From: Bacteroidia bacterium
GTDB taxonomy: Bacteria > Bacteroidota > Bacteroidia > UKL13-3
NCBI GenBank assembly: GCA_020049855.1
Contig: JAGVLJ010000001.1
Location: 124,001-188,000 of the forward strand
Reading direction: 5' to 3'
Length of the DNA: 64,000 bases
This document shows, piece after piece, positions 1 to 64,000 of this stretch. The position numbers were made by a program, and so were the translations under genes. Each line of letters opens with the position of its first letter. Positions within the stretch are counted from its first letter, which is position 1. The notes beneath the pieces were generated by a model. The model did no database searches. It saw only the letters and a program-made list of their open reading frames with translations, and had not been told where the DNA came from.

Positions 1-538
1 GCTGCATTTGAGTATAGGCAACCGCTTTGGCACCACCACTCACGGTGTAAATAATAAGTAATCCGCCCATCACTAAATTGGTGAAGTAAATATTCCAGCC
101 AAGTAAGGAAGAGAGAATAATGGAAGGAGCATAAATGCTGATACCGGTGGAAAGCCCGCGCTGGATAAGGAACAATAGTGAAGTGAGGATTCTGGTTTTT
201 TTATCGAAACGTTGTTCCATAAATTCATAGGCAGTAAACACTTTTAGCTTATGAAACATGGGCACAAAGGTTACACACAGCACCACCATTGCCAGCGGCA
301 GACCAAAGTAGTATTGCACAAAACGCATCCCATCGGTATAGGCCTGACCGGGAGCAGAGAGAAAGGTAATGGCGCTGGCCTGGGTACCCATGATGGAGAG
401 CAGAATTAGAAACCAGCTCATGGAATTGTTACTCTTAAAATAACTGCTCAGGTTTTGCTCGTGCGTGCTTTTATAAATGCCATAAGCAATTACCGAAAGT
501 AGGGTAAGCGACAATACCAGCCAGTCAAGCGTACTCAT
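1..538 (-). CDS. Sodium:solute symporter (SSS family), C-terminus cut off by window edge
   Basis: Reading from the ATG at 538 down to the left edge gives about 179 residues with several hydrophobic segments. The first segment follows MSTLDWLVL. Next comes SMSWFLILLSIMGTQASAITF, a typical second-helix region of the sodium/solute symporter fold, and then a charged loop (KVFTAYEFMEQRFDKKTR) before further helices. Such proteins import an organic solute with sodium across the inner membrane; the substrate cannot be read. The ATG overlaps the stop codon of a 31-codon ORF at 535-630 by four bases (ATGA), which suggests translational coupling. More than half of the protein lies outside the window. 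Confidence 0.85.
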   Translation of the reverse strand, partial: MSTLDWLVLSLTLLSVIAYGIYKSTHEQNLSSYFKSNNSMSWFLILLSIMGTQASAITFLSAPGQAYTDGMRFVQYYFGLPLAMVVLCVTFVPMFHKLKVFTAYEFMEQRFDKKTRILTSLLFLIQRGLSTGISIYAPSIILSSLLGWNIYFTNLVMGGLLIIYTVSGGAKAVAYTQMQ

Positions 539-630
539 GAGAAGTATTGGGTAAAAAAGTAAAACAACACAATTTCAAGCAGCAAAAAGCCGATGACCAG
601 TAGGTAGCGATATGTCCATTTTTTATTCAT
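535..630 (-). CDS. 31-residue membrane peptide coupled to the symporter
   Basis: A 31-codon ORF starts at ATG 630 and ends at TGA 537-535. It has a basic start (MNKKWTYRYL), one hydrophobic helix (about residues 10-27) and a polar tail (TQYFS). Its stop overlaps the symporter start as ATGA, an arrangement that usually means coupled translation. A role as a small accessory subunit is inference, by analogy with other SSS transporters that have small partners. Its first 45 coding bases are nearly the same as the start of the S41 peptidase gene at 3007, so it could instead be a remnant of that duplication. Confidence 0.5.
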   Translation of the reverse strand: MNKKWTYRYLLVIGFLLLEIVLFYFFTQYFS

Positions 631-676
631 TCTAAATCGGATACAATGATATTTTCGTTGAAAGAAAAAGAAAAGG

Positions 677-3007
677 TTATTTCACTAACTCAAGGGCTTT
701 TTCAAGGAACTCATCGCGCCCTTCAATAACCCCCCTAATTGTTTTATTGACATAAATATCGGGTAAAAACCCCATACCATGCACAGGTATTCCATCGGGC
801 CGGTAAGCCCTGAGCCCTGTAAATTGAACATAGTAACCACCGGGCAAACGAAAACTGTTTACATCTCCATTGGTTCCTGCAGTTGGTTGCCCAACAAAGA
901 TAGCGGCCCCCTGAACGGAGGCAATGTATGTTTCTGCCCAGCTAATGGCGCCAGGCCCAATAATGAATATGATCTGAGCGTTTAGAAAAGGTTTTAGTGG
1001 CCCAATGTACTTGCGGAAAAGGCGTTTGCTTCTTTGTTCTTTGTTATAATGAATCTTTTCGTGATCGGGATAAATAAATTCCGGCACTTGAAACCAATGG
1101 AAGAAGAAGGTATCTTTTTCCCATCTGTTTACAAAATGACGGAAGAAATTGTTGTTGTCATTTGGGTAGCTCCTCATATCGCAAATTATAGCCTTAGCCC
1201 TCACCAGCTGGGGCATGATACTGTCAATTTCCCGCATGTCAGCAATATCTATGTTTACATAAAAAACGCTGTCGGATAATTTGCGGCTGCTAATTTTGTT
1301 TTTGAACAAGTTGTGATAATCTGTTTCCGCAACGGTGCGCACCAGCCAATGTACAGATGTTGATCCGTCTGTCTGTGACATCTCAAGGAGAATAGAATCG
1401 TTGAGACGGCCAGCAAGGGTTTCTGATTTCAAACGCTCATCAAGCCACCCTTTGGTGGCAGCAGAAATATACTGAGCCTTTTCTTCAAAGAACTTGGAAG
1501 GGAGTATTCCGTTTATCTTTTTCACTTCACTCCCTCTTTCAGGGGCAAGGGAGCTATCAAGCGTATAAGTAATGATTAGTTTTCCCTCAACCCACTCCCA
1601 AGCTATTGGAGGAAAATAGTTTTTGGAATCATCATAAACATATACATGCCCGTCTTTTGCTTTGGCGGTTAATCTTCGCAGAACGCGCAAAAAGTCTTCG
1701 GGGTTTTTGGCAGTATAAGATTCTGAAAGGGCAACCCGCAACGCCTCGTTCCAGTCGGTTTTCACAACATCCCAGTACACGTAAAAATGCTGAAAAACAT
1801 TCCAGCACACTACAACATCGGCTAATGTAAGATAAAGAGGGTTCTTTAAGCGCTGTGCCGAATCGATTTTGTTTTTAAGATTTATAAGACTGTTTTTATC
1901 AGCGACAGGAGGAGTACCTTCTTTAGCGTATAAGCAAAGCGGAACCATACAGCTTATATGATGATTGATCCGTTTGTATATGATTTCGTTTGAAGCGGGT
2001 TGTAAATCGAAAATGGAACGGGCATTTTTATAAGCATACTCCTTTTGATTACGACTTTTGATTGAAACCCCGAGACTACCCTGATAAGCCGCACTTGAGT
2101 CGGTCCTGATTAGGTATTGTTTTTTTATAAAAGGGGTCACAAACATTCCAGAAGGAATTTCACCAGGTTTTTCAGCATCGAAATTGCCACTTACTAACCG
2201 CTTCCATGTACCGTCAGCCAGTTTTATTTCAAGGCTCATGTTATCAATAAACATTTCCCCTCGATTACTAAGAAAAAACCCGAAGTACATAAGGTTGGCA
2301 TCGTTATCAATGGTTCCTGTAATTTCGTATTCCTGCCATTCTGTTGAACGGATAGGGGAACGGTACATATTTTCGAAGAACCCAGAGCTGTATTTACCAT
2401 TTACTTTTCTGTCAACCCTTACCCAAAGGTGTCCGGTACCCAAAATGGATGAATTCATTTTTACGCGAGCACTGAATCTGAATTCACGTCCCCTGTAGGC
2501 CGTTGCGTCTATCCATGATGATATTGGGCCAAATTTGTGGTCGTTTGATTTAACATTCTTCAGTTGTGGTCGGTTGACACGCACACTTCTATATATACCC
2601 TCTTGGTCTTCCTCTTCTAACCCTACCCCTTCATGCTGCCAGTAAGTGATCTTATGTTTGCTTGAAGGGCGTGGAATGATGGACGCAGCAATCGAATCCC
2701 CAGTTTTGTAAATGACAACAGAAGGCGCTATGGGATTAAAGAGTTCGCGAAGAACAGAGATTAACTCTTCATCGTTAGAAGCATTTTCTACTTTGCTGCC
2801 CCCATAAACAGCAAACGCATTCCAGTCGATGGACGCAGCTTCATCGCTGGGGTGAAACCAACGCACATAACCATAGAGGCGCGTAAAAGCTATCAGGTTT
2901 TCCACTTTTCGCGATGAAACATTCATTTCCTGCGCGTGCGGTTTCATTACCATCAGCAAAAAGCCGATAACAAACAAGTAGCGATATGTCCATTTTTTGC
3001 TTTTCAT
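677..3007 (-). CDS. S41-family (C-terminal processing type) secreted peptidase
   Basis: This is a 776-residue protein with a Sec signal peptide ending near MKPHAQ (residue 26). The N-terminal half is mostly beta-strand-like and includes a possible carbohydrate-binding-like region (about 130-270). The C-terminal third is S41-like: a PDZ-like stretch around 470-520, the serine motif GPGAISWAET with the likely nucleophile near residue 689, and the family pattern VGQPTAGTNGDVNSFRLPGG. The family cleaves peptides from the C-terminal side, here in the periplasm or on the surface. The start is ATG 3007. The segment KKWTYRYLFVIGFLL matches 14 of 15 residues of the small peptide at 535-630. It lies 28 bp downstream of the GxxExxY gene on the same strand. 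Its substrate is unknown. Confidence 0.85.
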   Translation of the reverse strand: MKSKKWTYRYLFVIGFLLMVMKPHAQEMNVSSRKVENLIAFTRLYGYVRWFHPSDEAASIDWNAFAVYGGSKVENASNDEELISVLRELFNPIAPSVVIYKTGDSIAASIIPRPSSKHKITYWQHEGVGLEEEDQEGIYRSVRVNRPQLKNVKSNDHKFGPISSWIDATAYRGREFRFSARVKMNSSILGTGHLWVRVDRKVNGKYSSGFFENMYRSPIRSTEWQEYEITGTIDNDANLMYFGFFLSNRGEMFIDNMSLEIKLADGTWKRLVSGNFDAEKPGEIPSGMFVTPFIKKQYLIRTDSSAAYQGSLGVSIKSRNQKEYAYKNARSIFDLQPASNEIIYKRINHHISCMVPLCLYAKEGTPPVADKNSLINLKNKIDSAQRLKNPLYLTLADVVVCWNVFQHFYVYWDVVKTDWNEALRVALSESYTAKNPEDFLRVLRRLTAKAKDGHVYVYDDSKNYFPPIAWEWVEGKLIITYTLDSSLAPERGSEVKKINGILPSKFFEEKAQYISAATKGWLDERLKSETLAGRLNDSILLEMSQTDGSTSVHWLVRTVAETDYHNLFKNKISSRKLSDSVFYVNIDIADMREIDSIMPQLVRAKAIICDMRSYPNDNNNFFRHFVNRWEKDTFFFHWFQVPEFIYPDHEKIHYNKEQRSKRLFRKYIGPLKPFLNAQIIFIIGPGAISWAETYIASVQGAAIFVGQPTAGTNGDVNSFRLPGGYYVQFTGLRAYRPDGIPVHGMGFLPDIYVNKTIRGVIEGRDEFLEKALELVK

Positions 3008-3012
3008 TTTTT

Positions 3013-3052
3013 AACCACTGAGGGCACAAAGGTATTCACGGAGACTGTGGTT
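3013..3052. repeat. Hairpin at the 3' end of the GxxExxY gene
   Basis: AACCAC (3013-3018) pairs with GTGGTT (3047-3052) across a purine-rich interior. The right arm lies inside the last codons of the GxxExxY gene, whose stop is at 3036-3038. The hairpin at 3438-3488 on the other side of the gene also begins with AACC and ends with GGTT. The short stem makes this weaker evidence than the other side. Confidence 0.4.
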
Positions 3053-3428
3053 TATCATTAATCACCCTTCTTATTCCATCTTTGAGTAACACTACATTGA
3101 AATTAATCAATAAACCCAATTTACTTTTGGCCAGTTTGATATAGGTCAAGATTTGTGCAAGGTGTATATCGTTGAGCGCATCAACAGCCTTTATTTCAAC
3201 AATAAGTTTATTCTCTATAAACAAATCGGCCCTGTAACCACACTCCAGTTTCACCTCCCGGTAAACCAGCGGCAAGGCATACTCTTTTTGTACAGTAAGG
3301 CCTGATTGCAAAAGTTCATAATACAGGCATTCTTTGTATGCCGATTCCAACAAACCAGATCCGAGGCTGCGGTGTACTTTAAATGCAGCATCAAGGCATT
3401 TTGTGGCTAAGTCGTTATACTCTTTCAT
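3036..3428 (-). CDS. GxxExxY family protein (PD-(D/E)XK nuclease-like fold)
   Basis: This 130-residue protein carries the family signature as GSGLLESAY (about residues 23-31). Later come the conserved strands YRADLFIENKLIVEIKA and HLAQILTYIKLAKSKLGLLINF. The D...E-x-K spacing (DLF...VEIKA) resembles a PD-(D/E)XK nuclease core, which gives the usual description of the family; no activity is established. The start is ATG 3428. Both ends of the gene abut inverted repeats (3013-3052 and 3438-3488). It sits between PIG-L and the S41 peptidase on the same strand, with no functional link to either that I can see. Members of this family are scattered in genomes, which fits acquisition as a cassette (inference). 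Confidence 0.9.
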   Translation of the reverse strand: MKEYNDLATKCLDAAFKVHRSLGSGLLESAYKECLYYELLQSGLTVQKEYALPLVYREVKLECGYRADLFIENKLIVEIKAVDALNDIHLAQILTYIKLAKSKLGLLINFNVVLLKDGIRRVINDKPQSP

Positions 3429-3437
3429 GTGTTTGCT

Positions 3438-3488
3438 TTTTAACCGCAGCGGTCACTGCGAAATACGCTGCGAACGCTGCGGTTAAAA
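3438..3488. repeat. 14-bp perfect inverted repeat upstream of the GxxExxY gene
   Basis: TTTTAACCGCAGCG (3438-3451) is perfectly complementary to 3475-3488, with a 23-base loop that itself repeats GCTGCG/CTGCGA. On the minus strand it lies between the PIG-L stop (3497) and the GxxExxY ATG (3428), ending 10 bases before that ATG. There is no U-tract beyond the stem, so it is not a standard terminator. It may block the ribosome binding region or be the boundary of a small cassette. Confidence 0.7.
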
Positions 3489-3496
3489 CAGTTTTA

Positions 3497-6061
3497 TTAT
3501 TTTCCAAGCTCCAGTATATTTACAAATAAGCGATAAGCCCCCGGAACACCTGCTGGCAATTCGCGGAAGAAAACCAAACCGGTGTACACAAAATATCCCT
3601 TGCCATACTTGCCAATGATAAGAGAGCCTTTGTTGGGTTTTTCATCGGGATCGGCCATGCTCAAAGGCATGACATAATTGGAATCCACCTCTCCCGCACT
3701 GTAAATGCAACGCTCCTGCACCCAGCCTTCAAAATCTTTGGCTGTAATTTTATTGGGGTAATTCAACACCGGATGATTGGGCAGTTCAAAACTCACCGTG
3801 GCATTTTCATCAGTTACCCGATCGCGGGTAATTTTAAATTTGTACGGACCAATATCACTACTGAGCGGTCCGGCCCAGCTGTTGGTGTTGTATTGCACAA
3901 TCAGGTTGCCGCCCTGCGCCACATAATCCATCAGCTTTTGTTTGAACTGCGGTAATTTCTCGTTGGTGTTGTAGGCCCGCACTCCGGTAACAATGGCTTC
4001 AAACTGGTTTAAGTTTTCATTGGTCAGCATGGCATCCGTAATGGTTACTACTTCATAGCCCAATTGCGTTAAGCAAGGAGCCACTTCATCTCCGGCACCG
4101 GGAATGTACCCAATACGTTTCAGCTTTTTCTTCACATCTAAACGAATGAGTTTTATTTCGGCTTTTGGGAAAAGAGTTTGAATTGGAATGTGATCGTATT
4201 TGATTTCTTTGATGCCTTTGGAGTACTCAACTCCGTTAACAGTAGCCAAAAACTTTAATGCTGCAACATTTGATTCTTTTGGAGCACTGATAGTGAAAAC
4301 AAATTCTTTCTCTTGCCCTTTTTTATCTAATTGAAAGTTGTAAGATAACGGTGAGATATTAAATGAAGTTAATTTTGCTAATGCAAATTGCGGATTAGCT
4401 TTGTCTTCTTCCACAACAATCTTTGCGTTTATCTCCTCGGGTGAAGAAAAGCTTAGCGTTCCGTTTACACTGTCTTTCCCGGCCTTAATTACCACCTTGA
4501 TTTGTTTTTGTGTTGGTTCTCCGAAAACAGAAACATCTTCCGGTAGGTTTATCATGACAGGTGGAGTAATCACTAACGGGCGATACAATTCTCCTTTTTC
4601 AGGGTCGACCCATTTGTATTGTACAGGGTATAGGTAAGAAAGAGGGATATCTTGTAGCATAAAAGATAAATCAGCAAAAGACTCGTTAAACAGATGTTTA
4701 ATGCTACTACCATCGTCTCCCAAATATAAAAGAGAGGAAAGTCGTCTATAAGAATAGAGCTCTGAGGGTCTCCACCTAGTTGGTATGAATGTGTTTCCTG
4801 AATCTTGTAGGTTTAATGTGGCATTGGACAGCAAGTTTCCACTATCAGCTCTGCTATTGTAAATACCAAAAGGTAGATCCAGTGATTTTATTTTTACCGG
4901 GAGATTACCCCGGTTTACGATGCTTGTTTTAAGGGTGATTTTATCTTTTGTAGAATAGGAGTGTGTCAAACAGTTTGTTTCAATAAAGAGGCCACTGCAT
5001 AAAAATATTGTAGATGTTATTTCATTTGACCAATATTCTTGCATAGGTTTGGGCATGTCAAGCTGCCTTAGCATTTTTAAGGAACCGAGAAGCGCATCTG
5101 TAATTATTTCTGGACGTTGAGGGCTAAAATCAGAAATAGCTTTACCTAATGTGGTAGATACTTTCTCCCCCCCCTTCACCCTCTTCCACGTAAAATCTAT
5201 CCCCTCAAAAATATCCTTCAGTCCGGCTGTGTCACCTTTAACAGGTTTAAAGTATTCTAAATATTCACCTCGTTGTTTGGCGCTGCCAAAGCCCTGACTT
5301 TTGTGCATGCTGCGGCTTTCGGCTGCTATTTCTCCGTAGCTTTTTCCCAGCAAAGGATTGTAACCGCCCACATCCAGTCTGATAAAGGAGCTCATATCCG
5401 CATTTGGGTCGCGAAAGCGGTTGGTGGCATTGTAAAACAATCTGCGAGGCTGCCACACGTCTACATATTGCAGTTGCTCAGGGAACCGTTTTGGGTCTCC
5501 GGCAGCATCAAAGGCTTCTTCGGCTAAGATGGCCGAGGCGGTATGGTGTCCGTGACCCCCGCTGCCATCGGTGGCAAAACGGGTGATGATGATATCGGGA
5601 CGGAAATTGCGGATGACCCATACCACATCGCTCAGTACCGAGTCGTGGTTCCATTTCTGAAAAGTTTCTTTGGGGGTTTTGCTGTAACCAAAATCGTAAG
5701 CCCGGGTAAAAAACTGTTCGCCCCCGTCAATTCTTCGGGCAGCTAAAAGTTCCTGTGTGCGTATCACCCCCAATTCTACACCTTGTTCGGGGCCAATAAG
5801 GTTTTGTCCGCCATCACCTCGTGTAAGGCTAAGGTAACCTGTTCGCAAACATTTTTCGTTGGCTAAGTAGGCAATGAGGCGCGTGTTTTCATCATCAGGG
5901 TGTGCGGCAATATATAATACCGAGCCAACCGTGTTCAGCTTTTTAAGCTGTAGTAAAATCTCGGATGAAGTGTAGCTGCGCGGGGTCTGAGCACGCAATG
6001 AGCCAAGGGAAAAAATCAATAGAAGGGCACAAGAACAAAAGCGGAAAAGTAACTGTTTCAT
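3497..6061 (-). CDS. PIG-L (LmbE-like) deacetylase with C-terminal amidotransferase-like domain
   Basis: This is an 854-residue protein with a signal peptide (to about residue 25, SLRAQ). The PIG-L zinc motif AHPDDE is at about residues 53-58, and the matching late histidine motif GGHGHH is at about 169-173. These are the residues that bind zinc for N-deacetylation of amino-sugar conjugates. The last ~220 residues (from LKRIGYIPGAGDEVAPCL) look like a class-I glutamine-amidotransferase-like fold. No clear catalytic Cys-His-Glu triad is visible there, so that domain is probably non-catalytic. It is periplasmic or secreted, and its substrate is unknown. The central coding part (about 4200-5170) is markedly AT-richer than the N-terminal part. 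The start is ATG 6061; the intergenic region to 6198 is shared with the divergent arylsulfotransferase. Confidence 0.88.
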   Translation of the reverse strand: MKQLLFRFCSCALLLIFSLGSLRAQTPRSYTSSEILLQLKKLNTVGSVLYIAAHPDDENTRLIAYLANEKCLRTGYLSLTRGDGGQNLIGPEQGVELGVIRTQELLAARRIDGGEQFFTRAYDFGYSKTPKETFQKWNHDSVLSDVVWVIRNFRPDIIITRFATDGSGGHGHHTASAILAEEAFDAAGDPKRFPEQLQYVDVWQPRRLFYNATNRFRDPNADMSSFIRLDVGGYNPLLGKSYGEIAAESRSMHKSQGFGSAKQRGEYLEYFKPVKGDTAGLKDIFEGIDFTWKRVKGGEKVSTTLGKAISDFSPQRPEIITDALLGSLKMLRQLDMPKPMQEYWSNEITSTIFLCSGLFIETNCLTHSYSTKDKITLKTSIVNRGNLPVKIKSLDLPFGIYNSRADSGNLLSNATLNLQDSGNTFIPTRWRPSELYSYRRLSSLLYLGDDGSSIKHLFNESFADLSFMLQDIPLSYLYPVQYKWVDPEKGELYRPLVITPPVMINLPEDVSVFGEPTQKQIKVVIKAGKDSVNGTLSFSSPEEINAKIVVEEDKANPQFALAKLTSFNISPLSYNFQLDKKGQEKEFVFTISAPKESNVAALKFLATVNGVEYSKGIKEIKYDHIPIQTLFPKAEIKLIRLDVKKKLKRIGYIPGAGDEVAPCLTQLGYEVVTITDAMLTNENLNQFEAIVTGVRAYNTNEKLPQFKQKLMDYVAQGGNLIVQYNTNSWAGPLSSDIGPYKFKITRDRVTDENATVSFELPNHPVLNYPNKITAKDFEGWVQERCIYSAGEVDSNYVMPLSMADPDEKPNKGSLIIGKYGKGYFVYTGLVFFRELPAGVPGAYRLFVNILELGK

Positions 6062-6197
6062 GGGGTGGAGTTAAAGTCCTCTCAAAGTAAAGGGTAAATA
6101 GAACGAAAAGCAACCAAATGGGATAGTTGTTTTTTGGAAAGAAAGAAATAACTTGCATAACGGTAACTGGAGTCTCTTTAACTAAATTTTCGTCAAA

Positions 6198-8684
6198 ATG
6201 AATAATAAAATAAGCATTAATTTCATACAAAAACTAACCCTTTTTGTCTTTTTATTTTTGTATCCGTTTTTTTTGTTGGCTGGAGAGCCTAATCATGTTT
6301 TTTATACGAATCCGAAAGCCGGAAGCGAGTACAATAGCATTTACACCAATATACATTTTAGCCTTAGCGCACCAGTGGTGGATGAAAATATGCAGGGGAA
6401 ATTTAAAATTACAAACGAGCAAAACGAGCAAATATTTTTTAAATCATATGTATTTTACTACGGAAAGTTTCTTGTACTCGACCCGTTGACTAAACTTCCA
6501 AATCATCAAAAAATAAAAGTAGCCCTAACCGAAAAGTTACAGCTGAGCGGGGGATTGTGGGTTGACCCTTTTTCGTACACATTTACCACGAATACGTCTG
6601 ACAGTTTTGAAAATATAAGGATGAAAGTTTTGGCCGGAGACAAATCTGCAGCGGCTAATCTTCGCCCCTTTGTTTTAGAATCCAAACAGGCAATTTATAC
6701 CACCACTTCTACCATCCCAGACGAAACACCAATGGTGATTGTAGGAAAGAAAACCAACCCCTCTCCAGGGCAAATAATGCTTACAACCCTTACAACCTCA
6801 GGAACACAACAAACCAACTACTTGCTTATTGTAGATAATGACGGGCGCAAACTTTTTAGTAAAAGCTTACCCGATTGGGTTCTTGGTTTTAAGAAACTTT
6901 CGGACAGTACCTATTCCTATTTTAATAATTATGACTTATGTTACTACATTCTTGATAAATACTTGAACCCGATTGATACTGTACGGGCGCAAAATGGGTA
7001 CATAACAGACTCGCGTGAGTTAATTGTTGATCGCTTCGGTAATTATTATATTCTTGCCGATCAATATACGGTGGTTGATATGTCTACTCAGGTAAGCGGA
7101 GGTAATCCGCAGGCATTGGTTATGGGCGTGGTGGTGCAAAAACTTGATAGAGCAAAAAATGTTTTGTTTGAGTGGAAATCGCTTGATTATTTGCCAATTT
7201 TGCAAGCAGTAGGAGTAAGTTTCACGGCAAATTTTATTGATTACCTTCACAGCAACTCAATAGAGATTGATGGCGACTCTGCCATTTTGCTTAGTTCAAG
7301 ACATTTTAATGAAATCGAAAAAATAAATACCTACACAGGTCAGGTGATATGGCGAATGGGAAGAAATGCGGGAAATCAGTTTTCATTCCCTAACGATTTA
7401 GGCGCTTTTTCATATCAACACGATGCACGAAGATTGCCTAACGGAAACATTATGTTATTTGATAATGGGAACTACCGCCCAACCGCACGCTACTCCCGAG
7501 TAGTAGAATATAAAGTTGACGAGGTAAATAAAATTGCTACTAAGGTATGGGAGTATCGCCACAACCCTGACATAACAAGTAATTTTATGGGTAATGCTCA
7601 GCGGTTGCCAAACGGAAATACAATGATTGGGTGGGGAGGAACTGTACCAACTCTTTCGGAAATTGACACCAACGGAAACGTAGTGCTAGAAATGCAATTA
7701 CCAGGCGGATATTTTTCTTATCGTGCGCTTAAGTTCGACCTGAGTAAACTCCTAGCCGATAATGAGCCAAAATCTTCTTTGAACGACACCTCGTTTTTTT
7801 GTAATCAAAACGAGGCAACTATCACCGGAAACCTGCCGTTTTATCTGCGTAATCAAACTCCTTTTGATTCGATTGCCGAAATAAACCTCAAGGGCGATAA
7901 CACGGTTGAAATGGTTTTTGTGACTCCGCAAAACTTTTTCCGCTACGACTCTACACAACTATTGTTTAATACTTCGCGTTTACTGCAAAGGGATACTCTT
8001 TTGTGTACCCCTTCCGCGCTTACCCTTGCTGTTTCTAATGGATGTCCTGAGGCAAAATATCGCTGGTCAACTAACGATTCTGTTCCGCAAATTCAGGCAA
8101 GTCCTACAAAAGATTCTTATTATTGGGTTGATATTCGTAGCGGCTCTTTTGTTATTCGAGACAGTGTAAAAGTGAGCGTGGCGGATAATAAACCGTTTGA
8201 TATTTACGGAGTGTCGGTATTAAAAACACCGTATGAAATTCACACATATTCGGTGCCATTTGTGCCTCTGTACAACTATGACTGGGAGGTGGTGAATGGA
8301 AATATTGTTTCGGGGTTCGGAACGAATGCTGTTGAAATCCAATGGGGAAATATGGACACAGGATATATCAACATAAGTATGAGCAGGCAGGTTTGTGAAA
8401 AAACAAACAAAACAATTGTATTACTAAATCAAATCACTACGGGTGTTTCTAAGGTGACCCAAACTCGGGTAAAAGCATATCCGAATCCGGCTTATCAGCA
8501 ATTAATGGTTGAAGCAAAAGGTAATTTTGTTGCCGAGGTATATAGCATTGTAGGTCGTAAGGTAATGGTAAAGCAGGCAACGGATACTGGGATCCTTGAT
8601 TTAACCGCCCTGCCTGAAGGAATTTATACGGTATTGGTTACGTGCGAAGGCAGAACGGACTTAGTGAGGATTACAAAACGTTAA
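6198..8684 (+). CDS. T9SS-exported arylsulfotransferase (ASST) family protein
   Basis: This is an 828-residue protein with an N-terminal signal peptide (hydrophobic core about 12-28, ending LLAGE). The middle (about 180-510) has the beta-propeller repeats of arylsulfotransferases: YQHDARRLPNGNIMLFDNG, in which the histidine before the DNG strand is family-typical, then VWEYRH and AQRLPNGNTMIGWGG. Family members move sulfate between phenolic compounds without PAPS. Residues about 550-740 form Ig-like modules. The last ~75 residues, starting VKAYPNPA and ending EGIYTVLV..VRITKR, are a type A T9SS sorting domain, so the protein should cross the outer membrane. It converges on the amidohydrolase gene with a 7-bp gap. 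The start is ATG 6198. The natural substrate is unknown. Confidence 0.85.
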   Translation: MNNKISINFIQKLTLFVFLFLYPFFLLAGEPNHVFYTNPKAGSEYNSIYTNIHFSLSAPVVDENMQGKFKITNEQNEQIFFKSYVFYYGKFLVLDPLTKLPNHQKIKVALTEKLQLSGGLWVDPFSYTFTTNTSDSFENIRMKVLAGDKSAAANLRPFVLESKQAIYTTTSTIPDETPMVIVGKKTNPSPGQIMLTTLTTSGTQQTNYLLIVDNDGRKLFSKSLPDWVLGFKKLSDSTYSYFNNYDLCYYILDKYLNPIDTVRAQNGYITDSRELIVDRFGNYYILADQYTVVDMSTQVSGGNPQALVMGVVVQKLDRAKNVLFEWKSLDYLPILQAVGVSFTANFIDYLHSNSIEIDGDSAILLSSRHFNEIEKINTYTGQVIWRMGRNAGNQFSFPNDLGAFSYQHDARRLPNGNIMLFDNGNYRPTARYSRVVEYKVDEVNKIATKVWEYRHNPDITSNFMGNAQRLPNGNTMIGWGGTVPTLSEIDTNGNVVLEMQLPGGYFSYRALKFDLSKLLADNEPKSSLNDTSFFCNQNEATITGNLPFYLRNQTPFDSIAEINLKGDNTVEMVFVTPQNFFRYDSTQLLFNTSRLLQRDTLLCTPSALTLAVSNGCPEAKYRWSTNDSVPQIQASPTKDSYYWVDIRSGSFVIRDSVKVSVADNKPFDIYGVSVLKTPYEIHTYSVPFVPLYNYDWEVVNGNIVSGFGTNAVEIQWGNMDTGYINISMSRQVCEKTNKTIVLLNQITTGVSKVTQTRVKAYPNPAYQQLMVEAKGNFVAEVYSIVGRKVMVKQATDTGILDLTALPEGIYTVLVTCEGRTDLVRITKR

Positions 8685-8691
8685 TCAAACT

Positions 8692-11646
8692 TTAGTTCTC
8701 ACACTGGTATTCAATCTCAGGTATCGAAAACCCGTCCTGAGGGTCTTCGCCCATTTTTATGGCTTCCATCATTTTTACAAGTAGAAATTCACGCTCTTTT
8801 TTTAGAGTTTCATTTGTTAATTTTTCTATTGCTAAATCGAAATAACAACGTCCGTCAATGTACGTTTTTTCAACCTTTGCATAAATGCTCAGAGGCTCAT
8901 CGCTCCAAAGCACTACATCGGCATCTTTTCCTATTTTAAGGCTTCCCACTCGATGGTCAACGTGGAGCATTTTAGCTGGATTTAGGGTAACCATTTTCCA
9001 AGCGGACTCCTTACTCATGTTTCCATATTTTACGCTTTTAGCAGCCTCTTGGTTTAACCTTCGTCCCATTTCGGCATCGTCTGAATTGATGGCTGTAACG
9101 ACTCCTATTTTATTGAGGATGGCTGCATTGTAAGGGATTGCATCAATTACTTCGTATTTATATGCCCACCAATCTGCAAATGTGCTTGCCGCAGCCCCAT
9201 GTGCTTTTATTTTATCTGCTACTTTGTATCCTTCCAGCACATGGGTAAAGGTATTCACCTTAAAACCTATAGAGTCGGCTAGGTTAATAAGCATACTGAT
9301 TTCTGATTGTACATAGGAGTGACAGGTAATAAATCGTTGCCGGGTTAATATTTCAAGCAGGGCTTCCAGCTCCAGATCAATCCGGAAAAGGCTTTTGTTT
9401 TTTTGTGCCAGTTCTTTTTCTTTTCCATATTTTTTTGCTCGGTTAAATGCATCAAGAATGATTTGCTCTACCCCCATACGTGTTTGTGGAAACCTGTGAG
9501 AAGGATCGTCCCAGTTGCCTCGCTTAACGTTTTCGCCCAGCGCAAATTTGATAAAACCGCCCCATCCTTCAAACTTCATTTCCTCCGGGGTATTTCCCCA
9601 GCGAAGTTTAATAAGTTGGGTTTGCCCGCCTATCGGATTACACGATCCGTGCAGCAGGTGTGCACAAGTTACTCCACCGGCCAGTTGCCTGAAAATATTT
9701 ATATCTTCGTTGTTTAGTACATCACCAATACGCACTTCTGATGTTACCGCTTGAGTGCATTCGTTCACTCCATTTTCAATGGCAATATGAGAATGCTCAT
9801 CGATAATACCTGCTGTAACATGTTTTCCTGTGGCATCAATGGAGGTGAACGGGATTTTACCAAAAACTTTTGCTCCGTCAAGATTTTTTCCAATGGCCAT
9901 AATTTTACCGTTTCCAATAGCCATATCAGTTGCGTATAAAATCCCCTCCGACTCTCCGGTCCATATGGTGGCGTTTTTAAATAATACAAACTCCTTTTCG
10001 GGTTTGGGGTTTGCCGAGCCATAGTCGGCAAACGGATACCAGTTAGCTACACTACCCCCAGGTATAAGCCATGAATCATCGGGCAATTTTCTTTTTTCGG
10101 CATTGCTTTCTTCCCGTGTTGCTATTACGGTTTTTCCATCATATATCAGGTTTAGTGTCATTGCCTGTTTTGGGTAATTGCCACCATACAAACTTACCCA
10201 AAGGTATGCGGGTTTAAGGCTTTTTTTGTTACACAACAGGACGAACTCTGCTGCCGATTTTCCTTTTACTGTCACCCATGGAGCTATACAGGTATCACCG
10301 TTTGAAATATACATGAGTTCAGTTTTGGTAATACTCATTTTTCCGTTGGTAAACGTATATGTTCCTTCAAATATTTTTTGTGACGCACCCTTTAAAACAG
10401 TTCTTTTTCCTTTTATCCAATTTTCGAGCAATACAAAATGCTCGTTGCTTAATGGATTGCTGCAAATAATAAAGTTGGCCATATGTCCGGGCTTTAGGCT
10501 TCCAATAAGGGCATCGGCTTTGAGCAATAGCGATGGGTTGGTACACATGCCACGCAATAGGGTTTTTTCATCCATTCCACACTTCATCATCAGGCGTATG
10601 TTTTTCCAAAAAGTATTCGGGTCGCTTACTTCTTCCGCGGTGAATGAAAAGGGAACTTCTGCTTTGGCTAAAATATGTGCATTGTACGGAGCTGTATTCC
10701 AATGGCGCAAATCGCGGGTACTGATGAGCTCTTTGTTTTGATTGGTAATCCGAAAGGGTTTAGGAAGAGCAACGGGAATGATTACTTTTGTTCCCAAGGC
10801 TTTTAGTTGGGAGGCGATCAGGTATTCATCTCCGGCTCCCTTTATTATGTAAGACAGCCCGAACTCGGAGGCAATCTTTTGTGCACGCAAAAGGGAAAGT
10901 TTATTTTCTGTTTCAAATATCTGGGGTAGTTCCTTAAGCAGGTTCATTCGTTCAAGAGCATAATTGTACTCTATTTTGTTTCCCCCCTTTGCATACCAAT
11001 CGGCATCATAGTAGGTTTGTCGAAGTAGGGCAATGCTTCCCATCAGCGATCCGGGGTAAATGTTGGGTGAACTTCCTTTGTTAAATGAAAAGTGTGCTGC
11101 ACTTTGTTTAGATACAATGAGTTCATTTTCGGAGCCGCCTCCTAGTAATACCAAAGCCGAAGACCCTCGTGCTATTCCATCACGTACCAGCGAAGAGGTG
11201 CAGCCATAACCCATTTCGAGTAATGCTGCGGAGCGTTTTTCATCCGGAGCAAAAAATTCAAAAGCATCATTGGCACTTCGGATGGAAGTATTCCAGCCGG
11301 TAACACTTGTTGCCTGTTTTTTGTACCACCCTTCTTTTGCTGCTTGAATTCCATAGGTACTAAAGGGGTCAATAAAAGACGGATAAATATAGGCACCCAT
11401 TACATCAATAATTACTGCATGTGCCGGAATGGTTACATTGTTTCCGCAGTCGGCTACCATACCGTCTTTTATTAGCAGGGTTGCATCGTGATAGCGCAGG
11501 TTTTCATCAACCCATATAGTTGCGTGGGTTATTGCAACAGTAGTTAGCTGAGGGTCTTTTAGCTGCGCTTTTGGAAAAGTGACCTGTGCCGCCACGAGAG
11601 CGGGAAATAATAAAATAGTCCAGAATAATCTATTTGCGGTCGCCAT
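8692..11646 (-). CDS. Secreted tandem amidohydrolase (imidazolonepropionase-like)
   Basis: I place the start at ATG 11646, which gives 984 residues and a clean signal peptide (MATANRLFWTILLFPALVAA). The frame is open to 11685, but that adds a polar lead that would hide the signal. There are two amidohydrolase units. The C-terminal one has the metal motif GIIDEHSHIAIENG (about residue 616), later histidine motifs (TCHSYV, TFTHVLEGY) and ends with the typical GSLKIGKDADVVLWS strand. The N-terminal one has the same scaffold but reads YPSFIDPFSTYG where HxH is expected, so it is probably inactive. It overlaps the LutB-like gene by 17 bp, making it the third gene of the panC operon. The substrate is unknown. 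Confidence 0.88.
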   Translation of the reverse strand: MATANRLFWTILLFPALVAAQVTFPKAQLKDPQLTTVAITHATIWVDENLRYHDATLLIKDGMVADCGNNVTIPAHAVIIDVMGAYIYPSFIDPFSTYGIQAAKEGWYKKQATSVTGWNTSIRSANDAFEFFAPDEKRSAALLEMGYGCTSSLVRDGIARGSSALVLLGGGSENELIVSKQSAAHFSFNKGSSPNIYPGSLMGSIALLRQTYYDADWYAKGGNKIEYNYALERMNLLKELPQIFETENKLSLLRAQKIASEFGLSYIIKGAGDEYLIASQLKALGTKVIIPVALPKPFRITNQNKELISTRDLRHWNTAPYNAHILAKAEVPFSFTAEEVSDPNTFWKNIRLMMKCGMDEKTLLRGMCTNPSLLLKADALIGSLKPGHMANFIICSNPLSNEHFVLLENWIKGKRTVLKGASQKIFEGTYTFTNGKMSITKTELMYISNGDTCIAPWVTVKGKSAAEFVLLCNKKSLKPAYLWVSLYGGNYPKQAMTLNLIYDGKTVIATREESNAEKRKLPDDSWLIPGGSVANWYPFADYGSANPKPEKEFVLFKNATIWTGESEGILYATDMAIGNGKIMAIGKNLDGAKVFGKIPFTSIDATGKHVTAGIIDEHSHIAIENGVNECTQAVTSEVRIGDVLNNEDINIFRQLAGGVTCAHLLHGSCNPIGGQTQLIKLRWGNTPEEMKFEGWGGFIKFALGENVKRGNWDDPSHRFPQTRMGVEQIILDAFNRAKKYGKEKELAQKNKSLFRIDLELEALLEILTRQRFITCHSYVQSEISMLINLADSIGFKVNTFTHVLEGYKVADKIKAHGAAASTFADWWAYKYEVIDAIPYNAAILNKIGVVTAINSDDAEMGRRLNQEAAKSVKYGNMSKESAWKMVTLNPAKMLHVDHRVGSLKIGKDADVVLWSDEPLSIYAKVEKTYIDGRCYFDLAIEKLTNETLKKEREFLLVKMMEAIKMGEDPQDGFSIPEIEYQCEN

Positions 11647-12988
11647 GTTTTTCACGCCAAAGTTCATTAAACGATTTAGGGGCAAACTCAGGAAAGGCTC
11701 TTCGTTCGCCCCATTGTTTTTTAAAAAGGGTTTTTAAAAAAAAGTTTTTCATTCCCGCTCCTCGATTCATTTTTTTGCGGTTGAGCACCCCCTTTTTCCA
11801 GGCATACCAAATCATTTTTTCTGAGCCTTTGGCCATTCCGTCTTCATTAAAGTCCCTGCGATTGGCCAGCAGGTTCATATGCAAGGGTATTTGTACAGGG
11901 CACACATCAGTACATGCTCCGCACAAGGTAGAGGCATGAGTTAGATGCTTGTATTCTTTCCTGTCAACCTGAATAGGGGTTATTACAGCCCCAATAGGCC
12001 CATTGTAGGTGGTTTCGTAGGTTTGGCCTCCAATGGTTTTAAATATAGGGCAAACATTGAGACATGCCCCGCAACGAATGCATTTAAGTGCTTGCCTTTG
12101 TTCAGGTTTTTCTAAAAGACTACTTCGTCCGTTATCGAGTAAAATTACAATCATTTCTTTGGGTCCGTCTGCTTCATCACTCATTCGTGGGCCGAGCAAC
12201 AACGAATTATACGCAGTAACACGCTGTCCGGTGCCATAAGTGGCCAATATAGGAAGCAATACTTCTAAATCGCCTGCTGCCGGAATTACTTTTTCAATAC
12301 CGGCAATTACTACATGAACATCGGGCCACGAAGTGCCCATGCGTGCGTTTCCTTCGTTTTCAGCAATGCTTATGGCACCAATATCGGCCACCAGAAAATT
12401 GGCTCCAGTTATTCCAAGCGATGAGGCAGGAAAGTGTGATCTGATTTTTTCGGCTACATTTTTAGCCGACATATCTACGGAGTTTATTTGTAGGATGGAA
12501 GCTATATCCTCTACTGATTTGTGCATGGCGGGAACCACCGGATGAAATGGTCTTTCCTTAGCTTGCTGTTGAATGTATTTGCCAATATCTGTTTCGGTGA
12601 TAACAATATTCTTTTTTTCAAGAAAGGCGGGTAATCCTATTTCTTCGGTAGCCATTGATTTACTCATCACTACTTCATCAGGCTTAAGAGCAGATAGAAT
12701 ATTTTCAAGTTCCTGCAGGGCACTTTCAGCATCGGGAGCCCAGACTACCTTTCCCCCTCTACGCACAAAATTATTTTCAAACTCAAGTAAAAATTTGTCG
12801 AGGCTTTCAATAGCCCTCCATCTCGAGTAGGAAGCTCGTTCTTTGGCCAATGCCAGATTTTCGAACTGGGTTAGACCCAGCGCATGGTTTTTCTGATAAT
12901 TGTTCAGGCTAGTTTCAATTTTCTGACGCATAACCTTATCAAAGGCCTTTTTCTCCGATTTTTCGAAAAAACGTTCCTGTGGCGACAT
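11630..12988 (-). CDS. LutB/LldF-type lactate utilization iron-sulfur protein
   Basis: This 452-residue protein has a LUD domain (about 70-290; GITGANFLVADIGAISIAENEGN) followed by two 4Fe-4S clusters. The first is CIRCGACLNVCP (about 303) and the second CGACTDVCP (about 355). LutB works with LutA and LutC in oxidation of L-lactate to pyruvate in Bacillus. No LutA or LutC is next to it here, so its partners must be elsewhere. The start ATG at 12988 shares one base with the panC stop (TAATG). The two genes are therefore translationally coupled, although lactate oxidation and pantothenate synthesis have no obvious common pathway. Confidence 0.9.
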   Translation of the reverse strand: MSPQERFFEKSEKKAFDKVMRQKIETSLNNYQKNHALGLTQFENLALAKERASYSRWRAIESLDKFLLEFENNFVRRGGKVVWAPDAESALQELENILSALKPDEVVMSKSMATEEIGLPAFLEKKNIVITETDIGKYIQQQAKERPFHPVVPAMHKSVEDIASILQINSVDMSAKNVAEKIRSHFPASSLGITGANFLVADIGAISIAENEGNARMGTSWPDVHVVIAGIEKVIPAAGDLEVLLPILATYGTGQRVTAYNSLLLGPRMSDEADGPKEMIVILLDNGRSSLLEKPEQRQALKCIRCGACLNVCPIFKTIGGQTYETTYNGPIGAVITPIQVDRKEYKHLTHASTLCGACTDVCPVQIPLHMNLLANRRDFNEDGMAKGSEKMIWYAWKKGVLNRKKMNRGAGMKNFFLKTLFKKQWGERRAFPEFAPKSFNELWREKHGDRK

Positions 12989-13833
12989 TACTTCAGAATA
13001 ATATTATCAATAAGGCGTACTTTACCAAGCCTAACAGTAATGCAAGCTACAATATTTAGGGCATCATCCCAACTTTCAACCGGATGCAGGTATTCGGTTT
13101 CAGCAATTTCAAAATATTCAGGTAAAAGATCGGGATAGGTTTGAAGTTCGTTTAATACCTGTTTTCTTATTTCGTGCGGGGAAAGCACAGGTACCTGCTC
13201 TTTGGCATGTAGCAATGCCTTAAAAATAGCCGGAGCAATGGCTCGTTCGGCAGACGAGAGTTGTTCATTGCGCGAACTCATTGCCAAACCATCCTGTTCT
13301 CTGGTAATCGGACAAAATTCGAGTTGAATAGGTAAGCCATAGTGGCGGATTAGCATTTTAACAACCAAACATTGCTGAAAATCTTTCTGTCCAAAAAAGG
13401 TAATATCGGGTGTAACCAAATCAAAGAAACGCTTTACTACATTCATTACTCCGTTAAAATGTCCCGGCCTATATGCCGCCTCCATTACCAAACCAATATT
13501 ACCAAGATCAATGGCAAAGTCCTCGTCTGTTTTATATACATCACTTACTTCGTCCGGGGCATACACAAGCAGGTTTTTAAACCCGGCAAGCAATTCAAGA
13601 TCTTTAGACAGTGTGCGTGGATAATGCTTGAGGTCTTCGGCATTGTTAAATTGGGCGGGATTGACAAAAATACTACAAACAGTTACATCACATTTTAATG
13701 CTGATGCCTGAATTAAAGAGATATGTCCCTGATGCAAGGCACCCATAGTGGGAACAAAGCCAATGCGCTTACCTAAGGTTCGCAAATGCCTTATTTCGTC
13801 TCGTAAATCGTTAGATAATTTATAGAATATCAA
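12988..13833 (-). CDS. panC: Pantoate--beta-alanine ligase
   Basis: This 281-residue protein matches the usual family length. It carries the nucleotidyl-transferase motif FVPTMGALHQGHISL (about 27-41), the pantoate-binding FGQKDFQQCLV, and the ATP-site segment REQDGLAMSSRN. It condenses pantoate and beta-alanine with ATP to give pantothenate, the precursor of coenzyme A, in the cytoplasm. The start is ATG 13833. It is divergent from a short glycogen-synthase-like gene, an arrangement I know from many Bacteroidota. It is the first gene of the minus-strand operon panC - LutB-like - amidohydrolase. Confidence 0.97.
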   Translation of the reverse strand: MIFYKLSNDLRDEIRHLRTLGKRIGFVPTMGALHQGHISLIQASALKCDVTVCSIFVNPAQFNNAEDLKHYPRTLSKDLELLAGFKNLLVYAPDEVSDVYKTDEDFAIDLGNIGLVMEAAYRPGHFNGVMNVVKRFFDLVTPDITFFGQKDFQQCLVVKMLIRHYGLPIQLEFCPITREQDGLAMSSRNEQLSSAERAIAPAIFKALLHAKEQVPVLSPHEIRKQVLNELQTYPDLLPEYFEIAETEYLHPVESWDDALNIVACITVRLGKVRLIDNIILK

Positions 13834-13877
13834 ATTATTATTAGTGATAATGGGGCCATATTATAAAAAGAATCTGA

Positions 13878-13885
13878 CAAATTTA
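13878..13885 (-). promoter_or_regulatory. Candidate -7 element for panC
   Basis: On the minus strand the sequence reads TAAATTTG, an exact match to the Bacteroidota -7 consensus TAnnTTTG, about 45 bases before the panC ATG. No clear -33 TTG is seen at the usual distance, so this is a prediction only. Confidence 0.4.
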
Positions 13886-13910
13886 TACGTAAAGTCTCCA
13901 GAATTTTCTA

Positions 13911-13918
13911 TATTTTTG
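13911..13918 (+). promoter_or_regulatory. Candidate -7 element for the glycogen-synthase-like gene
   Basis: TATTTTTG matches TAnnTTTG exactly, 29 bases before the ATG at 13948. With the panC element it forms a divergent promoter pair. No good -33 TTG is visible. Confidence 0.45.
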
Positions 13919-13947
13919 CACACTGTTTTCAAATTAACTACATTCTT

Positions 13948-14781
13948 ATGGTAAAAAGTTCTAATCGTAAACGAGTACTTTTCGTTTCATCAGAAATGAG
14001 TCCTTTTCTAAAAGTTTCCAGTGTTTCAGAGTTAGCCCGCAGATTGCCTCAGGCCATTCAGGAAAAAGACAATGAAATCCGTGTACTTATGCCACGCTTC
14101 GGGTGTATTAATGAACGAAGAAACCGCCTGCATGAGGTGGTAAGGTTATCGGGAATCAATATTACAATTGATGATAATGACAACCCGCTAACCATTAAAG
14201 TAGCATCTATTCCGGAAGCTAAAATGCAGGTATACTTTCTTGATAACGAAGATTACTTCCACCGGAAGTTTGTATTTTCAAACGAGAAGGAGGAATTTTA
14301 TGCCGATAATGACGAGCGCACCATTTTCTTTTGCAAAGGTGCTTTGGAAACGGTAAAAAAACTTGGATGGGCTCCTGATATTATCCATTGTCAGGGATGG
14401 ATGACTAGTTTGATTCCCTTGTATATTAAAACCATTTATAAAAACGAACCGGTTTTCCGTAATGCTAAAGTTGTATTCTCGTTGTTTGATAACGAATTTG
14501 AGGAAAATCTGGGAAAAGACTTTGCCCGTAAAGCAAGCCTGAACAATATTGACGAAGGCCAGATGGGTACGTTTAAAGACGGAAATTGTTCAAGTTTATA
14601 CATGGGAGCCATTGAGCATTCGGATGCGGTGGTTAAATGCAGCGAAAATATTGACCCTAAAGTAGCTAAGCAGTTAACTGCACAAACCAAAAAAGGAACT
14701 GTAGTGGTGGATCATGCTGAGGATGGGTTTGCAGAAAAATATGCAGAGTTATATGATTCGTTGCTTGTTCGCCAAAACTAA
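13948..14781 (+). CDS. Short glycogen/starch synthase-like (GT5 N-domain) protein
   Basis: The 277 residues align by eye with the N-terminal Rossmann domain of glycogen synthase: KRVLFVSSEMSPFLK, then DIIHCQGWMTSLIPLYIK (compare the DWHTGL region), and MQVYFLDNEDYFHRK. Full enzymes are about 480 residues with a second, sugar-nucleotide-binding domain, which is absent here. The acceptor loop KTGGL is replaced by KVSSV (residues 22-26). A catalytic role is therefore unlikely; a structural or regulatory role is inference. The start is ATG 13948. It overlaps the DUF4270 gene by 29 bases and is divergent from panC. Confidence 0.8.
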   Translation: MVKSSNRKRVLFVSSEMSPFLKVSSVSELARRLPQAIQEKDNEIRVLMPRFGCINERRNRLHEVVRLSGINITIDDNDNPLTIKVASIPEAKMQVYFLDNEDYFHRKFVFSNEKEEFYADNDERTIFFCKGALETVKKLGWAPDIIHCQGWMTSLIPLYIKTIYKNEPVFRNAKVVFSLFDNEFEENLGKDFARKASLNNIDEGQMGTFKDGNCSSLYMGAIEHSDAVVKCSENIDPKVAKQLTAQTKKGTVVVDHAEDGFAEKYAELYDSLLVRQN

Positions 14782-16099
14782 GTTACTCTTTTTACTTTTT
14801 ACTTTTTACTCTATCGTGTTGGCCTGCAAAAAGGTTGACAGTGAAGTGATAGGAAAGGATATTCTGCCTAATGGGGATGATATTGTACTTATCGAAACCG
14901 ATACCTTTCAGTTGGTAACTTATACCCAAAAAGACGACTCGGTTAGAACAGATGAGCGACCTGTGAGTCCATTGGGAAGAATGAACGATCCGGTTTTTGG
15001 CACAACCGCAACCAGCATATTTGCACAATTTCGCTTGCCCGAAAACAATCTCGATTTTTCAGCAGTAACTATTGATTCGGTTGTGTTATCACTTAAATTT
15101 CAAGGTAAAACAGCTTATTACGGCAATCTTAACAGCCCACAAACCTTTAAAGTTTTTGAGCTTTCGCAAAATCTTCGTACCGACAGCCAGTACTATTCTA
15201 CCTCTTGGGCAAATTATGATCCGCAGGAGTTAGGAAGTTGGTCGGGCCAGATGAACCTAACGGATAGTGTAATGGTATTTCAAGGATCCGTAGCAAAAAA
15301 ATTACCTCCGCAAGTTCGAATCCATATTACCTCCGCAAGTTTTATTAATAAGCTTAAAAACGCAGGAATAAACTTTGCAACTACCGAGGCGTTTTTGCAA
15401 TACCTGAAAGGAGTGGTTGTTGTTCCTGTTTCGCCACCACCTGCTCCAGGAGAAGGAGCTATAGTAAATATTGATTTTTTAAATGGGTACTCGGGGCTTA
15501 CCATTTATTACAGCGATTCGCTATCTAAGTTTTTCCCTATTAATGAAAACTCGGCTCGTTTCAATAACATTACACACGATTATACAGGAACAGTTTTAGC
15601 CGGGCAACTTAATCTTAAACAAAACAGAGATACCTGTTACGCTCAATCAATGGCGGGGTTGAAAACATTAATTAAATTCCCTACAATTTTCGATTTGGTT
15701 AAAAACAATAATAACAAAGTTGTTTCGATACTGAGTGCCGAGTTAATTTTGCCAACCTACACAATCAATAGCCCCACAGATTATCCGTTTCCGCTTCAAA
15801 CCATGTTTATAGAGTCGGATTCGATGGGAAAAAATAAACAAACTTCGGGGGTGGTTCCCTTTGGCACTTACAATACCGATAAATCGCAGGTAAAAACCTC
15901 TCTTACCTATTCGCTTTTGCCTAAAAATTATTTACAAACCATTCTCGACACCTACCGGAAAACAGGAGTAGCTGCCGACAATGGAATTTTCTTTGTTACT
16001 TCGTATAATTATGCCGGGATGGAGCGAATTATTTTAAATACCTCAAAAACAGGCGTAGTTCGTCCCAAGCTTAAACTCATTTACACCGTAGTTCCATAA
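14753..16099 (+). CDS. DUF4270 family lipoprotein
   Basis: The start ATG 14753 gives 448 residues opening MIRCLFAKTKLLFLLF and a lipobox SIVLAC, so the mature protein begins with a lipidated cysteine (residue 24). The frame is open to 14714, but earlier starts only add a polar lead inside the upstream gene. The N-terminal motifs (SEVIGKDILPNGDDIVLIETDTF and LGRMNDPVFGTTATS) are characteristic of DUF4270, a Bacteroidota-restricted outer-membrane lipoprotein family of unknown function. Its genes commonly sit next to glycogen-synthase-like and panC genes. It is probably co-transcribed with the preceding gene. Confidence 0.85.
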   Translation: MIRCLFAKTKLLFLLFTFYSIVLACKKVDSEVIGKDILPNGDDIVLIETDTFQLVTYTQKDDSVRTDERPVSPLGRMNDPVFGTTATSIFAQFRLPENNLDFSAVTIDSVVLSLKFQGKTAYYGNLNSPQTFKVFELSQNLRTDSQYYSTSWANYDPQELGSWSGQMNLTDSVMVFQGSVAKKLPPQVRIHITSASFINKLKNAGINFATTEAFLQYLKGVVVVPVSPPPAPGEGAIVNIDFLNGYSGLTIYYSDSLSKFFPINENSARFNNITHDYTGTVLAGQLNLKQNRDTCYAQSMAGLKTLIKFPTIFDLVKNNNNKVVSILSAELILPTYTINSPTDYPFPLQTMFIESDSMGKNKQTSGVVPFGTYNTDKSQVKTSLTYSLLPKNYLQTILDTYRKTGVAADNGIFFVTSYNYAGMERIILNTSKTGVVRPKLKLIYTVVP

Positions 16100-16105
16100 G
16101 TAGTC

Positions 16106-17158
16106 GTGATCATTGTACTAGAAAAAGATATTGTTCAGGAAGCCACTTTGCATATAATAGGTAAACTCCACGAACTTGGATTAAAGAATCATGCTGTTCA
16201 TTTAAATGGTCAATCAATTATTACCGTTTCCAACACTCCTGTTGATTTTGATACCCGCGTATTAAAACTGATGAACGGAATAAAAGATGTATTTGAAGTG
16301 AGTGAGCCTTATAAGCTTGCCAGCAAAAGCTGGAAAAAAGAACCTACTACTTTTGAAGTTAACGGAACTCCTGTGGGCACTTCGGTTATTAACCTGATGG
16401 CCGGCCCTTGTGCTGTTGAGTCGGAAGAGCAGATATTTACAATGGCCGAATTTCTTCACAGCCGTAATGTTAAATTTATAAGAGGCGGAGCTTATAAACC
16501 TCGGTCTTCTCCCTATTCTTTTCAGGGATTAGGCAAAGAAGGGCTTAAGATGTTACGGGCTGCAGCCGACAAATATGACTTGAATGTGGTAACCGAAGTA
16601 GTGGATTTAAGTCTGCTGGATGAAGTATCTCAATATGCCGATGTGCTGCAAATAGGAACCCGAAACATGCAAAATTTTTACCTATTGGCCGAAATGGGCA
16701 AGCAGAACAAACCGGTTTTGCTTAAACGTGGCATGCAGGCTCGCATACAAGAGTGGCTTATGGCAGCCGAGTATATTTTATCTGGAGGTAACGAGCAAGT
16801 AATTTTATGTGAGCGGGGAATACGCACCTTTGATACCATAGGTCGGAACACGCTTGACGTATCGGCTATTCCCATTGTAAAAGAGCTAAGCCACTTGCCG
16901 GTATTTTCTGATCCGAGTCATGGTACAGGTATCAGAAATCGCGTAGCTCCTATGTCGCTGGCATCTGTTGCGGCCGGAGCTGACGGCTTGCTGATAGAGG
17001 TTCATCACAACCCGGACAAAGCCCTTTCTGACGGGCCACAATCTATTTTACCGGCTCAACTAGATGAATTGATGAGTCAACTGTGCCCACTGGCAAACGT
17101 AGTAGGAAGAAAGTTAGACTATCAATTACAAAATAGTTATCTTCGAACCGAATCCTAA
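16106..17158 (+). CDS. aroF: 3-deoxy-7-phosphoheptulonate (DAHP) synthase, KDOPS-like type
   Basis: This 350-residue protein has an N-terminal ferredoxin-like regulatory domain (about 1-75) and a TIM-barrel synthase (about 85-345). Diagnostic motifs are MAGPCAVES, RGGAYKPRSSPYSFQGLG, VLLKRGM and the metal/phosphate region FSDPSHGTG. It condenses phosphoenolpyruvate and erythrose-4-phosphate, the first step of aromatic amino acid synthesis. The N-terminal domain is the kind that gives feedback control in this subclass. The start is GTG 16106 (GTGATCATTGTA), six bases after the DUF4270 stop; no better ATG is near. Confidence 0.95.
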   Translation: MIIVLEKDIVQEATLHIIGKLHELGLKNHAVHLNGQSIITVSNTPVDFDTRVLKLMNGIKDVFEVSEPYKLASKSWKKEPTTFEVNGTPVGTSVINLMAGPCAVESEEQIFTMAEFLHSRNVKFIRGGAYKPRSSPYSFQGLGKEGLKMLRAAADKYDLNVVTEVVDLSLLDEVSQYADVLQIGTRNMQNFYLLAEMGKQNKPVLLKRGMQARIQEWLMAAEYILSGGNEQVILCERGIRTFDTIGRNTLDVSAIPIVKELSHLPVFSDPSHGTGIRNRVAPMSLASVAAGADGLLIEVHHNPDKALSDGPQSILPAQLDELMSQLCPLANVVGRKLDYQLQNSYLRTES

Positions 17159-17189
17159 TCTTAACAGGTACTTAAAAAATTAAACTACT

Positions 17190-19028
17190 ATGTGTGGAAT
17201 TGTTGCTTATATAGGTAAGCAAGAGGCTTATCCAATTCTTATTAAAGGGCTTAAACGATTAGAATATCGCGGTTACGACAGTGCAGGAGTGGCTCTGCTT
17301 GATGGGGGGATTAAAACCTACAAAAAAGCCGGAAAGGTATCAGAACTTGAAAACTTTGTTCAGGATAAAGATACACGTGGAAATATTGGTATTGGGCACA
17401 CTCGGTGGGCCACACATGGAGAACCTAATGATCGCAATGCACACCCTCACCTTTCTCAGGATGGAGGCTTAGCTATTATTCACAACGGAATAATTGAAAA
17501 CTATACTTCACTAAAAGAAGAGTTAATTAAACGCGGGCACTCATTTAAAAGTGATACTGATACCGAAGTACTCATTCACCTTATTGAAGATGTATTGAAA
17601 AAGGCCAATGTGCCTCTTGAAGAAGCGGTGCGTATTGCCCTCTCTGAAGTGGTAGGAGCCTATGCCATTGTAATTGTTTCTAAAGACGATCACAACATGC
17701 TGATAGGTGCCCGCAAGGGCAGCCCCATGGTGGTGGGCATTGGAAAAGACGGAGAATACTTTATTGCCTCAGATGCTTCGCCAATAATTGAATTTACCAA
17801 AAACGTGTACTACCTCGAAGATGGAGAAGTGGTTTATATTCAAGATGGAGAAATGGTAGTAAAAACCATCGACAATAAAGTTCGCAATCCGTATATTCAG
17901 GAGTTGGAAATGAATCTCGAGGCTTTGGAAAAAGGCGGATATGAGCATTTTATGCTTAAAGAAATTTTTGAGCAGCCCCGTTCCATTATCGATAATTTCA
18001 GAGGAAGAATTCGCACCAACTCCTCTCAAATAGTGATGGCCGGTATTGATCAGTTCGATCATAAATTTAAAAACCTTAACCGCATTCTTATTGTTGGCTG
18101 CGGCACTTCGTGGCATGCGGGTTTGGTAGGGGAGTATCTGATTGAGGAGTTTACCCGCATTCCGGTTGAAATTGAATATGCCTCAGAGTTTCGCTATCGC
18201 AATCCGGTAATTACCGAAAATGATTTTGTCATTGCTATTTCACAATCCGGAGAAACGGCAGACACATTAGCAGCAATTCAGCTGGCTAAAGAAAAAGGCG
18301 CAACTATTTTTGGAATTTGCAATGTAGTTGGTTCATCCATTCCCCGAGCTACCCATGCAGGGGCCTATACCCATGCGGGTCCGGAAATTGGGGTGGCATC
18401 CACCAAAGCCTTTACCGCACAAGTAACCGTGCTAACATTAATGGCTTTAAGCATTGCCCAAAAGTTGGGGCATATAACCCAAACACGCATGCAGGAATTG
18501 CTTACCGAACTGGAGTCTATTCCCGAAAAAATTGAAAAGGTTCTGCGTTCAAATGAGTACATAAAGGGAGTGGCAGAAAAATATAAAGACGCTAAGAATT
18601 TCCTTTATTTGGGGCGAGGGTACAATTTTCCTGTGGCTCTTGAGGGTGCGTTAAAACTTAAGGAAATTTCCTACATTCATGCCGAGGGATATCCGGCAGC
18701 CGAAATGAAACACGGACCCATTGCGTTGATTGATGAAGAAATGCCGGTAGTTGTGGTAGCTACAAAGGACAGTATTTACGAAAAAGTAATCAGCAACATT
18801 CAGGAAGTAAAGGCACGTAAAGGAAAAATTATTGCTATTGTAACCGAAGGCGATGATAAGGTACGCAGCATGGCCGATTTTGTAATAGAAATTCCGGAAG
18901 TGGAAGAAGCCCTTGCACCATTGGTTGCCACTATACCTCTTCAATTACTGGCTTATCATATTGCGGTGATGCGCGGGTGTAATGTTGATCAACCCCGTAA
19001 TCTGGCCAAGTCTGTAACGGTGGAGTAG
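17190..19028 (+). CDS. glmS: Glutamine--fructose-6-phosphate aminotransferase (isomerizing)
   Basis: This 612-residue protein is normal length. Cys2 after the initiator (MCGIVAYIG) is the glutaminase nucleophile, and GYDSAGVA and HTRWATHG complete the N-terminal glutaminase domain. Two SIS sugar-isomerase domains follow (about 285-425 and 455-600), with CGTSWHAG and SQSGETADT, and the C-terminus DQPRNLAKSVTVE is the conserved end of the family. It makes glucosamine-6-phosphate for peptidoglycan and lipopolysaccharide. The start is ATG 17190, 31 bases after the DAHP synthase gene. I see no glmS ribozyme. Confidence 0.98.
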   Translation: MCGIVAYIGKQEAYPILIKGLKRLEYRGYDSAGVALLDGGIKTYKKAGKVSELENFVQDKDTRGNIGIGHTRWATHGEPNDRNAHPHLSQDGGLAIIHNGIIENYTSLKEELIKRGHSFKSDTDTEVLIHLIEDVLKKANVPLEEAVRIALSEVVGAYAIVIVSKDDHNMLIGARKGSPMVVGIGKDGEYFIASDASPIIEFTKNVYYLEDGEVVYIQDGEMVVKTIDNKVRNPYIQELEMNLEALEKGGYEHFMLKEIFEQPRSIIDNFRGRIRTNSSQIVMAGIDQFDHKFKNLNRILIVGCGTSWHAGLVGEYLIEEFTRIPVEIEYASEFRYRNPVITENDFVIAISQSGETADTLAAIQLAKEKGATIFGICNVVGSSIPRATHAGAYTHAGPEIGVASTKAFTAQVTVLTLMALSIAQKLGHITQTRMQELLTELESIPEKIEKVLRSNEYIKGVAEKYKDAKNFLYLGRGYNFPVALEGALKLKEISYIHAEGYPAAEMKHGPIALIDEEMPVVVVATKDSIYEKVISNIQEVKARKGKIIAIVTEGDDKVRSMADFVIEIPEVEEALAPLVATIPLQLLAYHIAVMRGCNVDQPRNLAKSVTVE

Positions 19029-19497
19029 AACGAACGGGTACGGAGTTGATTTCCCTGATTTTTCAAGGGCTTCAGACGATATTCAGAAGGAACACGTGAG
19101 GGTGTACTTTTTTGTTTTCGTTCAATAGAGGTATTCTAAGATGTATATTCAAATGGTGTAGTTGGGTATTCGGGTCGTGATTTAATACCACCTAATCAAG
19201 TACATTATTTAGTATCGACCTCTTTACTTGTGGTGTAAAATTGTTGGTTGATTATTCTGGATCACATGGAATAATCTTTACTTTTCAGATTTCAAATTTT
19301 CAATCATGGAAATGTAAGTACCCCCGTTTGCCCGCAGTTAATATATTGAACAAACTTTTCAATCGTATTTTAAGTATGGGTTTGTGTACAACACCCTAAG
19401 ACAGGATCAATAGAAAAGAAAACAGGGAACAATGCCATCACATGGGTTTTGATGAGTGTGTGCACTGGATACAACTAGCGACACCTTTGTTGTTACC

Positions 19498-19511
19498 AAC
19501 TCAATTGAGTT
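19498..19511. repeat. 14-bp perfect palindrome
   Basis: AACTCAATTGAGTT reads the same on both strands and ends 15 bases before the ATG of the doubtful ORF at 19527. It could be an operator, but no regulator gene is adjacent. Confidence 0.5.
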
Positions 19512-19526
19512 ATAGACAGCATAATC

Positions 19527-19820
19527 ATGGTAGCCACTGATTTTAAAGGGAAGTTTGAGCACATTGCAAAAAACTTGGCATACGTTTCACAACAACACAA
19601 TATCAGTAAACCCCTGACTCATGAAAACAGTAATGAGGGAACCCCAAAACCACCATACCAATATTACGCCTATAACCCTAAGCACATGATTGCTGAAAAA
19701 TTCAAAGAGATTATTGAGTATGTTCGGATACGAATTCGGAAAGTGAGCACATGCTCACACACAGAAGTAAATACGGAAACTACATTTAATTGTTGTTTAG
19801 AGGCACATGGCTTTTTTTGA
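19527..19820 (+). CDS. Doubtful 97-residue hypothetical protein
   Basis: An open frame of 97 codons starts at ATG 19527. The middle (HMIAEKFKEIIEYVRIRIRKV) looks helical and protein-like, while the end is Cys/Thr-rich and overlaps the 3' end of the GtrA gene on the other strand by 35 bases. No signal peptide, domain or ribosome binding site is seen. A 16-bp inverted repeat (19743-19758) inside it speaks against coding. It may be a gene remnant. Confidence 0.2.
   Translation: MVATDFKGKFEHIAKNLAYVSQQHNISKPLTHENSNEGTPKPPYQYYAYNPKHMIAEKFKEIIEYVRIRIRKVSTCSHTEVNTETTFNCCLEAHGFF
19743..19758. repeat. Inverted repeat GTGAGCA-N2-TGCTCAC
   Basis: Two 7-base arms are separated by CA, 28 bases beyond the GtrA stop in the direction of GtrA transcription. 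No run of T follows, so it is not a clear terminator. It could be a protein-binding site. Confidence 0.5.
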
Positions 19821-20343
19821 ACACTAAAAAATTGGTTCCTAAAAAGTTGCTTGCAGCAGAGAATATGGTGGCGATAATCTTTGAAATATATGGATCAGAG
19901 ATGTAGTCAAAAGCTTTAAACCATTCCACAAGCGCATAGAGTACAAACTGATTGAGTAAAAAAGAAAATGTGTAAACCAGTGCATATCCGAAAAAATAAT
20001 TTTTCTCATGGTTTACCTGCTGTTTAAATGTCCATTTTTTATTGATGGGAAAGCCCACTATCAGGCCAGTGATATCGCCTATTACCGAAAAAAGTAGGTA
20101 AAATGGAATAAGGCTAATGAAGAGGTTGTCAAGACCGATATTGTTGTTGGCAATAAGATACAACTTACAAAGAGTGCTGAACACAAAATAACTTACACCA
20201 AAGGCGGTAGCGCCCACCACGCCAAACTTGATTAGTTTTTTAAGTCTTCGGTTTTTAATGTATTTGCGCGCCAGTTGTAACAAGTGAAATTTCCCTAACC
20301 TTTTTGAATAGGGCAAAAATATTCTTTTTACAGAACAAAACAC
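19786..20343 (-). CDS. GtrA-like membrane protein
   Basis: This 185-residue protein has a basic N-terminus (KNRRLKKLIKFGVVGATAFGVSY) leading into the first of four predicted membrane helices. The GtrA motif GFPINKKWTF sits in the loop between helices 2 and 3. GtrA proteins help flip or position undecaprenyl-linked sugars for cell-surface glycan modification; no glycosyltransferase gene is adjacent here. The start is GTG 20343; a later internal start near the first helix is possible. The strand is opposite to its neighbours. Confidence 0.85.
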   Translation of the reverse strand: MFCSVKRIFLPYSKRLGKFHLLQLARKYIKNRRLKKLIKFGVVGATAFGVSYFVFSTLCKLYLIANNNIGLDNLFISLIPFYLLFSVIGDITGLIVGFPINKKWTFKQQVNHEKNYFFGYALVYTFSFLLNQFVLYALVEWFKAFDYISDPYISKIIATIFSAASNFLGTNFLVFKKSHVPLNNN

Positions 20344-20508
20344 TAACCAAACGGGGGTATGTGTGCTGCTTTGTGTACAGAAAATGAGTTTTTAACCAAT
20401 AAAAGATAACAGAACACTTTCAAAACCCGTTTATAAAACAAATATTGCACAACCAATTTATATGGGTCAAACAAATCTGCTGCTCATTTAAGTAAGGGGG
20501 GTGAGTAT

Positions 20509-20715
20509 ATGCAAAATATTAAAAAAGCAGGCTTTCGGGGAATATGCCTGTTACTATTACTTGGAGCAACGTTGGTTACATCGTGCTCAAAATTTTACTC
20601 GGGTACACGGGGCGAAAAACGTAAACCATTTACACTTAAACGGGGAAGGTATCCATACATACACCACTTTAGCGTTGGTGGAAAAGAACTACTCGATACT
20701 AAAACTAACATGTAA
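20509..20715 (+). CDS. Small lipoprotein, function unknown
   Basis: This 68-residue protein has a classic lipoprotein signal (MQNIKKAGFRGICLLLLLGA, then TLVTSC), with the lipid-modified cysteine at about residue 26. The mature part is about 40 residues, basic, with no recognised domain. An unusually strong purine-rich ribosome binding site (AAGGGGGGTGAG, 20494-20505) precedes ATG 20509, which decides the start and supports expression. It converges on the YebC gene with a 9-base gap. Confidence 0.6.
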   Translation: MQNIKKAGFRGICLLLLLGATLVTSCSKFYSGTRGEKRKPFTLKRGRYPYIHHFSVGGKELLDTKTNM

Positions 20716-20724
20716 TGGTGGTCA

Positions 20725-21435
20725 TCACAACTTCATGTTGTGAAAAACGGCCTGCACATCTTCGTCATCTTCAATTTTTTCAAGCAGGGTATTTACCAGC
20801 TCGGCTTCTTCTTTGTTCACTTCAATGGTGAGATTTGGAATTCGCTGAAATTCGCTGTTAATGATATTCAGTTTACGATCTTCTAGAGCTTTTTGCATCA
20901 TTCCAAAACCCGAAAAGGCAGTGGTAATAATAATTTCGTTTTCGTCCTTTTCAATTTCTTCTAGACCAAAATCAATCAGTTCAAGCTCTAAATCATCAAT
21001 ATTTGTTCCCTCGGCACTTATGGTAAACACGCTTTTGTGATCAAACAGGTAATCAAGTGAGCCGCTTTTGGCTAATTCGCCATGATTGCGGTTAAAAATG
21101 GTACGTAGGTTGGCCACTGTGCGGGTAGGATTATCGGTGGCACATTCAATTATAATGCCCACACCTTTAGGGCCCTTACACTCATATACCAACTCCTCAT
21201 AGGCTTTATCGTCTTTGTTTGAGGCTTTTTTAATGGCATTGTCAATATTTACCTTGGGCATATTGTCGGCCTTGGCATTTTGCAGTACCGCTCTAAGGCG
21301 GGCATTGCTGTTGGGGTCGGGACCACCAGCTTTAACTGCCATTGATATTTCTTTTCCGTACTTGGTGAAGGTTTTGGACATTTTTGCCCACCTTTTCATT
21401 TTTCTAACTTTTCTGAATTCAAACGCTCGTCCCAT
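20725..21435 (-). CDS. YebC/PmpR family protein (TACO1-like)
   Basis: This 236-residue protein has the typical start MGRAFEFRKVRKMKRWAKMS and the conserved segments GGPDPNSNARLRAVLQNAKA and ECKGPKGVGIIIECATDNPTRT. It ends with the family's IEDDEDVQAVFHNM. The family comprises DNA-binding regulators (PmpR) and, more recently, translation factors that relieve ribosome stalling; the length and motifs fit either. The start is ATG 21435. It is divergent from the DUF4286 gene across 75 bases. Confidence 0.95.
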   Translation of the reverse strand: MGRAFEFRKVRKMKRWAKMSKTFTKYGKEISMAVKAGGPDPNSNARLRAVLQNAKADNMPKVNIDNAIKKASNKDDKAYEELVYECKGPKGVGIIIECATDNPTRTVANLRTIFNRNHGELAKSGSLDYLFDHKSVFTISAEGTNIDDLELELIDFGLEEIEKDENEIIITTAFSGFGMMQKALEDRKLNIINSEFQRIPNLTIEVNKEEAELVNTLLEKIEDDEDVQAVFHNMKL

Positions 21436-21510
21436 ATTTTGCTTGTAAAGTTTAAAAGAAACTGCTGCGAAAATAATTAATTTGACGGAAGGCTACGTAA
21501 TTTCGCATGT

Positions 21511-21813
21511 ATGATTATATACAACGTAACGGTGAGCCTGGCCGATGAAACCATACACGATGAATGGTTGCAGTGGATGAAGAAGGTGCATGTTCCTCAG
21601 GTAATGGAAACCGAACTATTTGCCGATTCCAAAATGCTACGCCTGCTTAATGAAGAAAATAACGGAATAACCTATGCCATACAATATCGTTGCCTCAGCC
21701 TTGCCCACTATGAACGTTACCTGAATGAATTTGCCCCCATTCTACAAGCCGAAACCGCTAAGCGATACGGAAATAAAGTGCTGGCTTTTCGCACTCTACT
21801 TGAAGAGGTATGA
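21511..21813 (+). CDS. DUF4286 family protein
   Basis: This 100-residue cytoplasmic protein has a ferredoxin-like alpha/beta pattern. MIIYNVTVSLADETIHDEWL, HVPQVMETELF and the late YGNKVLAFRTLLEEV are typical of DUF4286, a Bacteroidota family of unknown function. The start is ATG 21511. The upstream TAATTTCG (21498-21505) resembles the -7 element with one mismatch. Confidence 0.8.
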   Translation: MIIYNVTVSLADETIHDEWLQWMKKVHVPQVMETELFADSKMLRLLNEENNGITYAIQYRCLSLAHYERYLNEFAPILQAETAKRYGNKVLAFRTLLEEV

Positions 21814-22614
21814 GGGGCAATATCCATGCTTACATGTTTCCCTGCTCTAAAAAGCTTCTTTTTACAATTTAGCCCATGCCAAAAATGAATACTTCTTTTG
21901 AGAATGTCTCTCGTTTCTTTTTACAAAATTTTCACTACCAATAAGCATAGTTGATTAACTCCGTTGTTTATTGCTTTAATAACCTATCACAAGCGTAAAT
22001 TACCGAAAGTATGGTAGAATGCAGCCCGTATTCTACACCACCTGAAAAATGTGTGCTTGTTTTTTTCATGCGTTTTTTGTTTGTTAATACTAACATAAAC
22101 GTAGCAAAAAAGATTAGAAGTTTACTGGAATTTGTTAAACAAGGAAAAGCTTTACTCAAAAAGCCTGTAAGAATTAATCACATTGTTTAGCAATATACAA
22201 ATCGAATTTAAACCTGCTTTAAAATACAATTATTCATTGTTAAATATAAATTATCATTTTATGGGAGGTTTAGTTGACTTGCCACAGAAATAAGCCACAG
22301 TCTGAAAAGGGTATTGCAATCAGGATAAATTCAGAAAAATACATTGAAAAGTATCGGTGTTTTCATTTCCGGTTAGCTTAGTCGGCAGCTTTAATCAGGC
22401 AGATCATGGGAGTAGTTTTACAAATTGTAATAAAGGTACTTTGTGTTAAACGCTATTGAAATTAGGCTATATTCATTCACTTAAAGGCTGGGACATCAAA
22501 TTTATAAACCATTACATGGGGGTGATAAAGCGTGATGCTAATACCTTAAATTTTTACCCTTTAGGGTAATTGTTTTTATGCTTTATGCTAAATACTTTTG
22601 AGTAGTTAACAACT
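21814..22614. other. 801-bp intergenic region
   Basis: This is an AT-rich stretch between DUF4286 and the response regulator. Apart from the palindrome at 22554-22569 I see nothing I can support: no RNA gene is recognisable, and the longest frames are short and lack start-site support. It could carry the control region of the regulator or an unrecognised small RNA. Confidence 0.6.
22554..22569. promoter_or_regulatory. Candidate operator (7-2-7 inverted repeat) upstream of the NarL-type regulator
   Basis: TTACCCT and AGGGTAA are perfect inverted 7-mers separated by TT, ending 45 bases before the response regulator's start. NarL-type regulators are known to bind inverted heptamers with a 2-base gap. 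The sequence here differs from the NarL heptamer, so only the geometry fits. Autoregulation is inference. Confidence 0.4.
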
Positions 22615-23304
22615 TTGCTCCTGACCTTGATCAATATTAGAACTACCATAACTTTGGCCATAGTGGAAAATGATGCATATCAGTCCGACTTGTTGGTACA
22701 TCGCCTATCCCGATTTGGGAGTATAAAAATAGCCTTTACCGCCTCCAATGGCGAAGAGCTTATCAAGCAATTAAACAATAATGATCAGGTTCCAGATATT
22801 ATACTCATGGATATTCAAATGCCTAAACTTGGCGGAATTGCAACCACCAATATTTTGAGCAAAACATATCCTAAGGCTAAGGTTATAGCCTTTTCACAAT
22901 GGGACAATATTGAGCGGGTGGCATCTATGATTTTACATGGTGCTGTGGCATTTGTAAGCAAAACCCTGCCAGTAAATCAACTCGTACAATTAATAATAGC
23001 GGTACACGAAGGACGACATCGCCTGAGCGATCACCCTTATGCCCTTCCTGTACTTGAAAAGATTAAAGAGATGCGAGAAAAAGGGCAACTACTCACTCCC
23101 CGTATGCAACTAGTGCTTACACATGTGTGTAATGAACGCTCATCAAAAGAAATTGCTGAATTGATGGAGGTAAGCCTTGATAGTGTGAAAGGATACCGCA
23201 AAGAGTTGTTTAAATTAACCGGAGTTAAAAATGTGGCAGGATTGGTAAAATATGGGTTGCAACATGGATACCTCACTCCTAAACACAACACATCTTCTGA
23301 TTAG
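22615..23304 (+). CDS. NarL/FixJ-type response regulator
   Basis: This 229-residue protein has an N-terminal receiver domain with acidic residues END (about 18-20), the phospho-acceptor Asp66 in DIILMDIQMPKLGG, and the conserved Lys in FVSKTLP. A LuxR-type helix-turn-helix follows (about 158-225; RSSKEIAELMEVSLDSVKGY). No histidine kinase gene is adjacent, so it is an orphan or partnered elsewhere. No ATG exists between the in-frame stop (22603) and the receiver domain. The start is TTG 22615 or TTG 22627, or GTG 22663 at the edge of the first strand. It converges on the transglycosylase with an 8-base gap. Confidence 0.9.
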   Translation: MLLTLINIRTTITLAIVENDAYQSDLLVHRLSRFGSIKIAFTASNGEELIKQLNNNDQVPDIILMDIQMPKLGGIATTNILSKTYPKAKVIAFSQWDNIERVASMILHGAVAFVSKTLPVNQLVQLIIAVHEGRHRLSDHPYALPVLEKIKEMREKGQLLTPRMQLVLTHVCNERSSKEIAELMEVSLDSVKGYRKELFKLTGVKNVAGLVKYGLQHGYLTPKHNTSSD

Positions 23305-23312
23305 TAAATTGC

Positions 23313-24518
23313 TTACCTATTTTGCAAAATTTTAAGCTTTTGTCCTTTTTTAATATAAGTTTCTGTCATTTGGTTCCATTTCATTACATCGGGTACTGAT
23401 ACATTGAATTTTTTGGCCACATCATTAATGTCTTCGTTTTTTTCAACGGTGTACTCTACTAAAATAAATTCTTCATACGGTTTAGCAGGCTCTTCTTCCA
23501 GAATTTCTTCTTCTAACAAATCAGCCGAATCGCCTGTTAAAAAGTGCCCTTCAATATTCAGCCCTTGAATTTCTGGAATCTCGATGGTGTATACTAGGTG
23601 GTCAGGGTTGGTTAAAAAGGGTTTGCGCAACCAGGGGTTAAACAGCTTAAGCATTTTGTAGGTGATGCCGTTTTTTAATGCAAAATCGGGCAGGTTGGCA
23701 ATGCTGCTGTCTACTACAATTTTTTTTACTGGTATATTGGGATACAAATGTTGCTGACTGATATAGTAGCCGTACTTGTGGGGATTTTCGTAAATTTCTT
23801 TGATGGCCAGCAGACGCATTACATACCTTGATGTTTCGGTGTTCAGATACAAGTCGTAGTACGAATCAACACCTTGATTGTTGAGTTGTTTGCGCAAGCC
23901 GGTAATACCCATATTGTATGAGGCAGCCACCAGCGTCCAGTTATTAAATTCACGGTAGGCTTCTTTAATATAAAGGCACGCTGCTTCGGTTGATTTTTCG
24001 AGGTTGTTGCGCTCGTCAATTTCTTCAGTAATAATAAGCCCGAATTTTTTCCCGGTTTCTTCCATAAACTGCCAGTAACCTTGCGCTCCGGCAGGAGAAG
24101 TTACAATAGTCAATCCGCTTTCGGCCAAACACAGGTATTTAAAATCTTCGGGCACGCCATGTTTTTTAAGGATGGGAACAATGAGCGGAAAAAACTTGTG
24201 AGCACGTTTAAGCATAAGCAGCGTATTGGATTGCCAGTAGGTGTTTACCAGCATTTCTTTATCCAGCCGTTCGCGCACATCGAAATCGTTTATGGGAAAC
24301 CCCTCTCCGGCAAACGAGATATGTAAAGGTAAATTAAGGGAATAGATATGGTAGTTTTTGTTAAATGCCGATTGTAACTTGTCGTTCTCGGTAGGAGAAT
24401 TAAAAGTAAATAATTGCGCCATACTTAGCAGCCCCATGAGCAGGGTAAACGAAAACAACTTGGCTTTCACTAATTCGGTATTGGTGTGGCAAAGATCGGG
24501 AAGATTTTTTTTGACCAT
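23313..24518 (-). CDS. Lytic transglycosylase with LysM domain (MltD-like)
   Basis: I place the start at ATG 24518, giving 401 residues; the frame is open to 24599 but only from TTG. A hydrophobic segment (LFSFTLLMGLLSMAQLFTF) is a signal or anchor. The SLT fold (about 95-240) has the catalytic glutamate in CLAESGL, then SPAGAQGYWQFM and VAASYNMG. The end is a LysM peptidoglycan-binding domain (VEYTVEKNEDINDVAKKFNV ... WNQM), preceded by an acidic linker. It cuts the glycan strands of peptidoglycan in the periplasm. It is divergent from the small secreted protein at 24639. Confidence 0.92.
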   Translation of the reverse strand: MVKKNLPDLCHTNTELVKAKLFSFTLLMGLLSMAQLFTFNSPTENDKLQSAFNKNYHIYSLNLPLHISFAGEGFPINDFDVRERLDKEMLVNTYWQSNTLLMLKRAHKFFPLIVPILKKHGVPEDFKYLCLAESGLTIVTSPAGAQGYWQFMEETGKKFGLIITEEIDERNNLEKSTEAACLYIKEAYREFNNWTLVAASYNMGITGLRKQLNNQGVDSYYDLYLNTETSRYVMRLLAIKEIYENPHKYGYYISQQHLYPNIPVKKIVVDSSIANLPDFALKNGITYKMLKLFNPWLRKPFLTNPDHLVYTIEIPEIQGLNIEGHFLTGDSADLLEEEILEEEPAKPYEEFILVEYTVEKNEDINDVAKKFNVSVPDVMKWNQMTETYIKKGQKLKILQNR

Positions 24519-24638
24519 GTCTCTGCTTTTGAACAAATTATTTTTTAAACACTGCAAGTGTAGGTTTTTACACACACAAGCTATGCACTTTTTATCCAAA
24601 AAGTCCCATTATTGCAGCATTAATTAAATGGCTGTTTT

Positions 24639-25055
24639 ATGAAGGGTAGAGTGTTGTTCTTATTTATGGTTTTGCTTGTATATCCGTTTGTTTCTTCGGC
24701 TCAGAACAATAACGAATATGAGGAAGATATTAAAGAGTTTGAATATTTTAAAAATATCGCCCCGCTGCGCGAGGCTCTGAAAAAACGTGATCTCGCTCCG
24801 TATTTGGCTACTGAGGTGCTTTGGATAAGTGAAACGAATGAGGTGTCTGTTTCGGCACATGAAGCCAATACCCTATTAAAATCTACCATCAAACTACCTC
24901 CCAAATACACTATTAAACAAGCCTCGGAAACCAATCATGGCTATGTTCAAACATTTGGCATTTACGGAGCTGATGAGGTAGCCATTTATTTTGTGGCATT
25001 ACGCATAAATATGCAAACCAAAAAGGTGGAAGAAATACGGGTAACAATAAACTAA
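24639..25055 (+). CDS. Secreted protein of unknown function (138 aa)
   Basis: A signal peptide (MKGRVLFLFMVLLVYPFVSS, cleavage near SSAQ) is followed by an acidic stretch and a small alpha/beta domain (about 30-138). The pattern DLAPYLATEVLWISET ... YVQTFGIYGADEVAIYFVALRI is reminiscent of small DUF4783-like or NTF2-like secreted proteins, but I do not recognise the family. The start is ATG 24639. It is divergent from the lytic transglycosylase, so a role in the cell envelope is possible. Confidence 0.7.
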   Translation: MKGRVLFLFMVLLVYPFVSSAQNNNEYEEDIKEFEYFKNIAPLREALKKRDLAPYLATEVLWISETNEVSVSAHEANTLLKSTIKLPPKYTIKQASETNHGYVQTFGIYGADEVAIYFVALRINMQTKKVEEIRVTIN

Positions 25056-25114
25056 CCGACCTAATTTATAGGAAATAAAAACTAAAACGGCAGGCGTTTG
25101 CAAAGCACCAATTG

Positions 25115-25291
25115 TTGCGTTGTTGGCTAGTTTGTTTTTTTATTACCTGCTCCGAACCCGGTGCAACCGCAACTTTTATTCCGCTTACGTACTCGTCACT
25201 ATTTTATGTAGCAATACTAAATGAATCAAATCATATCACCATAGTTTTGTCAATAGAAAATTTACCGAGTATGGTAAAAATATTGAGCTAA
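25115..25291 (+). CDS. Candidate 58-residue lipoprotein with TTG start
   Basis: A frame open from 25079 to the stop at 25289-25291 contains, from TTG 25115, a lipoprotein-like signal: MLRCWLVCFFITC, with the cysteine at residue 13. The mature part begins SEPGATATFIPLTYSS and looks soluble. There is no ATG and no strong ribosome binding site. It ends three bases before the stop of the convergent reductase gene. It may be real or chance. Confidence 0.25.
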   Translation: MRCWLVCFFITCSEPGATATFIPLTYSSLFYVAILNESNHITIVLSIENLPSMVKILS

Positions 25292-25294
25292 AAA

Positions 25295-26317
25295 TTAAGA
25301 AACGCTGCGGAAGACAGAAATTGTTTCGGCAATGGTGGTTTCAACAGGGGTAAACGTAAACCCTATTTGTTGCTCTATTTTTTCGGCCTTGTAAAAAAAA
25401 CGGTTGTGAAGGGCGCGGGTAGTTTCGGTGGTAACCAGAGGATCTTTACCAAGCAGCCAAGCCCGTAATCCATCTAAGGTTACAGCTACTGTGGTGAGCC
25501 ATTTAGGAGCTTCAATAGTGGGGTTGGGGTTGCCGGTTTGTTGGTTTACCAACTGAAAAAGCTCTTTAAAAGAAAGGTTGGCACTTACCAGCACAAACCG
25601 TTCGTGAACGATGGCACTCTCCATTAGTTGCAGCATAGCCCGTACTACGTCTTTCACATCTATATACCCATTTACACCAAGCGTGTACATAGGTAATTTT
25701 TTGCAGGCAGCGGCTAACATGCGGCACGATCCTTTTTTCCAGTCACCAACTCCTAAAATAACTCCAGGGTTTACAATCACCACATCCAATCCTTCTTCGG
25801 CACCCCTCCACACTTCCATTTCGGCTCTGTATTTACTTAGGGCATAGTTTGAGTTAAGAGGCGAGTCTTCCCATTCGGTTTTTTCATCCATCAGTTGCCC
25901 ATTTTGCATTCTCCCAAGTGCAGCAATAGAACTGGCATAGCACAATTTTCTTATTCCATAGGAAAGGCATAGGTTTACAATATTGGCGGTTCCGTGCACA
26001 TTGGCTTGCATCATTTGCTCCACATGCTTTGGCACAAAAGAAATCATAGCTGCTACATGATAAACATGAGTTATGCCCTCAAAAGCGGCCTCGAGAGCCG
26101 GAATGTCCAGCAAATCGGCTTCTATCCACTCAAGTTTAGCAAGTATTTTTTCAATTTCAACGGGTGTATGTTTACTGAAACGATAGGATGCGATGAGGTT
26201 AAACTCGTTCATTAACGAACTTTTTCTTCGAATGGCACGCACGCGTTTACCCTGATCAATCAATGAGCAAAGAAGGTGTGCCCCTAAAAAACCTGTCCCA
26301 CCGGTAACCAGAATCAT
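25295..26317 (-). CDS. Extended SDR NAD-dependent epimerase/reductase
   Basis: This 340-residue protein has the nucleotide-binding motif TGGTGFLGAHL (about 5-15), an HVAA strand (VYHVAAMISF), and the catalytic YxxxK as YALSKYRAE (about 158). It looks like the dihydroflavonol-4-reductase-like branch of NAD(P)-dependent reductases and epimerases acting on sugars, sterols or ketones. The exact substrate cannot be told. The start is ATG 26317. It is divergent from the arginase-like gene across 71 bases. Confidence 0.88.
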   Translation of the reverse strand: MILVTGGTGFLGAHLLCSLIDQGKRVRAIRRKSSLMNEFNLIASYRFSKHTPVEIEKILAKLEWIEADLLDIPALEAAFEGITHVYHVAAMISFVPKHVEQMMQANVHGTANIVNLCLSYGIRKLCYASSIAALGRMQNGQLMDEKTEWEDSPLNSNYALSKYRAEMEVWRGAEEGLDVVIVNPGVILGVGDWKKGSCRMLAAACKKLPMYTLGVNGYIDVKDVVRAMLQLMESAIVHERFVLVSANLSFKELFQLVNQQTGNPNPTIEAPKWLTTVAVTLDGLRAWLLGKDPLVTTETTRALHNRFFYKAEKIEQQIGFTFTPVETTIAETISVFRSVS

Positions 26318-26388
26318 GTTGATTAGTTGATTACTTCTATTAGAGAAGCTGCGCTAAAATAGGCTAATTTGCTTCAAATATTTGACAC

Positions 26389-27552
26389 ATGAATTTAACA
26401 GATTTTCTAAGGCCTGTTTCCCAATCGGTTGTTGAACAATTAGCACCATTCTCGCCCAGAAGCTGGTATAACCACGCTCAGGTTTATGTCAATTCGTTTC
26501 CGGATATAGATGCCTGCCGCATTTGGATAGTAGGCGTGAAGGACGACCGAGGGATAACCTCACAGGCCGGAGCGGCAGCCGCTCCGGATGCCATTCGCCT
26601 GCAACTGTACCGGCTCATAAATCATCACGAGCATCTTTCGGTGGCCGATTTGGGAAATATAGAAGCCGGAGAATCTTTAAGCGACACTGCTTTTGCCCTG
26701 AATCAGGTGATGAAAGAGGCACTGCACAAAAAGAAAATTATCATTGTATTGGGCGGAGCATCCGACCTAACCTATTATCAATACCGAGCCTACGAGGGTG
26801 TTTCGCGCACCTTGCGATTGGTAAATGTAGATAGCCGAATACAACTAAGTGCAGTAGAAGGAGCCGAAGAGGAAGCTTACCTAAACCGAATTATTTTGCA
26901 TGAGCCCAACTTTCTTTTTAACGTAACTCACTTGGCTTATCAAACTTATTTTTGCGAAGAAGAAAGCCTGCACACGTTTAATCGCATGAACTTTGATGCT
27001 TTTAGACTGGGCTTTGTAACTAAAAATATAGAAGAGTGTGAGCCGCTGCTGCGTGATGCCGATATGTGCAGCTTTAACATGGCAGCCATTCGTATGGGCG
27101 ATGCACCCGGCCAAGTATCGGGTTCGCCCAATGGATTGTTTGGTGACGAAGCCTGCCAGATTGCCCGCTATGCCGGAGTAAGCAATGAACTGAGTTCTCT
27201 TGGCTTGTTTGGATATGTTCCGCATGTAGATGTACAACAACAATCGGCTAAACTTCTGGCGCAACTTATTTGGTATTTTGTGGATGGCGTGTACAATCGC
27301 AAAAACGATTATCCGGCAGCCGAAAGCAGCGATTTTCAAACGTACCGCATCACCTTTAACAACAGCAGCCATGAAGTGGTTTTTTACAAAAGCCTTAAAA
27401 GCGACCGCTGGTGGATGGAGGTACCATACCCGGTTGAAAAATCGAGCCGCAAAGGACGCTACCTGGTGCCATGCTCTTACAAAGATTACGAAACAGCTTG
27501 CAATGATGAAGTGCCCGACAGGTGGCTGAAAACATATTATAAATTAATTTGA
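26389..27552 (+). CDS. Arginase/formimidoylglutamase-like protein lacking metal ligands
   Basis: The 387 residues follow the arginase/ureohydrolase fold: WIVGVKDDRG, then IIVLGGASDLTYYQYRAYE (about 118-136), VNVDSRIQLS (145-154) and DMCSFNMAAIRMGDAPG (about 218-234). In active family members these read GGGHD, DAHxDxR and SxDxDxxDP. Here the first His is Ser, the second His is gone and the acidic pair is SFN, so the two-manganese site cannot form. The protein is probably a non-catalytic relative conserved in Bacteroidota. A C-terminal extension (about 310-387) with two Trp-rich strands is not part of arginase. The start is ATG 26389. Confidence 0.8.
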   Translation: MNLTDFLRPVSQSVVEQLAPFSPRSWYNHAQVYVNSFPDIDACRIWIVGVKDDRGITSQAGAAAAPDAIRLQLYRLINHHEHLSVADLGNIEAGESLSDTAFALNQVMKEALHKKKIIIVLGGASDLTYYQYRAYEGVSRTLRLVNVDSRIQLSAVEGAEEEAYLNRIILHEPNFLFNVTHLAYQTYFCEEESLHTFNRMNFDAFRLGFVTKNIEECEPLLRDADMCSFNMAAIRMGDAPGQVSGSPNGLFGDEACQIARYAGVSNELSSLGLFGYVPHVDVQQQSAKLLAQLIWYFVDGVYNRKNDYPAAESSDFQTYRITFNNSSHEVVFYKSLKSDRWWMEVPYPVEKSSRKGRYLVPCSYKDYETACNDEVPDRWLKTYYKLI

Positions 27553-27558
27553 TTTACG

Positions 27559-27941
27559 ATACGAATACGTAACATTTTTGTGGCCTCCCTGTGCCTTTTG
27601 GCTTGTGTAAGTTTTATTCCTGCTGACGGTGGTTTAAACTGTTTCGGGTTTCACGCGGGGGAGTTTACCTACAAATCTCCCGAAGGAAAGGTGAAAGTAG
27701 TGATAGCAGGAAACATACCGAGTTTCACCATAAGGGAAGGTACACCATTGAATCAACCATTGAGTGGCAGAACGATTGCGACTACAAAGCTACTTTGATA
27801 AAAACCAATCTCCCCGACTTTCCGTTTAAACCCGGTATCAATCTGTTTGTGCGGGTGTATAAAATTGAAGGGAAAAAGTACTTTTACAAATCTACCATCA
27901 ATGGCGAAAGCTTTGATGGGGTGATGACGAAAGTAAAGTAA
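27559..27941 (+). pseudogene. Frameshifted small lipoprotein gene
   Basis: Two frames together read as one protein. The first frame gives IRIRNIFVASLCLLAC (a lipobox), then NCFGFHAGEFTYKSPEGKVKVV. The second frame then continues RKHTEFHHKGRYTIESTIEW, NDCDYKATLIKTNLPDFP and on to GVMTKVK and a stop at 27939-27941. The switch lies near 27700-27715 and would be repaired by adding one base. There is no ATG; the likely start is the degenerate ATA at 27559, or GTG 27580. The pattern of a small C..F..G.F.Y domain with a late IEW..DC.Y strand is familiar from secreted Bacteroidota proteins. It is either a decayed gene or a sequencing error. Confidence 0.6.
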
Positions 27942-28121
27942 GGCCAGATTTAATTTCTAATCTTAACGATGTGCTAAAACGAGGATGCTTACAACAACAA
28001 TTTCCCAAGCTATTCCTTAAACCTTGCTTTTATCGCTTTTTAACTCTAATTTTACCTTGCTTTTTTTACATCTTTATTCTGCTTTGATGTTGCTTGCAAG
28101 TAGAATGTCAAACCGTAACAC

Positions 28122-29102
28122 ATGAATCCATTTTGGACACAAATAATTATTCAGACTACTCTTAAACATAAGGGGAAGAAAAGAACTAACTCCCTACAGC
28201 GTTATTCAGACTTTGAACTTGCTAAGGCCTATAGAGAGTTTAAAATTACCTTAAAGCGTTATATCAAAGACGTTATACTCATTACCATTGGTATTTTCTC
28301 TGCCTCTTTCGGCTTTAAAGGTTTTCTGCTAACCAATAACTTTATAGATGGCGGGGCAACCGGAATTTCATTGCTTATTTTGGCATTAACACATATTCCC
28401 CTTTACCTCCTGATTATTGCAGTAAATATTCCGTTTATCATACTCGCCTATCATGTTATGGGTAAACCATTCGCTTTTAAGACAGCTCTTTCAATATCGG
28501 GACTGGCATTGGTACTGGCCACTGTAACTTTTCCGAACGTGACAAATGATAATTTACTGGTGGCTATTTTCGGTGGGTTTTTTCTTGGGGCAGGCATTGG
28601 TTTTGCCATTCGGGGAGGTGCAGTAATTGACGGAACAGAAGTTCTTGCCATTTTTTTAAGCCGCAAACTTGGGGCAACCATTGGAGACATCATCATAGCC
28701 ATAAATGTGTTGATTTTTTCTGCCGCAGCCTATTTATTAGGAGTGGAGATAGCCCTGTACTCCCTGATAACCTATTTAGCCGCGTCTAAAACACTGGACT
28801 TTATTGTGGAAGGTATTGAAGAGTATATTGGTGTTACCATCGTTTCAACGCACAGCGAAGAAATTCGACTAATGATTATTAGCAAAATGGGGCGTGGGGT
28901 GACCGTTTATAGCGGGAAACGCGGGTATGGGAAACGTGGTGAAATTAAAGATGTAGAAATAATTTATACGGTGATCACACGACTTGAATTAAATAAATTG
29001 ACGACTGAAATTGAAAAAATTGAACCGACAGCTTTTGTGGTAATGAATAGCGTGAAAGACACCAAAGGGGGTATGATTAAAAGACGACCACTAGACCATT
29101 AA
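28122..29102 (+). CDS. YitT family membrane protein
   Basis: This 326-residue protein has an N-terminal cytoplasmic lead (about 1-45) and five to six membrane helices (about 50-215), including GFKGFLLTNNFIDGGATGISLL and GIGFAIRGGAVIDGTEVLAI, both characteristic of the DUF161/YitT domain. A C-terminal DUF2179 domain follows (about 230-315; GRGVTVYSGKRGYGKRGEIKD). It probably transports a small molecule or ion; the substrate is not known. The start is ATG 28122. About 180 bases upstream, after the broken lipoprotein gene, appear empty. Confidence 0.9.
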   Translation: MNPFWTQIIIQTTLKHKGKKRTNSLQRYSDFELAKAYREFKITLKRYIKDVILITIGIFSASFGFKGFLLTNNFIDGGATGISLLILALTHIPLYLLIIAVNIPFIILAYHVMGKPFAFKTALSISGLALVLATVTFPNVTNDNLLVAIFGGFFLGAGIGFAIRGGAVIDGTEVLAIFLSRKLGATIGDIIIAINVLIFSAAAYLLGVEIALYSLITYLAASKTLDFIVEGIEEYIGVTIVSTHSEEIRLMIISKMGRGVTVYSGKRGYGKRGEIKDVEIIYTVITRLELNKLTTEIEKIEPTAFVVMNSVKDTKGGMIKRRPLDH

Positions 29103-29211
29103 ATAGAATTAGACGGGGCTTTGTCAGCGAGCGACCTGCGTTATCGTAAAACCGTTTAATGGGGTATTCCGGATTTTATGGGCTATATTCGCTTAACTTT
29201 AAATAAATTTT

Positions 29212-29739
29212 ATGAAAAAAATAAACTTGCTACTTGGTTTCGTTTTGTTTTTATCCCTTAATTCATTTGCACAGGAAAAAACATTTGCAGTAAAACTCAA
29301 TTATCTGAGCCCGCTGGTAAAAACGATCAATCTTTCTTTTGAGAAAGCGGTAAAAGAAGATGTCTCCTTTCAATTAGGAGTGTATTATACCGGTTTCTCC
29401 AGCGCAGGCGTTTCATACAGTGGCCTTGGCCTTACGCCCGAATACCGAAAATACCTTACAGGTGAAGCGCTGGATGGAGCATATATTGCCCCGTTTGCAC
29501 GCTACCAAAGCCTCACCCTTACCGAATCGGCAACAACGAGCAAAGGCACCACCAGCACCTTTGGAGGTGGGTTAATTATAGGCCGCCAGTGGATGATGAA
29601 AGGAATTTCATTTGATATTTTTATCGGACCTATTTATAATTCGGGCTCCTATTCATCAAAAAGCGGAAACCGCATTGATGCCGGCAGTTTTGAAGGATTT
29701 TCATTACGTTTTGGCTCTACTATCGGGTTAGGATTTTAA
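29212..29739 (+). CDS. Small outer-membrane beta-barrel protein
   Basis: This 175-residue protein has a signal peptide (to about residue 21, SLNSFAQ). Alternating amphipathic strands and aromatic girdles (VSFQLGVYYTGFSSAGVSY, DGAYIAPFARYQSLTL) lead to a C-terminal strand, SLRFGSTIGLGF, ending in Phe as barrel proteins do. It looks like a DUF3575-like or OmpA-barrel-like protein of about eight strands; the function is unknown. The start is ATG 29212. A strong terminator follows 16 bases after the stop. Confidence 0.75.
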   Translation: MKKINLLLGFVLFLSLNSFAQEKTFAVKLNYLSPLVKTINLSFEKAVKEDVSFQLGVYYTGFSSAGVSYSGLGLTPEYRKYLTGEALDGAYIAPFARYQSLTLTESATTSKGTTSTFGGGLIIGRQWMMKGISFDIFIGPIYNSGSYSSKSGNRIDAGSFEGFSLRFGSTIGLGF

Positions 29740-29754
29740 TTTACCATCACTCAT

Positions 29755-29794
29755 AAAAAAAGCCCGTCCCGAAAAACTCGGACGGGCTTTTTTT
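29755..29794. terminator. Strong bidirectional intrinsic terminator
   Basis: A GC-rich stem AGCCCGTCC (29761-29769) / GGACGGGCT (29780-29788) is flanked by an A-tract and a T-tract, so it works for both the barrel gene (plus) and the Calx-beta gene (minus, stop at 29811). Confidence 0.93.
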
Positions 29795-29810
29795 ACATAT
29801 GGGTTGCCAG

Positions 29811-32800
29811 TTATTCTATAATTACTTTTTTAATTGAAACAGCTCCGGCAGCCTGCACACGCACCAGATAAATACCGGCCTTTAAGGTGGAGGTATTTAC
29901 TTCGCTGTTTTTTGCCCGTATCCCTTTTTGCGCGATAATGACATTTCCGGTCATATCCATCACGTCAACAGTTTCAATGATTTTATCACTTCTTACACTC
30001 ACTACTTCCTTTGCGGGGTTTGGATACACAACCATGTGCAGTGCATTTTGATCCCTTATGCTGTTGGGGTCATTATCGGTAATCACAAGGGTGTAAGTTG
30101 ATGCAGAAGGATCCATCCAGGCGTTGTTGGTGGCATTCTGTAGAGAAAGTACAATGGTATCGGGTGTTGGTTCAGACAAGGCATCGTCTAAAATAGTTAG
30201 GGTTACTGTTTGGTCAACGTTACTTCTTTCTGCAAAAGTTACTACCTGTGTGGTGTAAGTGTAATCAACTCCTGCTACTGCATTTCCTCCTGTTACCACA
30301 ACAGAAGTTGATGTTGGGAATAAGCTTGGGTTTTTAAGTTTGATGTTTACGGTTTTGTTTCCGCTTCCTTCGGCCACGGTAGCACCTGGGGTAGCAAACG
30401 ACAGGGTATCGCCCGATACAATATGACTTGGGAATTGTGGTATTAATTGATAGCCCGATGTAAATGGATTGCTGGCATCAAACTGGGTTCCCAACCCGAT
30501 AATAGCAAATGGCTGCCTTGGTATTGGAGAGCCGTTTAACAAACTTGTACCGATAATGCGAATCTGAAAACTATCGGAAAGATTACCATTGATGTAAGCA
30601 TACAAATTTTTCCCTGATCCTGTAAACGGAGTAACCGGCCATTGAGTGGTATCGGCCAGAGTAACAGAAGGGAAATACACCAGGTTGTTTTCTGCAAACT
30701 CGGTAAGAGTGTTTACTTGTGTTGGTGTAGCAATCCGATTTCCTGTGCCTGCCAGCATAATGGTATCCAGATTTGATAACTCGGCCAGTCCGTTAAACTG
30801 AATCACCTGTCCATAGGCAAAGATACTGTCGCCCTGATTTATAACATATCCAAAATTTTTGGTTGTATTAAAAATGGTAATACCACCGGTATAGTCACGA
30901 ATGGTAAAACTTACTCCTGCGGTACGATTATTAATTCCATAAACTACTCCTTTCAAAATGGCCCATCTGTTTAATGAATCAACTACTCCGTTAGTATCAA
31001 CCGAAGTCATGGCTCCTATAGTGCGGGTAGGATACAACCAGTTTGTAATAAATATGGTATCAGTGCCTATGGGTGTAACTAGTGCATTGTTGGTAGGAGC
31101 AGATAAGCGCACCGTGAAAAATTCGGTTGACTCAAAATACTGGCTTCTGTTTAAACGCACCACCACTTCTTTCATAGTATCGGCAGCCGAGGTAAAGGTG
31201 AGTGAAGAGGTGAGCAACGTATAATCGGAAGCTGGCAGCGCGGTACTCGAACTTGCTGTTACAGCTACGGTATAACTGCCGGTATCGTATTTTTTCAGTT
31301 TTACCGGAATGCGTATGGTGTCTTCATTCTCTGCATGAAATTCGGAGGTGGTAAGAAAAGATATTTGAGGATTATCGTTGTCATTAATGTACACTGTCAT
31401 CACCGAATCGGCACCAAGTAGTGCCTGATTGGTTGGGTTGCGAAGGGCTAAAATAACCGCTTCGGGTAACTCAAAAATGTCATCGTTCAGCACGGTTAAT
31501 GTAACCGTTTGCGGAGTAACTGATGCGGCAGGAAAAGTAACTGTTTTAGTAGTGAAAATATAATCGACTCCCTGAGTAGCAGTACCTGCTTTTTGTACTA
31601 CAGTTACTGAAGTAGGTGTGGCACTTGGATACTGAATACTTATTGATAATTGTACAGTAGCAGAGTCTTCCGTAACTGTTTTGCCTATTTGGGTAAACTT
31701 CACGATAGGGGCGGTATCGTTATCGGTAATGCTTAAGGTAAAAACCGAATCAGCATCAATGGTAGCCGAATTGGTGGCATTTCGCAATGCAAAAATGGCC
31801 GTTTCGGTTGCTTCTACTAAAACATCATTAGCAACCGTAATGCTTACACTTTGAGATGTGGTTGAACTGGCCGGGAAAGTTAAAGTAGTGGTATTTAATG
31901 TAAAGTCGATGCCGTTTCCGGTAGCAGATCCTCCTTTGGTTACTATGCTCGCAGAGGTTGCATTGCTGTTAGGGTTTGAAATACTTACCATAATAGTAAC
32001 TGCTGTGGAGTCTTCACTCACTGTTTTACTCAATTGAGCAAACTTGATTACAGGTGCAATCGGATTAAGTGTAGAAGTATCTCCTGATGTAGCATTGGCA
32101 GTATTATAGTTGGCGTTTACACCATTTCCGTTAAATGCAAATACTTTAAAATAATAACGGGTATTATTATTCAATCCGGTTACAGTTACGCTTGTATCGT
32201 GTCCGGCATACACCACCATTCCCGTTCCTTTGTTAAGGGAAGATGCCGATGTAATTACCGTGTCGGCTTGTGTATAGCTGTTTATATTCCTGTAGGTAAA
32301 ACTATCGGTTGGGCTGCTAATGGAAGAGGAGGTATGTGCTACTACCAGATATCGTTGTGGGGTTGATGTAGCTTTAGCCCAACTTAGGTTTAAAGAACTT
32401 AAGGTAATATTGGTAAATGTAAGTGCCAATGATTGATTTGAAGGCTCATTAAACAACGCATTCACCGGTACAAAATCACTGGCAAAACGGGTAGAACTGG
32501 TATCCCAGTTGGAGGCAGCCATCATGCTGTCACGCATCAAGGAGGCAATACCTGAAACCGGACCCCTGAAACGGGCATTTAATTTAGGGCCCGCATGAAA
32601 ATCAGAGAGCGTTCCCGGAGCTTTTGAAGTAGAGGTGGTGGTAGCGCCTGAAGTCCACCCGCTGTTTCCGCAATTTATTCCGGCTACGTATTGATTAAAC
32701 CCGGTGTAGGCTATCATTTGGTCTCCGGCTGCTGCTAAATTAGGAGCGGATGCATAAAAGGTCATTACTCCGTCTTCCCAGGTAGTATCATTTGTTCCGG

Positions 32801-34553
32801 TGTTCATAATAAACCGTACTACCGTTCCGGCCGGTACATCATTCAAAGAAGTTAATGTTGGAAGAGAGTAAGTGCCCTCGTTTGCGGTAAGTGTATTATC
32901 TGCTAAAACTCCGTTATCGGTAACCTTCAGATTTCTTAAGTCAAGACGTTTTAAGGTAATAAACTCAGCGTTGTCATAAATACCGGTTGAGCTGCTAGCT
33001 TCTATTTGTGTAAATGCCAAATCTCCGCTGGCCGGATTTAATATTCCATCATTGTCTTTTATGGTAAAGTTGTAAACCGAGTCAACCGTAATCACAGATG
33101 CCGCACCACCGCTTGCGTTTCGCAAACTGAACTGCAATGTTTCATCCCATTCATCCGTTGCATCGTTCGTTACTCCAAATGCAAAAGTTTGAGCAGCGGT
33201 TGAGTTGCCAGGGAATTTTAAGGTCACCGTGTTAAATGTAGTGGTAAGGTCAGCTCCGTTGGTTGCATCCCCTCCGCTCAGTACTAGATTCACAAAAGTA
33301 GTATCTGTATTTTGTGTTGCTGGATTTACAATGGACACACTGATTGTATTTGAAACGGCTCCCTCAATTGCTGAACCAAATTTATTGGTAAAATAAACCT
33401 GTGTACGTGGCTGAGTGGCATTTGCAGTGAGTGCGCTTGAATAAATATTGGTGTTGTTTGCCGTATCAATAATAAGCACCATGGTATGGTAGGTAGTTCC
33501 GGCTGTCAGTCCGCCCACTAATACTGAATCCCCATCACCTTTGTATATACATTTTGCTTCGGAATCATTTACCCAGGTAGAACCCGAACCTGTAAAATTG
33601 CTGTCGGCAGTTATCCCAGCCAGCGAGCCCGAAGCAGTACCAGCTGTAATAGAATTAGTATCTTTCAGGTATACCAGCACAGTTTGGTTGGCGGCATTAT
33701 AGGTGCCCGGTTTTGTCCAGCGCACGCGTGCCGTTGTAAAATTTTTGGGGCTGATTGAAGTAGCCGTGACCGGAGATGGACCTCCGCCCACACCGCTGAT
33801 ATCAGACCAGCCTGTACCCACACGAATGCCGTCAATAGTAGCATTAGGTGTGTTTATTCCCTGACGTATTCCAAATCGAGCAATATCTCCCAAATCTGTT
33901 CCGCCATTTATTGCTCCAGCTGATGGTGTGGGTGCGGATGAACCGGAAATGGAAGGGTTAATCCACAAATATGTTGAGTCGTTTGCCGTGCCGCTTAGCA
34001 TAACATATGCAATGGCAACCAGTGTGGTTGTTCCGGGGTTAAGGTTGTTGCTTGCCCAGGCAACGGTTCCTGCAGATGCTGTTTTTATCCCTAAATTATA
34101 TGTATTTCCAGTCCCTCTTCTCACACACAATCTGGCTCCGAAGTTAGTTGTACTACTGGACGGTAAAAAAAGGATGAAGTAATCTCCTGCTGCGTTTGAG
34201 CTGTCCAGCATTCTTAGAGTGTCTGAAATATTAAGTAAAAACGATGCATACACTGTTCCGCTGGTTTGGGTGGCAAATTGCCGATAAGCATCTTCGGCAC
34301 TGGTACTGGTAGCAATCGTAGATAACTGGTTGCCGGTTCCGGAGGAAGCATATCCGGAGTAGGTAATTGTTCCGGTTGTTACCATTAACGGATTACCTGT
34401 TCCGGAGAAGTTAACCCAGTTTCCTCCACTTACATTGGCTCCTGCGCTTAGGCTTGTTAACTGGCCTGAGGTGTAGGAAAAATTTTCATTCAAAATTTGA
34501 GCATTTACATTTACTCCGATGAATGAGGCGATGATTAGTAGAATTTTTTTCAT
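29811..34553 (-). CDS. Giant Calx-beta/FN3 surface protein with T9SS type A sorting domain
   Basis: This 1580-residue protein has a signal peptide (to about residue 19, NVNAQ). Domains read in order: an N-terminal beta-sandwich (about 20-250), an FN3 domain (about 265-370), and a Calx-beta (about 395-500). Next come a region like a lamin-tail domain (about 510-700) and a second FN3 (about 710-830). Three Calx-beta repeats follow (about 835-1150; ends such as DSVFTLSITDND and DSVMTVYINDND). Then come an OB-fold-like module (about 1174-1340; AILKGVVYGINNRTAGVSF), another Calx-beta (about 1380-1490) and a T9SS type A sorting domain (MVVYPNPAKEVVSV to the end). Calx-beta repeats bind calcium and give rod-like adhesins. 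An OB module is common in secreted nucleases, but no nuclease domain is present. The start is ATG 34553. Confidence 0.88.
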   Translation of the reverse strand: MKKILLIIASFIGVNVNAQILNENFSYTSGQLTSLSAGANVSGGNWVNFSGTGNPLMVTTGTITYSGYASSGTGNQLSTIATSTSAEDAYRQFATQTSGTVYASFLLNISDTLRMLDSSNAAGDYFILFLPSSSTTNFGARLCVRRGTGNTYNLGIKTASAGTVAWASNNLNPGTTTLVAIAYVMLSGTANDSTYLWINPSISGSSAPTPSAGAINGGTDLGDIARFGIRQGINTPNATIDGIRVGTGWSDISGVGGGPSPVTATSISPKNFTTARVRWTKPGTYNAANQTVLVYLKDTNSITAGTASGSLAGITADSNFTGSGSTWVNDSEAKCIYKGDGDSVLVGGLTAGTTYHTMVLIIDTANNTNIYSSALTANATQPRTQVYFTNKFGSAIEGAVSNTISVSIVNPATQNTDTTFVNLVLSGGDATNGADLTTTFNTVTLKFPGNSTAAQTFAFGVTNDATDEWDETLQFSLRNASGGAASVITVDSVYNFTIKDNDGILNPASGDLAFTQIEASSSTGIYDNAEFITLKRLDLRNLKVTDNGVLADNTLTANEGTYSLPTLTSLNDVPAGTVVRFIMNTGTNDTTWEDGVMTFYASAPNLAAAGDQMIAYTGFNQYVAGINCGNSGWTSGATTTSTSKAPGTLSDFHAGPKLNARFRGPVSGIASLMRDSMMAASNWDTSSTRFASDFVPVNALFNEPSNQSLALTFTNITLSSLNLSWAKATSTPQRYLVVAHTSSSISSPTDSFTYRNINSYTQADTVITSASSLNKGTGMVVYAGHDTSVTVTGLNNNTRYYFKVFAFNGNGVNANYNTANATSGDTSTLNPIAPVIKFAQLSKTVSEDSTAVTIMVSISNPNSNATSASIVTKGGSATGNGIDFTLNTTTLTFPASSTTSQSVSITVANDVLVEATETAIFALRNATNSATIDADSVFTLSITDNDTAPIVKFTQIGKTVTEDSATVQLSISIQYPSATPTSVTVVQKAGTATQGVDYIFTTKTVTFPAASVTPQTVTLTVLNDDIFELPEAVILALRNPTNQALLGADSVMTVYINDNDNPQISFLTTSEFHAENEDTIRIPVKLKKYDTGSYTVAVTASSSTALPASDYTLLTSSLTFTSAADTMKEVVVRLNRSQYFESTEFFTVRLSAPTNNALVTPIGTDTIFITNWLYPTRTIGAMTSVDTNGVVDSLNRWAILKGVVYGINNRTAGVSFTIRDYTGGITIFNTTKNFGYVINQGDSIFAYGQVIQFNGLAELSNLDTIMLAGTGNRIATPTQVNTLTEFAENNLVYFPSVTLADTTQWPVTPFTGSGKNLYAYINGNLSDSFQIRIIGTSLLNGSPIPRQPFAIIGLGTQFDASNPFTSGYQLIPQFPSHIVSGDTLSFATPGATVAEGSGNKTVNIKLKNPSLFPTSTSVVVTGGNAVAGVDYTYTTQVVTFAERSNVDQTVTLTILDDALSEPTPDTIVLSLQNATNNAWMDPSASTYTLVITDNDPNSIRDQNALHMVVYPNPAKEVVSVRSDKIIETVDVMDMTGNVIIAQKGIRAKNSEVNTSTLKAGIYLVRVQAAGAVSIKKVIIE

Positions 34554-34587
34554 ATGTGATATTTTGTTTCTTTCGGAAAAAAGCTAT

Positions 34588-34595
34588 CAAAAATA
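34588..34595 (-). promoter_or_regulatory. Candidate -7 element for the Calx-beta gene
   Basis: On the minus strand the sequence reads TATTTTTG, an exact TAnnTTTG match 34 bases before the ATG at 34553. No -33 TTG is clear. Confidence 0.4.
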
Positions 34596-34692
34596 ACAAC
34601 CCAAAACGGTTGAGGTTTTAAGGAACTGTTAAAAAAACATTTAAAGATAAAATTGTTCGGGCAACCTACAGGTAGCTGTGGAAAATAAAAAG

Positions 34693-37563
34693 TTAAAACT
34701 GAAGGGCGAATCCAATCATAAAATGCCGTTGTTGTAAATAACGGGATGGGTCGTTGGGCGGAGTTCCTGATGAGCGCGGGTCGCGGGGATCATTGTAACG
34801 CGGGTCTCTCCACTCGGTAGGCACATCATCTCCTGTCTGGTATGCCTTGCCCGTTACCGGATTAATGATGGAGGAATTTTTATTGTTAAGGATATTGGTA
34901 ATTTCAATAGTCCAAGCGATTTTTACTTTATTAATGGTGTACCATTTTCTGAAATTCACATCTAGCCAAAACCAGTTTTTACCAATTTTGCTCCATTTTT
35001 TTGCCGGATCATTATCCAGCACCCATATCGGTCTTCCGGTAAAAGGTTCATATCCTTCAAGTTTATATGGGGTATACCTGCGTCCAGCACGCCACACATT
35101 TTCTATATAAAATGAGCAGTGGTTAAACCATTTTTGCCTAAATAATCCCTCTTTTAAATCAAGTTTAAAAAGCGCATTGCCTTTAATATCAAAACGAGTA
35201 TCCCACGGCATATAAAACTCTCGAGTATCCTCGGCAGCTCCGGTATTCAGCAACTCTTTTAATGTTTCGGAAGCAGAAGCACTTTGTCCGGTAGCTACCA
35301 TATAGGTGGCCGATGCCTGACCGATAAACCATTTTTTTATTCGATGCATATAACTTAGCTCTATTCCTCTTTTGCGTGAGTAATCCGAATTAATAGCCAT
35401 GGTTCGTTGCACTTCGCGCCCGGTAATATCCTTTACTAAAATAGGTACACGCAAAATAAAATCGTAGTTATCTACCCAAAAGGTCGAGAAGCTGATAGCA
35501 TCGTTTGCTGTTAGTTGGGAGCGATAACCCAATTCGTACGAAATGGCTACCTCAGGATTAAGGTTCGGGTTTCCTAATACTGAAGCCGTTGAACGATCGG
35601 TGTAAAGTGGATTTAATCCGGCATATATAAAAGAAGGATGGGGCATTTTGGTGGTATGACCGTAGTTGAAAAACAACATTTGATTTTCCTTAATCGGAAA
35701 ACTTGCCGAAACCCGTGGTAAGAACCTGAACTTATGCCGTATCCCAAATACATTTATTGTGCTATTTTTATACTCTTGTCTTATTTCGTCCCTAATGGGC
35801 GAACGGGGATCATTCACGGCCTCATCAACAAATCGACCTGAAGCCCAGTATTCAAATCGGCCACCTACATTGGCTATCAAGCCCCGGTATTTAATCTGAT
35901 CGGTCACAAACACGGCTCCTTTCTGTGGTTTTACTTTCCACAGGTCGCTGTAATCTCCAAGCCGGAAGGATTGTGAATATGTCCCATTGGGCAATGGAAT
36001 GGGGGCTCCTACCCACGGTCGTTTTATATCTATCCATTGCATATCCTGCTGTACATGCTCTATTCCAAAAACAAGTTTATTGAAGGTGTTTCTCGAGTAA
36101 AGAGTTCCGGTTAGGTTTAAGGTATATTCTTCCACATAGTGATCGTGCCACAGCGTTGCTATACCACCGTTATTATAAAAACCCATTGGTGCATTCACAA
36201 AAACAGCACTATCGTTGGGATTAAACGGAACCACCGGAAAGGTTACAATGGAGTTAGGGTCAAATTCAGAACTAACGTTTTTAGGTCTCCATGAGCGGCC
36301 ATTCGCATCGGTACGTTGTTTAACAAAAAAACGCGATAGCTTGGCTTTAAATGAAAATCGTTTATTTACATATTGAGTGTAGGTAAAAGCAATCAAATAC
36401 CCACTATTAGTATAGGTATTGGCATTGTCCATTTGTTGACTGAATAAAAAGGGATAACCCGGTAAGTAAGGAACATCATTTCCGGTAATGCGCAGGTTGT
36501 TCATGTCCTGATTGATAGAAATGGTTCGGATATAAGAAAAAGATAAACGCTTTGATTCGCTCAGTTCATAATTAAGGTTGAGAGTAGATGACCATCTGTT
36601 GTCTTGAAAAGGAGCAAAAAATTCGGGATTTTTAAAAATGGAAGAATGTAATTGATTGGCCGGATTTTTATAATAATCATCCGTTAAATAAACGCGACTG
36701 GTATAGTAGTATTTAAGTTTATTTTTGAACACTTGCCGCATTAACGGACCTCCGACACCTATTTCAAAAACATGGGTATTAAATGATGATTTCCAACGGC
36801 TGTTAAATCCAAGGTTATCGGTTTTATACAAAAACGAAAATTCTTGTTTATCTCCACCTGTTCTTGTTCGGGCATTAATAACACCAGAAGTAGCATTGCC
36901 AAACTCAGCACCTATTCCTCCGGTAAACACATCAATGGTAGAAAGTGAATTACTCCCTAAATCGAGCCCAAAACCTGTACCCGAAAGAGGATCCTGCACC
37001 GACACACCATCTACGTAAAAACCCGTTTCATAAGTTCGGCCTCCTCTGATATTTACTCCCGATGGGGTATTAACTACTCCGGGTTGCGAATTGATAATTT
37101 GCTGTAACTGACGAACAGGTGCCGATTCAATTTGCTCCTGCTGAATGGTACTTCCGCTTTGCGGTTTTTCAATATCAATAATGGGGCGCTCTCCTATAAC
37201 AACCACATTTTGATCGAGCATAATAGAAGAAGCACCCATTTGTATATTAAGCGTGGTGGTTTCTCCGGCTTTTACCTTTACTGCGGTTACTATAATTTTT
37301 TCATATCCAATAAAACTGAACTCAATTGTATATTCACCCGAGGGAACATTTTTAAGCACATACCTTCCGTTTAGGTCGGTTTGTACCATCAACTTAGTGC
37401 CTTTTATTACTACGTTTACTGCCGGAATTTCTGATTTGTCTTTTTTGTCAGTTACTATTCCGGTTACTATTCCGCTTTTATCTTGTGCAAAAGCATAAAT
37501 AGAACCCAATTGAATTGCGGTAAAAACAAGAATAAAGAAGATTCGGGAAAAGAAAAAGATCAC
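34693..37563 (-). CDS. TonB-dependent outer-membrane receptor with CarboxypepD-reg domain
   Basis: This 956-residue protein has a signal peptide (to about residue 26, IYAFAQ). The CarboxypepD-regulatory-like domain (about 30-115) carries GIVTDKKDKSEIPAVNVVIKG and the DLNGRYVLKNVPSGEYTIEF signature. The plug (about 125-235; SGVNIRGGRTYETGFYVDG) leads into a large barrel ending in Phe (MIGFALQF). It imports a substrate too large for porins using TonB energy. No SusD partner is adjacent, so it is not a normal SusCD pair and the substrate is unknown. The start is GTG 37563. It is followed on the same strand, after 139 bases, by the Calx-beta gene with its own promoter-like element. Confidence 0.92.
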   Translation of the reverse strand: MIFFFSRIFFILVFTAIQLGSIYAFAQDKSGIVTGIVTDKKDKSEIPAVNVVIKGTKLMVQTDLNGRYVLKNVPSGEYTIEFSFIGYEKIIVTAVKVKAGETTTLNIQMGASSIMLDQNVVVIGERPIIDIEKPQSGSTIQQEQIESAPVRQLQQIINSQPGVVNTPSGVNIRGGRTYETGFYVDGVSVQDPLSGTGFGLDLGSNSLSTIDVFTGGIGAEFGNATSGVINARTRTGGDKQEFSFLYKTDNLGFNSRWKSSFNTHVFEIGVGGPLMRQVFKNKLKYYYTSRVYLTDDYYKNPANQLHSSIFKNPEFFAPFQDNRWSSTLNLNYELSESKRLSFSYIRTISINQDMNNLRITGNDVPYLPGYPFLFSQQMDNANTYTNSGYLIAFTYTQYVNKRFSFKAKLSRFFVKQRTDANGRSWRPKNVSSEFDPNSIVTFPVVPFNPNDSAVFVNAPMGFYNNGGIATLWHDHYVEEYTLNLTGTLYSRNTFNKLVFGIEHVQQDMQWIDIKRPWVGAPIPLPNGTYSQSFRLGDYSDLWKVKPQKGAVFVTDQIKYRGLIANVGGRFEYWASGRFVDEAVNDPRSPIRDEIRQEYKNSTINVFGIRHKFRFLPRVSASFPIKENQMLFFNYGHTTKMPHPSFIYAGLNPLYTDRSTASVLGNPNLNPEVAISYELGYRSQLTANDAISFSTFWVDNYDFILRVPILVKDITGREVQRTMAINSDYSRKRGIELSYMHRIKKWFIGQASATYMVATGQSASASETLKELLNTGAAEDTREFYMPWDTRFDIKGNALFKLDLKEGLFRQKWFNHCSFYIENVWRAGRRYTPYKLEGYEPFTGRPIWVLDNDPAKKWSKIGKNWFWLDVNFRKWYTINKVKIAWTIEITNILNNKNSSIINPVTGKAYQTGDDVPTEWRDPRYNDPRDPRSSGTPPNDPSRYLQQRHFMIGFALQF

Positions 37564-37618
37564 GCCACTAAAATACAGCGTGTATTCCTGATTGTAAATT
37601 TAATTTATTCTTAAATTT

Positions 37619-38308
37619 TCACAAGGCGGCTGCAATAGTGGCTACACTTACCTTACATAAATTATTCTGATTAAGTGTATTTACGCAAGCCTCCAGTGTT
37701 GATCCCGTAGTTACCACATCATCAACCAGCAATATATGTTTTCCGGCAATTCTTTCGGGATGGCTTACTGCAAACACCTCTTTGGTATTGAGGTAGCGGG
37801 AAAACCTGCTTTTTTTGGTTTGGGTCTCTGTGGCCGTTTCCCTTCGTAAACTAACGGTATTTATCTCTCGTTTTAAACCAGAAGCCAAACCACTGGCAAA
37901 CAATTCACTTTGATTATAACCCCTTAGTTTTTGTTTGGTTTTATGCAACGGTACGGGTATTATCACGTCTATTGGAGCAAAGCAACTTTCTTGCTTCAGT
38001 TGAAAAGCATAAAGTTGACCTAAGTGTTCTCCAATTTCAGGACAATTAGTATATTTTAGCTGATGTAGCAACTGTTGTACCCGACCTCCTTTGCGGAAAT
38101 GCAAAAAGGCCGCGGCAAACAGAATATTGGTTCTACCCCAGAATAATTTGTACACCGGATTATCGGGACTGGTGTGGTAGCCGGTATGAGGTAAATGGTA
38201 GTGACAATAAGTGCAAATAATCTGTTCGTTTTTAAGCAGGGGTTTACCACAGGCTTTGCACAGGGAAGGATAAAACAGATTGAGAAAATCAGATAGCATA
38301 AAAGGCAA
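37619..38308 (-). CDS. ComF family phosphoribosyltransferase-like protein
   Basis: This 229-residue protein has an N-terminal four-cysteine zinc motif (CKACGKP ... CTYC, about 17-36) and a C-terminal PRPP-binding motif ILLVDDVVTTGSTLEAC (about 192-208). These are the two marks of ComF. ComF proteins are needed for DNA uptake during competence in several bacteria. No other competence genes are near. The start is ATG 38308. It is divergent from the type B sorting-domain protein. Confidence 0.92.
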   Translation of the reverse strand: MPFMLSDFLNLFYPSLCKACGKPLLKNEQIICTYCHYHLPHTGYHTSPDNPVYKLFWGRTNILFAAAFLHFRKGGRVQQLLHQLKYTNCPEIGEHLGQLYAFQLKQESCFAPIDVIIPVPLHKTKQKLRGYNQSELFASGLASGLKREINTVSLRRETATETQTKKSRFSRYLNTKEVFAVSHPERIAGKHILLVDDVVTTGSTLEACVNTLNQNNLCKVSVATIAAAL

Positions 38309-38425
38309 TTTGGTCTTTTTAAAATCAAAATAAATAAATAAACTTCTGATTTAGAAACTTACTTCAATAAAAATTAATTGTTATCAAATTAAAACACTAA
38401 CTTGTACAATCATTTGCACCCTAAA

Positions 38426-41400
38426 ATGAAAAAGGTTTATGCGCTATTTTTGGCTTTATTAAATCTTGTTTGGTTAAATCCAGTAAAAGCAACACATATT
38501 GCAGGCAGTGATATGGAGTTTCAGTGCATGGGTAGCGATAGTTTTAAAATTACCTTTCGAATCTATCGGGATTGTTCACCGGGAAATGCAGCTCTGGGAA
38601 GTTCCATTCCGGTAAGTTTTACCCCGGTTTCTTGTAACCTGTCGCCAGTAACCACCAATTTTAACAGGGTAGGAGTTACTCCCATTCGTTTTAAATGTAA
38701 TGGCCTGGATTGGGCTAGCATTTGCGAAGGAGGAACCTTCCCGTTTGGAATCGAAGAGCACGTATTTACTCAAACGGTTTACCTTAAACAGCTTTTTCCC
38801 AGTATTGACTCTACCTGTTGCCTCATTAAAGTGGGTTGGACAAGCTGCTGCCGTAACGGAGCCATCACCAATTTAGTTAATCCACTTATACAAGGCTTCA
38901 CCAACGAAGGCATAATAAACCGTTGCATCACCCCGTGCAATAGTTCTCCTCAATTTACCAATAAACCCATAGTGGCCATTTGTGCCGGACAACCCTATTG
39001 CTACAATATGGGAGTTGTGGATACCATTGATTTTGACTCACTGTCGTTTGATTTTGCTGACCCGCTAGGAACCGGAGGTGTATCGGTGTCTTTTGCAAAC
39101 GGATTAAGCAAAAACCAACCGCTAAATTATTTGGGATTCGGCTTTCCGAATCTTCCTTTCCCAAGCGGGTTGCATTTAGATCCTCAAAGTGGTGATTTAT
39201 GTTTTACCCCCATGGGACAACAGCAACCCGTTTTGGCAATTAAAATAACCGAATGGCGAAAAATTAATGGCCAATATGTGAAAATAGGAGAAACCCGAAG
39301 AGATGCCCAGTTTTATACTTGGCAGTGCCCTCCTAATAATCCTCCCGAAATTGAAGTGAACGGAAACAAATACGGTAGCTGGAAATTTGAAGTTTGTGCC
39401 GGCAGTTCGCTGTGCCTGTCCATAATTGCCCGTGATAAGGACAGTATTTCCCCGCTTATTGACACCACTACCCTAAGTTGGAATCGGGGTATTACGGGAG
39501 CAACATTTACCAACGTAAATGCATTACAAAAACTAATTCGAGAAGACGAAGCTATTTTTTGCTGGACTCCTGCCGATAACCAGGTAAGTTCTCTTCCATA
39601 CTACTTTACCACAACAGCCGAAGATATGGCTTGCCCGGCCGCCAACAGCACTAAAGCAATCGCCATTCTGGTACGTCCACGGCCAGTGGGTAATCATCGT
39701 GTTTTTCGAATCAGCTGCTCTAATTATGCCTTGCAAATGCAACTTACCAATGGGCAAAATGTTGATAGTTTCAAGGTGTCGTACCGATGGGAAGTATCTT
39801 CTTTAAATACCGGAGCATTTTCCATTTTGAATGCTAAGGTTTATTTAGGAAAAACAGCCGAACATACTTTTACCAATCAAGGAATATATGTTATCAGGGC
39901 AACCATGTCAACTCCACAGTGTTCCACATATTACTACGATACGGTGTATGTTGACCCTCCTCTTAAAGCTGTTGCCCCGGCTGATACGTTTGTATGTAAA
40001 GGCACTACCATCACCTTAACCGGAAGAGCACTAAACGGTGCAAAGCCCTATATGTTTCAGTGGGAAAACGACAGTATTAACACAACCTTGCAAATTACCC
40101 CCGATACTTCCGTAAAACATATTCTTGTTGTTACCGACTCGGCCGGCTGCAAAAGTTTTGATACCGTTGAAGTAAGTGTTAAACCCTTGCCTGTAATTCA
40201 GCTGGGGCCTGATAAACGCATTTGCAGTGGCGACAGCGTTCGGTTTGAATCAGGAAACAATAACGGAAATGGACTGTCTGCCTGTTTATGGCAAACTAAG
40301 GGGAAAAGTGAAAACAAATGCTATACCTACGCAAAAGATTCCGGACAACTAATCGTGTTTGTAACGGATAGCTTTTTTTGCAAACAATCGGATACCGTAA
40401 ATCTTTTTGTAAATTATCCTCTCAAACCACAACTGGGTATCGATGATTCCCTTTGTATTCTCGACACAATTACCCTCAAATCTACTTTCACTCATCAGAA
40501 ATATGAATGGACAAAAGCGGGAAACGACTCGATTATTTCTTCCGCATCATCTTTAATCGTTTCTCCTTCAATCCAAGGCGTTGTTACCTATGTTCTTAAA
40601 ACAGAAGAAACCTATATGCAGGTTTCATGTCCTCAATCCGATACGGTGAATATTGTAGTACTTCCGCTTCCGGTTATCAGCTTTTCAAACGACCTGATTA
40701 AAACCTGCATTGCGGGAAGTTGGATCGACTTTGATTTTAAACTCAACCCTAAACCTTCAGGTGGAGTATGGTGGTTCAATGATACGCTGCTTAATCGTTG
40801 CATAAATATCAATACATTTTCCGAGAATTATGGAAGGGCATTCGATTCATGCGTAGGAGCAGTAGAAAATGAAAAAATAACCTATTTCTACAAAGATCAA
40901 TTTGGTTGTAAAAATAATAAATCGGCTAAATTAACCTTGCAGGCAAGGCCATTGGTTTTTGCCGGATCTGACAGTTCATTTTGCAACAATGATAATCCCG
41001 TTTCCATCAACCCTTATCCAAACACGGGCATTGGTACTTTCTGGAGCCTTCTCCCGGACGATTCAATTCGTTGCGATTATTGCATAGAGTCTGTTGTACG
41101 AAATCATATTTTTTATCCAGCCAAAGCCAAACCCGGATTGATTCATTTTATTTATCGGGCAGTAGCTCAAAACGGTTGCAGCAATACCGATACCATGCTC
41201 TATGCAATTAAACCCGTTCCGGAAGTAAATGCCGGCTCTATGCAACCCATTTGCGAAAACCAACCCTTAGTGCAGCTAAAAACCATGGCAGGAATTACGC
41301 CTTCTGCAGGAAATTGGAGCGGTCCGGGAATAGATCAAACAAATCAAACTTTCGCTCCTAATGGAAACAATGTAGTAAAATACCCTGCCTTTAATATTCT

Positions 41401-42838
41401 CCGTTATTCTTTTACCAATTCAGTCGGATGTACCGCATCAGACACCCTTAAGGCAATAGTCTATCCGTTGCCTGTAGTTACGATAGTCGGGATGCCTCAA
41501 AAGGTGTGTGAAACCAGCCTCCCTATTTCCATTAACGGAAACCCTAAAGGCAATACCGGATTTTACTTTGTAAATCAAAACAAATTAGCATCCCCTATTT
41601 TTTCTCCGTCACGAAGCAGTCCTTTTGTGAAGGAAGGAAAAAATGAAATCATTTATACCTATAAAGACCCTGCCACCGGCTGCACTAATACCGATTCGGC
41701 AAATTTAATCATACAGTACATTCCGGAAATTAACGTAATACACGCCAATTCATTTTGTGAAGGAACTCCTTTCCCTATTAGTGCCTCCATGAGACGGGCA
41801 ACTAAATTAATATGGACTACAGATGGAGACGGACTATTCGGTACACAAAATATCTCGACAGATTCTGATGTAATTTATCAGGCAGGGGTGAACGAAACAT
41901 CCAACCTACAGGTACGTATTCATGTGCTAACAATTGATAGCGGAATGTGTGCAGCAGCGCGCAAAAGCATTGATTTAACAATTAATCCAAAACCTACAGG
42001 AGACTTTTCATCTGATAGAAAAGGTTGCGAACCGTTTCAGGTATTATTTAAAGGAAATTTCAATGGTGCGACTTCTTTTATATGGAACTTTGGAGATTCG
42101 GGTGTCTCTAAACCCGCTGCTCCTGCTTATCATATTGGCTATAGTAAAAACAACCCGCACCAATACCTTAATGACGGAATTTATTCGGTACAGGTGTTAT
42201 TACGTTCGGATAAAGGCTGCGAAACCATAGTTTCCAAGCCACAGTGGATTGAGGTGTTTAATACTCCTGTTGCCGCTTTCGCGAGTGATAAAGAATGGAC
42301 TACTGTGGCTTTACCCCGGTTTAGTTTCACAGATAAAAGCTCAGGTTTTTCGGCTTCCGACAAGTTAAAATATCTTTGGAACTTTGGTGACCTGCTCACT
42401 TCAGGAGATACTTCCGATTCTCCAAATCCTTCTTACATGTACTCCCCTGATACTGGAGCTTACCGCGTGACACTTACCATACGAACCGTTCACGGTTGTG
42501 AATCGGAAAGCGAGAAGATAGTAACCATCCGGCCTGATATCACTCTATCTGCTCCAACTGCTTTCAAACCAGGAAGTAATGAAAAAGGTAAACCACTTTG
42601 TTTAGAATGTCAGAATGATAAATTTTATATTGTAGTTGACGGGCAACGCACTTTCCATTTAACTGTTTTTAACCGTTGGGGCGAGAAGGTTTTTAGCACC
42701 AACAATCCGAATGAGGGCTGGGATGGAAAATTTAATAACCGCGAATGCCAGCAGGATGTGTATGCATGGGAGCTAACGCTTACCAGCTTTAATGGTTCAC
42801 CTTATAAGTATTCTGGAACCGTAACCCTTGTAAGGTAA
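38426..42838 (+). CDS. Giant PKD-containing protein with type B (CHU_C) T9SS sorting domain
   Basis: With ATG 38426 the protein has 1470 residues and a signal peptide (MKKVYALFLALLNLVWLNP, cleavage near VKATH). A TTG at 38402 only adds eight residues. The N-terminal part is Cys-rich (FQCMGSDSFKITFRIYRDC), followed by many Ig-like and PKD repeats. Two clear PKD motifs near the end are FIWNFGDSG and YLWNFGDL. The last ~95 residues (TAFKPGSN ... VFNRWGEKVF, WDGKFN, YKYSGTVTLVR) form the gliding-motility-associated CHU_C domain, a type B sorting signal. Type B proteins such as SprB are large surface adhesins. The next gene is convergent after eight bases. Confidence 0.92.
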   Translation: MKKVYALFLALLNLVWLNPVKATHIAGSDMEFQCMGSDSFKITFRIYRDCSPGNAALGSSIPVSFTPVSCNLSPVTTNFNRVGVTPIRFKCNGLDWASICEGGTFPFGIEEHVFTQTVYLKQLFPSIDSTCCLIKVGWTSCCRNGAITNLVNPLIQGFTNEGIINRCITPCNSSPQFTNKPIVAICAGQPYCYNMGVVDTIDFDSLSFDFADPLGTGGVSVSFANGLSKNQPLNYLGFGFPNLPFPSGLHLDPQSGDLCFTPMGQQQPVLAIKITEWRKINGQYVKIGETRRDAQFYTWQCPPNNPPEIEVNGNKYGSWKFEVCAGSSLCLSIIARDKDSISPLIDTTTLSWNRGITGATFTNVNALQKLIREDEAIFCWTPADNQVSSLPYYFTTTAEDMACPAANSTKAIAILVRPRPVGNHRVFRISCSNYALQMQLTNGQNVDSFKVSYRWEVSSLNTGAFSILNAKVYLGKTAEHTFTNQGIYVIRATMSTPQCSTYYYDTVYVDPPLKAVAPADTFVCKGTTITLTGRALNGAKPYMFQWENDSINTTLQITPDTSVKHILVVTDSAGCKSFDTVEVSVKPLPVIQLGPDKRICSGDSVRFESGNNNGNGLSACLWQTKGKSENKCYTYAKDSGQLIVFVTDSFFCKQSDTVNLFVNYPLKPQLGIDDSLCILDTITLKSTFTHQKYEWTKAGNDSIISSASSLIVSPSIQGVVTYVLKTEETYMQVSCPQSDTVNIVVLPLPVISFSNDLIKTCIAGSWIDFDFKLNPKPSGGVWWFNDTLLNRCININTFSENYGRAFDSCVGAVENEKITYFYKDQFGCKNNKSAKLTLQARPLVFAGSDSSFCNNDNPVSINPYPNTGIGTFWSLLPDDSIRCDYCIESVVRNHIFYPAKAKPGLIHFIYRAVAQNGCSNTDTMLYAIKPVPEVNAGSMQPICENQPLVQLKTMAGITPSAGNWSGPGIDQTNQTFAPNGNNVVKYPAFNILRYSFTNSVGCTASDTLKAIVYPLPVVTIVGMPQKVCETSLPISINGNPKGNTGFYFVNQNKLASPIFSPSRSSPFVKEGKNEIIYTYKDPATGCTNTDSANLIIQYIPEINVIHANSFCEGTPFPISASMRRATKLIWTTDGDGLFGTQNISTDSDVIYQAGVNETSNLQVRIHVLTIDSGMCAAARKSIDLTINPKPTGDFSSDRKGCEPFQVLFKGNFNGATSFIWNFGDSGVSKPAAPAYHIGYSKNNPHQYLNDGIYSVQVLLRSDKGCETIVSKPQWIEVFNTPVAAFASDKEWTTVALPRFSFTDKSSGFSASDKLKYLWNFGDLLTSGDTSDSPNPSYMYSPDTGAYRVTLTIRTVHGCESESEKIVTIRPDITLSAPTAFKPGSNEKGKPLCLECQNDKFYIVVDGQRTFHLTVFNRWGEKVFSTNNPNEGWDGKFNNRECQQDVYAWELTLTSFNGSPYKYSGTVTLVR

Positions 42839-42846
42839 TTGCTGGA

Positions 42847-43281
42847 TTAGTGTGCATAATTGGAGGGAGCTATTGCCGGTTTTATCACATTGCCCTTTAT
42901 CACAATTATTTTTACACCATCATTTTTTGCATTCGATTTTACAGCAATTCTTTTCATAAAAAAACCCGGCCTAAATTGTGAATCATAAGAAACCTTTATT
43001 TTCCCCGTTTCACCGGGAGAGATTGCTTCTTTTGTCCACTCTGGATTGGTACATCCGCATGTGGGAATAACATCGGTTATTATCAGGGGTTGGGTTCCGG
43101 CATTTTTAAACTGAAAAACCCCTTCGGCTTTTTCTCCCTCCCAAATTTCTCCAAAATCAAAGGTGTCAACTTCAAAAAGGATAACTGCTCCACGATTTTT
43201 TTTAAGCTTAGCCGTTTTGATGGTTTGTGCAAAAGCGACTGCGGTACCTAGTACAAAGAACAACACTATAACTCTTTTCAT
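42847..43281 (-). CDS. DUF1573 secreted protein (copy 3 of 3)
   Basis: This 144-residue protein has a signal peptide (to about residue 18, AVAFAQ). The DUF1573 domain has FDFGEIWEGEKAEGVFQFKN, then TCGCTNPEW and a KIKVSYDSQFRPGFFMK strand. This is an immunoglobulin-like (ASPM-SPD-2-Hydin type) fold of unknown function, common in Bacteroidota. Its stop is close to that of the adhesin on the other strand. The start is ATG 43281, nine bases after the stop of the second copy, so those two are co-transcribed. This copy is the most divergent of the three. Confidence 0.88.
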   Translation of the reverse strand: MKRVIVLFFVLGTAVAFAQTIKTAKLKKNRGAVILFEVDTFDFGEIWEGEKAEGVFQFKNAGTQPLIITDVIPTCGCTNPEWTKEAISPGETGKIKVSYDSQFRPGFFMKRIAVKSNAKNDGVKIIVIKGNVIKPAIAPSNYAH

Positions 43282-43289
43282 TAGCGGTA

Positions 43290-43724
43290 TCAGTGTTGTG
43301 GTATTTCCATTTTTTGTTTAGGCTGCGTAGGCATTTGTACGATTCCTTTAATGATTAGTATACCTGGAGGCCCAGAAACATTGGTGTAAACAAATACGGC
43401 TTTTGTAAAATCGCCAATTCGTCCTTTTGTATCGTATTCAACTCGTATTTTTCCGGTAGCTCCGGGTTTTATAGGCTCGGTTGGCCATTGAGGTGTAGTG
43501 CATCCGCACGACTTGTCGACCTTTACAATAATGAGCGGAGCATTGCCGGTGTTTTTAAATGTAAAAAAATGAACAGCGGGTTCACTTTCTTTAAGGCTTC
43601 CGAAATCAAATGTGTCTGATTCAAATTTAATCTGAGGCTTTAGGTTTATTGGGTTGGCTGGTTTTTGAGCGAAGGCACAAAAACCAATTACTACCGAAAA
43701 AACAAAACACAATCCTCTTCTCAT
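43290..43724 (-). CDS. DUF1573 secreted protein (copy 2 of 3)
   Basis: I place the start at ATG 43724, which gives 144 residues and a good signal peptide (MRRGLCFVFSVVIGFCAFAQ). The frame is open to a TTG at 43754, but that falls against the terminator at 43760-43787. The domain shows FDFGSLKESEPAVHFFTFKN, SCGCTTPQWP and IRVEYDTKGRIGDFTK. It is close in sequence to the first copy (43813-44256) in the CGCT region, so the three arose by tandem duplication. The function is unknown. Confidence 0.88.
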   Translation of the reverse strand: MRRGLCFVFSVVIGFCAFAQKPANPINLKPQIKFESDTFDFGSLKESEPAVHFFTFKNTGNAPLIIVKVDKSCGCTTPQWPTEPIKPGATGKIRVEYDTKGRIGDFTKAVFVYTNVSGPPGILIIKGIVQMPTQPKQKMEIPQH

Positions 43725-43759
43725 AACTGATTTAATTAAAATCCAAGCGTTCAAATAAA

Positions 43760-43787
43760 AAAGGCCTTCACATGATGGAAGGCCTTT
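43760..43787 (-). terminator. Terminator between DUF1573 copies 1 and 2
   Basis: AAAGGCCTTC (43760-43769) and GAAGGCCTTT (43778-43787) form a perfect 10-bp stem, followed on the minus strand by a run of T (TTTTTTATTT). It ends the first DUF1573 gene, so copies 2 and 3 probably use a separate promoter or read-through. Confidence 0.85.
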
Positions 43788-43812
43788 GAAATTTTGTTAA
43801 TGCACCGAGCTA

Positions 43813-44256
43813 TTAATGTTGCGGAACAACAACCGGTGATGCAGGCTGTTGATTTACCGGCTCCACATTTCCGGTAATGGTTAACATAACCATTGAAACC
43901 TTCGCGTTTGAGTTAACGGTAACCGTTTTGGTAAAGGCTCCCGGACGTCCTTGTGTATTATACACCACTTTAATTACGGCTGTTGCACCTGGTTTGATTG
44001 GTTCTTTTGGCCATTCAGGCGTAGTGCAGCCACATGAAGCAGAAACGTTGGTTAATATCAACGGCTCTTTTCCGGTATTTTTAAATTTGAAAAGATGGGT
44101 GGCAAGCTCCCCTTCTTTTACATTACCAAAGTCATATTTTTCTTCTTCAAACTTAATATCAGCCTGATTTTTGTTTTCAGGTTGAGGTTGTGTTTGTGCA
44201 TTTGCAGCAAAAGTGGCTACTAAAGCAAAAAATGTGTAAAGGATTAATTTTTTCAT
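43813..44256 (-). CDS. DUF1573 secreted protein (copy 1 of 3)
   Basis: This 147-residue protein has a signal peptide (MKKLILYTFFALVATFAANA), a Gln/Pro/Asn-rich linker, and a DUF1573 domain (YDFGNVKEGELATHLFKFKN; SCGCTTPEWPKEPIKPG). The C-terminus is QPASPVVVPQH. The start is ATG 44256. It is divergent from the E1 dehydrogenase gene. This is the first gene of the three-copy tandem and has its own terminator. The proteins are likely periplasmic or surface-exposed; no enzymatic residues are visible. Confidence 0.9.
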   Translation of the reverse strand: MKKLILYTFFALVATFAANAQTQPQPENKNQADIKFEEEKYDFGNVKEGELATHLFKFKNTGKEPLILTNVSASCGCTTPEWPKEPIKPGATAVIKVVYNTQGRPGAFTKTVTVNSNAKVSMVMLTITGNVEPVNQQPASPVVVPQH

Positions 44257-44390
44257 CTTTATTCGTATTCTTTTTGGGTGGTAAATTTACAATAACTATT
44301 CCAAATATTTTAGAATGTCAAATTTAACGCGGCTTTGAGGGAAAAAACAAGCATCCGCAAATTTCATTTTTTAGCATCGCCTTTGAGACT

Positions 44391-44398
44391 TATTTTTG
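44391..44398 (+). promoter_or_regulatory. Candidate -7 element for the E1 dehydrogenase gene
   Basis: TATTTTTG matches TAnnTTTG, 22 bases before ATG 44420. It overlaps a possible upstream TTG (44396), which argues that the ATG is the real start. Confidence 0.45.
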
Positions 44399-44419
44399 AA
44401 TTTTAAAATCCGCAACCGA

Positions 44420-46828
44420 ATGAGTGCACCTGAATCAAAATCTTTAACACTGGAACAATTCAAGCACGTGGTAATGAACGACTACAAGGTTTGTTTTGAG
44501 AGTAGGCAAGCCAGTTTACTTGGCCGAAAAGAGGTTTTAACCGGTAAAGCTAAATTCGGAATTTTTGGTGATGGGAAGGAATTGCCTCAAATAGCTATGG
44601 CCAAAGCCTTTCGGGAGGGAGACTTTAGATCGGGGTACTATCGCGACCAAACTTTTATGATGGCCAGCGGATTACATACTGTTCAGGAGTTTTTTGCTCA
44701 ACTTTATGCAAACACCAGTGTGGAGGCGGAACCGGCCTCGGCCGGACGGATGATGAACGGTCACTTTGCTACCCGAACTCTTAATGCAGATGGTTCTTGG
44801 AAAGAATTAAAAAAAAATAAAAATTCTTCGGCCGATATTTCACCAACTGCAGGACAAATGTTGCGGTTGGTGGGATTGGCCTATGCGTCTAAATATTATC
44901 GTGACAACAAAGAATTGGTTGGCGAAAATAGGTTTTCGGAAAATGGGAATGAAATAGCCTGGGGAACTATTGGTAATGCATCTACTTCCGAAGGGCATTT
45001 TTTTGAATCCATTAATGCCGCGGGTGTGCTCAAAATTCCCATGGTTATTTCAATATGGGACGATGAATATGGTATTTCGGTGCATGCCAAATACCAAACC
45101 ACTAAACAGAATATTTCAGAAATATTGAAGGGATTCGAGTTAAATGATAAAGGAGAAGGATTTAATATTTATTGTGTAAATGGATGGGATTATCCTGAAT
45201 TAATTCGTGTGTATGAAGCAGCGGCAAAAGAGGCGCGTGAAAAACATATTCCGGCCATTGTGCACGTAAAAGAATTAACACAACCGCAAGGCCATTCAAC
45301 TTCTGGTTCACATGAGCGCTACAAGAGCAAAGAGCGGTTAAAATGGGAACTGGAAAATGATTGCATACTTAAATTCAGGCAATGGATACTTAGCAGCGGA
45401 CTAAGTACCGAAGAAGAACTTAACAGGCTGGAAGAGGATGCTAAAATTTTTGTGAACGTAGCCAAAAAATCGGCATGGGAAAATTACCTTGCACCAATAA
45501 AAAATGATATTGCCGAAACTTGTGTGATGCTTGAGCAATTGGCGGGAGTGAGTATAAAAGGAGAATATATTCGCAGCCTTGCTGCCGACCTTAGAAAAAT
45601 AGCAGAGCCTGTGCGCAAAGACATGATGGTAGCTATAGGTAAAGCACTACGAATTTCTTATGGTGAAAACCACGCTTGGCGAAATGAACTAATAGCGTTT
45701 CGCAATCAACATATTGCCATTAACAAAGAGCGCTACAATTCGTACTTATACAGCAACTCTGCTGAATCGGCCATAAAAGTGACCGAAGTAAATCCCGAAT
45801 ATTCGGAAGAAAGTAAGACCGTTGATGGTCGCGAAATTATGCAGGCATTCTTCGATAAAGTATTAGAAAAGGATCCACGCATTTTTGCATTTGGCGAAGA
45901 CGTTGGAAAAATAGGTGATGTGAATCAAGGATTTGCCGGTTTGCAGGAAAAATACGGAGAAACACGTGTAGTTGATACCGGAATTCGCGAACTTACCATA
46001 ATCGGACAGGGATTGGGTGCTGCCATGCGCGGCCTTCGCCCGATTGCCGAAATTCAGTACTTAGATTATTTGCTCTACGCATTGCAGCCGCTAAGCGATG
46101 ATTTAGCCACCCTGCACTACCGTACCAAAGGCGGACAAAAAGCACCTCTTATTGTACGCACCAGAGGCCATCGGTTAGAAGGAATCTGGCACTCGGGTTC
46201 TCCTATGGGAATGATTTTAAACTCGCTTCGCGGCATGTATGTGCTTACCCCGCGCAACATGACACAGGCGGCAGGTTTTTACAATACCATGCTTAAAAGT
46301 GATGAACCTGCTTTAATTATAGAATGCCTGAACGGATATCGCCTTAAAGAAAAAATGCCCGATAATCTGGGCGACTATACCGTAATTCCGGGCAGGCCGG
46401 AAGTATTGCTCAGCGGTGATGATATAACCATTGTTACCTATGGCTCTACCTGCCGCATTGCTGAAGATGCCGCACATCAACTGGCCGAAATGGGCGTGAG
46501 CTGCGAACTGATTGACGTGCAAAGTTTGCTGCCCTTTGATACCCGCCATAGCATTGTTGAATCATTAAAGAAAACCAACAAAGTGGTATTTCTTGATGAA
46601 GACGTGCAAGGTGGGGCCAGTGCTTTTATGATGCAACAGGTACTCGAAATTCAAAACGGGTATAGGTGGCTTGATTGTGCCCCCCGAACACTTACTGCGA
46701 AGGATCATCGTCCGGCCTATGCAACAGACGGGGATTATTTCTCCAAATCAAATGCTGAACAACTGGCAGAGTTGGTAATGGAAATGATGCACGAACAAAA
46801 TCCGTTACAGTATCCCAAATTCGTTTAA
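44420..46828 (+). CDS. 2-oxoacid dehydrogenase E1, fused alpha and beta subunits
   Basis: The start ATG 44420 gives 802 residues. The alpha part (about 1-440) has the thiamine diphosphate region GNASTSEGHFFESINAAGV and ISIWDDEYGISVHA. The canonical GDG...NN pattern is written as GNA...DDE, as I recall for the fused Bacteroidota branch. The phosphorylation-loop-like GHSTSGSHERYKSKERL follows. The beta part (about 465-800) has FAFGEDVGKIGDVNQGFAG and TGIRELTIIGQG, then a transketolase C-terminal domain. It decarboxylates a branched-chain 2-oxoacid or pyruvate and feeds E2/E3, which are not in the window. The exact substrate is uncertain. A terminator follows directly. Confidence 0.92.
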   Translation: MSAPESKSLTLEQFKHVVMNDYKVCFESRQASLLGRKEVLTGKAKFGIFGDGKELPQIAMAKAFREGDFRSGYYRDQTFMMASGLHTVQEFFAQLYANTSVEAEPASAGRMMNGHFATRTLNADGSWKELKKNKNSSADISPTAGQMLRLVGLAYASKYYRDNKELVGENRFSENGNEIAWGTIGNASTSEGHFFESINAAGVLKIPMVISIWDDEYGISVHAKYQTTKQNISEILKGFELNDKGEGFNIYCVNGWDYPELIRVYEAAAKEAREKHIPAIVHVKELTQPQGHSTSGSHERYKSKERLKWELENDCILKFRQWILSSGLSTEEELNRLEEDAKIFVNVAKKSAWENYLAPIKNDIAETCVMLEQLAGVSIKGEYIRSLAADLRKIAEPVRKDMMVAIGKALRISYGENHAWRNELIAFRNQHIAINKERYNSYLYSNSAESAIKVTEVNPEYSEESKTVDGREIMQAFFDKVLEKDPRIFAFGEDVGKIGDVNQGFAGLQEKYGETRVVDTGIRELTIIGQGLGAAMRGLRPIAEIQYLDYLLYALQPLSDDLATLHYRTKGGQKAPLIVRTRGHRLEGIWHSGSPMGMILNSLRGMYVLTPRNMTQAAGFYNTMLKSDEPALIIECLNGYRLKEKMPDNLGDYTVIPGRPEVLLSGDDITIVTYGSTCRIAEDAAHQLAEMGVSCELIDVQSLLPFDTRHSIVESLKKTNKVVFLDEDVQGGASAFMMQQVLEIQNGYRWLDCAPRTLTAKDHRPAYATDGDYFSKSNAEQLAELVMEMMHEQNPLQYPKFV

Positions 46829-46832
46829 AAAG

Positions 46833-46860
46833 AAAAGGGAGCAAATGCCCGCTCCCTTTT
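46833..46860. terminator. Intrinsic terminator after the E1 gene
   Basis: AAAAGGGAGC (46833-46842) and GCTCCCTTTT (46851-46860) form a perfect 10-bp stem with an 8-base loop, between the convergent E1 gene and the minus-strand envelope gene. It has A/T tracts on both sides, so it can act in both directions. Confidence 0.88.
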
Positions 46861-46882
46861 ATGCAACTCAGATGATGCTTTC

Positions 46883-47896
46883 TTAAAAAGGAAGTTTAAC
46901 CCCAATGGTGGGTATGCTTTGTTGTTTACTGTAATGAATAAACCCAAAGGAGTATTGAAATCCTTTATACTCCAACAAAAATCCGAAATACCCCGGGTTT
47001 CCTTTAAACACCCCATCCGTTTTAGGAGATTTTGTAATAAATCCTCCCTCCACTCCATAAGAAAAAGAATCTTTTGAACGGGGGCTGGCATTCATCAGGA
47101 AAAATAAATCATACCCGGTATTTGAATATACTTTGTTAAACTTTCCACCGCTGAAATCGGTAAAGAAATAACCGCTCATTTTAATTCCGGTTTCAAAAAT
47201 TTCCTGATTGTATTTGTTTCGGTAATTATAAGTTAATGCGGCCCCCACAATGGGAGCAGGTACATTGCCAACCAATGTTATTCCTGCAACTGGAGTCATT
47301 TCAATGGTTTCATAATGGATACGATATTTTTTTACCTCTGTAAACCCGCCTAATCGCTGTGCTATATCGTACCGATAGTTTCTTTTCACCTCCTTTTTAT
47401 TGGCCAGCGCAAAATTGATAGCCGCCAACAGATTCAGGTCAGCAATTTCCTTCAGGTCCGAGGTGTCGTTTACATAAAACTGTATCACAATCCCTGTACG
47501 CAAATCAAACAAATTCAATTCATGTTTGGGCAGGTTCTCGGTCATGACATACTCCTCCCGGCTCAATTCAAACGTTTCATCCACATATTCTTCCTGCTTC
47601 ATTTTCAATCTTCGGTTTCCATTGGGATGAACCAGGTAAAATACTTTTACCGGAAGTTGTTTGCTTTCTGATTTACTCAATGCCGCATTTAAATCGTTAA
47701 TAAAAATATTTTTTAATGAATCGGCCCGGGTATAGGCAATAATTTTCAGCATTGATTCGCCAATAATGCGTACCTGTGTTTGGCCTGTAAGTTTAATAAC
47801 CAGCGTGTCGTTAAAGGTTAAGTGGTCTTCGTTTTCAGCCACGGAGCTAAATGGAAGGGCAATACAAACCCAGCACATCCAAAGTATATGTTTCAT
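46883..47896 (-). CDS. Envelope protein of unknown function in ECF sigma module A
   Basis: This 337-residue protein has a signal peptide (MKHILWMCWVCIALPFSSVA). Residues about 25-190 form a mixed domain with the strands TQVRIIGESMLKIIAYTRAD and VKVFYLVHPNGNRRLK. Residues about 200-337 alternate aromatic strands (GITLVGNVPAPIVGAALTYN, YFGFLLEYKGFQYSFGFIHY) and end IGVKLPF with a terminal Phe, as an outer-membrane barrel does. It is the third gene after an ECF sigma factor and a membrane protein on the same strand, 17 bases downstream, so it may be a target or a sensor of that sigma factor (inference). I do not recognise a family. Confidence 0.7.
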   Translation of the reverse strand: MKHILWMCWVCIALPFSSVAENEDHLTFNDTLVIKLTGQTQVRIIGESMLKIIAYTRADSLKNIFINDLNAALSKSESKQLPVKVFYLVHPNGNRRLKMKQEEYVDETFELSREEYVMTENLPKHELNLFDLRTGIVIQFYVNDTSDLKEIADLNLLAAINFALANKKEVKRNYRYDIAQRLGGFTEVKKYRIHYETIEMTPVAGITLVGNVPAPIVGAALTYNYRNKYNQEIFETGIKMSGYFFTDFSGGKFNKVYSNTGYDLFFLMNASPRSKDSFSYGVEGGFITKSPKTDGVFKGNPGYFGFLLEYKGFQYSFGFIHYSKQQSIPTIGVKLPF

Positions 47897-47913
47897 ATGA
47901 TAAAAAATTAGTT

Positions 47914-48549
47914 TTAAAAATTTGTGAGCAGCTTCAATGGAGAGTCGAAAATGTTTTTGCTTTTTGCCCCTTTTGCAAGAGAACCAATGGTAAAACGGAA
48001 TTTAGGTTTAATTGAATTTGTCACTGCAACCCATTCCTGTGGTTTTATGCTGTCGGTAAAATCAACAACCTGTAAAGCCGGTTTAGCTTTTCGTACTTCT
48101 GCCACAAGTGGCTTTTTCTGGGTATTCGTAATTTGAACAACCGAATCGGTGGATACCACCATCACCGGTGTGGTGTTATCGGCCACTGGTGCTATAAATT
48201 GTTTTTTACTTACTGCTTTAGGTTTTGGCCGATGGTTTTTCTTCTTTTCAACCAGAGTTTTGGTGTACAGTTTTTCCGTATGCGTAACAGCAGGTTTGCC
48301 GGTGGTTTTCTGAGTTTGCTGCGCCATATTTCGGGGCTGCTCGGGACGTAAATTCAGCCAAAAAATTCCGGCTATGATAAGTATCGCTGCTGCACTGCTC
48401 CAATACCATAATGGCCTTTTGTTTTGTTTGCCCTCAAGTGAAGCTTCAATCAGTTCCCACTTGCCGGCAAGCGAAGTTTGGTAGCCTGCGGGCAGACTGT
48501 CTAATGTATTTATTTTGTCCTGTATAATTTTATTCTCCAAGCTTTCCAT
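47914..48549 (-). CDS. Single-pass membrane protein, probable anti-sigma factor (module A)
   Basis: I place the start at ATG 48549 (211 residues); ATGs at 48573 and 48564 are also possible and would deepen the overlap with the sigma gene. The N-terminal ~48 residues are acidic and cytoplasmic (MESLENKIIQDKINTLDSLP), followed by one membrane helix (about 49-66; AAAILIIAGIFWL). The rest is a Lys/Gln/Thr-rich periplasmic tail with no recognised domain (KKNHRPKPKAVSKKQ). It overlaps the ECF sigma gene by 20 bases. Overlap, topology and position are those of an anti-sigma factor. I see no zinc-binding motif, so it is not a ZAS-type anti-sigma. Confidence 0.65.
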   Translation of the reverse strand: MESLENKIIQDKINTLDSLPAGYQTSLAGKWELIEASLEGKQNKRPLWYWSSAAAILIIAGIFWLNLRPEQPRNMAQQTQKTTGKPAVTHTEKLYTKTLVEKKKNHRPKPKAVSKKQFIAPVADNTTPVMVVSTDSVVQITNTQKKPLVAEVRKAKPALQVVDFTDSIKPQEWVAVTNSIKPKFRFTIGSLAKGAKSKNIFDSPLKLLTNF

Positions 48550-49090
48550 AACTCCTCCATCCATGTTGTTCAACCATTTTTTTCAGTCGTGCTTTTGCTT
48601 TTTGGTACTGTGTTTTGCTGGTGCTTTCGGTTATACCCAGCATTTCGGCAATCTCTTTATGTGCGTACCCCTCCACTACAAAAAGATTCAGAACGGTTCG
48701 GTAACCTGTTGGCAGTTGGGTAATCAGTTCAACCAACTCTTCGGCATGCAATTGCTGCAGTATATCGCTCTGATCAGGAATCTCCGCAATGGTTTCTTCC
48801 GTCATCAGGTAAAAACTGTTTTTTTTACGCAACTCCATTAAAGTCTCATTCACCACCATTTTTTTAATCCACATAAACAAGCTGTATTCACCGGTAAATT
48901 TAAATTCGGGCAACCGCTTAAACATTCGCATCAGAGCACGCATCGTGCAATCTTCTGCTTCGGCATGCCGCGGAATATACCGCTGGCTTATTCTAAACAT
49001 AGAAGCATACAGCGTTTCAAAAAGCTCTCGCTGAGCTTTGCGGTCGCCATTCTTACATAGTTTCACAAATTCTGCTGTAAAATACTTCAT
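48530..49090 (-). CDS. ECF-type RNA polymerase sigma factor (module A)
   Basis: The start ATG 49090 gives 186 residues; a TTG nine bases earlier is less likely. Region 2 spans about 20-90 (AQRELFETLYASMFRISQRY and MRMFKRLPEFKFTGEYSLFM). Region 4 spans about 125-175, with the helix-turn-helix HKEIAEMLGITESTSKTQYQKAKARL. It directs RNA polymerase to envelope-stress or specific uptake genes. It is the first gene of a three-gene cluster with a membrane protein and an envelope protein. The gap to CapA (49185) is 94 bases. Confidence 0.93.
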   Translation of the reverse strand: MKYFTAEFVKLCKNGDRKAQRELFETLYASMFRISQRYIPRHAEAEDCTMRALMRMFKRLPEFKFTGEYSLFMWIKKMVVNETLMELRKKNSFYLMTEETIAEIPDQSDILQQLHAEELVELITQLPTGYRTVLNLFVVEGYAHKEIAEMLGITESTSKTQYQKAKARLKKMVEQHGWRSYGKLGE

Positions 49091-49184
49091 GTGTTTCAAC
49101 TGCTAAAAATGCAGCGGATGTGTGAAAAGTTGCCCAAGGTAAAAAGAAAATGGAAAAATAATTCTAATTCGTTGAAAGACAGGA

Positions 49185-50546
49185 TCAGGTTTTTGCCCAA
49201 AGGTGGTCATTTTCCTCAGGTAAAAAATAGCGGAAGCAGAATTTCTCCAAATCACTCAACTCCTGTTGTGCCTCGGAATCGAAAATATTTTTTTGAGCCA
49301 AAGCTTTTTTAAGGGGGATAAAGCGCAGCGACTTTTTTGCTGGGTTATAGTGCATATAAAGGGGCAATATTTTTACCCCGCTTATCATTTTATGTGTTTT
49401 ACCCAGTTTTGTTCCTTTGCTAAAAGTTAATTCAAGCATAACAGGCATATGGCACCAGATAAAAATATCATACGCCACAAAATCGGCCAGCGAATAAATG
49501 GCGAACCCCTTTTTGCTTTCATTGGTATTTGGGTCGGTAAATGTTACTACTTCCATGGGTTGGGCATTGTGCGGATGGCCCCCAAGAATTACATCGGCCC
49601 CACATTCATTAAATACCCGATGAAACAACTCAACCGTATGGGCCGATGGGTATGCCTGATAGGCATTGCCTGCATGCAGAGAGAGAACAATAAAATCGGC
49701 ACCTCGTTTTCGTGCGGTTGCACATTGCGTTTTGATAAATGACAAGTCGCATCCGGGCACATTGAGCGGAAAATGATTCACCAGCCACGGTTTTCCCTTG
49801 GGGGTGGTAAGTTTATTTAACGAATAGGTGGCTGCTATGAATGCGGTTTTAATTCCATTACGTTCCAATATCGGAAAATCATGAACTGCATGTTCATTCA
49901 TAGAGGCACCACACCAGGCAATTTTTTTTTCTTTTAAAAACTCCATGGTTTGAAAAAGACCTTTTTTCCCCATATCCATTGAGTGGTTATTGGCAACACT
50001 CAATACATCGTATCCGTTATACTTCCCGTTTCCGTTAAAAATGCTAAACATTTCTTCCGAGCAGTTAAAGTACATATCGTTGAGCATTACCTCGGGTACC
50101 AATTGTGCTTTTTTGGATAGTTTAAGTGGAGTTTCCAGATTGGCAAAAACCATATCGGCATTAAAAAACCAATCTCCCGTTTCGTTCCACAAATCGGCAG
50201 CCGAGTGTTTATTCACAAGCTGGTAAGGCATCAGGTCGCCTCCGGCATGCAGTGTGCATGAAGTTTCCTCTGTAAAACCGATATCGGTGAAATCTATTTT
50301 TTGCGAACGGAAATAGGTTTCCAAACCCGAATTTTCGGTGGCCTCTACGTGCGGTTTCAAATAATATTTATACCCAAGGTAAATGGCGAGAGTTTCGCCC
50401 ATTGTAAGCGGATTTTCTTCAAAATTTATCAATGGGAAACGCCAGCTTTTTTTCTTGAACAAATGTACCAGCTCAAATATTCCCTTGAGCAGTATCACCA
50501 TCCATTTGCCTTTACGGGTTAGGGTTCTTACCGGAAAAGCGCGCAT
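49185..50546 (-). CDS. CapA-like (PGA_cap) metallophosphatase-type protein
   Basis: The 453 residues have the CapA fold. A leading GGDLMPY (about 103-109) replaces the usual GDxxxG metal motif, and the chain continues with FANLETPL, VLSVANNHSMDMGKKGL, FIVLSLHAGNAYQ and ILGGHPHNAQPMEVV. Family members belong to poly-gamma-glutamate or capsule synthesis, or are calcineurin-like phosphatases. There is no signal peptide, and the N-terminal ~90 residues are unusual. The ATG at 50546 overlaps the symporter gene by 35 bases; ATG 50501 would avoid the overlap. It is co-transcribed with the SSS transporter, so a link between solute uptake and cell-surface polymers is possible (inference). Confidence 0.85.
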   Translation of the reverse strand: MRAFPVRTLTRKGKWMVILLKGIFELVHLFKKKSWRFPLINFEENPLTMGETLAIYLGYKYYLKPHVEATENSGLETYFRSQKIDFTDIGFTEETSCTLHAGGDLMPYQLVNKHSAADLWNETGDWFFNADMVFANLETPLKLSKKAQLVPEVMLNDMYFNCSEEMFSIFNGNGKYNGYDVLSVANNHSMDMGKKGLFQTMEFLKEKKIAWCGASMNEHAVHDFPILERNGIKTAFIAATYSLNKLTTPKGKPWLVNHFPLNVPGCDLSFIKTQCATARKRGADFIVLSLHAGNAYQAYPSAHTVELFHRVFNECGADVILGGHPHNAQPMEVVTFTDPNTNESKKGFAIYSLADFVAYDIFIWCHMPVMLELTFSKGTKLGKTHKMISGVKILPLYMHYNPAKKSLRFIPLKKALAQKNIFDSEAQQELSDLEKFCFRYFLPEENDHLWAKT

Positions 50547-51933
50547 TATGAAAGAATGCTAAAACAACAAAGTGAAACATCAGCGCAAAACATACCCCAA
50601 AATACACCTCGTTTACTTCATCCCAAAATACACTTTTACCCGACCTGTATAGTTTTATGGAATAAGTAAAAGCTACACTCAGCAGCATTTGCCAAAACAC
50701 CCATGAAGGTGCAATTTTAAAGCGGGTATATGAAAACAAAACCGGAACCAACAGGCCGGCACATACATAAGGGGTAAAATCAAAAAAAAGGGCAACTACC
50801 GTGCTGTTTCTGTACTGCACACAGAGCAAGGCATTTGCCACACCCACGCAAACTAAGGCATAACGTGTGAGTTGCTCAATGCCCAGTGAAAGGAATTTTT
50901 TATTGGCGTGCAATAAGTCTTTTGAAACGCTAATGGCCGAGGTAAACAAAAAACTGTTTCCGGTAGAAATGATAGTTGCCAGCAATCCGGTAAAAAAAAG
51001 CCCCATGAGTACCGGAGTCAAAAACTGTTGTCCGGCTATCAGGTAAAGTTGATAAGGCGAGAACAACAACCCCGAATGTTGTAACAAACTCAATGCATAC
51101 AGTGCCGCGGTTGCTGCCAGAAAATCAAACAATGTCCAACACAGTACACTTATCACCAGTCCCTTTTGTGCTGTGGAGGGCTTATCAACGGAATAAATAC
51201 GTTGATGGTAATTGGGGTCAACCAATACTACTGCGGCAAATAAAAACCACGAGCCAATGTACCAATACGACTGTGGTAAGTGAAAGCGCAATAAAGCAGG
51301 ATTGATTGTTTGAAACGGAGACACACCATAATTAGCATACAAACTGATGACCATGGCTGTAAATCCCACAAACATAAAAATGAACTGAAGCAAATCCGTT
51401 TTTACTACGGTTTTAAAACCGCCTTTTAGAATATACCCTCCCGAAAAAAGAGTAGCCAGCACAATACACCACACCATATTCCAGCCCCAGATGAAATGCA
51501 ATACCTGAGCAGTCATAAGCAGGTACATGGCCGGAGCAGTAATGAGTAGAATAAGCAGAGTTCCTAAAGTAGCTACCCTGTTTCCGTAGTGATACCTTAA
51601 TAGATCAGACAGGGTTGTAAATTTTCCTTCGCGTGCTTTTTTTGCATAAAACAAAGCAAAGACCAAAGAAAAAAGGGAATACGGAAGACTCAGAAACAGC
51701 CAGGCCGAAACACCATGTTGTGCGTACAGCTCGCCAATTCCCAGCACCCAGCCATACATGGTTGAAACAAGCGTAGCCACAAAGGGGAAAAGCGTAACTT
51801 TACGACCCGCAAGAATAAAGTCGGTGGATGAATTGTTTTTTTTTCTTCGTACAAAAGCCACAAAAACCAGTACCAGAAAATAAACTACAATAATAAATTG
51901 AGCTGCAACAGGCACAGGTGCAAATAAAAGCAT
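50512..51933 (-). CDS. Sodium:solute symporter (SSS family)
   Basis: This 473-residue protein has about 12-13 hydrophobic helices. The family pattern FILAGRKVTLFPFVATLVST (about 38-57) lies near the N-terminus, and LGIGELYAQHGVSAW and KTDLLQFIFMFVGF follow. It imports an organic solute with sodium; the substrate is unknown. The start is ATG 51933 (MLLFAPVPVAAQFII). It overlaps the CapA-like gene downstream. It is a different gene from the symporter at 1-538 and has no small partner ORF. Confidence 0.9.
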   Translation of the reverse strand: MLLFAPVPVAAQFIIVVYFLVLVFVAFVRRKKNNSSTDFILAGRKVTLFPFVATLVSTMYGWVLGIGELYAQHGVSAWLFLSLPYSLFSLVFALFYAKKAREGKFTTLSDLLRYHYGNRVATLGTLLILLITAPAMYLLMTAQVLHFIWGWNMVWCIVLATLFSGGYILKGGFKTVVKTDLLQFIFMFVGFTAMVISLYANYGVSPFQTINPALLRFHLPQSYWYIGSWFLFAAVVLVDPNYHQRIYSVDKPSTAQKGLVISVLCWTLFDFLAATAALYALSLLQHSGLLFSPYQLYLIAGQQFLTPVLMGLFFTGLLATIISTGNSFLFTSAISVSKDLLHANKKFLSLGIEQLTRYALVCVGVANALLCVQYRNSTVVALFFDFTPYVCAGLLVPVLFSYTRFKIAPSWVFWQMLLSVAFTYSIKLYRSGKSVFWDEVNEVYFGVCFALMFHFVVLAFFHNARFSGKNPNP

Positions 51934-52106
51934 CGGCAGTGTAATTTTAGCAGTAAAAGTTTAGCCCAATACGCCCGGAGCTTAAAAAGCGCTGTAAATT
52001 GTTTATTTGATTTATAGCACCTTATAAAAAAGGCGTTAAAATTTGCCTATTCAAATACAACGTCTGCACTTATCCTGCGGTCTTTCTCAGTAATTAAGCT
52101 CCCTCA

Positions 52107-52667
52107 TTGAGTACAAGCGGCCAAACTTTAAGTGATGAAGAGTTGATTGTTCTTTGCCGAAACAATCAGGTTTTTGCACAAAACGAACTTTACAAACGTT
52201 TTGCCAGAAGGGTAATGGGTATTGCTATGCGTTACAGCCGCAACCGCGAGGATGCTCAGGACATTGTCCAGGATAGTTTTGTGAAAATTTTTCTGGGGCT
52301 TAAAAATTTTAAAGGAGATGGCTCTTTTGAAGGTTGGATAAAACGCATTGCCGTAAACACAGCCATTAACCATATTCAAAAGCAACTGAAATTTACCAAC
52401 GAATCGGCTATTGAGGCCGCATCGGATCTGATATACGATAACCAGATTATTAAAAACATATCGGCCAATGAACTCATCGGTTTGGTGCAGGCCATGCCTG
52501 ATGGATTTCGTACCGTATTTAACTTGTTTGTAATTGAGGGTTACCAGCATCAGGAAATAGGTGAAATGCTGGGCATTTCAGAAGGAACATCCAAATCGCA
52601 ACTGGCTCGGGCCCGACAACACTTGGCCAATAAAATTAAATCGAAAAAGTTAGACTATAATGAATAG
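52107..52667 (+). CDS. ECF-type RNA polymerase sigma factor (module B)
   Basis: This 186-residue protein has region 2 at about 20-90 (YSRNREDAQDIVQDSFVKIF and GDGSFEGWIKRIAVNTAINH) and region 4 at about 125-180, with the helix-turn-helix HQEIGEMLGISEGTSKSQLARARQHL. It directs transcription of a dedicated gene set; no target can be read. The start is TTG 52107, because an in-frame stop lies at 52095 and no ATG lies before the first conserved helix. It overlaps the following gene by eight bases. Confidence 0.93.
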   Translation: MSTSGQTLSDEELIVLCRNNQVFAQNELYKRFARRVMGIAMRYSRNREDAQDIVQDSFVKIFLGLKNFKGDGSFEGWIKRIAVNTAINHIQKQLKFTNESAIEAASDLIYDNQIIKNISANELIGLVQAMPDGFRTVFNLFVIEGYQHQEIGEMLGISEGTSKSQLARARQHLANKIKSKKLDYNE

Positions 52668-54237
52668 TAATATGCAAAATCAGTTTGATGAACTCCTTCA
52701 TCAGAAGTTGTATGACTTCTGTGAAGATCCTGATGAAGGGCTGATTGATAGAATACATCAGAAAAAAGACCGGATTATCCGCCTATACCGATTAATTCCA
52801 CTTATTCTTTCGGTGGTGGCCATTACTCTGGCCGGCATGTGGTTTTTTTCTTCTGAAAATAACCGGAAAAGTTTAATGCCCGCTGTTGAAAGCAAACCAG
52901 CTTCTGTGTCAGAAATGCCTGTTTCTGCCTCAAAACCTGTTACCCTTTCAGGTAGCGGCTTTTTGGCTGTTGGCAATTCTACCGTATCTGTTTCCTCTTC
53001 ACAAACAATAGCCAATGCTACCACTAAAAGTCAGGTTCGTTTAACGGAAGAAGCACCACTTAAAGCCCCCTTGAGAGGTGTCAGCCCTACTTCTGTTTAT
53101 TCCTCGGAAATTATAGGTTGTGAAGCGGGTTTTGATTTTTACACTTCTTATACCGGAGAGCTGTTTTTTATTAACACCAGTAGCATAAATGATGGTACAG
53201 AATTTTTGTGGAATTTTGGTGACGGCACTTACAGCAATCTGACAAATCCATCGCATCAATATCAAAAAGCTGGGGAATATGAGGTAAGGCTTGACGTGAT
53301 ATTGAATGGAAAACCTACTTGTCATTATGCAGCAGTTCTAACGTATTCTGCCGCAACAATACAAGTTGAAAAAGCAATTAAGGGAACTGTGTTTGAGGAA
53401 GTGTTTATTTCAAAAGATGCCGTTGTTTCTTTATACAAACAAACAGCATTGGGCGATAAATACGAATTATATTCCCTTCACAAAACCGATGCATCGGGCA
53501 ACTACCTGTTCACCGGGCTGCCTAACGGGAAGTATCTTCTACTTGCCGAAAATAGCGGCAATCCGAGATTTATGCCAACTTGGTTTGGAAATGTTACTTT
53601 GAGTGAAGATGCCGACCGAATTGTGATTGATGACCGCAACCAACAAAGCAACCGAGCATTCGATATTCATTTGCAACAGGCGCGTCTATCTGCCACGCTT
53701 GATATGACGACCTCTTTAACCAACAACGCTGATACAGGGGGGGCTTATGTAAAATTAATTGATGGTTATAACAATTTAGTGGGCACGTTTAAAACTGACA
53801 AGTATGGACGCCTGATAAACGGCCAACCTAAAATTCCACCTGGATATTATAAAGTGATTGATCCGGCAACCTCAAACGAAACAACCATTGAAATTGGAGC
53901 AGGAAATTCAGGAACTATTGACAATTATACTGATTTAGTTAGTGACAGATCGCGTGAAATGTCAAAACCATTTGTGGCGACCGAGCCTTTGGTGGTTATG
54001 CCAAACCCTGCTGTGAGCGATATTCGGTTTGAAATAAAACTCGAAACCCACGAACAGGTGCTGGTGCGTATTGTTAATACCAATGGAATAGAAGTTTATA
54101 GCGAAACTACCAGAGGTGAACCTGGGTATAACAAATTCAATATTATGATTGGCTCATTTAAACCGGGAGTGTACTATGTAATGGTGAAAAAAGGCCAAGG
54201 TGTTCCTGTAATCAGTCAGCTTATAAAAGCGAACTAA
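52660..54237 (+). CDS. Membrane-anchored PKD protein with T9SS sorting domain, cognate of ECF module B
   Basis: This 525-residue protein combines parts that are rarely joined. Residues 1-44 are a charged cytoplasmic segment (FDELLHQKLYDFCEDPDEGL) like that of an anti-sigma factor. Residues 45-63 are one membrane helix (LIPLILSVVAITLAGMWFF), followed by a Ser/Val/Thr-rich linker (64-145). A PKD domain (about 150-232) has FLWNFGDGTYSNLTNPSHQY. A SdrD B-like or carboxypeptidase-regulatory-like domain follows (about 236-345; KTDASGNYLFTGLPNGKYLLLA). Residues about 445-525 form a T9SS type A sorting domain (VVMPNPAVSDIRFEI ... MIGSFKPGVYYVMVKKG). The start ATG 52660 lies within the sigma gene. If the helix stays in the inner membrane, the sorting domain sits in the periplasm and may act as a sensor. 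If the helix is a signal that is cleaved, the protein is exported. Confidence 0.85.
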   Translation: MNSNMQNQFDELLHQKLYDFCEDPDEGLIDRIHQKKDRIIRLYRLIPLILSVVAITLAGMWFFSSENNRKSLMPAVESKPASVSEMPVSASKPVTLSGSGFLAVGNSTVSVSSSQTIANATTKSQVRLTEEAPLKAPLRGVSPTSVYSSEIIGCEAGFDFYTSYTGELFFINTSSINDGTEFLWNFGDGTYSNLTNPSHQYQKAGEYEVRLDVILNGKPTCHYAAVLTYSAATIQVEKAIKGTVFEEVFISKDAVVSLYKQTALGDKYELYSLHKTDASGNYLFTGLPNGKYLLLAENSGNPRFMPTWFGNVTLSEDADRIVIDDRNQQSNRAFDIHLQQARLSATLDMTTSLTNNADTGGAYVKLIDGYNNLVGTFKTDKYGRLINGQPKIPPGYYKVIDPATSNETTIEIGAGNSGTIDNYTDLVSDRSREMSKPFVATEPLVVMPNPAVSDIRFEIKLETHEQVLVRIVNTNGIEVYSETTRGEPGYNKFNIMIGSFKPGVYYVMVKKGQGVPVISQLIKAN

Positions 54238-54244
54238 ACATATT

Positions 54245-55465
54245 TTATTTTTTGGTAAATCTGCCACGTCCCGAACGTTGCCCTCTGATGTTTTTTTTGT
54301 CAGATGGTGGTTTTACTTTAGGATTGTAAACAGGTGATTCGCCCAGTTTGGCAGGGAGCGGCTCTTTTTTTACTTCATACCCGATAAGAACTTCAATCTG
54401 GTGAAAGCGGAATTGGTCTCTTGGGCTGATAATGGTTATGGCTGTTCCTTTAGCATCTGCCCGAGCGGTACGACCCACCCGATGTACATAGTCTTCCGGG
54501 TCGGGCGGTGTATCAAAATTAATCACCATTCCAATACCATCTACGTCTATTCCCCTTGATAAAATATCGGTACCTATTAAAATGCGTAATTCTTTATTCC
54601 GAAACTGCCGCATAATTATTTCTCGCTCCTGCTGCTCTAAGTCTGAGTGAAAAGATTTACAGGGTAATTTTGATTTACGCAGCAATACATCTAATTGTTT
54701 TACTTTCTCTTTGGTAGAGGCAAAAATAATTACCGAGTCGGACAGGTTATGCTCTAGGATATATTTAAGCAGCCCTTCTTTTTGTTCCTCGTAAGCCGAG
54801 TAAGCCAACTGGGTTATTCCTTCAGCCGGTTTTGAAATGGCAATGCTTATCTCTTTAGGCTTGTTTAAAATGCGCGAAGCCATTTGCCTTATTTTTGGAG
54901 GCATGGTGGCTGAGAATAATAAGGTTTGTCGCTCCACAGGCAGGTAGCTCACAATGCGCATAATGTCTTCGTAAAAGCCCATGTCTAGCATGCGGTCGGC
55001 TTCATCCAGAATTAAATGTTTAATGGCACTTAAATCAATATGCCGGGTTGTTATTAACGAAATTAAACGACCGGGAGTGGCTACTGCAATATCGGCTCCT
55101 TTCATCATAGCCTTTTTTTGCTGCTCCCAGGCATTGCCATCGCCACCCCCGTATATAGCAATGGAATTAATGCCGGTATGATAAGCCAATCCTTCAACCT
55201 GCTGGTCTATTTGCAAAGCCAGTTCACGGGTGGGTGCTATTATCAGGGTACTCAACTGGCGGTAATCGTGGTACAAAATATTATCGATTACAGGCAGTAC
55301 ATAGGCGGCTGTTTTACCGGTACCCGTTTGTGCACAGGCTATCAAATCAACCCCATCCATTACTAACGGAATTGCCTGTTGTTGAATTGGCGTGGGTGAA
55401 TCAAAACCCATATCGGACAGGCCGGCCATCACTTGGGGTTGAAAATGAAAATCGGAAAAATTCAA
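54245..55465 (-). CDS. DEAD-box RNA helicase (RhlE-like)
   Basis: This 406-residue protein has motifs in order: Q motif TPIQQQAIPL (about 26-35), Walker A AQTGTGKTAAY (about 46-56), PTRELALQ, TPGRL, DEAD in LILDEADRMLDMGF, SAT (FSATMPPKI), and HRVGRTAR near the end of the helicase core. The basic C-terminal tail (KKNIRGQRSGRGRFTKK) helps RNA binding. It unwinds RNA in ribosome assembly or mRNA turnover and is usually induced by cold. The start is ATG 55465. It converges on the ECF module B gene with a 7-base gap. Confidence 0.95.
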   Translation of the reverse strand: MNFSDFHFQPQVMAGLSDMGFDSPTPIQQQAIPLVMDGVDLIACAQTGTGKTAAYVLPVIDNILYHDYRQLSTLIIAPTRELALQIDQQVEGLAYHTGINSIAIYGGGDGNAWEQQKKAMMKGADIAVATPGRLISLITTRHIDLSAIKHLILDEADRMLDMGFYEDIMRIVSYLPVERQTLLFSATMPPKIRQMASRILNKPKEISIAISKPAEGITQLAYSAYEEQKEGLLKYILEHNLSDSVIIFASTKEKVKQLDVLLRKSKLPCKSFHSDLEQQEREIIMRQFRNKELRILIGTDILSRGIDVDGIGMVINFDTPPDPEDYVHRVGRTARADAKGTAITIISPRDQFRFHQIEVLIGYEVKKEPLPAKLGESPVYNPKVKPPSDKKNIRGQRSGRGRFTKK

Positions 55466-55578
55466 ATAAATAAAAAATTAGGTTGCAAGATAGGGGAAAA
55501 CCCCCTTACCAAGTACTGGAACCTGCTTCGATTCATTTTCAAACCCTATTGCAGCACGAATCAGTTACCTTCGCGCCC

Positions 55579-56472
55579 GTGAATACCACTAATAAGGTAC
55601 ATTTATCCTTACTCACCGTTTCGGCTCTTTATGCAGCTACGTTTACCATTGCCAAAGAGGTGATGAATGGCTATGTGCAACCATCGGCTTTTATCCTTAT
55701 TCGGGTGGCCGCAGCTGCAATACTTTTTTTTATCGTACACGCCCTGTTTGTACGCGATAAAAAAGTAACCGACACAAAAGATTTCCAGCGCCTGTTTGTA
55801 TGCAGTATGTTTGGGGTAGGCTTTAATATGCTGTTGTTTTTTAACGGGCTCCACCTCACCTCGCCCATTAACGGAGCCGTACTTATGACCTGTTCTCCCA
55901 TTTTTGTGGTAGTATTTGCCGCCTTATTGCTTCGCGAAAAAATTACTGTGGCCAAAGGTTTTGGTATTATGCTGGCTGCTGCGGGTGCTGCGTTGCTTAT
56001 AGGTGGCCTTGAACTTAATTTTTCGTCAACCACCGCGCAGGGCGATTTGATGGTGGCTGTAAATGCCATTATCTATTCCTTTTACTTAGTTTACTCTAAA
56101 CCACTGCTGCTAAAATACAAGCCGATAACCGTGAGCAAATGGACTTTTTTATTTGGAACGCTGATTGTTTTACCTTTCGGGTGGCAGGAGCTTGGACAAA
56201 TCCACTGGGCCATTATGCCAATAAAAGTATATTGGCAACTAGCCTTTGTGGTGGTGGGAACCACGTTTTTCACCTACCTGCTCAACTCATGGGCCTTACG
56301 CTATGCCACCCCCTCGCTGGTTGGGTCGTATATTTACCTGCAACCAGTTCTGGCTACTGTTTTTGCAGTACTTTCACAAACGGATATACTTACCATAGCA
56401 AAGTTTAGTTATACATTATTGATATTTGCCGGAGTATATCTGGTAAGTAAACCAACAAAACAACATGCTTAG
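55579..56472 (+). CDS. DMT-superfamily (EamA) transporter
   Basis: I choose GTG 55579 (MNTTNKVHLSLLTVSALYAA), giving 297 residues; the frame is open to TTG 55483, but the lead is polar and lies in the helicase promoter region. There are ten hydrophobic helices in two EamA repeats. The first begins SALYAATFTIAKEVM and the second IYSFYLVYSKPLLLKY, with the conserved late loop YLQPVLATVFAVL. It exports a small metabolite, often an amino acid; the substrate is unknown. It overlaps the YicC gene by eight bases. Confidence 0.88.
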   Translation: MNTTNKVHLSLLTVSALYAATFTIAKEVMNGYVQPSAFILIRVAAAAILFFIVHALFVRDKKVTDTKDFQRLFVCSMFGVGFNMLLFFNGLHLTSPINGAVLMTCSPIFVVVFAALLLREKITVAKGFGIMLAAAGAALLIGGLELNFSSTTAQGDLMVAVNAIIYSFYLVYSKPLLLKYKPITVSKWTFLFGTLIVLPFGWQELGQIHWAIMPIKVYWQLAFVVVGTTFFTYLLNSWALRYATPSLVGSYIYLQPVLATVFAVLSQTDILTIAKFSYTLLIFAGVYLVSKPTKQHA

Positions 56473-57337
56473 ATCAATGACAGGCTTTGGACAGGCCACG
56501 GGTGATTTTGAAAAATTTATGGTAAAAGCCGAAATAAAAGCCCTTAATGGAAAGTTTTTGGAAATAAACCTGCGTACCCCAAAAATTATTCTCAATAAGG
56601 AGGCTGAACTACGCAATACCTTTGGCAAAATGCTTGAGCGCGGAACGGTGACTCTCTCTGTAAACCTTGAGTTTAAAAATCCGGGAGATTTGTTACAGCC
56701 CATTAACAAAGAAGTAGTAAATTTTTACCTCAATGAAATTCACCTTATTGAACACAATTTGGACGTACCTAAGGGTTCGCTTACCGGTTCGCTGTTTAAT
56801 ATTCCAAATGCGTTGCAGTCAACCGAAAATGAACTGAGCGAAGCTGAATGGAAAGAAATTCTAAGTGTGTTGATGAAAGCCTATAACGCATTTGAATTAT
56901 TTAGAAAACAGGAAGGTGCTCTCACCGAAAAAGAAATTTGCGCTATGGTGAGTCGCATAAATTCGCTTTGCGATGAAGTAGAAATTTTAGAACCTGAACG
57001 TATGAAAGGGGTACGTGATCGTATTCAGGGCGACTTAGAAAATATGCTGGCAAAAGATCAGATTGATACCAACCGCCTGGAGCAGGAACTTATTTACTAT
57101 ATCGAAAAAATGGATATTGCCGAAGAAAAGCTCCGCCTCAAAAATCACTGCGATTATTTTTTGCAAACCATTAGCGAAAACTCAACCGGTAAAAAACTCG
57201 GTTTCATTGCGCAGGAAATGGGACGCGAAATAAATACCATGGGAGCTAAAGCCAATTTTTTCCCGATACAGAAAAAAATTGTGGAGATGAAAGATGAACT
57301 GGAAAAAATAAAAGAACAATTGAACAATGTAGTATGA
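56465..57337 (+). CDS. yicC: YicC/YloC family endoribonuclease
   Basis: This 290-residue protein starts with the family motif [14 protein letters not shown] and ends with [13 protein letters not shown]...[18 protein letters not shown]. The N-terminal YicC domain (about 1-155) and the C-terminal DUF1732 (about 205-290) are both present. It is an endoribonuclease that acts on small RNAs in E. coli. The ATG at 56465 lies inside the transporter gene. It overlaps gmk by four bases (ATGA), the usual yicC-gmk pairing. Confidence 0.95.
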
Positions 57338-57909
57338 ACAAAGGTAAGGTAATTATTTTTTCGGCTCCATCGGGTTCGGGCAAAACTACCATTGTAAAAC
57401 ATTTGCTCAGTATAAATAACAACCTGGCCTTCTCAGTTTCGGCCACTACACGAGAGGCGCGGCCAGGTGAAGTAAACGGTAAAGATTATTATTTTCTCAC
57501 CAAAAGCGACTTTTTGAAACACATTCAAAATAATGATTTTGTAGAATACGAAGAAGTTTACCCCGGCACGTATTACGGAACCCTTCGCAGTGAAGTAGAA
57601 CGCATTTGGGCTTTGGGAAAGGTGGTAATTTTTGATGTAGATGTGGTGGGTGGACTAAACTTAAAGCGTATTATGGGAAATCGGGCACTGGCGGTATTTG
57701 TTAAGCCCCCATCTATTTCCATTTTACAAAACCGGTTAAAGACGCGTGCCACCGAAACCGATCTGGATTTAGAAAATCGCATTAACAAGGCAGTATCCGA
57801 ATTGCAGTTTGAACCGAAGTTTGATGCAGTGCTTATTAATGACCAGCTCAACGAAACTTTTGAACATGCACAGCAGTTGCTTCAGCTTTTTTTAAATACA
57901 ACGCCTTAG
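57334..57909 (+). CDS. gmk: Guanylate kinase
   Basis: This 191-residue protein has the P-loop [12 protein letters not shown] (about 9-20), the guanylate-kinase signature [20 protein letters not shown] (about 35-54) and YGT in the GMP-binding site. It converts GMP and ATP to GDP and ADP. The start is ATG 57334, coupled to yicC. The next gene, nadD, begins eight bases after its stop. Confidence 0.97.
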
Positions 57910-57917
57910 TAATTCTT

Positions 57918-58490
57918 ATGCATATAGGTCTTTTTTTCGGTTCGTTTAATCCACCGCATACCGGCCATCTGGTTATTGCCAGCCACATGATTGAATACAG
58001 TGATATTGAAAGAATATGGTTTATGGTATCGCCACATAACCCGCTAAAAGCAAAAGGTGATTTACTTGATGCCCGCGCACGTTTACAATTAGTGAAGGAT
58101 GCCGTAGCCCAAGACCCGCGTTTTGAGGCCTCAGATTTTGAATTTAACTTGGAGCGGCCATCGTACACCATTCATACTATGCAGCAGCTTGCACAAAAAT
58201 ACCCCGAGCATAGTTTTACTCTGATAATGGGTGGCGACAACCTGCACTCGCTTCACCTCTGGAAAGACTACGAAGCCCTGCTCGACAGCTACCGCATTTT
58301 TGTATATCGCAGAGAAGGTTTTGATAATGCCGAGCTGGCCGATCATCCCAACGTAATAGTGTTTGATGTACCATTGCTCAATATCTCATCCACATTTATC
58401 CGCAAGGCTGTAAAAAAAGGGAAATCCATTCGCTACTTAGTACCCCAGGTGGTTGAGGAACAAATTACATTAAATAAGTATTACCAATAA
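57918..58490 (+). CDS. nadD: Nicotinate-nucleotide adenylyltransferase
   Basis: This 190-residue protein has the nucleotidyltransferase motif GLFFGSFNPPHTGHL (about 4-18) and the C-terminal motif ISSTFIRKAVKKGKSIRYLVP (in two pieces: ISSTFIRK and SIRYLVP). It makes deamido-NAD from nicotinate mononucleotide and ATP. The start is ATG 57918. Its stop shares one base with the start of the acetyltransferase (TAATG). Confidence 0.97.
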   Translation: MHIGLFFGSFNPPHTGHLVIASHMIEYSDIERIWFMVSPHNPLKAKGDLLDARARLQLVKDAVAQDPRFEASDFEFNLERPSYTIHTMQQLAQKYPEHSFTLIMGGDNLHSLHLWKDYEALLDSYRIFVYRREGFDNAELADHPNVIVFDVPLLNISSTFIRKAVKKGKSIRYLVPQVVEEQITLNKYYQ

Positions 58491-59008
58491 TGTCGCTTAC
58501 CATCCGTCAGGCAAATGCACAGGATGCAGAAGTATTATCTCTGCTGGGTGCTACCACTTTTTACGATACCTTCCATGCGTTTCACAATGAAGAAGACATG
58601 AAAAAGTATATAGCCGATGCCTATAATATTGAAAAGATAAGTACCAACCTTACTGACCCCGGCATTCTGTATTACCTGGCTCTCCGTAGTGGTTTGCCCG
58701 TGGGTTATATTAAACTTATTAAAAATGTGCAGCCACCCGAGTTGCCCGAAGGACGTGTTGCCGAACTGGAAAAAATTTATGTCCTGAAAGAATATCTTGG
58801 AACCGGTATTGGAAAAAAGCTCATGCAGCAGGCTATTGTTGCTATGGTTCAGGAAAATTTTGACTGGTTGTTTTTGGGAGTATGGCAGCAAAACCAACGT
58901 GCCCTTGCTTTTTATGCCGGATTTGGCTGGGAAATTTGCGGCATCAGACAATTTAAACTTGGTAATACCATTTGTGATGATTACGTGATGAAGTTAAAAC
59001 TAGGGTGA
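58490..59008 (+). CDS. GNAT N-acetyltransferase
   Basis: This 172-residue protein has the acetyl-CoA motif A as LEKIYVLKEYLGTGIGKKLM (about 92-111; the R/Q-x-x-G-x-G/A loop is LGTGIG) and a late strand LFLGVWQQNQRALAFYAGFGW. The substrate cannot be told. The start is ATG 58490, overlapping nadD by one base, so it is the last gene of the yicC-gmk-nadD operon. A 111-base gap, with no terminator I can see, separates it from the convergent subtilase. Confidence 0.92.
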   Translation: MSLTIRQANAQDAEVLSLLGATTFYDTFHAFHNEEDMKKYIADAYNIEKISTNLTDPGILYYLALRSGLPVGYIKLIKNVQPPELPEGRVAELEKIYVLKEYLGTGIGKKLMQQAIVAMVQENFDWLFLGVWQQNQRALAFYAGFGWEICGIRQFKLGNTICDDYVMKLKLG

Positions 59009-59119
59009 GCCTACAACTTTGATTTTACGAATTGATTCAGCTATTTGATCCAAAAAGAAACAGACTGGAAAATGATGAAATGAAAAGGTTCTTAAATTTC
59101 CTATCTCTATTCTTCCGTT

Positions 59120-60733
59120 TTACTTTTTCACAATTCTGAAATTAACAGGAAGCGAATTAAGTTCTATCTGCACCAAATAAAATCCAGGCAGCAGTCCGTC
59201 AAGTGAAACGATTTGAAGTGCTTCATTGATTAAGGTGGTACTTTTCAGTTTTTTCCCACTTATATCGAATACTGTAAATGCCCCTACGTCAAGACTTGGG
59301 TCGGTGAGTTCAATTGACAGGTAATCGGTAACAATGGTAGGATACACTAGTACTCGTTTTTTTAGTTCATCGGGGGTTGGGGCTATACCGGTGTAGGTTT
59401 TCAGCAGCGAGTCGGCACGACAGGCATCGGGTACACCATATCCGTAAAAATTATCAGGGTTGTTTAAATGGTTTCCGCTTACTGTGATAGCACGTATAAT
59501 TTCCCAACTGCTGCGTTGTGGGTTGGCCTGTTTAAGGCATGCGGCCAGCCCGGCAATAAGGGGCGATGAAAATGAAGTGCCACTGGCAAAAGTAATATAT
59601 CCCGCATCACTTATAACGGCTGTGTTGGAACCCATGGCTACTACATCCGGTTTTATTTTGCCGGTTGCAGTTGGCCCAATTGACGACATGCTAAAGTATT
59701 GTTTATTGGCATCAACACCACCAACACATAAAATAGAGTCGGCATCGCATGGGGCATTAATAGTAGTTGCTTTAAACGATCCTTCGTTTCCGGCACTGTT
59801 CACCACAATTATTCCTTTGGCTGCAGCCCATCGTGCGGCATTGGTTATAATGGCTGTTTTTCCATCCATTTGTGCATCAGTATAATCACCTTGTCCGGGT
59901 TCAAAGGTGCGGTAGCTTAGAGAGGAGTTTATTATATCTACTCCCAGCGAGTCGGCCCACTCGGCTGCGGCCAGCCAGTTTAATTCTTCCTGATGCACAT
60001 CGTTGGCATTGTTTATTTCAGTAACGGCAAAAGCATAATCGGCACCCGGAGCCGCACCTATAAACGTGTTGGGCCATAAAGCACCAACAGTTGAAAAAAC
60101 CAGCGAGCCGTGGTAATGGTTGCTGAATGCATTTTTTTCTGGACTCACAAAATTACGGTTAGATATAAAGCGGTTTTGTACCCGGGCAGAGTCGTATGCT
60201 TTGATGGTATCAACACCTAAAAAGCCTATATCGAAAAAAGCGACTAATACCCCTCGTCCGGTGTATCCGTTTTGGTGCAGACACAGTAGGTTTAGCATAT
60301 TATTTTGAGTGGCTGTACTGCCAAACCCTGCGGTAGTTAACGGTACATCTGCATCGGTTCGGGTATTGGTTGATTCGCCTTGAAGCGGCTGTACCGATTG
60401 AATAAATGGAAATATTTGCAGCAATTGCGTAGCTGTTAATGCGGTAGAAACATGTACCATATTCAACCACCGCGAAGCAAAGTGTATAATCAGTCCCTGA
60501 TGCTGCATTGCCTGAAGGTAGGCCGTGTTTACAGGCAAATCGGTTTCAGAAAAAACTATGCCCCGCTGTTTGTGTTTGTTTATGGCTAAGGGAGAAAGAG
60601 CTGAAGCAGCATTTTTTTCGGATACGGCAACGGAGCCTTTATTTGTTAGAAACAAAAGGTACTGATTATTTTGGGCTTTTCCGTGCAAGGAAATAAGCAG
60701 CAGACCAAGTGTAAAAAATTTATGTGTAAACAT
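59120..60733 (-). CDS. T9SS-exported subtilisin-like serine peptidase (S8)
   Basis: The start ATG 60733 gives 537 residues and a signal peptide (MFTHKFFTLGLLLISLHGKA); an upstream TTG at 60751 lies within the promoter-like element. The S8 triad is readable: Asp in FFDIGFLG (about 168; DTG is written DIG), His in HYHGSLVFST (about 207) and Ser in GTSFSSPLIAGLA (about 381). The C-terminal ~75 residues (VLVYPTIVTDYLSIELTDP to VNFRIVKK) are a T9SS type A sorting domain, so it should reach the cell surface or medium. It degrades proteins outside the cell. Confidence 0.92.
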   Translation of the reverse strand: MFTHKFFTLGLLLISLHGKAQNNQYLLFLTNKGSVAVSEKNAASALSPLAINKHKQRGIVFSETDLPVNTAYLQAMQHQGLIIHFASRWLNMVHVSTALTATQLLQIFPFIQSVQPLQGESTNTRTDADVPLTTAGFGSTATQNNMLNLLCLHQNGYTGRGVLVAFFDIGFLGVDTIKAYDSARVQNRFISNRNFVSPEKNAFSNHYHGSLVFSTVGALWPNTFIGAAPGADYAFAVTEINNANDVHQEELNWLAAAEWADSLGVDIINSSLSYRTFEPGQGDYTDAQMDGKTAIITNAARWAAAKGIIVVNSAGNEGSFKATTINAPCDADSILCVGGVDANKQYFSMSSIGPTATGKIKPDVVAMGSNTAVISDAGYITFASGTSFSSPLIAGLAACLKQANPQRSSWEIIRAITVSGNHLNNPDNFYGYGVPDACRADSLLKTYTGIAPTPDELKKRVLVYPTIVTDYLSIELTDPSLDVGAFTVFDISGKKLKSTTLINEALQIVSLDGLLPGFYLVQIELNSLPVNFRIVKK

Positions 60734-60748
60734 ATAACTAATCAAGTC

Positions 60749-60756
60749 CAAAGTTA
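60749..60756 (-). promoter_or_regulatory. Candidate -7 element for the subtilase gene
   Basis: The minus strand reads TAACTTTG, an exact TAnnTTTG match 15 bases before ATG 60733. It implies a very short leader. Confidence 0.4.
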
Positions 60757-60777
60757 CGCAATAAGAGTTGCATAGCG

Positions 60778-60785
60778 TATGTTTG
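60778..60785 (+). promoter_or_regulatory. Candidate -7 element for exonuclease III
   Basis: TATGTTTG matches TAnnTTTG, 22 bases before ATG 60808. It forms a divergent pair with the subtilase element. Confidence 0.4.
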
Positions 60786-60807
60786 AAAAAGTAAAACGCA
60801 GGTAAAA

Positions 60808-61572
60808 ATGAAAATCATTTCCTACAATGTAAACGGAATACGCTCGGCTATAAGTAAAGGACTTGTGAACTGGATGCAGCGCGAAAGTGCCGATGTTTAC
60901 TGCTTTCAGGAAACCAAAGCATCGCCCGAGCAGGTAGATTTATTATTATTTGATTTAATAGGGTATAAAACCTGGTGGTTCTCGTCCGAGAAAAAAGGGT
61001 ATAGCGGGGTAGCCATCATTTCGCGCAGGCAACCTGATCATATTGAGTATGGGTTTAACCACCCCAGCTACGATAAAGAAGGGCGTATCATTCGTGCCGA
61101 TTTTGGCGACCTATCGGTTATAAGCGTTTACATTCCTTCGGGGTCAAGTGGAGAAGAGCGGCAGGCATACAAAATGAAATGGCTTGATTTTTTTGACAGC
61201 TATATTAATCGGCTTAAAGCGAGCAGACCTAACTTAGTAATTGGCGGAGATTACAATATTTGCCGCGAAGCTATTGATATTCACGACCCGGTGGGCAATA
61301 AAAACAGTTCAGGATTTTTGCCCGAAGAGCGTGAGTGGTTTTCCCGGTTTATGCGTCAGGGGTTAGTTGATTCGTTTAGGGAATTGCACCAAGAGCCGCA
61401 TCGGTATTCATGGTGGACTTATAGAGCAGCCGCGCGCAAACGCAATAAAGGCTGGCGCATAGATTATAACATACTTAGTGAATCCCTGCAGTCAAAAATT
61501 GAGGATGCTGATATTTACCAGTCGGTAGTTCATTCAGATCACTGTCCAGTGATGGTAAAGTTGAAATTATAG
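60808..61572 (+). CDS. xth: Exodeoxyribonuclease III (xth family)
   Basis: This 254-residue protein starts with the family signature MKIISYNVNGIRSAISKGL and has CFQETKAS, then VIGGDYNICREAIDIHDP (about 146-163), IDYNILSE and SDHCPVMVKL near the end. These are the metal and catalytic residues of the exonuclease III/AP endonuclease fold. It removes damaged 3' ends and cuts abasic sites in DNA repair. The start is ATG 60808. Its end overlaps the convergent lipoprotein gene by six bases. Confidence 0.95.
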   Translation: MKIISYNVNGIRSAISKGLVNWMQRESADVYCFQETKASPEQVDLLLFDLIGYKTWWFSSEKKGYSGVAIISRRQPDHIEYGFNHPSYDKEGRIIRADFGDLSVISVYIPSGSSGEERQAYKMKWLDFFDSYINRLKASRPNLVIGGDYNICREAIDIHDPVGNKNSSGFLPEEREWFSRFMRQGLVDSFRELHQEPHRYSWWTYRAAARKRNKGWRIDYNILSESLQSKIEDADIYQSVVHSDHCPVMVKLKL

Positions 61573-62019
61573 CGGAGAGCTTGATATGTGCATTTGTACC
61601 CCGTTTAGCGTTACGTAATATTTTTTTAGTGGATACCTTGCCGGACCTCCCAAAACTAGGCCGTCTAAGCTAAATTTGGAATTACAGCATGGAATCCAAA
61701 TGGTATTGCGGTAGCTGCCACACTGCACAAATGTTTCCGAAATATTCATACTTATGATGGCACACGAATCGTACACATTGTAGGTACAATTGCGATCAAA
61801 TGCCACCACCTCGTCAAGGCTATTGTGGTAAATAAATAATCCGCGGTTACCTGCCGGATAATACGCCCATCCGCCAATTGTATTAAGTTGCTGGTATTGG
61901 GGAAGCGTTGTGTTTATGTACACATCTACCGGCACATCGGGCACGGGGCTGTATTGTCCTGTTTTGTCTTTACAGGTTATAAATAACAAAACAATGAAGA
62001 TTAAACTAAATTTATTCAT
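61567..62019 (-). CDS. Rieske-fold-like lipoprotein without cluster histidines
   Basis: The start ATG 62019 gives 150 residues and a lipoprotein signal (MNKFSLIFIVLLFITC, lipid at Cys16); the upstream frame to 62064 adds a non-signal lead. The C-terminal half follows the Rieske pattern: NCTYNVYDSC where CxH is expected (His replaced by Tyr80), then IPCCNSKFSLDG and LGGPARYPLKKYYV, the usual second box and GP-P-L-Y strand. No His is present in either box (only His65 and His144 occur), so the 2Fe-2S cluster could not bind in the usual way. It overlaps the dehydrogenase gene by eight bases. The function is unknown. Confidence 0.65.
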   Translation of the reverse strand: MNKFSLIFIVLLFITCKDKTGQYSPVPDVPVDVYINTTLPQYQQLNTIGGWAYYPAGNRGLFIYHNSLDEVVAFDRNCTYNVYDSCAIISMNISETFVQCGSYRNTIWIPCCNSKFSLDGLVLGGPARYPLKKYYVTLNGVQMHISSSPL

Positions 62020-62863
62020 ATGTATAAAACCCTTTTCCTGTTTTGCGCCCCCAGTGGCCGGCATCTACTTTTTGTTGTTGCAGGCGACTGGGCCTGAATT
62101 TCCCGTCTTGATGAAAGAGGTGATAGATGGAATTGGTGACCGAAAAATTGGTGTCTACGCCTATCAAATCCATCAACCTAAAGGGACCTAATTTAAAACC
62201 CGAAGCTTCGGCCAGATCGTCAATGGTTTCAACCGTGGCTACATTTTCTTCGGCAATTTTCAATGCTTCTACATAATAGTGGCGGGCTACCCTGTTTACA
62301 ATAAATCCCGGAGCATCTTTGGCCATTACGGCTGTTTTACCCACTTTAGTTACAAGGTTTTTTGCCGTTTCGGCCACCGCTTCACTGGTCTGCACACCCG
62401 ATACAATCTCCACTAATTTCATAATATGGGCAGGATTAAAAAAGTGAATCCCCACCACCCGTTCAGGATGTGGTACTCCGGCTGCAATTTGTGTTACGGG
62501 AATAGAAGAGGTATTGGTAGCTAAAATGGTTTCAGCCGGGTTGATGGCAGCAATCTCTGAAAACAATTTACATTTAATATCCAGCCGTTCTACCACCGCT
62601 TCAATCACCAGCTCGGCTTTAAGCAGATTAAAATTGTTGGTAACTGTAATGCGTTTTTGCGTTTCGAGAAATTCTGTATCGTTGAGTTTCCCTTTTTCTA
62701 CGGCTCCTTTCAGATTTTTTTCAATTACCTTTTTTGCTTTTTCCAGTGCCTCTACCTGAATATCGTAGAGTACCACATCATATCCTGATGCTGCAAAAAC
62801 CTGAGCTATTCCGACACCCATTGTTCCTGATCCTAGTACAGCCACCTTTTGAATGTTGATCAT
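62012..62863 (-). CDS. 3-hydroxyacyl-CoA (3-hydroxybutyryl-CoA) dehydrogenase
   Basis: This 283-residue protein has the N-terminal NAD motif VLGSGTMGVGIAQVFAASG (about 9-27), then NTSSIPVTQIAAGV, the catalytic His region GIHFFNPAHIMKLVE, and a C-terminal helical domain ending GRKTGKGFYTYE. It oxidises (S)-3-hydroxybutyryl-CoA in fatty-acid or amino-acid breakdown or butyrate-type pathways. The start is ATG 62863. It is the first gene before the lipoprotein on the same strand. Confidence 0.95.
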   Translation of the reverse strand: MINIQKVAVLGSGTMGVGIAQVFAASGYDVVLYDIQVEALEKAKKVIEKNLKGAVEKGKLNDTEFLETQKRITVTNNFNLLKAELVIEAVVERLDIKCKLFSEIAAINPAETILATNTSSIPVTQIAAGVPHPERVVGIHFFNPAHIMKLVEIVSGVQTSEAVAETAKNLVTKVGKTAVMAKDAPGFIVNRVARHYYVEALKIAEENVATVETIDDLAEASGFKLGPFRLMDLIGVDTNFSVTNSIYHLFHQDGKFRPSRLQQQKVDAGHWGRKTGKGFYTYE

Positions 62864-62870
62864 ACGTCAA

Positions 62871-62878
62871 CAAATTTA
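62871..62878 (-). promoter_or_regulatory. Candidate -7 element for the hydroxyacyl-CoA dehydrogenase gene
   Basis: The minus strand reads TAAATTTG, an exact TAnnTTTG match only eight bases before ATG 62863, so the transcript would be nearly leaderless if used. A related TATTTTCG on the plus strand (62902-62909) faces the GH16-like gene. Confidence 0.35.
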
Positions 62879-62921
62879 CTTGAAAAAACTGACAGGACAC
62901 GTATTTTCGGACATTCAACTT

Positions 62922-63704
62922 ATGCGCCATACAAAAAGCTGGTTTTTACTTTTAGGGTTTCTCATGCTGTTGTCGTGCAAGCAACACAAAGCAGAGTTGC
63001 AGCGATCTCGCTCCAAAGGCAATACCAAGGTAAAAAGCGAGCCTAAAGAGAAACAAACCAAGGAAGACTGGCACTTCGAGTGGTCGGAGGGCTTTGAACG
63101 CATTGATGCCGGGTTATGGACAATACGCGACTGGTTTAAAGGCGATGAAAGCACTGCATTTAATCCGGTGAACGTAGAAACGGATGAGGGGCATTTAATG
63201 CTTACCCTGAATGCCGAACCATACAATGACAAGCCCATATCGGGAGCAGAAATTTACAGTACCCGAGAGGTGGCCTTTGGCAAATTGGAAGTAAAAATGA
63301 GAGTGCCAAAGGGAAAGGGAATTGCCTGTTCCATGGTTACTACCTCACTGGTGGGAGCCGAAAAAAAACCGCATGATGAAGTAAGTATTCAGTTTAAAGG
63401 GTCGGAAACGCGCAGCGTTTTTTTCAATTATTTTAAACGAAAAGAACAACCGCTTAATGGCAACAGTTACTTTTTGCCGTTTGATGCATCAGACGGGTTT
63501 CATATCTATTCCATTGAGCGAAGTCATCGATACATAAGGTGGTTTATTGACGGAAAACTTTATTACCAGACCTATGAAGGCATTCCGGGTACAGCCCATC
63601 GTATTATGTTCAGTATCTGGAGTTCGTCAGACGAAGCCGCCATTAAAAACATGCCCGCTGTTTTGTTTGTTGATTATGTAAAGTATTTTACCCGTAACCA
63701 TTAA
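62922..63704 (+). CDS. GH16-like lipoprotein lacking the catalytic acids
   Basis: The start ATG 62922 gives 260 residues and a lipoprotein signal (MRHTKSWFLLLGFLMLLSC, lipid at Cys19); a frame open to 62853 adds a non-signal lead. A Lys/Glu-rich linker (about 25-48) precedes a laminarinase-type beta-sandwich: GAEIYSTREVAFGKLEVKMR, KPHDEVSIQFKG, FHIYSIERSHRYIRWFIDGK and RIMFSIWSSS. GH16 enzymes have E-x-D-x-E in the HDEIDFEFLG region. Here residues 153-157 are E-V-S-I-Q, so the general acid/base Glu is Gln and the central Asp is Ser. It is probably a glycan-binding surface lipoprotein rather than an enzyme (inference). Confidence 0.78.
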   Translation: MRHTKSWFLLLGFLMLLSCKQHKAELQRSRSKGNTKVKSEPKEKQTKEDWHFEWSEGFERIDAGLWTIRDWFKGDESTAFNPVNVETDEGHLMLTLNAEPYNDKPISGAEIYSTREVAFGKLEVKMRVPKGKGIACSMVTTSLVGAEKKPHDEVSIQFKGSETRSVFFNYFKRKEQPLNGNSYFLPFDASDGFHIYSIERSHRYIRWFIDGKLYYQTYEGIPGTAHRIMFSIWSSSDEAAIKNMPAVLFVDYVKYFTRNH

Positions 63705-63778
63705 TTACACTATTGGTCGAACAATTAATGGGTAGTACCCCTGATTTTTGATAAGTTTGCACATAACCTTAGGCTTCG

Positions 63779-64000
63779 TTGATAAAGAAATTAATTATTT
63801 ATTCAGGCTTTGTGCTATTGCTTGGCTGGTGGATTTACCGCAAGTTATATCATCCTGATGAAACGGGTATTTACAAAGTAAACCAAAGCGATATTGTTCA
63901 CTTCGATTCCATCAGAGGTCCGGAAGGAGCATTGCACATTCCGTTGCAAGTATTTACTCCGTGGACAAAGTTTGCCAAAGGCTCCACAAGCCGCGTGGCT
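63779..64000 (+). CDS. Membrane-anchored or secreted protein, cut by right edge
   Basis: A frame open from TTG 63779 to the end (74 codons) begins MIKKLIIYSGFVLLLGWWIY, a signal anchor, then RKLYHPDETGIYKVNQSDIV. An in-frame stop at 63770 excludes an earlier start, and there is no ATG before the hydrophobic segment. No family is recognised from this fragment. Confidence 0.55.
   Translation, partial: MIKKLIIYSGFVLLLGWWIYRKLYHPDETGIYKVNQSDIVHFDSIRGPEGALHIPLQVFTPWTKFAKGSTSRVA

Follow-up and report, generated by a model that had tools for sequence, protein, structure and literature searches.

A Dma-like anti-sigma architecture in Bacteroidia with a T9SS substrate domain as its proposed outer end

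The window analyzed here is a 64,000-nucleotide stretch from a Bacteroidia bacterium (GCA_020049855.1, contig JAGVLJ010000001.1, positions 124,001 to 188,000). Within it, an ECF sigma factor gene (52107-52667) runs into its partner gene (52660-54237) with an overlap of exactly 8 bp, so that the first-pass annotation, which had reported a sigma gene overlapping an anti-sigma-like gene by eight bases, was exact in both coordinates and overlap. The locus is made up of the following features.

52055..52083, + strand: predicted autoregulatory ECF promoter (ATACAAC at 52055-52061, a 19-base gap, TCT at 52081-52083)
52107..52667, + strand: ECF sigma factor gene, 186 aa, TTG start; Sigma70_r2 and Sigma70_r4_2 above gathering scores (Pfam)
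52660..54237, + strand: anti-sigma factor with T9SS type A sorting domain, whole gene, 525 aa
52660..52791, + strand: residues 1-44, cytoplasmic sigma-binding domain (barrel-type anti-sigma profile match; two predicted helices)
52792..52848, + strand: residues 45-63, inner-membrane helix (hydrophobic, K/R-rich residues just before; model helix 26-66)
52849..53109, + strand: residues 64-150, disordered tether (pLDDT mostly 23-33)
53110..53355, + strand: residues 151-232, PKD domain (PKD_4, 2.4e-10; structural match to solved PKD domains)
53356..53649, + strand: residues 233-330, SdrD B-like domain (SdrD_B, 2.9e-7, barely over the cut-off)
53650..53979, + strand: residues 331-440, weakly defined beta domain and linker (low-confidence strands; linker 414-444 disordered)
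53980..54234, + strand: residues 441-525, T9SS type A sorting domain, or CTD (Por_Secre_tail and TIGR04183 above cut-off; seven strands)

Matches above Pfam gathering scores in the partner protein are PKD_4, PKD, SdrD_B, and Por_Secre_tail. The first-pass annotation had placed a full type A T9SS sorting domain on a membrane-anchored protein, and Pfam, NCBIfam, matches to solved chains, and an AlphaFold model all confirm this identification. The CTD clears both cut-offs by small margins (Por_Secre_tail, 28.7 versus 27 bits in Pfam; TIGR04183, 26.5 versus 23 in NCBIfam), and a second, independent check was therefore made with a family profile against solved chains and with the modeled strands. 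The profile matched the solved T9SS CTD chains 8glk_D (E 2e-6) and 8qb1_A, mirolase (E 9e-4), and the model has seven strands across residues 445-523, as many as have been described in type A CTDs (PMC12618676). Neither the Pfam domain search nor the AlphaFold model gave a match to an outer-membrane beta-barrel in this protein. A whole-chain fold search with the full model returned mostly generic multidomain beta proteins that superimpose poorly by rmsd; of its matches, those to PKD domains alone are meaningful.

At the opposite end of the protein lies the link to the sigma factor. A test profile for the sigma-binding domain, built solely from barrel-type anti-sigmas, finds 25/25 CTD-bearing proteins. 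Run against the window's 267 stop-to-stop frames of 60 codons or more, it hits the 525-aa protein (8e-9), a second anti-sigma-like protein (8e-8), and nothing else; its match to the 525-aa protein ranges from 3e-11 to 8e-9 by the set searched and stands at 1e-6 without the helix. That second protein (219 aa, short type without a sorting domain) forms, together with a second ECF sigma (189 aa), another pair in the window at 47914-49099 on the minus strand, and by profile it has the same sigma-binding domain. The anti-sigma family models of Pfam and NCBIfam have no match in the 525-aa protein, nor does RsgI_N of Pfam. Class I (ASDI) anti-sigmas have a four-helix domain, with a three-helix bundle on sigma4 and the fourth helix on sigma2 (PMC7406223); only two helices, 3-18 and 26-66, are predicted in the N-terminus here. 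When the sigma and anti-sigma were folded by AlphaFold as one chain, the two genes being linked by one four-letter step near the sigma end, the pTM was 0.84. Residues 1-44 reached pLDDT 92-98 in that chain versus 52-70 in the partner-alone model, a comparison between folds with different alignments in which joining forces proximity and the domain is covered by only seven other rows. The alignment of the joined fold consisted of joined rows; a 72-row version, in which anti-sigma fragments aligned to the sigma region, was dropped. The joined model suggests that residues 1-44 dock onto the protein's own sigma. A fold search with this model leads to sigma chains, several from anti-sigma complexes (SigW-RsiW, SigmaE-RseA), and is uninformative on the interface. 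The homologous sigma-binding domain, the confident docking model, and the conserved pairing described below bear out the original reading of an inner-membrane anti-sigma factor, and we regard the protein as being one with near certainty.

Helix 45-63, from its sequence context, looks like an anchor and not a signal peptide. Cleavage of the helix had been offered as an alternative in the first-pass annotation, and this signal-peptide reading was rejected because the N-region before the helix is 44 residues long, charged, 93% conserved, and homologous to sigma-binding domains. There are no start codons near the helix, the nearest alternative being a TTG at codon 17.

The type A form was found at eight loci in six genomes of the window's family, a single family-level clade. 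One of the loci is a paralogue on contig C54 of the genome from which the window comes, and another, in genome G002, is an orthologue with 71% identity. The distribution of the form is patchy, with no strong match in most of the family's other genomes. All eight loci share the sigma gene, the short charged N-terminus, the helix, a low-complexity stretch, and the PKD domain. A type A CTD ends 6/6 of the complete clade proteins; the other two loci are cut by a contig end or assembly break. Sigma gene, helix, PKD domain, and sorting domain are thus kept together in the clade. Homologues without the N-terminal helix and a pairing limited to this genome, either of which the first-pass annotation held would count against its reading, were looked for: every clade homologue has the helix, and the two genes stay paired far beyond the window's genome.

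Two surveys extend the picture beyond the clade. In the first, which covered 80 named loci with sigma factors as the query, downstream genes of three kinds have a common N-terminus: barrel-ended (OMP_b-brl_2 in 22/56), short, and type B CTD-ended, the last at 17 loci including L039 from an earlier search (CHU_C in 17/17, TIGR04131 in 16/17). The second survey took 80 loci across the class, nearly all of them one top-ranked sigma per genome, and 36/80 partners carry a type B CTD (CHU_C in 36/36, TIGR04131 in 35/36), a share of 45% that is not an unbiased class frequency because both sets were ranked by similarity to CTD-linked sigmas. The remaining partners are 27 long or barrel-like proteins, long meaning at least 370 residues without a CTD, and 17 short ones; an OMP barrel match, in some cases weak, was present in 8/8 long partners tested. 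Since the layout recurs at eight type A loci and, in the type B form, at 17 and 36/80 loci, chance adjacency of the sigma and partner genes was rejected. In a tree built from 81 sigma rows, the type A loci group as a single clade (99/97), the type B form requires at least two changes, and the barrel form at least four. CTD ends therefore sit on at least about three separate parts of a tree in which the other members have a barrel or nothing, and they appear to have arisen at least about three times. Variations on the layout were also seen. At L047, L059, L132, L139, L146, and others, the sigma-binding motif stands in tandem, twice or more, before the membrane helix. At L054 (5485-8835), a barrel-ended anti-sigma gene is directly followed by one for a PKD protein that is secreted and may supply an outer domain in trans.

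Conservation is unevenly spread along the partner protein. Between sister genomes, where the sigma factor is 96% identical (dN/dS 0.03), identity of the partner is 93% in residues 1-44, 89% in the helix, 52% in the tether, 60% in the PKD domain, then 78% and 68%, and 85% in the CTD, which at a dN/dS of 0.07 is among the most conserved parts. The same comparison for the paralogous pair gives 87, 95, 52, 72, 83, and 83%. In both, the ends are conserved and the tether drifts with almost no change in length; despite its divergence, it shows zero gaps across 87 residues between the sister genomes. The AlphaFold model has this tether disordered (about residues 65-152, pLDDT about 25), and its length would come to roughly 30 nm at full extension. 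Type B tethers have 125-262 aa, with a median of 162. Kept ends and a length-stable, disordered middle would suit the needs of a protein reaching from the inner to the outer membrane.

SprA, GldL, PorU, and PorP/SprF proteins are present in the window's genome (G000), PorU being split over two contig ends, and five PorV-family proteins and 103 type A CTDs score above cut-off. SprA occurs in 23/23 CTD genomes tested versus 52/57 non-CTD genomes, so this co-occurrence carries little weight and has no discriminating power. The window also encodes, at 59120-60751 on the minus strand, a subtilase that carries both an ordinary signal peptide and a type A T9SS sorting domain. Proteins of the PorP/SprF class act as shuttles for type B substrates (PMC12618676). 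One survey locus (L112, 5590-8108) has a type B anti-sigma with two PKD domains and, directly after it, a PorP/SprF gene (PF11751, 5e-58), the product of which is likely the shuttle for that anti-sigma. A sigma gene, a short anti-sigma, and then a PorP/SprF-like gene occur at L138, L164, L187, L191, and L197, one of them Pfam-confirmed; L138, L164, L187, and L197 come from genomes of family f36. Such loci are another recurrent link of sigma pairs to T9SS parts.

The promoter region offers a view of what the sigma factor may control. CAAC-N18/19-TCT precedes the sigma gene at 8/8 clade loci and, with N18-20 spacing, does so at 36/80 other related loci, versus about 2.4 expected from base-shuffled sequence. 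That the two-box motif is common to sigma promoters implies that the sigma factor autoregulates its own operon. A stricter form of the putative motif has 15 matches in the window's genome versus 9 for the reversed pattern. Thirteen strict matches fall outside the two sigma operons, and five of these lie shortly upstream of envelope or secreted protein genes; two of the five genes encode proteins with T9SS CTDs, and two of the five sites are kept in the sister genome, one of them without a single letter changed. Sites in such positions are more frequent than expected (binomial P 3e-4 to 6e-3 at assumed rates of 5-10%) for a small set and a motif common to both paralogous sigmas. The best candidate target is a small secreted T9SS type A protein with a motif, identical between the sister genomes (L217, G000:C83; L219, G002:C81), about 50 bases upstream. 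The motif is absent from the T9SS machinery promoters examined, which were those of the porP-gld cluster, sprA, the porU/porP intergenic region, and another porP.

The closest known arrangement is that of the Dma anti-sigmas, which have an anti-sigma domain, a helix, a disordered tether, and a C-terminal barrel and are encoded next to an ECF21 sigma (PMC13088901). Like Dma/Das (ECF21) of Bacteroides thetaiotaomicron, the window locus has an ECF sigma pair, an N-terminal sigma-binding domain, one inner-membrane helix, a long disordered tether, and an end that appears directed to the outer membrane (PMC13088901). Unlike the Dma barrel, to which it was compared by description, the C-terminal end here is a type A CTD with PKD and SdrD-like domains, and we therefore class the protein as working like Dma but not as a Dma member. 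The NCBIfam matches of the window sigma are at superfamily level only. As in T9SS type A and type B cargo (TIGR04183, TIGR04131), the sorting domain is C-terminal and follows PKD or other beta-sandwich domains; unlike cargo, the protein has a sigma-binding domain and membrane anchor where a cleavable signal peptide would stand, and its sigma is co-encoded. RsgI/SigI of Clostridia likewise involves a membrane anti-sigma with extracellular sensory domains, although in one-membrane bacteria with no T9SS, with a different sigma, and with an RsgI_N domain that is not matched here. A CTD protein is also linked to an ECF sigma in PorXY-SigP/PorA of Porphyromonas gingivalis, where PorA acts upstream of SigP; unlike in the window pair, the link is made there by a surface CTD protein of its own together with a two-component system, and neither an anti-sigma nor a fusion is involved (PMC7712824). 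In F. psychrophilum, an ECF/anti-sigma pair shares promoters with T9SS genes (PMC9723704), and in P. gingivalis T9SS genes are reported to be under ECF control (PMC4800418). PorA-SigP and the F. psychrophilum pair are earlier examples of the T9SS and sigma factors being linked by different routes. We found no anti-sigma factor fused to a T9SS sorting domain in the literature searched, the scope of which lay outside the original PNAS paper on Dma.

Our preferred explanation, held with slightly better than even confidence, is a dual-membrane-spanning, Dma-like anti-sigma in which a T9SS substrate module replaces the outer-membrane beta-barrel as the outer anchor. Residues 1-44 would tie the sigma factor to the inner membrane, with the tether spanning the periplasm and the CTD collected by the T9SS (for type A, by PorV/SprA). 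The PKD and SdrD-like domains would come to lie at or beyond the outer membrane with the N-terminus remaining cytoplasmic, and installation of this outer end by the T9SS seems to us modestly likely. A change at the outer end, whether a ligand, a pull, or loss of docking, could be passed along the tether, and we infer that stepwise proteolysis of the anti-sigma would probably free the sigma factor, which would then drive transcription of its operon and of genes for a number of envelope and secreted proteins. The expectation in the first-pass annotation that a protein held in the inner membrane should not be exportable by the T9SS is not supported: Dma already spans both membranes via a disordered tether, and the extended window tether is long enough in principle. 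A point against the model is that cleavage of the CTD by PorU might sever the device from its anchor.

A different sensor, which we consider unlikely, would keep the CTD in the periplasm as decoy cargo that docks on PorV, PorM, or SprA, with occupancy or jamming altering proteolysis of the anti-sigma such that the sigma reports T9SS load. The P. gingivalis and F. psychrophilum links cited above, including ECF control of T9SS genes, shared promoters, and the position of PorA, are all consistent with this scheme, and because 17/36 type B forms have no recognized PKD between the helix and CTD, what is sensed may be the CTD itself. Surface-type domains on the window protein would nevertheless be superfluous for a pure decoy, and the candidate targets are envelope and secreted proteins; the missing motif at the T9SS machinery promoters examined weakens a T9SS homeostasis model. 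Rather improbable, in our view, is a periplasmic anti-sigma that senses a periplasmic signal and whose CTD-like beta-sandwich is vestigial or structural, contact with the T9SS having been lost. Scores near the cut-offs would fit such a domain, as would the resemblance of type A and type B Ig-like folds to FlgD_ig. Its strong constraint argues otherwise, as do the independent recurrence of type A and type B ends on the same N-terminus, the matches to T9SS sorting models (6/6 complete type A; type B 51/53 by NCBIfam and 53/53 by Pfam), and the PorP/SprF gene that adjoins one type B form on its 3' side. That the protein is ordinary T9SS cargo with a long, cleaved signal peptide and an incidental or merely co-transcribed sigma gene is very improbable, its cargo-like C-terminal part and a weak T-L-A motif inside the helix (residues 56-58) being set against the conserved sigma-binding N-region, a helix of full membrane length with no start codon close by, and the short signal peptides of the genome's own cargo.

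A Dma-like anti-sigma with a T9SS substrate domain as its outer end is a real, conserved, and widespread architecture. We put at about even the chance that Bacteroidia have repeatedly fused an inner-membrane anti-sigma to a T9SS export signal, with the T9SS installing the outer part of a sensor that remains in the cytoplasm at its inner end. If this holds, the sorting domains on many sigma-linked anti-sigmas would be accounted for, and T9SS handling of a substrate tethered in the inner membrane would become directly testable. The T9SS would then position the outer half of envelope-spanning regulators, beyond exporting free proteins, and T9SS-bearing Bacteroidota would gain a surface-to-transcription route parallel to Dma.
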